A program made the position numbers and the translations under genes. From the NCBI GenBank assembly GCA_017503005.1, contig JAFVTW010000003.1:137807-174357 (forward strand): DNA of 36,551 bases, in the 5' to 3' direction. Below the pieces are notes generated by a model. The model had not been told where the DNA came from, did not search any database, and worked only from the letters and a program-made list of their open reading frames with translations. Each line of letters opens with the position of its first letter. Position 1 is the stretch's first letter. The DNA comes from Clostridia bacterium (lineage in GTDB: Bacteria; Bacillota; Clostridia; Christensenellales; UBA1242). Positions 1 to 36,551 of the stretch are shown here, one piece after another.

Positions 1-638
1 TCTTCAAATATTTTGTGCACATCTAAGATGTCTTGCTCTATATTTTTTTTGTTTAGGTTGTCTATTTTTATTCTGTATCTGTTGTGAGATATGTTTGCTA
101 TTCTTTCTAGTCTTGATAGTTGATTGGTGTCCAGAGGACATTTTACAGAATATGTATCGAATGCTTTTTGATATCCACAACCTTCAAGTAGGGTGTTATA
201 GTACTCATAGTTGTAGCTAGTTAGCATTGTGTGTGGTTGGTCAAATCCTTTGACTAATATACCTCTGCGAGTGTCGGGGTCGTAAGGAGAAAATGTTCCT
301 TCGATGTAGTCCACTTTGCCTTTAAGGTCGTTTTCCATATAATCAAACAGCTCTTTTGCCACATCAATATTGTCTATACAATCAAAAAATGAGAAGTATC
401 CTACTGTTTTACCTTTGTGTTTGCTCACATCGGTTGTGTACATTATTCTGCCACATAGAGTGCTATTTTGGTAGCATAGTAGGGCAGTGTAATTGTTGGT
501 TTTTAGGACTTCGTGATTTAATTCTTTTTTTAGTGCAGAAAAAATAGGACAAACAAAATGTTGATTGTCTTTGTATAGGTCTTTTACAAGAAATATAAAC
601 TTATTTAATTGTTTTTTATTTGAAACTTTAATTATCAT
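1..638 (-). CDS. YghO-like GNAT-type protein, C-terminus cut by window edge
   Basis: The reading frame opens at an ATG (638-636) preceded by a TAGGA box and stays open for 212 codons to the edge, so the C-terminus is missing. The start MIIKVSNKKQLNKF, followed by a 'Y..N..FV.P' segment, a central GRI plus GYFSFFD stretch, an 'EGTFSP...RGILVKGFD' segment and 'YNYEYYNTLLEGCGYQKAFD', follows the pattern of the YghO-like proteins, an uncharacterised family with a GNAT acyltransferase fold. The recognition is from family pattern by eye; substrate is unknown. It is separated from the upstream enolase gene by a terminator and has its own promoter (657-684), so it is probably transcribed alone or with genes beyond the edge. 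Confidence 0.6.
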   Translation of the reverse strand, partial: MIIKVSNKKQLNKFIFLVKDLYKDNQHFVCPIFSALKKELNHEVLKTNNYTALLCYQNSTLCGRIMYTTDVSKHKGKTVGYFSFFDCIDNIDVAKELFDYMENDLKGKVDYIEGTFSPYDPDTRRGILVKGFDQPHTMLTSYNYEYYNTLLEGCGYQKAFDTYSVKCPLDTNQLSRLERIANISHNRYRIKIDNLNKKNIEQDILDVHKIFE

Positions 639-656
639 ATCTTTGTCCTACAATTA

Positions 657-684
657 ATTATATCAAAAATAATAATTCTCTCAA
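657..684 (-). promoter_or_regulatory. Promoter for the YghO-like gene
   Basis: On the minus strand TTGAGA (684-679) and a perfect TATAAT (662-657) are separated by 16 bases. The predicted transcription start lies about 12-15 bases before the ATG at 638, leaving a short leader that contains the TAGGA ribosome binding site. Confidence 0.65.
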
Positions 685-744
685 AATACATATTATTTTT
701 TTGTAATAAAATTTACATTTTGTACTATAGTGTATTTTATTCTG

Positions 745-790
745 CAAAAAAAAGACTTAAAAGTATATTTTCCTTTAAGCCTTTTTTTGT
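745..790 (-). terminator. Terminator after enolase
   Basis: An 11-bp stem (751-761 with 774-784, one G-T pair) with a 12-base loop is followed on the minus strand by a run of T. A-tracts on both sides would let it work in the other direction too, but no plus-strand gene ends here. Confidence 0.75.
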
Positions 791-802
791 TATCTAATGT
801 GA

Positions 803-2119
<1,317 letters not shown>

Positions 2120-2319
2120 TCACCTCTATAAATTTTTGCATTAGACATTTGTTGTCTCACATTTATAATTCTAACATATTTTTCAAATTTTGTTTATCAA
2201 AAAATATATCTAATACAAATTTGTGGCTTAAATTTTTTGTTAAGATTACATTATCAAAATAATTTTTTCAAAATAGTGCAAAATGTATATAAATAATATA
2301 TTTTTTATGTTAAAATATG

Positions 2320-2325
2320 TATAAT
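2320..2325 (+). promoter_or_regulatory. Possible -10 box for the LRR gene
   Basis: A perfect TATAAT, preceded by TG, lies 34 bases before the ATG at 2359. The -35 position (around 2297-2302) holds only TATATT, so the assignment rests on the -10 box. Confidence 0.45.
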
Positions 2326-2358
2326 ACAAACTATGTGATGTTTTAAAAGGTGGTATGT

Positions 2359-3849
2359 ATGAAAAGAAATAAGATGTTTACCAAATATATATTTTTTGTA
2401 ATGCTATTTGCTTTTGTATTTACATGTGTAGTCAACTTGGGTGGTGGGGTTGAAAATGCTAATATTGAGAAAACAAGTAATGTGAATAGTCTATCTATTT
2501 CTAATGCTATAACAGAAGAGCCTGCTACTCCAGTTCCTACCCCTGTGCCTCCTGCACAATTAGGTGCTGCGGTTCCTAATGATGATAGTAATAGTGGTAT
2601 CAAAGATGCTTACTTGTATGACTATTTGTTGCAAGCATACAACAACTATTATGGTTTTACTACTAGCGAAACCAAGGCTAAGCAAATTTATGTAGAAATG
2701 TTTAGTGAAATGACTGAACTTGATTTGACAAAATCTAGAGTTACAGATCTTAGTGGATTAGATGTATTAAACTTAGAAAATATAAAGGTTTTGAAACTAG
2801 GTCAAAACTCTATTAATGAAGTAAAAGCTGACGATATAAAGAATATGTTTGCTCTAGAAGTGTTGGATTTGAGCGACAATAATATCAAAGAATTTGTTAT
2901 TCCTACAAGTCTAACTAATCTAAAAGAATTAAATTTAAATAAAAACTATATTACCAAAATCGATATTAGTCGTATGAATGCTGGTAAGGTTTACTTAAGC
3001 TTTAACAAAATTACAAGCATTAATGATATTACAATGCCTAGAATAATTTACAATACAGACTTGTATGTGGAGTTGTTTAACAATAATATTCTAGATGCAG
3101 ATGCAGTATACACTGAGGGATTATTAGATAATGCAAAAATAAAGGTGGAATTAGGTCTACAAGGATATGGTCTAAACTACAAAGTTGTTGATAAAGATGA
3201 AGACAAAATTACACCTGTAATCGCTAAAAACAACAAATTAAAATTCTACAATAGTACCCAATATCCTAACCTAAAAGCAGTAATTACTAATGTATTAACA
3301 AACGAAGTTGTAAAAGAAATTTCAAATGGTTCTAACAAAATCACAGAATATTCCTTAGGTGTAGGCGAATACAAGATAGCATTTGTAGATGCTTCTACAG
3401 GTGTGGATATGCAAAATACAGCTGACAGCTATATGTGTGCATTTAAAGGTCATGAAGGAATTAAAGTAGTTCCTACAGCTCCTACCGTAAAGTTTGTAGT
3501 AAAAAACAAAGAAATGGACACTCGTGGAAAGTTTAGTGGTAAAGGTTTGCTTAGAGCTACAAATACTAATGGCGAAGGTGATATTTACTACTCTATAGCA
3601 GGTGGTGAGTGGGTTAAAGGTAATGAAGTAGAACTTACTTATGGTGGCGAATACAATGTAAAATTCAAAGTTGTTATCGGTGAATTTGGTGATGAATCTA
3701 GCTTTGAAAGTGAAGAAGTAATCAAAACCGTTAAACAATCATTAAATCCATACATTCCAGATGAACTTATGCTTATTTTGATAGTTGCTATTATATTGTT
3801 ACTTGTATTTATAGTAGCTCCACTTATTGCAAAATATGCTGTAAAATAA
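2359..3849 (+). CDS. Leucine-rich repeat surface protein with C-terminal membrane anchor
   Basis: The frame is open from a GTG at 2350, but the AAAAGGTGG box at 2344-2352 fits the ATG at 2359, giving 496 residues that begin MKRNKMFTKY. The N-terminus is a signal peptide or signal anchor (IFFVMLFAFVFTCVVNLGGG). A Pro-rich linker (TPVPTPVPPA) leads to about five leucine-rich repeats near residues 110-220, with phrases such as LTELDLTKSRVTDLSGL, IKVLKLGQNSI and LEVLDLSDNNIKEF. A long beta-rich region follows, then a membrane helix (LMLILIVAIILLLVFIVAPLIA) and a short basic tail. It is probably displayed outside the cell and anchored at its C-terminus. Ligand unknown. A strong terminator at 3855-3885 separates it from the next gene. 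Confidence 0.8.
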   Translation: MKRNKMFTKYIFFVMLFAFVFTCVVNLGGGVENANIEKTSNVNSLSISNAITEEPATPVPTPVPPAQLGAAVPNDDSNSGIKDAYLYDYLLQAYNNYYGFTTSETKAKQIYVEMFSEMTELDLTKSRVTDLSGLDVLNLENIKVLKLGQNSINEVKADDIKNMFALEVLDLSDNNIKEFVIPTSLTNLKELNLNKNYITKIDISRMNAGKVYLSFNKITSINDITMPRIIYNTDLYVELFNNNILDADAVYTEGLLDNAKIKVELGLQGYGLNYKVVDKDEDKITPVIAKNNKLKFYNSTQYPNLKAVITNVLTNEVVKEISNGSNKITEYSLGVGEYKIAFVDASTGVDMQNTADSYMCAFKGHEGIKVVPTAPTVKFVVKNKEMDTRGKFSGKGLLRATNTNGEGDIYYSIAGGEWVKGNEVELTYGGEYNVKFKVVIGEFGDESSFESEEVIKTVKQSLNPYIPDELMLILIVAIILLLVFIVAPLIAKYAVK

Positions 3850-3854
3850 CGAAC

Positions 3855-3885
3855 AAAAACACAACGATTGTTGTGTTTTTTTGTT
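3855..3885 (+). terminator. Terminator after the LRR gene
   Basis: A perfect 11-bp stem (3855-3865 with 3870-3880) with a GATT loop ends in a run of T. Confidence 0.85.
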
Positions 3886-3937
3886 ACATAAAATATCCCA
3901 AATAAGCAAAAACTAAAGGTGTTATAAGGGGTGTTGT

Positions 3938-4756
3938 ATGGCAAAACTGAAAGAAATAGTATATATAGTGTTGGCGATTTTGGCTTTGGTAGTGTTGTCA
4001 CTAGTTTTGGGACTTAATGGTACAAAGAATGTGGATTATAGATATGTGATGCTGGAAGTTAATCCCAAGGTGGAGTTTTTGACAGACAAAAATGACATGG
4101 TGGTATCTGTATATGCTATAAATAATGAAGCAAAGGAACTGTTAGCTGGAGAAAATTTTGTAGGGGAAAAGGTTTGTGATGCGGCTACTAAGTTTGTTGA
4201 CTTGTGTGTAAAGGCTAATTATATAGATGTAGATCGAGATGACAATGCAATCAGATTAAATACAGTGTCCGGTCTTATGCATGGTCTTGATATAAATGTA
4301 TTTAAAAATTTGACTAAGTACATTAAGGGTAATCAAATTAAATGTGTGATTGTAGAAAATCAAAACGACTTAAACCGGTTTAAACAAGCAAAAGAGGTTG
4401 GTGTAGGGACAAAGAAATATTCTTTAATCAAAGCTGTGACTAGATTTGAACCAAATTTGTCTGTAGAACAGGCAAAGGAACTATCCGAAAAGGATTTGAT
4501 GGATAGAATCTATATGGCACATAAAAACCTAAAGCAAACATTTACTCAAGAGGATTTTGCAAACAAGACTAAACTTATTGATTTTAATCGAAGTAAGATA
4601 AACAATCACAACTCTAATATGACAGACAATACTATTAGTAAATTCAAAGATGACTACAAAGAATATGAAATTTCTATGCAAAAGAAATTCGAAAAAGATT
4701 TTGACGGACAATCTGCAAAATGGAAAGAAAATAAATTGAATGAATATTATGCTTAA
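3938..4756 (+). CDS. Membrane protein with an RsgI-like extracellular domain
   Basis: The 272-residue product starts with six cytoplasmic residues, then a membrane helix (residues 7-27, IVYIVLAILALVVLSLVLGL). The segment just outside (RYVMLEVNPKVEFLTDKND, then VVSVYAINNEAKELL) resembles the domain that follows the membrane helix in RsgI-type anti-sigma factors, where the pattern is 'Y.S.DINPSIE...N..G.V......N..G..LL'. The cytoplasmic sigma-binding domain normally in front of the helix is absent. The C-terminal 80 residues are highly charged and probably helical. The start follows AAGGGGTG at normal spacing. No sigma factor gene is next to it, so sigma control cannot be claimed. It may instead be a structural or sensory envelope protein. 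Confidence 0.6.
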   Translation: MAKLKEIVYIVLAILALVVLSLVLGLNGTKNVDYRYVMLEVNPKVEFLTDKNDMVVSVYAINNEAKELLAGENFVGEKVCDAATKFVDLCVKANYIDVDRDDNAIRLNTVSGLMHGLDINVFKNLTKYIKGNQIKCVIVENQNDLNRFKQAKEVGVGTKKYSLIKAVTRFEPNLSVEQAKELSEKDLMDRIYMAHKNLKQTFTQEDFANKTKLIDFNRSKINNHNSNMTDNTISKFKDDYKEYEISMQKKFEKDFDGQSAKWKENKLNEYYA

Positions 4757-4789
4757 TTTGTCAAAATGATTAAATGGTGGCTAAATTGG

Positions 4790-4818
4790 TTGTAAAAGAT
4801 TCAAAAAATTAGTATACT
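4790..4818 (+). promoter_or_regulatory. Promoter for the kinase-ParB fusion gene
   Basis: TTGTAA (4790-4795) and TATACT (4813-4818) are separated by 17 bases. The predicted leader is about 50 bases and contains a small hairpin (TTGAAT 4845-4850 with ATTCAA 4858-4863) directly before the GGAGG box at 4867-4871. Confidence 0.7.
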
Positions 4819-4875
4819 TAAATAGTAGATTTTAAAAGATATTTTTGAATTGTAACGATTCAATTTGGAGGATAT

Positions 4876-5706
4876 ATGAAGCTTAAAGGTTTAGTTCTAT
4901 TAATTTCTGGAACGGGTGGTGCAGGTAAAAACACCATTATTCAAGGTATGTTAAGCGAAGAAGGATACAAGTTTATTTCTTCTTATACTACTAGAGAGAG
5001 AAGAGATGTTGATACACCAAATCAATATCAATATATTTCAAAAGAAGAGTTTGAAGAAAAAATCAAAACAAACGAAATTTTTGAATACGATATGTTTAAC
5101 AATAACTACTATGGTACTAGCCGTAAGTTGTTTACAGATGGCCTTAAAGAAGCAAATGTAGTTCTAAAAGATATCTCTGTAATGGGTTACAAAAATATTG
5201 AAGACGAGCTTGGCGATCAAATGAACATTATGTCTGTATTTTTGACTGAAACTAAGAGTGTACTAAAGAATCGTTTAGTAAATCGTGGTGAAGCTCCAGA
5301 AAAGATCAAAAACAGACTTCGTTTGTACAAAAAAGAACAAGCACAAATTCCAAATTATCATTTCGTAATTAGAAACAATGTCTATCTAAATACACTAGAA
5401 AAAATGATGAAGTTGGCAGAATTTGGTTTGGGTAATGCTACATTGGTTCCTACACTAGATCATACTAAAGTAAGTGCAAAGAAAATCGATAAATTGGCTT
5501 CAAAACTAGAAAAAGGTAAACATTTGAAATCTATCAAAGTTGCTTTACATGAAAACCAAATCTATATTGTAGATGGTGTACATAGATATCTAGCAAGTTT
5601 GAAAACTGGCAAAAATGTTGTAAAACAATTTGTAGATGAACTTCCTCTAAATTTGAGTGCAAACAAGGAAGAATGGGCTAAAATATTTGAGTCTTACAAA
5701 GCATAA
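4876..5706 (+). CDS. Guanylate-kinase-like domain fused to a ParB/sulfiredoxin-like domain
   Basis: The 276-residue product has two parts. Residues 1-185 follow guanylate kinase: a P-loop (SGTGGAGKNT, residues 11-20), SYTTRERRDVD for the nucleobase loop, YISKEEFEEKIKTNEIFEYD and NNYYGTSRK for GMP contacts, and LVNRGEAPEKIKNRL for the lid. In the P-loop the usual Mg-binding Ser or Thr after the Lys is Asn19. Residues about 190-276 look like the ParB N-terminal/sulfiredoxin fold, with IYIVDGVHRYLASLKTGK (Asp233, Gly234, His236, Arg237) matching the 'DG.HR..A....G' signature. That fold includes the CTP-binding ParB family, sulfiredoxin and a free-serine kinase (SerK). The fusion is unusual. GMP kinase activity is uncertain. 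The GGAGG box is five bases before the ATG; a terminator follows. Confidence 0.75.
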   Translation: MKLKGLVLLISGTGGAGKNTIIQGMLSEEGYKFISSYTTRERRDVDTPNQYQYISKEEFEEKIKTNEIFEYDMFNNNYYGTSRKLFTDGLKEANVVLKDISVMGYKNIEDELGDQMNIMSVFLTETKSVLKNRLVNRGEAPEKIKNRLRLYKKEQAQIPNYHFVIRNNVYLNTLEKMMKLAEFGLGNATLVPTLDHTKVSAKKIDKLASKLEKGKHLKSIKVALHENQIYIVDGVHRYLASLKTGKNVVKQFVDELPLNLSANKEEWAKIFESYKA

Positions 5707-5714
5707 TAATATTA

Positions 5715-5745
5715 AAAGCAGCAAATGAAAATTTGCTGTTTTTTT
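5715..5745 (+). terminator. Terminator after the kinase-ParB gene
   Basis: CAGCAAAT (5719-5726) pairs with ATTTGCTG (5731-5738) around a GAAA loop and is followed by seven T. Confidence 0.85.
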
Positions 5746-5855
5746 GTTTAAATTGTCCAATAAATTTAATTTAAGTAAAAATATACTTAAATATCATTAT
5801 TAAAAGTAAATAAAAGATGTTAAAATATATTGATAAAATAAAAAGGATTTTATTT

Positions 5856-7124
5856 ATGAAGAAGAAAAATTGGTATTTATTAGACAATGCTGCCAAAATT
5901 TTTCCTTGTACATCTGGCAAAAATAGACCAAATATGTTTAGTGTAAGTGCCATTCTTGTAGAAGACATTAATCAAACTATTCTACAAGAAACCATCAATT
6001 TGGTTTTGCCTAGATTCCCTGGCTACAAGGTTAGATTGAAAAAAGGCTTGTTTTGGTATTATTTAGAAGAAAACAACAAGCCATATGAAGTAACCGAAAT
6101 GCCTGCTCATTTGTTTGATTTTAATATGCTTAAGAGAAAGAACGGTTATTTGTTTGATTTGTGCTATTATAAAAACAAAATTAATCTTACAATGTTCCAT
6201 AGTTTGACAGATGGGACTGGTGCTATGGAGTTTTTGAAAACTATAGTGTATCAGTACCTAAAACTTACAGGCAAAAAGGTTGAGAGCGAGGGGCTTATTA
6301 TGATGCCGGAAGCTCCTAGTGTAAATAACGAAGTTGATGATCACTTTGTTACTTACTACGACAAAAACAAATCAAATACACCTAAAGAAAATAAGGCTTA
6401 TCATATAGAAGGTACACATTTTGATTATGGTGTAGGTGTAATTGTTGGTACAGCAAGTGTTTCTAAAGTAAAGGAATTGGCTAAGAAATATAATGTTACT
6501 ATGACCACATATTTGAGTGCATTATTCTCTTATGCTTTGTATTTAGATGTCTTTAGCCCAGATAAAGAGTTTGATAAACCTATCAAGTTATTTATTCCTG
6601 TAAATATGAGAAAGTTATTAAACGATGAAACCACCAGAAACTTTGCTTGTTATCTAAGACTAGAAACATTTATGAAGCCTAATTTGACCTTGGAAGAAGT
6701 GATTCTAGACTATGACAAACAAATGAAAGAAAAAGTTGATAAAGACTATCTAATGGGTGTAAGCAATTCAAATGTAAAAATGGAAAAAAATATTTTTATG
6801 AGAATGACTCCATTGTTTATAAAGAATATAGCTATGAGGATAGGTTACAGTATGTTAGGCGATAGCATTCAAACTGTAAGTGTAAGTAATTTGGGTGTAG
6901 TAAAGATTCCTAAATCTATGGAAAAATATATAGAAAACTTGCACTTTGATCTAGGTGCTAGTTACAACATTGTCAAAAACTTTGGTGTATGCTCATACAA
7001 AGATAAGTTAAATATGAGTTTCTCTAGAAGAATAATAGAAACTGGTGTAGAAAAACAATTCTTTAAATTGCTTACCGACCAAGGTGTAGATGTAGAAATT
7101 CAAAGCAATTATTGGGAGAAGTGA
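5856..7124 (+). CDS. Condensation-domain / alcohol acetyltransferase-like acyltransferase
   Basis: A frame opens at 5817, but the AAAGGA box at 5842-5847 fits the ATG at 5856, giving 422 residues starting MKKKNWYLLDNAAKIFP. The protein resembles the alcohol acetyltransferase and NRPS condensation superfamily (chloramphenicol acetyltransferase fold). Its catalytic motif is HSLTDG (His115 to Gly120), the HxxxDG pattern, in a 'TMFHSLTDGTGAMEFLKTIV' setting; a second half contains the 'FIPVNMRKLL' segment and 'VSVSNLGVVKIP'. The acyl donor and acceptor cannot be read from sequence. The next gene begins two bases after its stop codon, so the DUF6320 protein is translated together with it. It heads a plus-strand run that continues to thymidylate kinase. 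Confidence 0.75.
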   Translation: MKKKNWYLLDNAAKIFPCTSGKNRPNMFSVSAILVEDINQTILQETINLVLPRFPGYKVRLKKGLFWYYLEENNKPYEVTEMPAHLFDFNMLKRKNGYLFDLCYYKNKINLTMFHSLTDGTGAMEFLKTIVYQYLKLTGKKVESEGLIMMPEAPSVNNEVDDHFVTYYDKNKSNTPKENKAYHIEGTHFDYGVGVIVGTASVSKVKELAKKYNVTMTTYLSALFSYALYLDVFSPDKEFDKPIKLFIPVNMRKLLNDETTRNFACYLRLETFMKPNLTLEEVILDYDKQMKEKVDKDYLMGVSNSNVKMEKNIFMRMTPLFIKNIAMRIGYSMLGDSIQTVSVSNLGVVKIPKSMEKYIENLHFDLGASYNIVKNFGVCSYKDKLNMSFSRRIIETGVEKQFFKLLTDQGVDVEIQSNYWEK

Positions 7125-7126
7125 TT

Positions 7127-7798
7127 ATGAAGAGATGCGAAAAATGTAATGTTACCGTAAACACTGAGCATGACACTTGTCCGTTGTGCTTTAGAGAGTT
7201 GGCAGAAACAGAGGGTAAAAAATCTGTAGACTTATTTAAACAAAGAGTTGATAAGCCAAAAAACAAACATAGAGAAATTTTGGTAAAAATATTCTTATTT
7301 TTATCATTGATAGCTGTTGTTACTTGTCTAATAGTAAATTTATTTACACAAGTATATCCATTGTGGAGTTTGATTGTAGTACAAGTAATAGTATATAGCT
7401 GGATACTTATTACTCATACAATTTTGAGTAGTAGAGGAATACTAGAAAAGATACTATTGCAGGTTATTAGTGTTTTTGGATTATTGTGGACCTGCGAATG
7501 GATAGCAGAAGGTGGCAAATGGGTAATTGATTTTGTGTGCCCATCAATGTTTATAATTATTTCTTTGGTTATGTTTATTTTGGCACAAGCACTAAAGAAT
7601 CATAAAGGTGTATTGTCATTCTTTATAATGAATATTATTCTTATTTTGGTTACAGGTTCATTCTTGTTGTTTGGTGTTGCTACATTTAAACTACTAAATG
7701 TAATTGCACTAGCTACAGAATCTATATGTTTGGTAGGAATTATATTGTTTGCTGGCAAACCTTTAAAAATTGAATTAAGCAAAAAATTTCATGTGTAG
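7127..7798 (+). CDS. DUF6320-type zinc-ribbon membrane protein
   Basis: The ATG at 7127 lies two bases after the stop of the preceding acyltransferase and follows a GGGAGA box inside that gene; an upstream TTG in frame is less likely. The 223 residues start with a four-Cys zinc ribbon (CEKC at 4-7 and CPLC at 18-21), a basic linker, then about six membrane helices beginning at ILVKIFLFLSLIAVVTCLIV. This zinc-ribbon plus six-helix layout matches proteins annotated as DUF6320, which I recall being found beside alcohol acetyltransferase-like genes, as here. Its role is unknown; the coupling suggests a shared membrane lipid or surface-modification job, which is inference. Confidence 0.7.
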   Translation: MKRCEKCNVTVNTEHDTCPLCFRELAETEGKKSVDLFKQRVDKPKNKHREILVKIFLFLSLIAVVTCLIVNLFTQVYPLWSLIVVQVIVYSWILITHTILSSRGILEKILLQVISVFGLLWTCEWIAEGGKWVIDFVCPSMFIIISLVMFILAQALKNHKGVLSFFIMNIILILVTGSFLLFGVATFKLLNVIALATESICLVGIILFAGKPLKIELSKKFHV

Positions 7799-7805
7799 GT
7801 GCTAA

Positions 7806-9587
7806 ATGGAAAGAAGTGAAGTAGATGTAAAATATACTTGGGATTTATCTAAATTCTATAAAAGTGATGAGTTGTGGTACAAAGACTACAATAAGTTCAA
7901 AAAATATTTAGGTGTATTCAAAAAGTATCAAGGCAAACTAAATAATGTAGACAATTTGGTAGAAATGTTGAAAGTATCTAAGGAATGTGATTTGTTGGTT
8001 ACTAGATTGTATATGTATGCTTCTAATAACTTAAATACAGAACTTAGTAACAAGACATACAACGAAATGGTGGGTCAACTAACAAATACACTTACCCAAA
8101 TAGAAAAAGAACAAAGCTTTGTAGACCCAGAATTGCTTAGCTATAGCGAAGACTATCTACAAAGTTTACTTAAAGAACCTAGATTAAAAACATATAGATT
8201 TATGATTAAGAATTTAATCAGAGACAAAAAACATGTGCTTAGCGAACAAGAAGAAAAGTTGCTTAGTGGTGTGGCAGGATTCGCTGGTGATTGTGGAGAT
8301 GTGTTTGATAGTTTGACAGATGTGGATTTTAAGTTTGAAGATGTTGTCGACAAAGACGGTGTTAAACACGAACTTACTAGTGCTAATTACTCACTACATC
8401 TAAAGAGCGAAGATAGAGTACTAAGAGAAAGTGCTTATAAAAATTTCTATGGCAAATTTAAAGATTTTAATAATACTATATTTACAAACTATCTATTAAA
8501 TCTAAAGAGTGACTATTTCTTTAGTACTGCTAGAAAGTACAAAGATACATTCGAGGCAGCATTGTATGGTGGAAATATTAGTAGAAGATTATATGACAAA
8601 CTACTACAAAAAGTACATGAAACACTGCCTGTATTAGAGAAATATTATACACTTAGAAAAACTGCTTTGGGGTATGATAATTTAACTTTCTACGATATAG
8701 GTGTCAGTATGGTTAAAGATATTGACAAAAAGTACACTTATGAAGAATCTCAAGCTATCGTACTAGAAGCACTAAAACCGCTAGGCGAATACTATAATAA
8801 GCTATTGAATCAAGCATATGACGAGAGATGGATAGATGTGTATCCTACCAAAGACAAAATTAGTGGCGGATATCAAACAGATGGTTATGGCTATACTCCT
8901 ATAATATTATTAAACTTTGTGGGAGTGATAGACGATGTGTATACTTTGGCTCACGAACTAGGTCATGCTATGCATACACATTTTGCTCAAAAACATCAAC
9001 CATACGAAACATACAATTATTCTATATTCTTAGCTGAGATTGCTAGTACATTTAATGAAGTACTACTAACTAAGTATTTCTTAAAGAATGCAAAAACAGA
9101 TGATGAAAAATTGTATTATCTAGATAAGTATGTCAAGTTAGTAATTTCTACTGTATATTCTCAAATGCAATATTCGGAATTTGAGCAATATGCTCACAAT
9201 CTAGTAGCAAAAAATTTACCTATAAGCAAAGAGAAGCTTAATGAAAAATATGCAGAGCTAAATGCTATGTACTCTAAAGGTGTTACTCAAGATGAATTCA
9301 AGAGTTATCACTGGAGCATAGTTCCTCACTTCTATAGAAGCTTCTATGTGTACAAGTATGCTACTGGTTTGATATCAGCAATCACTCTAGCAAACAAAGT
9401 GCTTAATGGAACCAAAGAAGATTTGGATAGATATTTCAAAATGCTTTCTAGTGGTGGTAGTGACTATTCTACAAATATCTTAAAAGCAGCAGGAGTGGAT
9501 TTGACTAAGGACGAGCCATACGATATTGCTTTTGGTGAATTAAAAGATGCGATTGAACAAATGGAAAAAATAGTTTACAAAGGATAG
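7806..9587 (+). CDS. pepF: Oligoendopeptidase F (M3 family zinc peptidase)
   Basis: This cytoplasmic zinc metallopeptidase cleaves short peptides of roughly 7-17 residues. At 593 residues it has standard family length. The zinc site HELGHAMH (His383, Glu384, His387) is followed by the third ligand in FLAEIASTFNE (Glu411), as in M3 peptidases. The N-terminal PepF-type helical region (WDLSKFYKSDELW, LYMYASNNLNTE) and the C-terminal SFYVYKYATGLISA are typical of the subfamily. The AGGTG box overlaps the stop codon of the DUF6320 gene seven bases upstream, and tmk begins seven bases downstream, so it sits in the same transcript. Confidence 0.95.
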   Translation: MERSEVDVKYTWDLSKFYKSDELWYKDYNKFKKYLGVFKKYQGKLNNVDNLVEMLKVSKECDLLVTRLYMYASNNLNTELSNKTYNEMVGQLTNTLTQIEKEQSFVDPELLSYSEDYLQSLLKEPRLKTYRFMIKNLIRDKKHVLSEQEEKLLSGVAGFAGDCGDVFDSLTDVDFKFEDVVDKDGVKHELTSANYSLHLKSEDRVLRESAYKNFYGKFKDFNNTIFTNYLLNLKSDYFFSTARKYKDTFEAALYGGNISRRLYDKLLQKVHETLPVLEKYYTLRKTALGYDNLTFYDIGVSMVKDIDKKYTYEESQAIVLEALKPLGEYYNKLLNQAYDERWIDVYPTKDKISGGYQTDGYGYTPIILLNFVGVIDDVYTLAHELGHAMHTHFAQKHQPYETYNYSIFLAEIASTFNEVLLTKYFLKNAKTDDEKLYYLDKYVKLVISTVYSQMQYSEFEQYAHNLVAKNLPISKEKLNEKYAELNAMYSKGVTQDEFKSYHWSIVPHFYRSFYVYKYATGLISAITLANKVLNGTKEDLDRYFKMLSSGGSDYSTNILKAAGVDLTKDEPYDIAFGELKDAIEQMEKIVYKG

Positions 9588-9594
9588 GTGTTTT

Positions 9595-10266
9595 ATGAAA
9601 AATAAGTTAATTGTAATAGAAGGAACAGATGGTAGTGGCAAAAAAACTCAAACTCAGTTGTTGCACCAAAGACTAGTAGATAGTGGGATAAACTGTTTAG
9701 TACAAAGTTTTCCTAACTACGAATCTAATTCTAGTCAACCAGTAAAGATGTTTCTAAATGGTGAATTTGGTGGGGCTAATTGTTTCGATGCATATCAAGC
9801 AAACTCACTATATGCTGTAGACAGATTGCTTACAATGCAAAAATACAAAGAGCATATTGCTAATGGTGGAAGTATTGTTTTTGATCGATATGTACAAAGC
9901 ACAATGCTACATCAAGCAGCTGTCATTGATGACAAAACAGAGCTAGATAAGTTTTTAGACTATGTAGAAAATTTTGAGTTTGGTGTACTAAAACTACCAA
10001 AGCCAGATTTGGTTGTATTTTTAGATGTGCCAGTAGAGTATAGCAAAAAATTAGCTGATGCTAGAGAAAGCTACAAGACTGGTAACAAAAAAGATATCTT
10101 TGAAGAAGATGTAGAGCATTTGCACAAGGCATACAATTCTGGTAAATATGTAGCAGACAAATTTGGTTGGATAGTTATAAACTGTGTAGAAGATGGAAAA
10201 CTATTATCAATTGACGAAATTTCAAACAAAATTTATTCTGAAATTATGAAAAAAGAGAACGAGTAA
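9595..10266 (+). CDS. tmk: Thymidylate kinase
   Basis: The enzyme phosphorylates dTMP to dTDP for DNA synthesis. The 223-residue product has the P-loop EGTDGSGKKTQTQLL (Walker A residues 10-17), the DRYVQST motif that contacts dTMP and PDLVVFLDVP before the lid region. The residue after the P-loop Lys is Lys rather than the common Ser/Thr, followed by Thr; thymidylate kinases vary here. The GGTG box lies within the end of pepF. It is the last gene of the run that began at 5856; the terminator hairpin overlaps its stop codon. Confidence 0.92.
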   Translation: MKNKLIVIEGTDGSGKKTQTQLLHQRLVDSGINCLVQSFPNYESNSSQPVKMFLNGEFGGANCFDAYQANSLYAVDRLLTMQKYKEHIANGGSIVFDRYVQSTMLHQAAVIDDKTELDKFLDYVENFEFGVLKLPKPDLVVFLDVPVEYSKKLADARESYKTGNKKDIFEEDVEHLHKAYNSGKYVADKFGWIVINCVEDGKLLSIDEISNKIYSEIMKKENE

Positions 10267-10280
10267 TCGTTCTTTTTTGT
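10250..10280 (+). terminator. Terminator overlapping the end of tmk
   Basis: GAACGA (10257-10262) pairs with TCGTTC (10267-10272) around GTAA, which contains the last bases of the stop codon. An upstream A-tract and downstream T-tract extend the stem. Confidence 0.8.
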
Positions 10281-10288
10281 TAGGTTGT

Positions 10289-10318
10289 TTGACAATTCAA
10301 ATCTGTATTAGATATAAT
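10289..10318 (+). promoter_or_regulatory. Consensus promoter for the ketopantoate-reductase-like/yqeY pair
   Basis: Perfect TTGACA (10289-10294) and TATAAT (10313-10318) boxes are separated by 18 bases. It starts immediately after the tmk terminator, so it opens a new transcription unit. It is the closest match to the sigma-70/sigma-A consensus in the window. Confidence 0.85.
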
Positions 10319-10371
10319 TAAATTGTAATTATAAGTATTTACATATGGGCAACTTGTGTATTAGGAGTAAT

Positions 10372-11430
10372 ATGAATAAGATAAAAATAGGTGTTGTGGG
10401 AGCAGGTGCTGTCGGTGGTGTAATTAGTGCTTTGCTTTCGCAAAGAGGGTACGATGTAGAAGTAGCTAAGCGATATAATTCGGACTTAGTGTTTGATGAT
10501 TATGCTGCTATCGAAGTTATCGGCGAATTTGGCCACAAAAATATTTTGGTTAAAACTGTAAATGGTGTCAACAACTTCACATCAAAAAAAGACATTATAT
10601 TTGTACTAACAAAGGCATACGATGCACCTAAGGTAGCAAAACAATGCATGTCGCATCTTACCGAAAATGGTGTGATTATCAGTAGCCAAAATGTAATGAA
10701 TATAGAAGAAATGCTAAAGGTTGTTGGCTCAAACAAACTTTTGGGGCTTATTATAAACTGGAGTGCTACCAGAATAACAAAGGCAAAAATGGAAATTACT
10801 AAACCGGGTCATATGGTTATAGGTAGTTTTGGTGAGGCTAGTCCTGCATTTTTGGAAGTAATCCAAAGGATACTAAGTAATGTAGCTCCTACCGAAATTT
10901 CTTACAATATAGTAGGAGATGTATGGTCTAGAACCATTATAAATTCTTGTATATCTAGTGTAGGTGCACTTACTGGTTTGAATTTAGGCAAAAGTATGCT
11001 TATGCCTACTTGTAACAGAATATTTACAAACATCATATTTGAAGCTATGAATATGGCTAAAAAATTGAATGTAAAAGTAAAAAATTATGGTGCTCTAGAC
11101 TACTATGAGTTTACACAAAAAGGTTTCAAAGCATATTTTTATAGATTAAAAATGCTAAATAGACTTCGTAGACAAAACGGCAAATTTGTTTCTAGCTGTA
11201 TGAGGTGTATAGAAAACAATGTGGCTAGTGAGATTGATTATCTAAACGGATACTTTGTGAAGCTAGGTCAAGCTCAAAATATGCCTATGGCAACAAATAG
11301 AAGAATGTATGATATGATAAAGGAAATTATTTCTGGCGAAAGACATATGATGTTAGAAAATTTGCTTGATTACTATCTATTGCATCCAAAAAAATATCTA
11401 AAATTAATAAAATCAAAAAAGGAAGTATAA
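10372..11430 (+). CDS. Ketopantoate reductase (ApbA/PanE)-like protein
   Basis: The ATG at 10372 follows a TTAGGAGT box; an in-frame ATG at 10345 has none. The 352 residues begin with an NAD(P)-binding Rossmann motif (KIGVVGAGAVGG) and carry the family Lys in VLTKAYDA (Lys81) and Asn in SSQNVMN. In E. coli PanE the catalytic Lys176 lies in a 'W.K...N' segment; here that segment reads VWSRTIINSCIS, so Arg187 replaces the Lys and Ser195 replaces the second Asn. It is also about 50 residues longer than typical PanE. Reduction of ketopantoate in coenzyme A synthesis is therefore uncertain; a different 2-ketoacid or another oxidoreductase role is possible. yqeY follows four bases later. Confidence 0.7.
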   Translation: MNKIKIGVVGAGAVGGVISALLSQRGYDVEVAKRYNSDLVFDDYAAIEVIGEFGHKNILVKTVNGVNNFTSKKDIIFVLTKAYDAPKVAKQCMSHLTENGVIISSQNVMNIEEMLKVVGSNKLLGLIINWSATRITKAKMEITKPGHMVIGSFGEASPAFLEVIQRILSNVAPTEISYNIVGDVWSRTIINSCISSVGALTGLNLGKSMLMPTCNRIFTNIIFEAMNMAKKLNVKVKNYGALDYYEFTQKGFKAYFYRLKMLNRLRRQNGKFVSSCMRCIENNVASEIDYLNGYFVKLGQAQNMPMATNRRMYDMIKEIISGERHMMLENLLDYYLLHPKKYLKLIKSKKEV

Positions 11431-11434
11431 AATT

Positions 11435-11857
11435 ATGATTATTGACGAAATTAAATCAGCAAACACAGCTGCTATGAAGAGCAGAAATCAAAACTTGAGA
11501 AGCATATATTCAGTAGTTATCAATAAATATATGCAAGCACAAATCGAAGCTAGACTACTTAAGAAAGAAGTTGGCGACGATGATATGGTTAGAATTATTC
11601 AAAAAACAATCAAAGAATTAGATGAAGAGGCTAAAAACTACGAAATGGTAGGGAATATTGGTGAAGCTGACAAAATTAAACTACAAAGAACAGCTATCGA
11701 AGGATACTTGCCAAAAATGTTGACAGCAGAAGAAATTCACGAAATCATTCTTACATTGCCAGACAGATCAATTCCTAGTGTAATGAGACATTTTAAATCT
11801 CAATATGGTAGCCGTGTTGATATGAAAATGGTTAGTGACGAACTAAAAAACTTTTAA
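11435..11857 (+). CDS. YqeY-like (GatB/YqeY domain) protein
   Basis: The 140-residue protein fits the YqeY family length and shows its pattern: KSRNQNLRSIYSVVINKYMQAQIE near the start, VRIIQKTIKELDEEAKNYE in the middle and a C-terminal 'PKMLTAEEIHEII' segment. The domain resembles the tail of the GatB subunit of the tRNA amidotransferase that recognises tRNA; the free-standing protein has no settled function. It is cotranscribed with the ketopantoate-reductase-like gene and ends at the bidirectional hairpin 11865-11897. Confidence 0.88.
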   Translation: MIIDEIKSANTAAMKSRNQNLRSIYSVVINKYMQAQIEARLLKKEVGDDDMVRIIQKTIKELDEEAKNYEMVGNIGEADKIKLQRTAIEGYLPKMLTAEEIHEIILTLPDRSIPSVMRHFKSQYGSRVDMKMVSDELKNF

Positions 11858-11864
11858 TCAAAAC

Positions 11865-11897
11865 AAAAAGATGAGAAAAGTTTACTCATCTTTTTTT
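11865..11897. terminator. Bidirectional terminator between yqeY and rtcB
   Basis: AAAAAGATGAG (11865-11875) pairs with CTCATCTTTTT (11885-11895). A- and T-tracts flank it on both strands, so it can end both converging transcripts; the rtcB stop codon lies at its edge. Confidence 0.85.
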
Positions 11898-13077
11898 ATT
11901 CTGCAGATTTAAAGTTGTATATAGGTTTGATTATTTTCTGTATCTTTACTGTAGGTTCTATATATTTTAGAATTTCATCCATAGGTTTGTATACCATAGG
12001 GGATTCGTCTAGAGTAGCAGAGGTAACAGAAGTAGTATATATACCTTTCATTTCTTCTTTGTATTCTTCTAGGGTGAAGTATTCTTTGGCTTCGCTTCTT
12101 TTTATTAGTCTGCCAGCACCGTGTGGGGCAGAGTTATTCCAGTCGGTATTGCCTTTGCCTATGGCTATGATACAACCATCTCTCATATTTAGTGGTATAA
12201 GTACCTTTTGACCTAGGTGTGCAGGTATTGCACCTTTTCTAATTATGTTGTCGGTATCTATAAAGTTGTGTACTGTCTCAAAACTTTCTGTAGGTTTAAT
12301 TCTTAAATGATTGCATATTTGGTCTGCCATATGCTTTCTGCTTTGCTCAGCAAATTGTTGGCAGATTCTTATGTCGTATAGATAGTCTTGCATTTGTTTA
12401 CCTTCTAGATAACAGTAGCTAGCAGGTGTCTTTGTTTTGTGAGCATATTTTTTGGTTAGCTCAGCCATGGCTGTATCTATCTTCTCTTGTTGTCCGCTTT
12501 TGCTTAGTTCTTCGACAAGTTTTTGTTTTTCTATAGCCCCAGCATTTTTACATTCGTCTATAGCTAATTGTTGATAGTATTTTGCAACTAATAGTCCTAA
12601 CCCTCTAGAGCCACTGTGTATTATTAAGTATTTGTTGTTGTCGTTGTCGATATCTACTTCTATAAAGTGATTTCCACCACCTAATGTAGCAAATGTTTGA
12701 TAAGCTAGAGAACAATCTTTTAGTTTGTTTTTACATAATAGTTTATTTACTAGTGGGTCAATATTATATTTCTTTTTGGTGGTAGAACCAACAACTACGG
12801 TTTTCTTTATAAACTCATCTAATCTTGCTAGGTCTATATCTACATTACCTAAGTTTATAGTGAGCATACCACAGCCTATATCTACACCTATTACATTCGG
12901 TATAAGTTTATCGGTGAATGTAGATGTAAATCCTACTACACATTCCATACCACAATGTACATCTGGCATAATTCTTACAACACTATCTTCAAAAGGGACT
13001 TGTGATATAAGGTTGTATATTTGATTTGTTGCTTCTGGTTGAATATTGTCAGTAAAAATTTTTAAATCATTTTTCAT
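11896..13077 (-). CDS. rtcB: RtcB-family RNA ligase
   Basis: RtcB joins RNA ends carrying 2',3'-cyclic or 3'-phosphate to 5'-hydroxyl using GTP and Mn, in RNA repair. The product shows MPDVHCGMECVVGFT, the metal-binding Cys in GVDIGCGM, GGGNHFIEVD, HSGSRGLG and NNSAPHGAGRLIKR, where the His of the HGAGR motif is the guanylylated residue. At 393 residues it is a compact bacterial form (many are 400-480). The frame opens with a TTG at 13089, but the ATG at 13077 lies four bases after the stop of the methyltransferase gene and after a GGAT stretch. The tight spacing implies cotranscription with that gene. No rtcA or rtcR regulator is present. Confidence 0.92.
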   Translation of the reverse strand: MKNDLKIFTDNIQPEATNQIYNLISQVPFEDSVVRIMPDVHCGMECVVGFTSTFTDKLIPNVIGVDIGCGMLTINLGNVDIDLARLDEFIKKTVVVGSTTKKKYNIDPLVNKLLCKNKLKDCSLAYQTFATLGGGNHFIEVDIDNDNNKYLIIHSGSRGLGLLVAKYYQQLAIDECKNAGAIEKQKLVEELSKSGQQEKIDTAMAELTKKYAHKTKTPASYCYLEGKQMQDYLYDIRICQQFAEQSRKHMADQICNHLRIKPTESFETVHNFIDTDNIIRKGAIPAHLGQKVLIPLNMRDGCIIAIGKGNTDWNNSAPHGAGRLIKRSEAKEYFTLEEYKEEMKGIYTTSVTSATLDESPMVYKPMDEILKYIEPTVKIQKIIKPIYNFKSAE

Positions 13078-13081
13078 ATAT

Positions 13082-14395
13082 CTATCCAACCTTTACTTTC
13101 TTTAGACTAACTAAAGTTTCTACATGTCTAGTTTGAGGAAACATATCGTATGGTTGCACAAATTCGATTTGGTAGTTGTCGCCCAAATATGCTAGGTCTC
13201 TAGCAAGGGTGGCAGGGTTGCATGATATATACAAAATATTATTTGGCATTACAGAAAGTATGGTATCAATTACATCTTTGCCACAACCTTTTCTAGGTGG
13301 GTCAAGTACTATAAATTCAAAATCCTTTATTTTTGGTAACTCGATTTTGGCATCGCCACAAATATTTACAAGGTTTGATATATTGTTGTTTTTCTTTAGG
13401 TCTTCGGCATCTAGATGAGCACTTTCTACTATCTCTATGCCATACACTTTTTTCGCTGTTTGAGCTATTAGACCACTTAAGAATCCAGCACCACTAAATG
13501 CATTTACAACTACTTCATTTTTGACTGTGTCTTTTACTTTGTTGTATATCATAGTAGCTATTTCTGTATTTACTTGCATAAAACTATTTAGACTTACATT
13601 GTATTGTAGGCCATCTTGGTTTAATGTAATTTGTGGGTTGCCGTACAGTATCTTATAGTTTTCTGTCAAAATCACATTGTTTTTTAACTCATTTATGTTA
13701 ATCATTAAGCTAAAGCTATCAAATTTAGTTTGCAATAATTTGATTAGATCGTCATAATTATTTAGTTTTTTACCATTTACAACTACACATACTAGTAGGT
13801 GGTTTTGCTCCATTCTGCATACTAAGTGTTTAATAAGTCCTTCTTTAGTTTGCTCATTGTATACACTGTTTTGATTGCTTTGTAGGAATGTGTTAAATAG
13901 AGTAATTACATCTAGAGCCCATGGTTGTTGTATTACACAATTTTCTATCTTTATAATATTGTGTGAATTTTCTTTGTACATACCTACATAGCCTGCAGTA
14001 TCGTATCCTATAGGAAACGAAAACTTGTTTCTGTAGTAATACTGGTTTGCAGAAATGCAAGGCAATACTTTGTCTGCAACATCTAGTTTGCCCACATTCT
14101 TTAGAGTGTTGGACACTAGTGTAGTTTTGAAATTTAATGTTTGGGAGTATTCTAAATGTTGCAAATCGCAACCACCACATTTACTAAAGTAAGGGCACAA
14201 TGGTTTTACTCTGTATGGTGATGGAGTAATTATCTCTACAATCTTGCCCACATAAAATTTTGACTTGGCATATATTATGTGAACTTTTACTACTTCATCT
14301 TTTAGAGCGAAAGGCACAAAAATTACAGCACCATCGTGCTTTGCTATTCCTTCGCCATTGATACCTATGTCGATTATTGAAACTGTTAAATCCAT
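13082..14395 (-). CDS. 23S rRNA (uracil-C5)-methyltransferase, RlmD/TrmA family
   Basis: Enzymes of this family methylate C5 of uridine in 23S rRNA or tRNA using S-adenosylmethionine. An N-terminal TRAM-like region (VSIIDIGINGEGIAKHDGAVIF) is followed by an iron-sulfur Cys motif (CPYFSKCGGCDLQH plus the Cys in IENCVIQQ). The SAM site reads VVNAFSGAGFLSG where most members have 'D.YCG.G'. LDPPRKGCG and the catalytic Cys in YISCNPATLARDL complete the set. Which uridine is modified cannot be told. Start choice is open: in-frame TTG 14428, ATG 14410 and ATG 14395 all lack a ribosome binding site. A TTGACA box at 14438-14433 with TAAATA 17 bases on favours 14395 with a very short leader. Confidence 0.88.
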   Translation of the reverse strand: MDLTVSIIDIGINGEGIAKHDGAVIFVPFALKDEVVKVHIIYAKSKFYVGKIVEIITPSPYRVKPLCPYFSKCGGCDLQHLEYSQTLNFKTTLVSNTLKNVGKLDVADKVLPCISANQYYYRNKFSFPIGYDTAGYVGMYKENSHNIIKIENCVIQQPWALDVITLFNTFLQSNQNSVYNEQTKEGLIKHLVCRMEQNHLLVCVVVNGKKLNNYDDLIKLLQTKFDSFSLMININELKNNVILTENYKILYGNPQITLNQDGLQYNVSLNSFMQVNTEIATMIYNKVKDTVKNEVVVNAFSGAGFLSGLIAQTAKKVYGIEIVESAHLDAEDLKKNNNISNLVNICGDAKIELPKIKDFEFIVLDPPRKGCGKDVIDTILSVMPNNILYISCNPATLARDLAYLGDNYQIEFVQPYDMFPQTRHVETLVSLKKVKVG

Positions 14396-14519
14396 ATTTT
14401 TTGTAATCATATTTAGATTGTATATCAAAATTTGTCAACTGCCAACTAAATTTGTTTTAATCTTTTTGATGAAATGATAAAGTGTGTTAAACTATTTTTG
14501 TGGTGGAAGGGAGCATACA

Positions 14520-15011
14520 ATGAGTAACGAAAATATTGAAGAAAATGTAGAAGTAAGAGAAGAGCCTGTAGTAGTAGAAAAGAAATCTGAAAGTTTGATG
14601 CAAACTATTAAGTTTACATTGTTTTCTATATCTGCAGCTATTATACAAACATTATCATTTACTGTACTTAGTTTATTAGTATTTCACGATGCAGAGAATG
14701 AGTATGGCTGGTCATACTTTATTTCACTAACATTGTCAGTATTGTGGAACTTTACTCTAAATAGAGAGTTTACATTCAAGAGTGCAAACAATGTACCTAT
14801 AGCTATGTTAAAGGTGTTAGGATTCTATGCGGTATTTACTCCTGCAACTATCTTTGGTGGTCAAGCATTAGTAAATGCAGGTTGGAATAATTTTTTGGTG
14901 TTTGTAATAACAATGCTACTAAACTTTGTACTAGAATTTTTGTATTGCAAATTTGTAGTGTTTAGAAATAGTATAAATACAAACAAACGAGCAAATAAGG
15001 AAAGTAAATAA
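14520..15011 (+). CDS. GtrA-family membrane protein
   Basis: The ATG at 14520 follows a strong GGAAGGGAG box; an in-frame upstream extension to 14484 is unlikely. The 163 residues comprise an acidic N-terminal tail (MSNENIEENVEVREEPVVVE) and four membrane helices. The second helix pair ends in LWNFTLNREFTFKS, the 'N..FTF' hallmark of the GtrA family, repeated near the C-terminus as CKFVVF. GtrA-like proteins help move or flip polyprenyl-linked sugars for cell-surface polysaccharides. No glycosyltransferase gene is adjacent, so the substrate is unknown. Its stop codon overlaps the start of the ASCH gene by one base. Confidence 0.85.
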   Translation: MSNENIEENVEVREEPVVVEKKSESLMQTIKFTLFSISAAIIQTLSFTVLSLLVFHDAENEYGWSYFISLTLSVLWNFTLNREFTFKSANNVPIAMLKVLGFYAVFTPATIFGGQALVNAGWNNFLVFVITMLLNFVLEFLYCKFVVFRNSINTNKRANKESK

Positions 15012-15406
15012 TGTATCATTTAGCTATTTTAAAACCAAAATACTACAAAATGATATTAGATGGTAGTAAACCTATAGAAAGTAGATTTAGTCAAAATAAG
15101 ATTGCACCATTCGGTAGAGTGCATATAGGGGATATTGTATATCTAAAGTGCACTGGTGGAATGGTGGATACTATGTGTGTGGTAGACAAAGTGCAGTATT
15201 TCAATTTAACACCAGAAATGGTCGAAGACATTAGACAAAAGTATGGTAAGCAGATAGGTACAGATAAACCAGAAGAATGGGCTACTACTCTCAACAAAAA
15301 GTATGGTACACTTATTTGGTTAAAAGATGTAACTAAAATAAATCCTATCAAAGTAAATAGAAGCTGTGGCAATGCCTGGTTTGTATTAGATGGTGAACTA
15401 AAATAA
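15011..15406 (+). CDS. ASCH-domain protein
   Basis: This 131-residue protein is nearly all one ASCH domain, a PUA-like beta-barrel fold thought to bind RNA. It begins MYHLAILKPKYYKMILDG, continues with SKPIESRFSQNK, where the 'K..E.R' residues are the family hallmark, then IGDIVYLK, and ends NAWFVLDG. ASCH proteins are linked to RNA metabolism or nucleoside amidohydrolase activity, but which applies is not evident. The start overlaps the GtrA stop codon by one base (TAATG), indicating translational coupling. Confidence 0.8.
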   Translation: MYHLAILKPKYYKMILDGSKPIESRFSQNKIAPFGRVHIGDIVYLKCTGGMVDTMCVVDKVQYFNLTPEMVEDIRQKYGKQIGTDKPEEWATTLNKKYGTLIWLKDVTKINPIKVNRSCGNAWFVLDGELK

Positions 15407-15437
15407 AAAAGACTTAAAAATTTTAAGTCTTTTTTGT
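15405..15437. terminator. Bidirectional terminator between the ASCH gene and the 340-residue gene
   Basis: A palindrome, AAAAAAGACTTAAAA against TTTTAAGTCTTTTTT, at 15405-15435. It gives a U-tract on either strand and sits between two converging genes. Confidence 0.85.
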
Positions 15438-15440
15438 TTT

Positions 15441-16463
15441 CTATTTAATTGATTTTTCTGGGCCTGTGCTTGTTTTCATTTCAACATCAAGTTTTTTGCC
15501 TTTCCAGAAATCAAGGACTGCTTCTTTTCTAGCTTCGTCAATTTCTTGTTCTCTATGGCTAGAACTTTTGATTTCGTCGTAGTCTGCTAGATTTGCTGCG
15601 GCATCAAATGTGATTTGGTCGCCTTCTTTTATATTTAGGGCATCTAGTATGACTTCACAACGGGTTTTTAGATGAGCTCTTGATTTTGAATCTGTTCTTT
15701 CAATTAATTTGTCTACTTCTTCAAGATGTTTGTTTGTTTGAGGTGTTAGTTTGTACAAATAATTGATAGCCTCTGCCCCGGTCATTCCTTCCATTTTGGT
15801 AGTATAGTGGTCTATCATACTGTTCCATAGCATTGCAGTCTTTTTGCCTACAGATTGTTTGTACACAGAACATTCCGGCAATACTCTAGCATAATTTGCA
15901 CTGTGACCAAATTTCTCTTTGTAAGCATTTTTTTCTAATGTTGTTGCATTTGTGATGCAAGCATATATATTTCTAAATCTGCCAGAGATAATATTGCTAA
16001 TAGTTTGTTCTTGAATGTTTGCATAAGCTACAAGTTCGTTGTATGCTAGTCTGTTTGGTAAAGATTCATTTTTTCTTCTAGAGAAGCAAACTAGGGCACC
16101 TTGTCTTCTAAAGCTATCTGCATTTCTAAGTAATGAGTTGAATCCAGCATCGCTTAGGTCGTATAGGTAGTCGGTAGAAGATTCTGCATTTGTAAGGAAG
16201 TTGATTAAGTTGTTGATATTGCTATCAGTAAAATCACACACAAAGTTACTATTAAAAAACTTGAATCCTTCAGAAATCACAGTGGCTCTATTGTATGGAT
16301 TTGATGTTTGTTGTGCGAAATATGAACTAAGTGCGGCATTTTGGTCTGCAATTTGCTTTCTAACTTGGTATCTTATATATTCGCCAAAAACATATTGTTT
16401 TTCTTCTTTGGTTAGATTAGAGTAGCCTCTTTTTACAGCTGAGTTGATGTCAAAATTTGTCAT
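15441..16463 (-). CDS. Uncharacterised 340-residue protein
   Basis: I do not recognise this protein. It is soluble, with no signal peptide or membrane segment, appears mainly helical, and carries many charged residues. It starts MTNFDINSAVKRGYSNLTKE. A Cys/Arg-containing stretch (LVCFSRRKNESLPNRLAYNE) and SVGKKTAMLWNSMIDHYTTKM are the most distinctive phrases. The ATG at 16463 follows AAAAGGGG at slightly long spacing. It ends at the bidirectional hairpin 15405-15437. Codon use looks like that of its neighbours. Confidence 0.75.
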   Translation of the reverse strand: MTNFDINSAVKRGYSNLTKEEKQYVFGEYIRYQVRKQIADQNAALSSYFAQQTSNPYNRATVISEGFKFFNSNFVCDFTDSNINNLINFLTNAESSTDYLYDLSDAGFNSLLRNADSFRRQGALVCFSRRKNESLPNRLAYNELVAYANIQEQTISNIISGRFRNIYACITNATTLEKNAYKEKFGHSANYARVLPECSVYKQSVGKKTAMLWNSMIDHYTTKMEGMTGAEAINYLYKLTPQTNKHLEEVDKLIERTDSKSRAHLKTRCEVILDALNIKEGDQITFDAAANLADYDEIKSSSHREQEIDEARKEAVLDFWKGKKLDVEMKTSTGPEKSIK

Positions 16464-16554
16464 AACTTAAAACCCCTTTTCACTTTTTCCGTAAATAGTA
16501 TAACACGAAACATTTCAAAATTCAATAGTGAAATTTGGCAAATACTCAGCATAC

Positions 16555-16590
16555 AAAAAGCCCTTTCTATATAGAAAAGGCTTTGATTAG
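16555..16590 (-). terminator. Terminator of the Cys-rich peptide gene
   Basis: AAAGCC (16557-16562) and TTTCTAT (16564-16570) pair with ATAGAAA (16571-16577) and GGCTTT (16579-16584), with one C-A mismatch. On the minus strand the stem is followed by five T. Confidence 0.75.
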
Positions 16591-16707
16591 TTAATTAAAA
16601 AACCAGTTTGAGCAACAACCACAATTATTATTGTTGTTATTACAACCACAGCGATTGCAGCTATTACAATTGTTATTGCAGCCACAATTACATCCGTTAT
16701 TACACAT
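16591..16707 (-). CDS. 38-residue Cys/Asn-rich peptide
   Basis: A very short frame with all gene signals: a perfect GGAGGT box seven bases before the ATG at 16707, a TAA at 16591-16593 and its own terminator directly after. The product has 11 Cys (residues 2, 6, 8, 10, 14, 17, 20, 22, 29, 31, 32), about 15 Asn and a few Gly, with a short WFFN end. Cys spacings are mostly CxC, CxxC and CxxxC. No leader cleavage motif or modification enzyme gene was seen nearby. Candidates are a metallothionein-like metal binder, a spore- or envelope-associated cross-linking peptide, or a secreted Cys-rich peptide. A weak promoter candidate is TTAACA (16762-16757) with TACTAT (16738-16733) 18 bases on. Confidence 0.75.
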   Translation of the reverse strand: MCNNGCNCGCNNNCNSCNRCGCNNNNNNCGCCSNWFFN

Positions 16708-16771
16708 AGTTACCTCCATAACCCCTTAATATATAGTATTAATATAATCCAACTAATGTTAATGCGAATAT

Positions 16772-16800
16772 TTGATAAAATAAAACAAATGTGGTATATT
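16772..16800 (+). promoter_or_regulatory. Promoter for the 124-residue gene
   Basis: TTGATA (16772-16777) and TATATT (16795-16800) are separated by 17 bases. The predicted leader is about 16 bases and includes the AGAGGA box before the ATG at 16823. Confidence 0.65.
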
Positions 16801-16822
16801 AAATGTGTTAGAGGATATATTT

Positions 16823-17197
16823 ATGGAAGAAAATGTTATTCAAACTTATTTAAATAGAATCGTGCACCTTAGAAGTGCTAGAAAATATGTAAATGACTTG
16901 TGGCTTATAGAGTCTACACTTAGATTTTTTGATTATGACGAAGCTGATCAGGTTATAGGCTATATAGCAGTGAAATATCGCAAAGATATAAATGCTATAG
17001 GTAGAATGCTTACTGGTGTAATGGTGCTTACTCCTGCAGAAGCTGGCGAAAAAGACGATGTAGATTTGTACAATGATTTGTGCTATCTTAGAGATTGTCT
17101 TATCGTGTTTGCTGCTGTGCATTCTGGAGTAGAGAAGTCTCTTCATTCTGCGATAGTAAAAATTAGTAAAGAACAAAAACAAGAAGAATATGCTTAA
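16823..17197 (+). CDS. Uncharacterised 124-residue protein
   Basis: Not recognised. It starts MEENVIQTYLNRIVHLRSAR, is predicted to be soluble and largely helical, and includes YDEADQVIGYIAVKYRKDIN and a mid-region VDLYNDLCYLRDCL. The ATG at 16823 follows an AGAGGA box; an in-frame GTG at 16805 lacks one. It is read divergently from the Cys-rich peptide, 115 bases between starts, so the two could be controlled together. It ends at a bidirectional hairpin. Confidence 0.75.
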   Translation: MEENVIQTYLNRIVHLRSARKYVNDLWLIESTLRFFDYDEADQVIGYIAVKYRKDINAIGRMLTGVMVLTPAEAGEKDDVDLYNDLCYLRDCLIVFAAVHSGVEKSLHSAIVKISKEQKQEEYA

Positions 17198-17201
17198 AAA
17201 T

Positions 17202-17233
17202 AAAAGACTCACTTAGATAGTGAGTCTTTTTTA
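17202..17233. terminator. Bidirectional terminator between the 124-residue gene and a GNAT gene
   Basis: AAAAGACTCACT (17202-17213) pairs perfectly with AGTGAGTCTTTT (17219-17230) around TAGAT. T-tracts follow on both strands; the converging GNAT gene ends inside it. Confidence 0.85.
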
Positions 17234-18025
17234 GTATTTTGCTCGTTTTTTGTTTTTCGATACAAGTTTTAGTTTTTTGCCATTTTTGAAATATTTGTAT
17301 TCGAAGTAGTTTGTGCCATCGTTTACATATACATCGTTTCTACCACTCATAAACCATATTTCGTAGGTGTAATTCTTATACATAGTATTTAGTTTGGCTA
17401 CTATATTTTCACTAGCTTCGTGATACATTGTGCCTTCTGGTATACTTTTTAGACTTTCTAATTTTGTGTGATTAGTAATGGTTTTTAGTATTTGCCAACC
17501 TCGCATACTTTCTACTATGTTTAGTGGCTCAAATCCAAAATCTAGATATAATTTTGCAGCTAGCCAGGTATGTGTTTGGGTATGTAGTAGAAGTCTTGTG
17601 TAACCTAATTGATTGGCTAATTTTAAGGTGTGGGCTATAAGTGGTTTGGCTAGATGTTTGCCTTGATAGTTGCTGTCTATTGCCAACCAGTCAATTTTGG
17701 CTTTGTAGCCATATTCGTTGCATGGGCTAACTGTAGAAGTAGCTACTTTTTTGTTTGTAGCAGTTTCTACTATAAAAAAACAGCATGTATTTAATTTATC
17801 CTTAAAATCTTTATAGAAATCATTGAAAACTTCTTCTGCATATTCTACAGAAGTGAATTCGCCACTAGACAAGTGAATTTGTACCCAATCTTTTAAATTG
17901 TTGTTGTAGAACTCAAAATGATAGCCACTAGGTAGATCGTGTCTTGCAATTTCGCTAAGGTTGTCTAGTGTCATTAGTAGTTCGTGATATTCTAATCTTT
18001 TTTCTATACTATTTAGTTTTATCAT
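17231..18025 (-). CDS. GNAT-family N-acetyltransferase with extra C-terminal domain
   Basis: Residues roughly 85-175 form a GNAT acetyl-CoA binding fold: FFIVETATNKKVATSTVS, then IDWLAIDSNYQGKHLAKPLI, where the 'Q..G...' loop binds acetyl-CoA, and AAKLYLDFGFEPL as the usual last strand. About 85 further residues with Lys-rich ends follow, absent from minimal GNATs. The N-terminal 80 residues (RHDLPSGYHFEFYNN) probably belong to the acceptor side. Substrate unknown. No ribosome binding site fits the ATG at 18025. A TTTAAA/TATTAT promoter (18061-18032) would start transcription at or next to the A of the ATG. Confidence 0.8.
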   Translation of the reverse strand: MIKLNSIEKRLEYHELLMTLDNLSEIARHDLPSGYHFEFYNNNLKDWVQIHLSSGEFTSVEYAEEVFNDFYKDFKDKLNTCCFFIVETATNKKVATSTVSPCNEYGYKAKIDWLAIDSNYQGKHLAKPLIAHTLKLANQLGYTRLLLHTQTHTWLAAKLYLDFGFEPLNIVESMRGWQILKTITNHTKLESLKSIPEGTMYHEASENIVAKLNTMYKNYTYEIWFMSGRNDVYVNDGTNYFEYKYFKNGKKLKLVSKNKKRAKY

Positions 18026-18031
18026 ACCTAA

Positions 18032-18061
18032 ATAATATCACATTTTTAATTGTTTTTTAAA
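18032..18061 (-). promoter_or_regulatory. Promoter that may give a leaderless GNAT mRNA
   Basis: TTTAAA (18061-18056) and TATTAT (18037-18032) are 18 bases apart. Only six bases separate the -10 box from the ATG at 18025, so the transcript would begin at the start codon. Confidence 0.45.
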
Positions 18062-18119
18062 TGATTTGTTTAACTAAAACAAAATATGTTATGCTAATTG
18101 TAACAAAGAGGTGTTTTGT

Positions 18120-18995
18120 ATGGGAAAGCAATATTCTTGGTCGAAAGATATTCAATCTACAGCAATATTAGATTGCTCTAGAAGACTAAGGTTTAATGAT
18201 AGAAATAAACAGTTTTGGTTTGACCTAATAGGTGTTAAAGATGGCATGAGGGTGCTAGAAGTGGGTTGTGGAAGCGGACATTTCTTGCAAATGCTTAAGA
18301 AAAACTTTGATATCGAGGCTTATGGTGTAGACTTAGATGCAGGTCATATAGAATATGCTAAGCAATCTGCAAGTCAAAACGGATTAGATATCAATTTCCA
18401 AGTGGCAGATATTAGGGATTTGCCGTTTGATGATAATTTCTTTGATGTCGTATATTCGTATACTGTGGTGGAGCATTTGCCGTTTAATGATTTTATAACT
18501 GACCAAACCAGAATACTAAAAGCTGGTGGCAGAGTGGTGATGATGACGGTTGAAGCTAAACAACAGGCTGCTAGTGAGTATGATTATATGGACGAAGAAA
18601 TATATGCTTACTTTGATGGAGTGGTTATCGACAAACCAGACAATATAGGGATATATTCACCTAAGCCGAAGGACAAACTTTTAGGTTTAAACAAATACGA
18701 CTTTGACAATATAAAAGTTGAATTTAAAAACTTGTTATACTATTGTCCAGATAATTACTTTGATGATGTGGAGTTTGGACTTTTTGAGATAGATATGGCT
18801 AGATTGTCTACAATCGCAGATGCAGAATTTGTGCTTAGTCATTCTACTAAAGATACTAAAGAAGCAGATTTGTGTGCTTGTGTGGGGAATATTAATAAGA
18901 AATTTGAAAAACGAAAAGAATTGTTTTTGTCCAAAACACAAGTGTGCGATTATCAAACAACTGCTGTATGTGCTATTAGTGGTACAAAAAAGTAA
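18120..18995 (+). CDS. Class I SAM-dependent methyltransferase
   Basis: The ATG at 18120 follows an AAAGAGGTG box; a GTG three codons upstream overlaps that box. In the 291 residues the SAM-binding core is clear: MRVLEVGCGSGHFLQMLKK (motif I), AYGVDLDAGHIEYAKQ with the ribose-binding Asp (motif II), FQVADIRDLPFDDNFFDVVYS and VVEHLPFND (motifs III-IV), and AGGRVVMMTVEA. The layout resembles the UbiE/Methyltransf_11 group of small-molecule methyltransferases. The C-terminal 130 residues are unusual for the group and may recognise the substrate, which is unknown. A GNAT gene starts 14 bases downstream. Confidence 0.85.
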   Translation: MGKQYSWSKDIQSTAILDCSRRLRFNDRNKQFWFDLIGVKDGMRVLEVGCGSGHFLQMLKKNFDIEAYGVDLDAGHIEYAKQSASQNGLDINFQVADIRDLPFDDNFFDVVYSYTVVEHLPFNDFITDQTRILKAGGRVVMMTVEAKQQAASEYDYMDEEIYAYFDGVVIDKPDNIGIYSPKPKDKLLGLNKYDFDNIKVEFKNLLYYCPDNYFDDVEFGLFEIDMARLSTIADAEFVLSHSTKDTKEADLCACVGNINKKFEKRKELFLSKTQVCDYQTTAVCAISGTKK

Positions 18996-19009
18996 TATAG
19001 AGGTGTATT

Positions 19010-19510
19010 ATGGTTCGATTTGTAAAAGCAAAAGAAGAAGATGCTTACAATTTAGCTCGTATCAAAAAGTTGTGTTGGGAGCAAACATACAACAATATTT
19101 ATGATGCTGTCGATATAGAAAACTTTGATTTTGACAAACATGCCGAGAAGTTTGTAAGTCAAGTAAAAAGTGACCACGAGCAATTATATATTATTATATA
19201 TAAGGGTAAACAAATAGGTTATTTCAATTTTGGTACAGCTAGACACACTCCTATAGATAAATACTTGAATATTCCTTGTGTAAATTCGCTATATGTACTA
19301 AAAGAGTATCAACACAAGGGTATAGGTTCAAAAGCTCTAACATTTATAATGAAAGAACTCAAAGAAACTTCTAAGTTTATGTTTTTGTGCTGTAATTCGT
19401 ACAATGAAAAAGCAAAAAAGTTTTATACCAAAATGGGTGGTAGAATTACTGACGAAGTAAAAAGTGAAAGTAAGTATTTGAGCCAAATTTATTTTGAATT
19501 TGAATTGTAA
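19010..19510 (+). CDS. GNAT-family N-acetyltransferase
   Basis: A compact single-domain GNAT of 166 residues. MVRFVKAKEEDAYNLARI is the usual first strand and helix; NSLYVLKEYQHKGIGSKAL is the acetyl-CoA loop with Q..G.G; CCNSYNEKAKKFYTKMGG is the typical late helix where Asn and Tyr lie near the active site. The substrate is not evident. The AGAGGTG box is well placed. It lies between the methyltransferase and HD genes in one plus-strand run, and the HD gene starts 13 bases after its stop. Confidence 0.85.
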   Translation: MVRFVKAKEEDAYNLARIKKLCWEQTYNNIYDAVDIENFDFDKHAEKFVSQVKSDHEQLYIIIYKGKQIGYFNFGTARHTPIDKYLNIPCVNSLYVLKEYQHKGIGSKALTFIMKELKETSKFMFLCCNSYNEKAKKFYTKMGGRITDEVKSESKYLSQIYFEFEL

Positions 19511-19523
19511 TACAAGGGGAACG

Positions 19524-20093
19524 ATGAAGGGACAAGTTTTGTTAAAATATATACTTAATAGCGATGATGTTGTTTCGAGTATTAGAGATAATATGAAGGA
19601 TTTAACTGCTCTAATACCTGAGATTAATGATATGGTCGGGTTTGAACATAATCACCCACATCATCACTTAGATGTGTGGGAACACACATTGAAGGCTCTT
19701 AGTGTGTCGCCAAACAATTTTGATATTAGGTTGGCATTGCTTTTGCACGATGTGGGCAAACCACATTGCTTTCAAGATGAGGAAGTTAGGCATTTTAGGG
19801 GACACCCCGTAGTGTCTGCACATATGACTAATGATATATTAAAAAGACTAAAGTATGATGGCAAGTATGTAGATTATATATGTGAAATCATATCTAGACA
19901 TGATATGCCATTACTAGAAGAACATCTAGTGGCAAATATGCAGTTGTCCAAGACTATTTTTGAAGTGCAGAAGTGTGATGTACTGGCTCACAATCCAGAC
20001 AAAAACACAAAACGACTAGAATATATTGACACAACTGCCAAGATGTTTAAAAATATTACGAAAACTAAAAATATTGATTTAGTAAAATATTGA
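19524..20093 (+). CDS. HD-domain phosphohydrolase related to the tRNA nucleotidyltransferase HD region
   Basis: The ATG at 19524 follows AAGGGGA; an in-frame ATG at 19494 inside the GNAT gene has no such site. The 189 residues contain an HD metal site: HPHHHLDVWEHTLKAL, then LALLLHDVGKPHCF with the HD pair, and later SRHDMPLLEEHL. This resembles the stand-alone HD domains related to the C-terminal part of bacterial CCA-adding enzymes. The nucleotidyltransferase domain itself is absent. It probably hydrolyses a phosphate ester of a nucleotide or RNA end; the substrate is unknown. A threefold 16-base tandem repeat crosses the stop codon. Confidence 0.8.
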   Translation: MKGQVLLKYILNSDDVVSSIRDNMKDLTALIPEINDMVGFEHNHPHHHLDVWEHTLKALSVSPNNFDIRLALLLHDVGKPHCFQDEEVRHFRGHPVVSAHMTNDILKRLKYDGKYVDYICEIISRHDMPLLEEHLVANMQLSKTIFEVQKCDVLAHNPDKNTKRLEYIDTTAKMFKNITKTKNIDLVKY

Positions 20094-20118
20094 TTTAGTA
20101 AAATAATGATTTAATAAA
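20071..20118. repeat. Three tandem 16-base repeats across the HD gene stop codon
   Basis: ATATTGATTTAGTAAA occurs at 20071-20086 and 20087-20102, followed by a diverged third copy (ATAATGATTTAATAAA) at 20103-20118. The TGA stop of the HD gene (20091-20093) lies in the second copy. Confidence 0.85.
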
Positions 20119-20120
20119 TA

Positions 20121-20156
20121 AAAAAAGAAGAGTATGTTTTACTCTTCTTTTTGTTT
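20121..20156. terminator. Bidirectional terminator between the HD gene and the ABC transporter
   Basis: AAAAAGAAGAGT (20122-20133) pairs with ACTCTTCTTTTT (20141-20152); T-tracts on both strands. It serves the two converging genes. Confidence 0.85.
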
Positions 20157-20157
20157 G

Positions 20158-22887
20158 TTATTCTGTTCTTAGAGCTTTTACAGGGTCTTTCTTTGCTGCC
20201 ACATTTGCCGGCATTAATCCTGCTATAAATGTCAAACCTACACTGATTAGTACTAGTATGATTGCTCCTACTACAGGTAGTACTGCAATATTAGATAGTC
20301 CAGTAAATGCCTTTAGTATTAGGTTTATAGGTATATTTAGTAGTGCTGCAACTAGAATTCCTAGTACACCGCTTGCTAGTCCTATAATAAAGCTTTCTGC
20401 TGTAAACACTCTCTTTACATCTCGTTTAGAAGCACCTACACTACGAAGTACACCGATTTCCTTAGTTCTTTCTATTACAGAAATGTATGTAATAATGCCT
20501 ATCATAATAGAACTAACTACTAATGATACACTTACAAATGCTATAAGCACATAAGTGATAGATGTGATTATAGTAGATACAGTGCCCATTAGTATGCCCA
20601 CCATATCGGTATAAGATATTTCATCGCCTTGTTCTGCAACTTCATTGTAATTAGATATAAAGTCTACTACTGATTCTTTTGATTCAAAAGAATTTACATA
20701 TATTTTGATAGAACTTGGTTTATTGGTTTCTAATGGTTGTAGCTTGCCACTAGTAGAGCCTAGACTTGCTGCATGTTTATTTACCATTTGTGTAGTAAAT
20801 GATGATAAGTATACTACACCAGATTTGATAGAACCATTTTCTGTAGTTTCGTTTGGTCTAAGTATTCCTACAATTTTGATTTCGTTTGTAGATTCGTTTA
20901 GAGCTGCACTATATTGCTTTGCATATTCTTTTGCATCATATATAGGATTTGGAATTGTTTTTGTAGGGTTTGTAGGGTCGGTAATTGTTCTTTTGTTTAA
21001 ATCTCTAATATCAATTACTTCGCCATTTACTGTCCTATAGTAATCATGTTCTGCTAGTACTTTGTATGTCTTTTTGTTGATTACAGAACTATAGTCTATA
21101 GCAACAGGGTCTTTTTCTTCGTATACTAATGCTTTTAAGCTTTGACCTAATTGTTCGTAAGTCATTATGCCTAGAGCATATAGGTTGTAGTCGGTAATTT
21201 CGTTGTTTTTGTCTACTACTAGCATAGCTTCGTTTGGTTCGGTAGCATATTTGCCATCTACTAGGTCGTACTGTGACTTGATTAGGTCGGTATTGTCTAG
21301 TAGTTCGCTAAATATTGATGTGCCAGCAGATGACATAGCATTATTTGAACCACCACCCATCATAGAAGACATATCTTCGGTGCTAAAACCCAAAATCTCA
21401 AATACAAAAGTTAATACTTGTAATTTAGAAAGTGTAATGGTTTTGTATGCTCTTAGGTCTGTTTCTACTGGTTTTAGGACTTCAAAATCGCTCATGAAGT
21501 CAAAGTTTGTTTTGCCCTCTATTGCTGTAAGAGACCAACTGCCATCATCATGTTCTACTGTATTTATATTTGTCTCTTTACCAAAAAATATAAGTGCATA
21601 TTTGGTGACCATATCCATTAATGTAGAACTACCTACTTGGCTAGGTATCGTGCTGCTTTGTTCGCCATAGAATTCTAAACCTAAGTCGTAAGTATATTGA
21701 ATAGCACTTACATACTTGTCTAAATCTTCTCTATTGTCTTCTATATGTTTTTTAAATGCTTCTAGATTGTTAGGCTTTAGGTTTGAGCCTACAGAATTCA
21801 TAATCTTAGAAATGGTTTTCTTTGAATATATTTTGCCGTCTTGATTGTTTTTGTCTTGAGTTTCGTCTTCTGGCATAAACATTTGTAACATTACTGATGT
21901 AAAGTCTATACTCTTAGCTTCTATAGTGATAGGGTAGCTGGTAAGCGAATCTTCTTGCATTTTGTTTACAAATGTAGAGAATCCACTAGAGATAGATAGT
22001 ATTAGGGCTATACCTATAATACCTATAGAACCTGCAAATGTTACAAGTATAGTACGAGCTTTCTTTGTAAGTAAGTTTTTGAAGCTTAGGCTAAGTGCTG
22101 TAAAGAAAGACATTTTCTTTTTCTTGTTTTTCTTCTCTAATTCTCTTTTGGTAAGGGAGGTGTCGTCACTTACACTAAGCAATTTCTTTTCTTTTTTCTT
22201 GCCATCATTTTCGTATGGATTACTATCGTCTATAAGTTGACCATCTAATAGTTTTACTATTCTGGTAGAATACTCTTGAGCTAATTCTGGGTTGTGTGTA
22301 ACCATTATGATTAGCTTGTCTTTAGAAATTTCTTTTAGTAGTTCCATTACTTGTATGCTTGATACTGTGTCTAGGGCTCCGGTAGGTTCGTCTGCAAGAA
22401 TAATTTCTGGGTCGTTTACTAATGCTCTAGCTATAGCTACTCTTTGCATTTGACCACCACTAAGTTGGTTTGGTTTGTTTTTCAATTTGTCGGCTAGTCC
22501 TACCTTTGTTAATACATCGGTAGCTCTTTTTCTTCTTTCTTCTTTGCTAACACCAGATAGTGTAAGTGCAAGCTCTACATTTTCTAGTACTGTTTGGTGA
22601 GGTATTAGATTGTAGCTTTGAAATACGAAGCCTATAGAGTGGTTACGATAATTGTCCCAGTCTGCATCTTTAAACTCTTTGGTAGACTTGCCATTGATTA
22701 CTATGTCACCAGAAGTGTATCTGTCTAGACCACCCACAATGTTTAGCATAGTTGTTTTACCACAACCACTAGGTCCTAGTATGGCTACAAATTCATTTTT
22801 TCTAAATTCTAGACTAACATCGTCTAGTGCATTTAGAGTTGTATCGCCAGTAACATACTGTTTTACAATATTTTTTAGTTCTAGCAT
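20158..22887 (-). CDS. MacB/FtsX-type ABC transporter, fused ATPase and permease
   Basis: The single 909-residue chain joins two halves. Residues 1-225 are a LolD/MacB-type ATPase: GPSGCGKTT (Walker A), the Q-loop in FVFQSYNL, LSGGQMQRVAIARAL (signature), IILADEPTGALD (Walker B) and the switch His in VTHNPE. A Lys-rich linker leads to a first membrane helix near 280-300, a large extracellular domain of about 440 residues and an FtsX domain with three helices (ITYVLIAFVSVSLVVSSIMI, IGVLRSVGAS, ending VKALRTE). Such proteins use ATP to move substrates or work mechanically on the extracytoplasmic side rather than to import. Substrate unknown; some relatives give peptide resistance. The ATG follows a perfect AAGGAG. 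It is transcribed alone from the promoter at 22961-22969. Confidence 0.93.
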   Translation of the reverse strand: MLELKNIVKQYVTGDTTLNALDDVSLEFRKNEFVAILGPSGCGKTTMLNIVGGLDRYTSGDIVINGKSTKEFKDADWDNYRNHSIGFVFQSYNLIPHQTVLENVELALTLSGVSKEERRKRATDVLTKVGLADKLKNKPNQLSGGQMQRVAIARALVNDPEIILADEPTGALDTVSSIQVMELLKEISKDKLIIMVTHNPELAQEYSTRIVKLLDGQLIDDSNPYENDGKKKEKKLLSVSDDTSLTKRELEKKNKKKKMSFFTALSLSFKNLLTKKARTILVTFAGSIGIIGIALILSISSGFSTFVNKMQEDSLTSYPITIEAKSIDFTSVMLQMFMPEDETQDKNNQDGKIYSKKTISKIMNSVGSNLKPNNLEAFKKHIEDNREDLDKYVSAIQYTYDLGLEFYGEQSSTIPSQVGSSTLMDMVTKYALIFFGKETNINTVEHDDGSWSLTAIEGKTNFDFMSDFEVLKPVETDLRAYKTITLSKLQVLTFVFEILGFSTEDMSSMMGGGSNNAMSSAGTSIFSELLDNTDLIKSQYDLVDGKYATEPNEAMLVVDKNNEITDYNLYALGIMTYEQLGQSLKALVYEEKDPVAIDYSSVINKKTYKVLAEHDYYRTVNGEVIDIRDLNKRTITDPTNPTKTIPNPIYDAKEYAKQYSAALNESTNEIKIVGILRPNETTENGSIKSGVVYLSSFTTQMVNKHAASLGSTSGKLQPLETNKPSSIKIYVNSFESKESVVDFISNYNEVAEQGDEISYTDMVGILMGTVSTIITSITYVLIAFVSVSLVVSSIMIGIITYISVIERTKEIGVLRSVGASKRDVKRVFTAESFIIGLASGVLGILVAALLNIPINLILKAFTGLSNIAVLPVVGAIILVLISVGLTFIAGLMPANVAAKKDPVKALRTE

Positions 22888-22917
22888 AGTTGTCTCCTTA
22901 ATATTTTTTTAGGTTTA

Positions 22918-22937
22918 AACAAAAACTCGTTTTTGTT
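22918..22937. promoter_or_regulatory. Hairpin in the ABC transporter leader
   Basis: AACAAAAA (22918-22925) pairs with TTTTTGTT (22930-22937) around four bases, between the promoter and the start codon. The stem is only A/T apart from two G-C pairs, so it may be weak. A regulatory role is speculative. Confidence 0.3.
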
Positions 22938-22960
22938 GTAAGCTTAATTGTGCTGGTGTA

Positions 22961-22969
22961 ATTATAGCA
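22961..22969 (-). promoter_or_regulatory. Extended -10 promoter for the ABC transporter
   Basis: On the minus strand TGCTATAAT gives a perfect -10 box (22966-22961) with the TGn extension. No good -35 box is seen. The leader would be about 65 bases. Confidence 0.6.
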
Positions 22970-23111
22970 CAATATTTAATTTATTACTAAATTAAAAACA
23001 AATAAATTTATATATTTATTTGAAGAATTTTTACTTATAAACAAAATTGCTTTTTTAAAGTAGAAAAAAATAGTAAAATAAGTTTGAAAAATAATTGTAG
23101 GAGTATCGAAT

Positions 23112-24263
23112 ATGAAAGATGTAGTTATTGTAGGTGGCGGAGCTAGTGGTATAATGTGTGCCATTGTGTGTGCTATGAAAGGTAAAAAGGTTACACTTAT
23201 GGAAAGTGGTGTAAAACTAGGCAAAAAAATAATGATGAGTGGTAATGGTAGATGTAATCTTACAAACAAAACCATATCTAGCGATAATTACAATGTGTTT
23301 CCTAAACAATTTGAAAAATTTGATAATTATCATGCTTTAGAGTTTTTTAAAGGTTTGGGTCTAGAAACATATTTTGATGAAGAAGGCAGATGCTATCCTA
23401 TATCAAACCATGCTAGTTCGGTATTAGATGTATTACTAAACAAACTAAATCAAACTAATTGCGAAGTGATTAGTAACTGTGCTGTAGACAATATCAAAAG
23501 AGTTAACAATTACTATGAAGTAAGTACTGCTTTGGGTGTGTTTGAAGCCAAAAAAGTGGTTATAGCTACAGGTGGTAATACTATTACAAAAATATTAGAT
23601 GAATTAGAGATAGAATATAGACCATTTAAGCCTAGTTTGTGTGGACTAAAAACACTACAAAGCACACAACTACTTACAGGGGTGAGAGCTGAGTGCGAAG
23701 TAAAAGCTGTAATCAAAGATTTTGTGAAAGTAGAAAAGGGTGAAGTTATATTCAAAGACGATGCTATTAGTGGTATATGTATATTCAATTTGTCTGCACT
23801 ATTAAACTGGCATAATATTGACAACTGTAGTTTGAGTTTAAATTTGTTGCCACAATATACAGATAAGCAACTTTTAGATGTGCTACAAACTAGAAAACAA
23901 TCACTTAGTGAATTGACTGCCAGACAATTCTTTGATGGAATGTTGCACAAAAATTTAGGACAAGAAATTTTGAATAGATGTCATATCAAACTTAATATGC
24001 CAGTCAAGAATTTCAATTTGTCAATTTTAAAGAATTTTGCTACACATTTACAAAACTTAACATTCAATGTGTGTGGGTTTGAAAACAACAATCAGGTACA
24101 TAGTGGTGGTGTAAGAGTGGGAGAGCTTACAGATAATTTAGAAAGCAAAAAATATGCAAACCTTTACTTTGTAGGTGAGGTGGTAGATGTAGATGGTGTT
24201 TGTGGTGGATACAATTTACAATGGGCTTGGACTAGTGGATATGTAGTAGGAGAAAGTGTATGA
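23112..24263 (+). CDS. HI0933/YhiN-family flavoprotein
   Basis: The 383-residue protein belongs to a family of FAD proteins related to 3-dehydro-bile acid reductase BaiN and E. coli YhiN. The N-terminal dinucleotide site VVIVGGGASGIMCAI is followed by the family hallmark KKIMMSGNGRCNLTN. Later segments KKVVIATGGNTI, GGVRVGELTD and the C-terminal FVGEVVDVDGVCGGYNLQWAWTSG, which closes the FAD site, all fit. The substrate is unknown. AGGAG lies nine bases before the ATG. The gene overlaps the next flavoprotein gene by four bases (ATGA), so the two are translated together. Confidence 0.88.
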   Translation: MKDVVIVGGGASGIMCAIVCAMKGKKVTLMESGVKLGKKIMMSGNGRCNLTNKTISSDNYNVFPKQFEKFDNYHALEFFKGLGLETYFDEEGRCYPISNHASSVLDVLLNKLNQTNCEVISNCAVDNIKRVNNYYEVSTALGVFEAKKVVIATGGNTITKILDELEIEYRPFKPSLCGLKTLQSTQLLTGVRAECEVKAVIKDFVKVEKGEVIFKDDAISGICIFNLSALLNWHNIDNCSLSLNLLPQYTDKQLLDVLQTRKQSLSELTARQFFDGMLHKNLGQEILNRCHIKLNMPVKNFNLSILKNFATHLQNLTFNVCGFENNNQVHSGGVRVGELTDNLESKKYANLYFVGEVVDVDGVCGGYNLQWAWTSGYVVGESV

Positions 24264-25834
24264 TAAAGGTAGACAATATTTCACTTAATCCTACCTATAC
24301 CGAAAACGATATTTTGCAAAAAGCGGCAAGGTTATTAAAAGTTGACAAGTCTACGATTGAAGAATATGTGATACTTAAGAAGTCTATTGATGCTAGACAC
24401 AAACCAGATGTCAAAATTATTTTAAGTCTGGCTGTTAGTTTAAAGGGAAACAAAACCATAAAGGGTTTTGAAAGTGTAGAACCAAACTACGATGGTTTGC
24501 AATACGACAAAGTAGATAATATTAGTATGTCGCCAGTCGTAGTAGGATTTGGACCAGCAGGAATGTTCTGTGCATTAGCACTAGCAAAAATGGGCCTAAA
24601 GCCGATAGTTGTAGAACAAGGTATGTCAGTAGAGGATAGAGAAAAAGCAGTACTTAAGTTTTGGGAAACAGGCGAAATTAATCCTAAGTGTAATGTGCAA
24701 TTTGGAGAAGGTGGAGCAGGAACTTTTAGTGATGGTAAATTAAACACAAACCTAAATAATCACTATTGCAAATTAGTAATAAACGAATTTGTGCTAGCTG
24801 GTGCACCTACAGAAATTAGGTATATAAATAAACCACATATAGGTAGTGACAATCTAAAATCTGTAGTAAAAAACATTAGAAAACAAATTATATCCCTAGG
24901 TGGACAAGTTTTGTTTAATACAGAATTTGTTGATTACAAAACGATTGATGGTAAATTAACTAAGGTTATTGTCAAAAACCTAATAGATGATACTTTGATT
25001 GAGATTGATACAAATCAGCTTGCATTGTGTATAGGACATAGTGCTAGACCTACTTTTGATATGTTGTATGGTAAAGGTTTGGAGTTTAAACAAAAGCCAT
25101 TTGCTATGGGTGTAAGGATAGAACAAAAACAAGCTGATATAAATATGAGTCAGTACGGTATGGATACAAAAGTATTACCTAGTGCAGATTATAAACTAGC
25201 AGTGCATCTGGATAATGGTAGAAGTGTATTTACATTCTGCATGTGTCCGGGTGGAGTGGTAGTAAATTCTGCTGATAGTTGTGGTGAGATTGTTACAAAT
25301 GGTATGAGCTATTTTAAAAGAGACAAAGAGAATGCAAATAGTGCAGTGCTAGTAAATGTAACCCCAGAAGACTATGGTAGTAGTCATCCACTTGCTGGTA
25401 TTGAATTTCAAAGAAAGTATGAGAGACTTGCTTACGGTCTTACTAATAGTCACTACTGTCCAGCACAAACTGTAGGCGAATTTTTGACAGGTGACAAAAC
25501 CGAACTTAGAGTAAATCCTAGTCTAAAAGTAAAGATGACAGATATATTTAAATGTCTTCCTGATTTTGTAGTAGATAGTCTAAAATTAGGTTTGCCATTA
25601 CTAGACAAAAAACTTAAAAACTTTGCACACCCTGGGAATTTACTAGTGGCTATAGAGAGTAGAAGCAGTAGTCCTGTTACTATTGTAAGGGGTGACGATA
25701 TGCAGTCTACAACACAATGTGGCATATATCCTTGTGGCGAGGGTGCAGGATATGCAGGTGGTATTATAAGTAGTGCTGTAGATGGTATAAAGGTGGCAGA
25801 AGCTATTAGAGAAAATATAAATAAAAAAGTTTAG
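24260..25834 (+). CDS. FAD-dependent dehydrogenase-like protein (COG2509 type)
   Basis: The 524 residues begin with a small domain seen in this family (DILQKAARLLKVDKSTIEEY, then KKSIDARHKPDVKIILS) followed by an FAD-binding Rossmann motif, VVVGFGPAGMFCALALA. A distinctive NVQFGEGGAGTFSDGKLNT follows, where FSDGKL is a family hallmark, and the C-terminal IYPCGEGAGYAGGIISSAVDG contacts FAD. These proteins are widespread in Bacillota and are called NAD(FAD)-utilising dehydrogenases; reaction and substrate are unproven. The start codon overlaps the stop of the preceding flavoprotein, and a palindromic terminator follows. Confidence 0.9.
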   Translation: MIKVDNISLNPTYTENDILQKAARLLKVDKSTIEEYVILKKSIDARHKPDVKIILSLAVSLKGNKTIKGFESVEPNYDGLQYDKVDNISMSPVVVGFGPAGMFCALALAKMGLKPIVVEQGMSVEDREKAVLKFWETGEINPKCNVQFGEGGAGTFSDGKLNTNLNNHYCKLVINEFVLAGAPTEIRYINKPHIGSDNLKSVVKNIRKQIISLGGQVLFNTEFVDYKTIDGKLTKVIVKNLIDDTLIEIDTNQLALCIGHSARPTFDMLYGKGLEFKQKPFAMGVRIEQKQADINMSQYGMDTKVLPSADYKLAVHLDNGRSVFTFCMCPGGVVVNSADSCGEIVTNGMSYFKRDKENANSAVLVNVTPEDYGSSHPLAGIEFQRKYERLAYGLTNSHYCPAQTVGEFLTGDKTELRVNPSLKVKMTDIFKCLPDFVVDSLKLGLPLLDKKLKNFAHPGNLLVAIESRSSSPVTIVRGDDMQSTTQCGIYPCGEGAGYAGGIISSAVDGIKVAEAIRENINKKV

Positions 25835-25856
25835 CAAATTTGCTAAACTTTTTTTG
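25823..25856. terminator. Bidirectional terminator after the flavoprotein pair
   Basis: A perfect 32-base palindrome (AAAAAAGTTTAGCAAA and its complement, 25823-25854) followed by T. It begins inside the stop-codon region of the plus gene and meets the end of the converging methyltransferase gene. Confidence 0.88.
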
Positions 25857-25858
25857 TA

Positions 25859-26458
25859 TTAATTAACTTTTTTAAAAATATAATATCTCCAGTCACCTTG
25901 GTCTTCTAATTTTTCTACAAATTCGAAGTAGCCTTTGCTATATGTAACTAACTCATCTATCGTATGGCATATAAAGTTTCTATCGTAGTCTATACCATTA
26001 TATGTAACTAAACTAGATTCTTTTCTTTTGCCAGAGCCTTCTCTTACTACTATCAAAGTATATGCATTATCGTTTAGTATAGTGTGCATATTTTGAAATG
26101 CTAGTGGAAGTTTGTCGTTTTCTAGATGGATAAGTCCTGCTACACATATCAGTCCGTCCACTTTTCCTACATAAGAATAGTCTTTAAGCATATCTTGTAC
26201 ATAGAAAGATATTTCGGGATTTCGTTCTTTTGCTATCTTTATCGAGTTTTTACTCAAATCTAGTCCTATTACTTTTGCCCCTAGATTTTTAAGTCGCATA
26301 CTTTCATATCCGGCTCCACAGCAAAGGTCTACTATGGTTGGATTTTTAGGTAGTAATGTCATTAGGTGCTTTAGGTAAGGTAATACACTTTCGTTATTGT
26401 ACCATTCTTCTGCCCATTTTTCTGCAGAATCATCATAATATTCTATTGTATTTTTCAT
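25859..26458 (-). CDS. Class I SAM-dependent methyltransferase
   Basis: A small 199-residue methyltransferase. The opening TIEYYDDSAEKWAEEWYNN is the lead-in typical of this group, followed by IVDLCCGAGYESMRLKNLG (motif I), VIGLDLSKNSIKIAKER with the ribose-binding Asp, SFYVQDMLKDYSYVGKVDGLIC and GLIHLENDKLPLAF. The substrate is probably a small molecule but unknown. It starts five bases after the stop of the upstream HTH-AAA-CYTH gene, with AAAGGA at ten bases, so they share a transcript. Confidence 0.85.
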   Translation of the reverse strand: MKNTIEYYDDSAEKWAEEWYNNESVLPYLKHLMTLLPKNPTIVDLCCGAGYESMRLKNLGAKVIGLDLSKNSIKIAKERNPEISFYVQDMLKDYSYVGKVDGLICVAGLIHLENDKLPLAFQNMHTILNDNAYTLIVVREGSGKRKESSLVTYNGIDYDRNFICHTIDELVTYSKGYFEFVEKLEDQGDWRYYIFKKVN

Positions 26459-26463
26459 TTATA

Positions 26464-27777
26464 CTAATCCTTTATATTAGCAAGATTGTAGTTTTTGTAG
26501 TATTCATCTTGTGTTACTTCTTTTATTATACTAATGTTTGGTGGAAAATCAATCTTTTGATTTTCATTGTTTAGCTCAATTTCCATAATTGCTTTGTCTT
26601 GCCAGAAAGGGTATATGTCTATCTCGAAGTATTGATTGTTGTGTACTAGGCAGTATCTGGTTTTTCTAATTTGTCTTTTGTTGGTGTCTGCATCCATTAG
26701 TAGGTCTAGATATTCTTTTTCGGATATTCGTTTTTCTATCTCTAGTCGTTTGATGTCACTTACGACCTTTTTGATGGTTTTGGTGTATGTATAGCTACCA
26801 TTTATTCCTCTTTGTCTTACTCTGATTTCATCGTTAGAGTCGCTTTTTAGGTAAGTTTGTATGATTTCTACTTTTTGGCAGTTTGGATTTTGTTGTAATA
26901 GGTTGATATCTGGATAATGTATTAGGAATTTTCGTTCTATCTCAAATGGTGTAGGTTCGCCTAGTAGTGCAGAAATTTCTGCCATTAGTTTTTTCATTTT
27001 ATTTTCGAAGTCGGTAGAGTTGTCTATTATTCTAAGGTGAGGGTGCCCAGCCCATGCAGATATAAGGTTGTTATCTTTTTCGACAGCTTCTTCTTTTGTT
27101 TCGGTACGAGCTTGGTTGTTTTCTAGTGTGTAAAATTGCTCAGCCCCTTTGGCAGCAGTTACTAGATGAAATACTCCATCATATTCGTCTTTTAGGTGTG
27201 TTTCGGTTAGATTTAGGGATTTTAGAAGCTTTTGAAACTCATATTTTGACATATATCCTTTGCCGTCTAATGTACCTCTATCACATACTATAAGGATTTT
27301 GTTTTTGTCGTATAGTTTTTGAGCAGCTTGTTCAAAAACTTTTTCTTTTTCTATTTGAAGCTTTAAGACTGCAGTTTGAAAGTCATAGTTGCTTTCTAGT
27401 GTCCAAGGAGCTGCACCACCCATAATCAGTTCGGTGGCTGTTTCTGGTATAAACAATACAGCATATCCTTTTTTGTTGAATGTTTCTTGTATCCAACTCA
27501 TAGCTGTGCTTTTACCTGCACATGGACCACCAGTGATAACTATTTTTGTTATCTTTTTTGGACTTTCGTTTAGTTGTCTTTGTAATAGTTCGTCAATACC
27601 TACATTGTATATTTTAGATAGTTTTGTTAGTTTGGTTATAGTAGGCTTGCTAGCACCAGTTTCCCACTTTGATACTGCTTTGTTTGTAACATCTAGCATT
27701 TCGGCTAGTTCTGTTTGGGTAAGGCCACTAGCCTTTCTTAAATTGTATAGGTAATCACCAAATTCGTAATCGTTCAT
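26464..27777 (-). CDS. Fusion of HTH regulator, AAA nucleotide-binding domain and CYTH triphosphatase-like domain
   Basis: Three domains in 437 residues. Residues 1-66 are an XRE-type helix-turn-helix (SGLTQTELAEMLDV, then AVSKWETGASKPT). Residues about 77-270 are a P-loop domain of the AAA_28 / NadR-kinase-like type, with ITGGPCAGKST (Walker A, 83-91), ETATELIMGG, the acidic VCDRGTLDGKGYM and AKGAEQFY. Residues about 278-437 are a CYTH domain, starting FEIERKFLIHYP (Glu279, Glu281, Lys283), with EIRVRQRG and YTYTKTIKK as basic strands and FEIDIYPFW and IMEIEL as acidic ones. CYTH domains bind triphosphates or hydrolyse tripolyphosphate and RNA 5'-triphosphates. The AAA-CYTH pair occurs in animal TTD14. 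The N-terminal HTH suggests a nucleotide-responsive regulator, which is inference. AGAGGTG precedes the ATG. Confidence 0.85.
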   Translation of the reverse strand: MNDYEFGDYLYNLRKASGLTQTELAEMLDVTNKAVSKWETGASKPTITKLTKLSKIYNVGIDELLQRQLNESPKKITKIVITGGPCAGKSTAMSWIQETFNKKGYAVLFIPETATELIMGGAAPWTLESNYDFQTAVLKLQIEKEKVFEQAAQKLYDKNKILIVCDRGTLDGKGYMSKYEFQKLLKSLNLTETHLKDEYDGVFHLVTAAKGAEQFYTLENNQARTETKEEAVEKDNNLISAWAGHPHLRIIDNSTDFENKMKKLMAEISALLGEPTPFEIERKFLIHYPDINLLQQNPNCQKVEIIQTYLKSDSNDEIRVRQRGINGSYTYTKTIKKVVSDIKRLEIEKRISEKEYLDLLMDADTNKRQIRKTRYCLVHNNQYFEIDIYPFWQDKAIMEIELNNENQKIDFPPNISIIKEVTQDEYYKNYNLANIKD

Positions 27778-27807
27778 ATCACACCTCTTTTCCTTTATTA
27801 CATTAGT

Positions 27808-27836
27808 ATTTTACTACCTATATTAGAACTTTTCAA
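27808..27836 (-). promoter_or_regulatory. Promoter for the HTH-AAA-CYTH gene
   Basis: TTGAAA (27836-27831) and TAAAAT (27813-27808) are 17 bases apart on the minus strand, with a leader of about 25 bases before the AGAGGTG box and ATG. Confidence 0.65.
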
Positions 27837-27895
27837 CAATATTTTGTCGAATGATGGTAGAATTTTATTGTGTAAAAGTAGAATTTTAAAAAATA

Positions 27896-27927
27896 AAAAA
27901 GCTATATTGATTGTCAATATAGCTTTA
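27896..27927 (-). terminator. Terminator after the histidine phosphatase-like gene
   Basis: A 13-bp stem (27898-27910 with 27914-27926) with a three-base loop is followed on the minus strand by a T-run. Confidence 0.85.
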
Positions 27928-27931
27928 ATTT

Positions 27932-28411
27932 TTAGAAATCTTCTTTGTTGTACTCAAATTCTATAGGGCAACAATTAGATATTGCAAACATAGGTGCAGA
28001 TTCGTTTGGTTTTATGCCATATGCAAGGTTTGTAAATGCTGCTAGATTTACACCACTAGTTACACATATAAAGCTGTCGCTGTTGTTGTTTGAATTTATA
28101 ATGTCTATTAGACAGTTTTGTACACGGGTTTGACAAGCTTTCCAACTTTCGTTTTCTACACTTTTAAATTCGTTTAGTCGCTCATCTTCTATGATAGGTA
28201 TTTCTAGATATTTATTGATAAGTTTTGCAGTCTTTTTACAGCGAAGGAAAGGAGATGTGTATATCGCCTTAAAGTTTCTTTTTGGATTGGCCTCTTTTAG
28301 TAATTCGGCTACTAATTCACAATCTTTCACACCTAATTCGGTAATATCATCATTTTGAGATGGAGTTTTACTCTTTTTGCGATTTGCATGGTGAACATAA
28401 ACTATATGCAT
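27932..28411 (-). CDS. Divergent histidine phosphatase-like protein
   Basis: The 159-residue protein follows the phosphoglycerate-mutase-like histidine phosphatase fold: VYVHHANRKK at the position of the 'RHG' motif, ITELGVKDCELVAELL (the 'LT..G..QA' helix) and AIYTSPFLRCKKTAKLI with the conserved Ser-Pro-x-x-Arg (Arg57). The phosphorylated His is kept (His8), but the Arg before it is His7, and the second catalytic His near the C-terminus ('VSHG') is Ser119 in ICVTSGVNL. It may be inactive, bind rather than hydrolyse a phosphate ester, or use other residues. AGGAG precedes the ATG. It lies 12 bases after the pyrophosphatase gene. Confidence 0.7.
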   Translation of the reverse strand: MHIVYVHHANRKKSKTPSQNDDITELGVKDCELVAELLKEANPKRNFKAIYTSPFLRCKKTAKLINKYLEIPIIEDERLNEFKSVENESWKACQTRVQNCLIDIINSNNNSDSFICVTSGVNLAAFTNLAYGIKPNESAPMFAISNCCPIEFEYNKEDF

Positions 28412-28423
28412 AACATTCTCCTT

Positions 28424-28756
28424 TTATCGTAATATTATTGATTCGAAATATTGCTCTTGAAATTCTGTCAAAGCTCTTATTTGGTCGTCAGTATAATTTC
28501 TGCCTTTTGTCATAACTACTAGTTTGTCATCATTGTCGTTTGTTCTGTGAATGATTGCAACCACTACACCTTCAAAAGTGTCTAGTGGTTTGTGTTCGCC
28601 TAGTACATAAGCATCTAGTTCTTCGCCATCGCCACTAATTGTGCCAGGAATATAGCCATAATTTACAGGGTATACAAATCCGTGCTTTGGGTGTGTGGTG
28701 CCTAATGGCCTATCCATTTTTACTAGAACAGTTTGTCCTAAATATTTTCTATTCAT
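28424..28756 (-). CDS. Short inorganic pyrophosphatase-like protein
   Basis: The 110 residues match the centre of family I inorganic pyrophosphatase: HPKHGFVYPVNYGYIPGTI, GDGEELDAYVLGE (metal site; the usual D.D..D reads D.E..D, Asp43, Glu45, Asp48), GVVVAIIHR and NDNDDKLVVMTKG. Family enzymes are about 170-180 residues; the N-terminal Glu/Lys/Arg strand and the C-terminal helix are missing and the loop between the last catalytic Asp residues is shorter. Short proteins of this type are often annotated as pyrophosphatase. Activity is uncertain. AAAGGA precedes the ATG and the phosphatase-like gene follows in the same transcript. Confidence 0.75.
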   Translation of the reverse strand: MNRKYLGQTVLVKMDRPLGTTHPKHGFVYPVNYGYIPGTISGDGEELDAYVLGEHKPLDTFEGVVVAIIHRTNDNDDKLVVMTKGRNYTDDQIRALTEFQEQYFESIILR

Positions 28757-28785
28757 ATAAATTTCCTTTATTTATGCTATTTGTT

Positions 28786-29295
28786 TTAGAAATCTGCACT
28801 CTTTTCGTAAGGGGTGAAGTTGATATAGCCACCTTTTTCTGGTGCACCATTTTCGCCTTTTTTTACTAAGGTTATTTTGTAAATGGTAGAGTAGCATGAA
28901 CTATGTGAAGCACTATATCCTAGTGTTAAAGTATGGTATTCTCTACCATCAAAGAAAAATACACTTTCTCTATCAGGTTTTGTACGAAATACCACACCTT
29001 GTAGTTCGCCATCTACAAAAAGCAGGTGGTTAGCATCTTTTTTTGCTTCAATTTTGCGATATGTGGTAGAGTCATATTCATTATGTGAATCTTCTTCTAC
29101 TCTGTCATCATCACTATTGTCGTAGCTAGATTTGTAAGTGTATTCTATTTTTAGTAGATGATCGTTTAAAAATTTGTCTAGTTCTTCTATCTTTTCATTG
29201 TCTACTTTCAATAATTTTGATTTGATTACAAATTTATTTTCTTCATTGAAATATCCTTCTGTTACGAAGTAATCTATTTTTTCGTTGTTATCCAT
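28786..29295 (-). CDS. Uncharacterised 169-residue acidic protein
   Basis: Not recognised. It begins MDNNEKIDYFVTEGYFNEEN, has no signal peptide or membrane helix and is acidic in its middle (YDNSDDDRVEEDSHNEYDS). The second half looks beta-rich, with HLLFVDGELQGVVFRTKPD, SVFFFDGREYHTLTLGYS and a Gly-rich end (KKGENGAPEKGGYINFTPY). AGGAG lies 11 bases before the ATG. It is read from its own promoter at 29339-29368 and is followed after 29 bases by the short pyrophosphatase gene, so the three small genes may form one transcript. Confidence 0.7.
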   Translation of the reverse strand: MDNNEKIDYFVTEGYFNEENKFVIKSKLLKVDNEKIEELDKFLNDHLLKIEYTYKSSYDNSDDDRVEEDSHNEYDSTTYRKIEAKKDANHLLFVDGELQGVVFRTKPDRESVFFFDGREYHTLTLGYSASHSSCYSTIYKITLVKKGENGAPEKGGYINFTPYEKSADF

Positions 29296-29338
29296 AATGA
29301 TTATTTCTCCTTACAAAAATACACTAAATATTACTATC

Positions 29339-29368
29339 TGTATATCACGATGTGGTAAAATATGTCAA
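29339..29368 (-). promoter_or_regulatory. Promoter for the 169-residue gene and its followers
   Basis: A perfect TTGACA (29368-29363) and TATACA (29344-29339) are separated by 18 bases on the minus strand, about 35-40 bases before the AGGAG box. Confidence 0.7.
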
Positions 29369-29498
29369 GTGTAACATGGATTTGGTGTGGTTTTATTAGT
29401 TGTATTATTTAAAATATAAAAAGTTTGTTTCAATAGCTAAATAATAAAGATATAAATTATATTAAAATTTATAACATATATAAAGGTTTAATAATATT

Positions 29499-30473
29499 CT
29501 ACTGTGATTTTTTCTGCTTACAGATAAGAATTATTGTTATAGATATTAATAACAAAGAAAATAAACTTGTTAAAATTATTATTAGCCAAGCTATTGGTTT
29601 TTCATCATTTTGTTTGTTTAAAGTTCTTGAGAATAAAAAATTATACACATTATCTTCTGATTGATCTAGTTGGAAAGAGTCTATCCATGTAGAATGAAAG
29701 GTATCATCATTGCGAACACCTGCATCATAAATTTTATAAACTACATCAGCACCCAAATTTTTTAGTTTTTGCATTACATTGCAAGTGGGATTAGCACCTA
29801 CTATTGTGTCTCTAAGATCATTTGCTGTAAATATAGGTGTCTGTAGGTACTCGTTGATTTTAGTTTCATCTAGAGCCCCACAAATTGGAGCTGCTGCAGC
29901 AAAATATTGAGGGTATCTTGCTAACAAATCCCAAACTCCCATGCCACCCATTGATACTCCACAAGCATATATTCTAGAGTTATCTATAGAGTAATTGCTC
30001 ACAATTTGGTCCATAAGAAGTTTAACAGCTTTTAGGGCAGGGGTAGGTTCTTCTTTTATTGTATAAGATCCTGTATCCCATGATGCATCAACCCAAAGAT
30101 ATGGTTCTGGGCATTGAGGAATTAGAATTATTGTGTTGTTTTTATATTCGTTTGAGGATACTAGTGTTTCAACAAATCCGTAATGTGACGACAATAGTTG
30201 GTCGTGATTTTTGCCTCTATCACCAGCACCGTGTAAGAATAACACAAAAGAATATTTTTGATCTTGAGAATAATTTGGAGGAAGATATAATGAATATGCA
30301 ATTTCTGTTTCTTCAGTTTGAAAAAAATTATTAATCATAATGCTATTTAAATTAGGGCTTTGGGCATAAACAGAATTTGGCTTTCCTTGTAATGCAAAAA
30401 TCGAAACAGAAAAAGACAACATTGTAAGCAATATATAAAAAAATTTGGTTGTTATTTTCACAATTCTACCCAT
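29499..30473 (-). CDS. Secreted, membrane-anchored alpha/beta-hydrolase esterase
   Basis: The 324-residue product starts with a signal peptide (KFFYILLTMLSFSVSIFALQG) and ends with a membrane helix and basic tail (AWLIIILTSLFSLLLISITI, then CKQKKSQ), so the enzyme is held outside the membrane. The hydrolase core shows YSFVLFLHGAGDRG (oxyanion region), YACGVSMGGMGVWDLL (nucleophile Ser in GxSxG), AAAAPICG, an acidic residue in TANDLRDTIV and a His in DTFHSTWIDSF. This pattern fits esterases of the polyhydroxybutyrate-depolymerase/feruloyl-esterase type. The likely substrate is an ester on a dietary or host glycan, which is inference. The ATG lacks a clear ribosome binding site; a GTG four codons on is an alternative. 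No terminator was seen after it. Confidence 0.85.
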   Translation of the reverse strand: MGRIVKITTKFFYILLTMLSFSVSIFALQGKPNSVYAQSPNLNSIMINNFFQTEETEIAYSLYLPPNYSQDQKYSFVLFLHGAGDRGKNHDQLLSSHYGFVETLVSSNEYKNNTIILIPQCPEPYLWVDASWDTGSYTIKEEPTPALKAVKLLMDQIVSNYSIDNSRIYACGVSMGGMGVWDLLARYPQYFAAAAPICGALDETKINEYLQTPIFTANDLRDTIVGANPTCNVMQKLKNLGADVVYKIYDAGVRNDDTFHSTWIDSFQLDQSEDNVYNFLFSRTLNKQNDEKPIAWLIIILTSLFSLLLISITIILICKQKKSQ

Positions 30474-30539
30474 AAGTTTTTGATTTTTTATAATTTATCA
30501 TATCATACAATTGTTTATTTGTATATTTAATACAATATT

Positions 30540-30581
30540 GACACCACAAAAAGATGTTCTCATAAATTCATTGTTGGTGTC
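30540..30581. repeat. Inverted repeat between the esterase and the lipoprotein array
   Basis: GACACCA (30540-30546) and TGGTGTC (30575-30581) pair perfectly, extended by CAA with TTG across one bulged base. No T-run follows directly, so it is not a standard terminator. The 274-base gap 30474-30747 also holds a short element shared with other spacers at 30587-30618. Confidence 0.6.
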
Positions 30582-30586
30582 GGTGA

Positions 30587-30618
30587 AACTAAAATCAAGT
30601 AAACTTGTTTTAATTGCT
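30587..30618. repeat. Spacer element, diverged copy 1
   Basis: AACTAAAA, then a perfect CAAGT/ACTTG hairpin (30596-30607), then TTTTAATTGCT. The same order of parts occurs at 33515-33560 and 36363-36412. Confidence 0.5.
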
Positions 30619-30711
30619 TTAGGCTACCAAGTACTTATATAACAACTGCAAAAATATTTTTAAAACAATTTGTTTTTTGTTAACACTTTTTTAAATTCTT
30701 TTGCTATACTT

Positions 30712-30720
30712 AAAGTGTCA
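30712..30720 (+). promoter_or_regulatory. Extended -10 promoter of the first membrane protein/lipoprotein unit
   Basis: TGCTATACT, a TGn-extended -10 box, with a weak TTAACA upstream. The same nine bases precede the genes at 33736, 34627 and 35487. Confidence 0.7.
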
Positions 30721-30747
30721 AATATAAAAAATATATTAGGGGGTTTT

Positions 30748-31254
30748 ATGAAAAAATTTTTAAAATTCATGTTTGCCTTTGGTGAGAAATATAGAATACG
30801 AGAAGAAAAATATGCAAGAGATAGCAGAAGATTTGGAACTTCTGGAGATTTGTTTGTTATGATAATTCTCGCAGCACTTCCATTATTATCGTTATGGGGA
30901 CTATTTAGCGATATTGGCATGTGGAAAATTCCTTGCATTTTAGGTGTTACTTTAATACTTTACTCTCCAACAGAACTTATGATTACGGGTATAGTAGCAT
31001 TAAGGCATAGAGCAAGAATGAAAATTCAAAACAAAGTAGAAGGTGCTCTTATAGGGAAAACAGCAGAAATGATTGCTGGCGAAAATATGTCTGAACAAGA
31101 CAAGGAAAAAGTGGAAAACTACGAAGCAAAAGGCACTGCACATAAATATGATTTAGCAGTTGGCATTTTGGGCATTTCTTTATCAATAATAGTTGTAATT
31201 GCTTTCATATGTTTATTATGTGTGTTTGGCTGGCAAGCATTATCTAAATTATAG
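30748..31254 (+). CDS. Small membrane protein of the lipoprotein array (paralogue A)
   Basis: The ATG at 30748 follows a TTAGGGGG box; upstream in-frame extension to 30670 crosses the promoter and is rejected. The 168 residues have a basic/acidic N-terminal helix (YRIREEKYARDSRRFG), membrane helices near 35-57 and 62-86, a charged loop (EGALIGKTAEMIAGE) and a third helix pair near 137-163. I do not recognise the family. The protein at 35487 has the same size, order of helices and N-terminal helix style, so the two are probably distant paralogues. The lipoprotein gene starts nine bases after its stop codon. Confidence 0.75.
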   Translation: MKKFLKFMFAFGEKYRIREEKYARDSRRFGTSGDLFVMIILAALPLLSLWGLFSDIGMWKIPCILGVTLILYSPTELMITGIVALRHRARMKIQNKVEGALIGKTAEMIAGENMSEQDKEKVENYEAKGTAHKYDLAVGILGISLSIIVVIAFICLLCVFGWQALSKL

Positions 31255-31263
31255 GAGATTATT

Positions 31264-33453
31264 ATGAAAAAGAAATTTTTAAGTTTTATTTTAGCATTAT
31301 GCTTAATTATTCCATGTTCATTTATATTAAGTGCTTGTGGTGAAGATGATGACCCACCAGCAGAACCAGTTCATCATGGTATAGCAATAAGAACCCTTAA
31401 TAATTTGAATGATAAGCTAGATTCTATTGAAATTTTTTGTGGTGATAGAGAAGCAGTGTCCGAAACAGAATTTTATAGCGGAACTATAAAGGAAGGAGAG
31501 GAGAATGTTTTTATTAAATTAAAAGCAAAGCAATCAGTAAAATATACTGAAGAAGATGTTATCCTTACTGAAAATGATAATAAAGAATTTTCAAAATCTA
31601 TTGAAATTAAAAATGATGGCATTACACAAAATATTATTGAAATAACCATTAGTAATATTAAAAATGATTGCTTCTTCAAGCTTGGTTTAGAAGATAGTGA
31701 CGAAATCCATCAAATAGCATCAATGCCTATTGAATTTAACTATGATATTCGTTACACCTCATCATCTAATGACCAGATTGTTTTAACTGGCTTAGAAGAG
31801 TCTTTTGATAGTATTTCTGTTTGGAGTGATAAGGCTAATCGCTTTATATCTTACAACGACACAAAAGCTGACAATACCTTAAGTACAGAACTAGAGTTGC
31901 AAAACATTAATGTAAATGAGTTTAAGGTGTATGTTCGTTTTGCAACAAACCTTATATTATTTAATTCAAAAACATTAAACAATTTGGTTGTTCTTCGTCA
32001 AGCAAATAGCAGCGAATTAGATGTTCCATTAACTTTTAATCCTCAGGCTGTTAAAAAAGATGGAGTTGAATGTTATGAGTATACACTTGATATTGATAAA
32101 TTTCAGCACAATATAACTGAAAATAGTAAAATAGTACTAACTTATCAAAATGATTTAGGAAGAATTTCTGGATTAACAGTACGAGAAATTGAAGATATGG
32201 CCGTGTTGGATTATGTAGAATTTGATGGTCATAAATTTAGCCAAACAACTTATAGAGATAATTTAACTGATAATAGAGAGATAGTTGCTACTATTGTTGA
32301 GCCATCAGCAAACTCTGTTAAAAAACTTAATGAAGCAGGTACTTACAAAATGATCGTTGGTGTAAATGGAAGTAGTGAGTATGTAGATTATAGTAAAATT
32401 GATGTGTATGTTGGAAACAAAGAATCAGGCATAAAAGCAGAGTATAAAGAAGATGGTTATCATTATGTAACAATCCCAGTCAATGCATACCCAAGCCAAT
32501 ATGGAAATGCTGAGTATTTCTATTTGACAGCTGTTCCAAATGTTCAAAATATAGATGATGTAATTGACACAGAAAATTATGCTGTGGTGCCAGTTACAAC
32601 TGTTGTTGAAAATGTAGCGATGTATAATGTAACTGAAAATGTGGGCGAACTTTGGAGAACAGAATTAAGTCAAGATGGCAAAACACAAACACAATATTTT
32701 GTTGTGGAAAAAAATGCGAAAGATTTATATTATAACTCAATATTACCATTAAATAAAAAATTCTATTATGCAAATTATGATGATATTACAGTAAAAGTAA
32801 CATTTAATGGTCATGTAAATTATATTAACTTTGATTTTAAAACAATATATAACAATAATCTTTCATTGGGTGGAACTCTCGACTTATTGTGCGACGACCA
32901 ATACTATTATATTCAAAACAACTACTATGTTTCTGGCGACACTTCTTATGTAGAATATAGTGTATCACAGGAAATTGTTGAGTTTAGACCTATTCGACTA
33001 TCTACAAACACTGCTTATGATGGTAATGGTATTAAATATGAAATCATATCTGGAACTGTAAGTAAATCAGCTCTTAAAGGTTATTCATATTATTATGATG
33101 GAAACAATGGCGGAACTGAAATCGAAGTTGCAACCAGCTTAGTAATAAAACATGGTAATGATGTTATAACACCTTCAAATGGGGTATACGAACTTGAAAG
33201 AGGTGTAATATATAATTTTGAATTAACAATACTAAATACACCAGATTTAGCTACACCTTCTTATATGTATGATCTTATTTGTAGTATTAGTGAGTGGACT
33301 GTTTATGAAGAAAACGGAGATAGTCATACAGAGACTAATGGAGAAATTACTTATAAAGAAATCAATGGTAAATTTATTGGAACAATTTGCATCAATACTC
33401 CATTTGATAGTTTTGGTTTAGTTGATTGTTTTACACTTGGTATTCGTTATTAG
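31264..33453 (+). CDS. Large lipoprotein of the array
   Basis: The 729-residue product starts with a lipoprotein signal peptide, MKKKFLSFILALCLIIPCSF, and a lipobox ILSAC, so Cys would be lipidated and the protein anchored outside the membrane. The rest is rich in beta-type sequence and Asn/Asp/Thr, suggesting repeated Ig-like domains, but no catalytic motif was seen. The signal peptide DNA is close to that of the lipoprotein genes at 33736 and 34627, while the mature part is three times as long and not visibly related. TAGGAG precedes the ATG. It shares the promoter of the 30748 gene. A terminator of the array type follows. Confidence 0.8.
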   Translation: MKKKFLSFILALCLIIPCSFILSACGEDDDPPAEPVHHGIAIRTLNNLNDKLDSIEIFCGDREAVSETEFYSGTIKEGEENVFIKLKAKQSVKYTEEDVILTENDNKEFSKSIEIKNDGITQNIIEITISNIKNDCFFKLGLEDSDEIHQIASMPIEFNYDIRYTSSSNDQIVLTGLEESFDSISVWSDKANRFISYNDTKADNTLSTELELQNINVNEFKVYVRFATNLILFNSKTLNNLVVLRQANSSELDVPLTFNPQAVKKDGVECYEYTLDIDKFQHNITENSKIVLTYQNDLGRISGLTVREIEDMAVLDYVEFDGHKFSQTTYRDNLTDNREIVATIVEPSANSVKKLNEAGTYKMIVGVNGSSEYVDYSKIDVYVGNKESGIKAEYKEDGYHYVTIPVNAYPSQYGNAEYFYLTAVPNVQNIDDVIDTENYAVVPVTTVVENVAMYNVTENVGELWRTELSQDGKTQTQYFVVEKNAKDLYYNSILPLNKKFYYANYDDITVKVTFNGHVNYINFDFKTIYNNNLSLGGTLDLLCDDQYYYIQNNYYVSGDTSYVEYSVSQEIVEFRPIRLSTNTAYDGNGIKYEIISGTVSKSALKGYSYYYDGNNGGTEIEVATSLVIKHGNDVITPSNGVYELERGVIYNFELTILNTPDLATPSYMYDLICSISEWTVYEENGDSHTETNGEITYKEINGKFIGTICINTPFDSFGLVDCFTLGIRY

Positions 33454-33472
33454 TATGAGTTTTTACTATATT

Positions 33473-33502
33473 AACCTATCAGAATTTTCTGGTAGGTTTT
33501 TT
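33473..33502 (+). terminator. Array terminator 1
   Basis: AACCTATCAG (33473-33482) pairs with CTGGTAGGTT (33489-33498), with a T-run. It is the same family as those at 34491, 35349 and 35987. Confidence 0.85.
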
Positions 33503-33514
33503 AGTTTAAATCTT

Positions 33515-33560
33515 AACTAAAAATAAAAAACAAATTCAAGCGAACTTGTTTTTATTACTG
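33515..33560. repeat. Spacer element copy 2
   Basis: AACTAAAAATAAAAAA, then CAAATTCAAG and CGAACTTG (a hairpin with one mismatch), then TTTTTATTACTG. It matches almost base for base the spacer between the two 141-base repeats at 36363-36412. Confidence 0.75.
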
Positions 33561-33576
33561 TCTTTATGTAACTAAG

Positions 33577-33624
33577 AGTTCATATAGCCACCGCTATTGT
33601 TTCCAAAAGTTTATATAGCCACCA
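33577..33624. repeat. Direct repeat in the lipoprotein spacer
   Basis: AGTTCATATAGCCACC (33577-33592) and AGTTTATATAGCCACC (33609-33624) differ at one base and start 32 bases apart. They lie between an array terminator and the next promoter and are not coding in any frame I could support. Confidence 0.75.
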
Positions 33625-33687
33625 CCTAAATAAAGTCGATTTTTTCAAAATATTTAGTTTTTTATTAGCACTATTTCAAATGATTTG

Positions 33688-33696
33688 TGCTATACT
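33688..33696 (+). promoter_or_regulatory. Extended -10 promoter of lipoprotein 2
   Basis: TGCTATACT. The next bases (AAAAATATCAA) are identical to those after the promoter at 34578. Confidence 0.7.
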
Positions 33697-33735
33697 AAAA
33701 ATATCAAATACAATAAATATGTATTAGGAGGTTTT

Positions 33736-34479
33736 ATGAAAAAGAAATTTTTAAGTTTTATTTTAGCAATATGCTTAATTATTCCTTGTATGTTTATGAT
33801 GACTGCTTGTGGAAAGGACGAGCCTAAGTCACTAGCTGGCAAGACTATTCGCTGTTCTGACTTTTATACAGAAATTTTTAACAGTCATTCAATTGACCTA
33901 AATTATGTTCAAGAGGGTAACAATGGCAATAAATTCTATACTACAAATGTCACTCTTGGTGAAATATTGGAGATGACTCTAGGAACTAATGCCTTCACTT
34001 ACCTAAACAATGTAACACCTACTACAATTGATGAGGCAAAAGAATTATTCGCTCAAAAACTAAAAAGCGAGCTTTGCACAATATCTGTAAATCCTTATAT
34101 TCACTTTTCAGAAGATTTAACCAAAGCTGAGTTGTATTATACTGCCGACACAGTTGCAAGGACTTATGATGTTGAATATGTAAGCAACTTGGGGTATGGA
34201 ACATACACATTAAAACTAGATGGTAAAGATTGTGTTGAGCTTTATGCACTTGATAGCGACCATGACAAATTCCGTATTGCTGAAATCGGTATAGACGGCT
34301 ACACGGGTGTTGAGGGCTACCACTTTCTAAAAGAAGCTTGTGAGATTGGATTAGAAGGTGAATGTGCTACACCAATTACTCTGACTGCAGATGACGGCTC
34401 TACAATACAAAAAAGACTTGATGAAGTTTTTGTTAATAACATAACAATTCTGGCTACACTACTATACACAGTTATATAA
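33736..34479 (+). CDS. Lipoprotein 2 of the array
   Basis: The ATG at 33736 follows TTAGGAGG; an in-frame start at 33685 lies in the promoter and is rejected. The 247-residue product has a lipoprotein signal peptide (MKKKFLSFILAICLIIPCMF, then MMTACG). The mature part opens SLAGKTIRCSDFY and contains TIDEAKELFAQKLKSE and ARTYDVEYVSNLGYGTYTL. These segments line up with the neighbouring lipoprotein 3 (LSGKTIAIN, SIDELKTKL, VKTYDVEFFKLG), so the two are paralogues that have diverged strongly. No catalytic motif is seen. It is probably an extracellular binding or immunity-type lipoprotein, but the function is unknown. Confidence 0.8.
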   Translation: MKKKFLSFILAICLIIPCMFMMTACGKDEPKSLAGKTIRCSDFYTEIFNSHSIDLNYVQEGNNGNKFYTTNVTLGEILEMTLGTNAFTYLNNVTPTTIDEAKELFAQKLKSELCTISVNPYIHFSEDLTKAELYYTADTVARTYDVEYVSNLGYGTYTLKLDGKDCVELYALDSDHDKFRIAEIGIDGYTGVEGYHFLKEACEIGLEGECATPITLTADDGSTIQKRLDEVFVNNITILATLLYTVI

Positions 34480-34490
34480 TAAATAATTAA

Positions 34491-34521
34491 AAACCTATTA
34501 GAGAAATCTAGTAGGTTTTTT
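34491..34521 (+). terminator. Array terminator 2
   Basis: CCTATTAG (34494-34501) pairs with CTAGTAGG (34508-34515) with one G-T pair, then T. Stem, loop (AGAAAT) and T-run are identical to array terminator 4 at 35987. Confidence 0.85.
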
Positions 34522-34577
34522 CTTTAATAAGATTTTTTGAAAAAATGTAAAAAAATGAAACATTTTTAAAATGTTTG

Positions 34578-34586
34578 TGCTATACT
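34578..34586 (+). promoter_or_regulatory. Extended -10 promoter of lipoprotein 3
   Basis: TGCTATACT, 40 bases before the start codon, identical to the promoter of lipoprotein 2 including its flanks. Confidence 0.7.
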
Positions 34587-34626
34587 AAAAATATCAATAA
34601 AATATTTGTGGAAATTAGGAGGTTTT

Positions 34627-35343
34627 ATGAAAAAGAAATTATTAAGTGTTATTTTAGCAATATGCTTAATTATTCCTTGTATGTTTATGATGACTGCATG
34701 TGGTAGTAAAACAGTTGATTTGTCAGGGAAAACCATTGCAATTAATGAGATAACAGACATGAATTGGGATGCAATTTCTTTATATGTTTCTTATCAGGAT
34801 AGTGAAGATAACAATAAGTCATATAATCTTGACATTACTAGCGATGATAATGCATTTGAAAATGCAGATGCTGTTAAGATAATGAAAAGTTTGGCTGGAG
34901 TGTCTGATAATGCAAGTATTGATGAATTAAAAACAAAACTTCAAACAGTAGTGTTTAACAACGCGAAAAATAAGAGTCATGTATTAAAGTTTAACGACAA
35001 TGCATCTAAGGTAAACTTTTACCAATACTCTGAAGGAAATCTTGATAATGTTGTAAAAACATATGATGTGGAGTTTTTTAAATTAGGTGACACTAACCAA
35101 TATTATTTAAGACAAAATGACGAAAGAACTGGGGATGTTTTGACGGTATATGCAAAAGACAATATAGGTGTTGGTGGAACAAATTTGATACCAATTATTG
35201 AATTTGATATAAGTTCTTTAAATATAGAAGTTACACTAACCCCTTTAAATGGCGTTGGCGAATCAAAAACAGTTTTATTAAGTGATTGTTCGTATGCTCG
35301 TTTATCATTTCATGTTGAATATACTTATAAAGTAGTTGAATAA
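34627..35343 (+). CDS. Lipoprotein 3 of the array
   Basis: The ATG at 34627 follows TTAGGAGG. The 238-residue product has nearly the same signal peptide as lipoprotein 2 (MKKKLLSVILAICLIIPCMF, MMTACG); over the first 77 bases of the two genes I count three differences. The mature part (LSGKTIAINEITDMNWD, then SIDELKTKLQTVVFNN and VVKTYDVEFFKLGDTNQYYL) aligns with lipoprotein 2 in order and spacing but at low identity. Extracellular, lipid-anchored, function unknown. It is transcribed alone between its own promoter and array terminator 3. Confidence 0.8.
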   Translation: MKKKLLSVILAICLIIPCMFMMTACGSKTVDLSGKTIAINEITDMNWDAISLYVSYQDSEDNNKSYNLDITSDDNAFENADAVKIMKSLAGVSDNASIDELKTKLQTVVFNNAKNKSHVLKFNDNASKVNFYQYSEGNLDNVVKTYDVEFFKLGDTNQYYLRQNDERTGDVLTVYAKDNIGVGGTNLIPIIEFDISSLNIEVTLTPLNGVGESKTVLLSDCSYARLSFHVEYTYKVVE

Positions 35344-35348
35344 AAAAT

Positions 35349-35380
35349 AAACCTATCAGTTAAAAACTGGTAGGTTTTTT
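35349..35380 (+). terminator. Array terminator 3
   Basis: AAACCTATCAGT pairs with ACTGGTAGGTTT (one G-T pair) and is followed by T. Confidence 0.85.
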
Positions 35381-35447
35381 GTTGGTTAAAAAATTTATTA
35401 TTTTTCTTAAAAACATTGAAAATAGTTATACAAATTTCTCAATAAAC

Positions 35448-35456
35448 TGCTATACT
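35448..35456 (+). promoter_or_regulatory. Extended -10 promoter of the second membrane protein
   Basis: TGCTATACT followed by TAAAGT, as at 30712. A weak TATACA lies 18 bases upstream of the -10 box. Confidence 0.65.
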
Positions 35457-35486
35457 TAAAGTAATATATTGTATGAGGAAAATTAT

Positions 35487-35975
35487 ATGAAAATATTATC
35501 TTGGATTTTTAGTTTTTTAAGTAGATATACGGAATTTGAAGAAAGTTATGAAAAAAGCCGTTATCCATTTTTTAGATTTGTGTTAATAGCTGGAACAGCA
35601 GCAGCTCCCATTTTGCTCTTTTGGGGTGCTTCTGCAATTGAAATAAATAGTTTTGGGGCAATTCTAGGATATTTATTAGTGTTAGTATTAGCTATTTTAC
35701 TTTTAATAAAAACTCCAAAAGATTTGTTTTTATTGTCGTTAGTTGCTATCAATCATGGAATTTGGATTTTAGCTGAAAGAAAAAAAGAAAAAACAACAAA
35801 TGAAGAAAATTTAGAAGCAATCAATCCTAAAAAGAAAAAAAGAGCTGTTAAATGGGAAAAAGTAAATTCTAGTCCTGTTTGGGATTTTCTTATAGGTATT
35901 TCAGGTATAATATTTGCTATTGCTTCAATTGCATTAGTGTTTGTATTTTTTGTTATACCTTTGTTTTTTAATTAG
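35487..35975 (+). CDS. Small membrane protein of the lipoprotein array (paralogue B)
   Basis: The ATG at 35487 follows TGAGGA. The 162 residues have an N-terminal amphipathic stretch (YTEFEESYEKSRYPFFRF), membrane helices at FVLIAGTAAAPILLFWGASA and LGYLLVLVLAILLLIKT, a very basic loop (INPKKKKRAVKWEK) and a last hydrophobic segment (ISGIIFAIASIALVFVFFVI). Size and arrangement match the protein at 30748, and the phrase 'TPKDLFLLSLVAINH' mirrors 'SPTELMITGIVALRH' there. Function unknown. It stands alone between its promoter and array terminator 4. Confidence 0.75.
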   Translation: MKILSWIFSFLSRYTEFEESYEKSRYPFFRFVLIAGTAAAPILLFWGASAIEINSFGAILGYLLVLVLAILLLIKTPKDLFLLSLVAINHGIWILAERKKEKTTNEENLEAINPKKKKRAVKWEKVNSSPVWDFLIGISGIIFAIASIALVFVFFVIPLFFN

Positions 35976-35986
35976 ATAAATAAAAT

Positions 35987-36019
35987 AAAACCTATTAGAG
36001 AAATCTAGTAGGTTTTTTG
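35987..36019 (+). terminator. Array terminator 4
   Basis: CCTATTAG (35991-35998), loop AGAAAT, CTAGTAGG (36005-36012) and T-run. Identical to array terminator 2. Confidence 0.85.
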
Positions 36020-36238
36020 TTTTTAGTTCAAATTCCTCCTAGATATTTTTACAACGAAGTGGTGGCAAGAGTGTGTGTCTTGCAATGTTAATTTTGTGTA
36101 GAGACATTTGTTTTTAGTGCTATTGTCAAGGCAAAGAAAAACCACAAACCCTTAAATATGCCTATTATCCTAAAGGTTTGGGGAATAAAAAAGTGTTCAA
36201 ACTGAACTCTATAAAAGAGACATTTTTGAACACTATGT
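36020..36238. other. Non-coding stretch with three successive inverted repeats
   Basis: No supportable gene. It holds GCAAGA/TCTTGC (36065-36070 with 36078-36083), CAAACC+TTA paired with TAA+GGTTTG (36145-36154 with 36171-36180) and a perfect 10-bp AGTGTTCAAA/TTTGAACACT (36192-36201 with 36225-36234). The last one ends five bases before the first 141-base repeat. Confidence 0.65.
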
Positions 36239-36379
36239 TGGCGCAGCAGGAGGGGCGATGTGTATAGAAAAGTTGCCTGTGGCAAGTTTTTAACCAAAGC
36301 CGGGAGCAACTTGTTTGCGGTCTGGCTCCGACAGGAGTTGATACCCGTAGGGTTCAAATCCCGACTAAAAATAAAAAAA
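36239..36379. repeat. 141-base GC-rich structured repeat, copy 1
   Basis: It begins TGGCGCAGCAGGAGGGGCGA and ends CCGACTAAAAATAAAAAAA. The first 127 bases contain 68 G or C (54 percent), far above the flanks. It includes a tRNA T-arm-like hairpin, GGG-TTCAAAT-CCC (36350-36362), a closing pair GCCGGGA (36299-36305) with TCCCGAC (36359-36365, one mismatch), TTGCC/GGCAA (36273-36285) and GGAGC/GCTCC (36303-36307 with 36325-36329). Not all can form together. The strand is not settled. Confidence 0.9.
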
Positions 36380-36412
36380 ACAAATTCAATAAGAACTTGC
36401 TTTGTATTACTG
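36363..36412. repeat. Spacer element copy 3, between the two 141-base repeats
   Basis: The 31 unique bases 36380-36410 plus shared edges. CAAATTC and GAACTTG form an imperfect hairpin, followed by CTTTGTATTACTG. It is nearly identical to 33515-33560. Confidence 0.75.
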
Positions 36413-36551
36413 GCGCAGCAGGAGGGGCGACGTGTATAGAAAAGTTGCCTGTGGCAAGTTTTTAACCAAAGCCGGGAGCAACTTGTTTGCGGTCTGGCTC
36501 CGACAGGAGTTGATACCCGTAGGGTTCAAATCCCGACTAAAAATAAAAAAA
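36411..36551. repeat. 141-base GC-rich structured repeat, copy 2, at the window end
   Basis: Identical to copy 1 except for one base (T at 36259, C at 36431). The copy-to-copy period is 172 bases. The window stops within its A-rich tail, so more copies may follow. Confidence 0.9.

What the first reader, a model, noticed from the sequence alone, without database searches (positions are those of the whole stretch)
36239..36551. Tandem array of a GC-rich, structured 141-base element with a tRNA-T-arm-like hairpin
Two copies with one difference, spaced 172 bases apart, in otherwise AT-rich DNA; the core is 54 percent G+C. A GGG-TTCAAAT-CCC hairpin has the exact seven-base loop of a tRNA T-arm, but no complete cloverleaf can be drawn because the T-arm 3' strand is also needed for the closing stem. 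The near-perfect identity implies recent spread or homogenisation. It could be a tandem non-coding RNA, a tRNA-mimicking mobile repeat or a recombination substrate. The window ends inside the array.
Basis: partly seen in the sequence, partly recalled or inferred. Interest (0 to 1): 0.75.

Follow-up and report, generated by a model that had tools for sequence, protein, structure and literature searches.

The report
Tiny mobile element invading tRNA genes
The repeated 172-base unit is a very small, non-coding mobile element that inserts at particular spots inside tRNA genes of uncultured bacteria and carries a hairpin that copies part of the tRNA it sits in, an arrangement that I did not find described in the papers I searched.

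Summary
The repeat is real (one difference in 141 shared bases; period 172) and lies at the end of its contig; another contig starts inside a third copy and runs into an intact tRNA-Ser(GGA). Each unit is [tRNA-Ser 3' end + terminator] + [~110-base structured element]. A covariance model of the core finds it in 64 of 118 genomes of the host's family, 70 of 200 of its order (Christensenellales, inferred from record titles), but 2 of 298 others of the phylum. Of 62 insertions that could be placed, 54 lie exactly behind a GG: D-loop (sense), T-arm or anticodon arm (antisense). In the clearest single-copy cases 49-77 bases of target are duplicated. Related genomes show empty, single and multiple sites. 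The stems covary but lack the G-U excess of tRNA stems, which points to folded DNA. No Rfam family fits; reverse transcriptase, Y1 and IS110 genes do not follow the element; the enzyme is unknown. Best reading: a REP/MITE-like non-autonomous element specialised on tRNA genes, possibly guided by its hairpin.

The parts
36187..36235 (-). terminator-like hairpin plus T run behind the outermost (displaced) tRNA-Ser 3' fragment; probably the tRNA's original downstream sequence
   Evidence: sequence; on the minus strand AGTGTTCAAA...TTTGAACACTTTTTT follows the tRNA 3' fragment. That it is the original terminator is inferred
36239..36254 (-). copy 1 of the tRNA-Ser(GGA) 3' end (antisense), ending in GGG at the insertion point
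   Evidence: identical to the 3' end of the intact tRNA-Ser on contig C23:163-250
36252..36336 (+). conserved core of the element, copy 1 (model match; its first three bases overlap the tRNA GGG)
   Evidence: 106.9 bits with R1, 104.0 bits with R2; C5:174058-174142
36268..36290 (+). stem P1 (AAAAGTTGCC-TGT-GGCAAGTTTT with a central G.G mismatch)
   Evidence: helix 1: 98.4% of cells paired, 5 of 9 pairs with changes on both sides
36306..36318 (+). stem P2 (GCAA...TTGC)
   Evidence: helix 3: 5 of 5 pairs with changes on both sides, 87.6% of cells paired
36326..36337 (+). short hairpin CTCC-GACA-GGAG
   Evidence: helix 4, one of 3 pairs with changes on both sides; weak
36338..36346 (+). inner strand of the target hairpin (TTGATACCC), resembling the target just beyond the insertion point (TTGAACCC)
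   Evidence: sequence; fold
36350..36362 (+). outer 'guide' strand GGGTTCAAATCCC, reverse complement of the target GGG|ATTTGAACCC of tRNA-Ser across the insertion point
   Evidence: sequence against tRNA-Ser on C23; general rule
36363..36426 (-). duplicated target stretch: terminator region of tRNA-Ser (36371-36403) and tRNA-Ser 3' end copy 2 (36411-36426)
   Evidence: the same stretch follows the intact tRNA-Ser on C23 with few changes
36424..36508 (+). conserved core, copy 2
   Evidence: 108.7 bits with R1; C5:174230-174314
36522..36534 (+). guide strand, copy 2
   Evidence: sequence
36535..36551 (-). start of the next duplicated target stretch, cut by the contig end; the array probably goes on in contig C23 (third copy, then tRNA-Ser)
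   Evidence: adjacency of C5 and C23 is inferred

Best explanation
A non-autonomous, non-coding mobile element of about 110 bases that inserts into tRNA genes. It is kin to dispersed palindromic (MITE/REP-like) repeats of the same order but specialised on tRNA genes. Shown by comparison: (1) the same core sits at many different tRNA genes; (2) it lies directly behind a GG at a few preferred places, the D-loop (sense) and the T-arm and anticodon arm (antisense); (3) a stretch of target, 49-77 bases in the clearest single-copy cases, including the tRNA 3' end and terminator or the tRNA 5' end and its upstream side, is duplicated, so an intact tRNA is kept; (4) the element ends in a hairpin whose outer strand is the reverse complement of its own target across the insertion point; (5) sites are empty, single or multiple in relatives. 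Inferred: a folded single strand of DNA is what moves; the hairpin strand pairs with the target and positions the insertion; an enzyme acting in trans cuts the two target strands some 50-80 bases apart, and filling in gives the duplication. Tandem arrays then arise by repeated insertion at the restored target or by recombination between duplicated stretches. That it is a mobile tRNA-targeted element I hold at about 0.85; the guided single-strand mechanism at about 0.35.
For: tRNA linkage: 82 of 137 unique elements have an ARAGORN tRNA within 130 bases and 101 of 137 within 420; in the own genome a random element would lie within 100 bases of one of 33 tRNA genes about 1% of the time. Preferred site: of 62 placed insertions, 31 T-arm antisense, 19 D-arm sense, 7 anticodon-arm antisense, 5 anticodon 3' side sense; GG exactly before the site in 54 of 62, within 2 bases in 5 more. 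Duplications: 77 bases 100% identical (L011), 74 at 99% (L009), 52 at 100% (L018), 49 at 98% (L034). Guide strand: mean match to own target 8.89 against 5.49 (sd 0.22) for permuted targets, 0 of 2000; within T-arm insertions 12.0 against 8.2, 0 of 5000, own target joint best for 14 of 18. Polymorphism: tRNA-Ser(GGA) empty in G001 and G002, one copy in G003, three seen here; tRNA-Leu(CAA) empty in G137, one copy in G021, two in G079. Structure: 11 of 19 pairs with changes on both sides, reached by 0 of 500 shuffles. DNA rather than RNA: P1 has 9 G-T and 13 A-C pairs in 85 distinct arm pairs, tRNA stems from the same loci 82 and 6; Fisher P = 3e-7. Dispersed kin.
Against: No mobilising enzyme was found: Y1 transposases, reverse transcriptases and IS110 transposases do not follow the element, and no element with an evident gene of its own was recognised (ORFs were listed at a few loci only). 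No movement was observed. The guide match is weak for D-loop insertions (6.8 against 5.9, reached by 50 of 5000 permutations) and the two anticodon classes have too few distinct targets to test alone (827 of 5000 each). Over all classes the own target is joint best for only 24 of 35. The hairpin strand could be a by-product, copied from the target at insertion, rather than a guide. 75 of 137 elements were not placed (55 without a tRNA within 130 bases, 17 with the tRNA on the other side, 3 with weak flanks); the 17 include tRNA-Ser(GCT) copies with a different order. Three of 62 sites have no GG at the aligned place. Aligned duplications over the 62 range from 14 to 153 bases, so 50-80 is my reading of the clean cases. 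Elements are related by descent, so permutation counts overstate independence.
Confidence: 0.55

Rival explanations
1. A structured non-coding RNA made from the tRNA loci (for example antisense to the tRNA, or a regulator), duplicated in tandem; position next to tRNAs reflects function.
For: Conserved core with strong covariation; four single sequences fold more stably than shuffles, z -1.8 to -4.1.
Against: Orthologous tRNAs lack it in the same genus; it is inserted in opposite orientations relative to tRNAs; it also occurs away from tRNA genes and inside an open reading frame in G030; no G-U excess in the stems while tRNA stems show it.
Confidence: 0.12
2. An attachment-site remnant or mini-element of a tyrosine-integrase island: tRNA 3' ends duplicated as attL/attR, unit excised and re-inserted as a circle by an integrase in trans.
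For: tRNA 3' end duplicated and displaced, tandem arrays, cargo-like 1.1 kb stretch with a 255-aa ORF between two units in L039.
Against: Also enters the D-loop with duplication of the tRNA 5' side; duplicated stretches are locus-specific up to terminator or upstream side rather than a common att core; a target-matching hairpin is not known to me in such systems. Integrases (PF00589) were not searched for.
Confidence: 0.13
3. A retroelement-like insertion: an RNA of the element, its 3' strand paired to the target, is reverse transcribed from a nick (target-primed), giving the long duplication.
For: Long duplication with the element joined at one preferred end (GG) and a target-complementary strand at the other; the geometry fits target priming.
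Against: Reverse transcriptases occur in 28 of 118 family genomes and not more in carriers (16 of 28 carry the element against 48 of 90 without RT; Fisher P 0.83); the same-genus carriers G002 and G003 have no RT match; no core lies near the 7 RT loci tested; pair types in the stems speak against RNA.
Confidence: 0.12
4. A bridge-RNA element of the IS110 kind without its transposase.
For: A structured element with a target-matching loop; the own genome has one IS110-type gene at C5:795-1256.
Against: IS110 transposases in 2 of 118 family genomes while the element is in 64; long duplications.
Confidence: 0.03

Closest known systems
REP elements (GTAG/CGTC-tagged palindromic repeats) with RAYT (Y1) transposases
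   Same: Short non-coding palindromic repeats, many copies, between or inside genes; GTAG REPs are hypothesised to be moved by RAYTs, and CGTC REPs lack a dedicated transposase (abstract of PMC3733652).
   Different: REPs are 20-40 bp (same abstract); this is about 110 bases with two well-supported stems, aimed at fixed sites of tRNA genes, with long duplications and a hairpin copying the target; no association with Y1 genes.
IS200/IS605 single-strand transposons
   Same: Folded single-strand ends and target choice by base pairing with a guide sequence (recalled from work on IS608, not from a call); proposed here by analogy.
   Different: That family makes no larger target duplications (passage of PMC2817692) and its guide is a few bases beside a hairpin (recalled); here matches of about 10-17 bases in the T-arm and anticodon classes.
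[quoted passage not shown]
   Same: Small, non-autonomous, palindromic ends, many copies in some genomes; the dispersed relatives in G030, G224 and G247 look like this.
   Different: No fixed terminal inverted repeats in the tRNA form; duplication far longer than the few bases usual for MITEs (recalled).
tRNA-integrating islands and integrative elements
   Same: tRNA 3' end duplicated, an intact tRNA kept.
   Different: About 110 bases, no gene recognised, three tRNA arms, both orientations, target-matching hairpin.
Integron attC sites
   Same: Function as folded single strands, structure kept while sequence drifts (recalled).
   Different: No gene cassettes or integron integrase were looked for; attC core motifs were not tested here.

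Membership tests
tRNA / tmRNA (RF00005 and ARAGORN) | complete cloverleaf or tmRNA fold | tested here: not met
   no match in the window
Known Rfam families | score over gathering threshold of any of 4227 families | tested here: not met
   none in the window; over 8 carrier loci only tRNA genes exceed their threshold
REP/RAYT system | Y1 (PF01797) transposase in carriers | tested here: not met
   21 of 118 genomes have a Y1 match; 10 of these 21 and 54 of the other 97 carry the element; no match in the own genome
REP/RAYT system | short palindrome with an unpaired GTAG or CGTC tag at one end | tested here: inconclusive
   GACG/CGTC lies beside stem P1 and GTAG/GTGG at the guide loop in some copies, by eye only; of the paper only outline and abstract were read
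IS200/IS605 | no larger target duplication | tested here: not met
   duplications of 48-77 bases at 98-100% in separable cases
IS110 bridge RNA | IS110 transposase (PF01548) in carriers | tested here: not met
   2 of 118 genomes
Retroelement / group II intron / retron | reverse transcriptase (PF00078) in carriers | tested here: not met
   16 of 28 RT genomes against 48 of 90 others carry it
MITE | small, non-coding, at unrelated sites with empty counterparts | tested here: met
MITE | terminal inverted repeats shared with a full transposon | tested here: inconclusive
   dispersed relatives have palindromic ends; no full-length partner found; near-complete DUF559 matches occur in 5 genomes, all carriers (P 0.06), without a core near the 5 loci tested
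Integrative element of tyrosine-integrase type | integrase gene and common att core | not tested
   PF00589 not searched; att core judged by eye only

The most novel reading that the evidence does not exclude
A nucleic-acid-guided mobile element: a strand of about 110 bases carrying its own 10-17 base address as one arm of a hairpin, which pairs with a tRNA gene and directs insertion behind a GG, with strand cuts 50-80 bases apart by an unknown enzyme. Each insertion may rewrite the address to the new target and rebuilds an intact tRNA, so the site can be hit again.
Probability: 0.3. Interest if true: 0.9.

Novelty: new variant of a known kind. Interest (0 to 1): 0.72.

Why it matters
If right, this is a widespread class of minimal mobile DNA (64 of 118 genomes of one bacterial family) that may read its target by base pairing and uses tRNA genes as safe harbours. 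It would make target choice by palindromic repeats testable, points to an unknown enzyme, and may help explain contig ends at tRNA genes: several arrays here, the window's included, stop at a contig end. It would add to the few natural systems in which nucleic acid pairing sets the insertion site.

Tried and rejected
Known RNA: Rfam at gathering and at E-value threshold, ARAGORN: nothing for the unit. Reverse transcriptase, Y1, IS110 and DUF559 as partner: no general association; DUF559 remains open for the dispersed form (G030 has seven matches, six near-complete; most of the 37 genomes with a match have only partial matches, many in proteins over 800 aa). Phage and plasmid records: no BLAST match to the unit. 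Viral contigs: 0, 0 and 2 pattern matches; the pattern had a wrong spacer length, so their zeros mean nothing; the corrected local check is, and one search used a looser pattern. The first consensus structure by RNAalifold (model R1) differed from the stems seen by eye and was replaced by a structure set by hand on the same alignment. Group I/II intron and ribozyme readings were considered from memory and dropped; apart from the Rfam searches they were not tested. A composite unit with a 255-aa ORF (L039) was looked at as a possible autonomous form; the ORF begins like a lipoprotein (by eye) and was not searched in a family library. Literature: 7 searches ran; among the titles and abstract starts listed (20 of 770 papers, 20 of 22) I recognised none describing these elements; the library is open-access only. 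Papers seen: PMC3733652 outline and abstract; PMC2817692 passages; the others as search listings only.

Full report
Observation. The two units at 36239-36410 and 36411-36551 differ at one of 141 bases, 36259. They are richer in G+C (unit 44%, 36251-36335 52%) than the window (32%). The window is G000:C5:137807-174357 and ends where contig C5 ends. Contig C23 starts inside a third copy (98% over query bases 49-227) that runs into an intact tRNA-Ser(GGA) on its minus strand, C23:163-250. That C5 and C23 are neighbours is likely but not proven, since the break falls in the repeat.

Anatomy. Read on the + strand, a unit is: 16 bases of antisense tRNA-Ser 3' end ending in GGG; an 85-base core that starts on that GGG; a short hairpin strand TTGATACCC, loop GTA, and outer strand GGGTTCAAATCCC; then the tRNA terminator region and the next antisense tRNA 3' end. 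It is the reverse complement of GGGATTTGAACCC, the sequence of tRNA-Ser across the insertion point GGG|ATTTGAACCC. The model finds six cores in the genome: three in this array, one behind tRNA-Leu(TAA) on C15, one behind tRNA-Ser(CGA) on C5, and one with a tRNA 3' fragment, but no ARAGORN tRNA, at the end of C20. In the Leu copy the outer strand is GGACTTAAAATC, most of the anticodon arm of tRNA-Leu(TAA), because there the insertion is in the anticodon arm.

Distribution. BLAST of the unit has a match in 21 of 59 genomes, the own included; some of these matches cover only the terminator side of the unit. A covariance model of the core (R1) finds it in 64 of 118 genomes of the family, the own included. 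Model R2 finds it in 70 of 200 genomes of the order, 8 of them of the own family, and in 2 of 298 other genomes drawn from the phylum (E 5e-7 and 6e-4). These large searches use strict filters and lose weak matches (note). Record titles name uncultured Clostridia and Christensenella (one as Christensenella sp. UBA1242); I infer the order Christensenellales from these titles and the kinship labels.

Targets. From the loci searched unique elements were kept of 147 matches. 82 have a tRNA gene within 130 bases, 101 within 420. In the own genome the chance for a random element to fall within 100 bases of one of 33 tRNA genes is about 1%. For 62 of the 137 the insertion point could be placed: 31 T-arm antisense, 19 D-arm sense, 7 anticodon-arm antisense, 5 anticodon 3' side sense. 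Not placed: 55 without a tRNA within 130 bases, 17 with the tRNA upstream on the element strand, 3 with weak flanks. Among the 17 are tRNA-Ser(GCT) loci in which the complete tRNA lies on the other side. The two bases just before the insertion are GG in 54 of 62, GG lies within 2 bases in 5, and 3 have none. The aligner was given the first three bases of the element, which begins with GG, so GG counts only because the target has it there too; the exact cut cannot be placed within these two bases. D-loop insertions in tRNA-Ala, Lys and Pro and a T-arm insertion in tRNA-Ser were also seen by eye in other families of the order.

Duplication. In single-copy cases the stretch between element and tRNA repeats the flank on the other side: 77 bases at 100% (L011), 74 at 99% (L009), 52 at 100% (L018), 49 at 98% (L034), 77 at 99% (L037, a weak model match). 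Over all 62 the aligned lengths run from 14 to 153; I read long values as tandem copies and short ones as diverged copies, without testing each. The duplicated stretch is that of the locus itself, with its own terminator or upstream side.

Target-matching strand. Scoring each element tail against the reverse complement of its own target gives a mean of 8.89; permuted targets give 5.49 (sd 0.22; 0 of 2000), letter-shuffled targets 4.71. Restricted to 39 elements whose tail could be separated from the duplication, one per distinct target: all classes 10.5 against 6.1 (n 35; 0 of 5000; own target joint best in 24 of 35); T-arm 12.0 against 8.2 for other T-arm targets (n 18; 0 of 5000; 14 of 18), so the match extends into stem bases that differ between tRNAs; D-loop 6.8 against 5.9 (n 11; 50 of 5000; 6 of 11); the two anticodon classes have 3 distinct targets each and cannot be tested alone (827 of 5000 each). 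Elements are related, so these counts are not independent.

Empty sites. tRNA-Ser(GGA) has no element in G001 (where a Met-Glu-Met tRNA cluster is near, as on C23) and in G002 (orthology less sure, since there the match next to the tRNA covers only the tRNA), one in G003, three seen here. tRNA-Leu(CAA) has none in G137, one in G021 and two in G079, all of one genus; G100 of that genus could not be judged. In G137 the bases at the site are AAG and not GGG; one case, no weight. I read this as insertion polymorphism inside genera.

DNA or RNA. With the structure set by hand, 92.6% of cells pair and 11 of 19 pairs have changes on both sides; none of 500 shuffles reaches the observed value on any of the five measures, and slid versions fall to 29-53% paired. 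The structure was chosen from these sequences, which favours it over the slid versions. P1 over all fetched elements: 85 distinct arm pairs, 695 Watson-Crick, 9 G-T, 13 A-C, 48 other; tRNA acceptor and T stems from the same loci: 1130 Watson-Crick, 82 G-T, 6 A-C, 6 other. The G-T to A-C ratio differs with Fisher P = 3e-7. P2 in the family set has 297, 3, 3 and 17. RNA helices tolerate G-U; this one does not prefer it over A-C, so I read the stem as kept at the DNA level. The register was chosen for most Watson-Crick pairs, which lowers both kinds alike; the elements are related, so the P value is only a guide.

Dispersed kin. In G030 the same core sits in palindromic repeats with ends AATTCCCCTC...GGGGTGTG, mostly with no tRNA in the fetched locus (one of the four loci aligned has a tRNA-Pro 182 bases away); one copy is inside a long open reading frame that I take for a P-type ATPase by its sequence (recalled; no family search). 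G224 and G247 (21 and 20 matches) have dispersed forms, none with a tRNA in the 7 and 11 loci displayed. In the forms looked at, the core follows GG in the 5' arm of an outer inverted repeat; in the tRNA form the target itself is that arm and the outer strand its partner (by eye). In G002 the core alone is repeated with a period of 100 bases.

Enzyme. Per-genome presence does not follow reverse transcriptases (element in 16 of 28 with, 48 of 90 without), Y1 (10 of 21, 54 of 97) or IS110 (present in 2 of 118). Near-complete DUF559 genes occur in 5 genomes, all carriers (P 0.06), with no core near the 5 loci tested. Tyrosine integrases were not searched.

Conclusion. The finding is a genuine, unusual mobile element at tRNA genes. 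Spread, target positions, duplication and target-matching hairpin are shown by comparison; single-strand movement, guiding and the offset cuts are inferred. It works like a REP/MITE-type element and resembles IS200/IS605 in the proposed use of pairing for target choice (recalled), but it did not meet their tests on enzyme and duplication, so I do not file it under them.

Noticed in passing
L075:88-2595 (G030:C1): A dispersed copy of the core lies in frame inside an 835-aa open reading frame that looks like a P-type ATPase; a second copy is in L075 and a similar one in L079.
   Followed up: partly
L039:1526-2750 (DBWI01000002.1): Two units flank 1.1 kb with a 255-aa lipoprotein-like ORF, between truncated tRNA-Ser 3' ends: a possible cargo caught between units.
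   Followed up: partly
L098:1-303 (G002:C7): Pure tandem of the 100-base core without target duplication at a contig end, which hints at rolling-circle or slippage amplification.
   Followed up: no
L020, L038, L043, L103, L127, L133 (tRNA-Ser GCT): A third arrangement at tRNA-Ser(GCT): element antisense and upstream of the tRNA; in L020 it runs into the tRNA 5' half without a target hairpin.
   Followed up: partly
L280:1421-1465 (IMG/VR contig): A dispersed form of the core sits between open reading frames of a phage-like contig.
   Followed up: no
window 31264-35975: A run of lipoprotein- or membrane-like ORFs without Pfam match (4 of 4 scanned); AAACCTATTAGAGAAATCTAGTAGGTTTTTT terminator-like repeats lie near some of them.
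   Followed up: partly
G000:C5:795-1256: The own genome has an IS110-type gene; only one other of 118 family genomes has a match.
   Followed up: no
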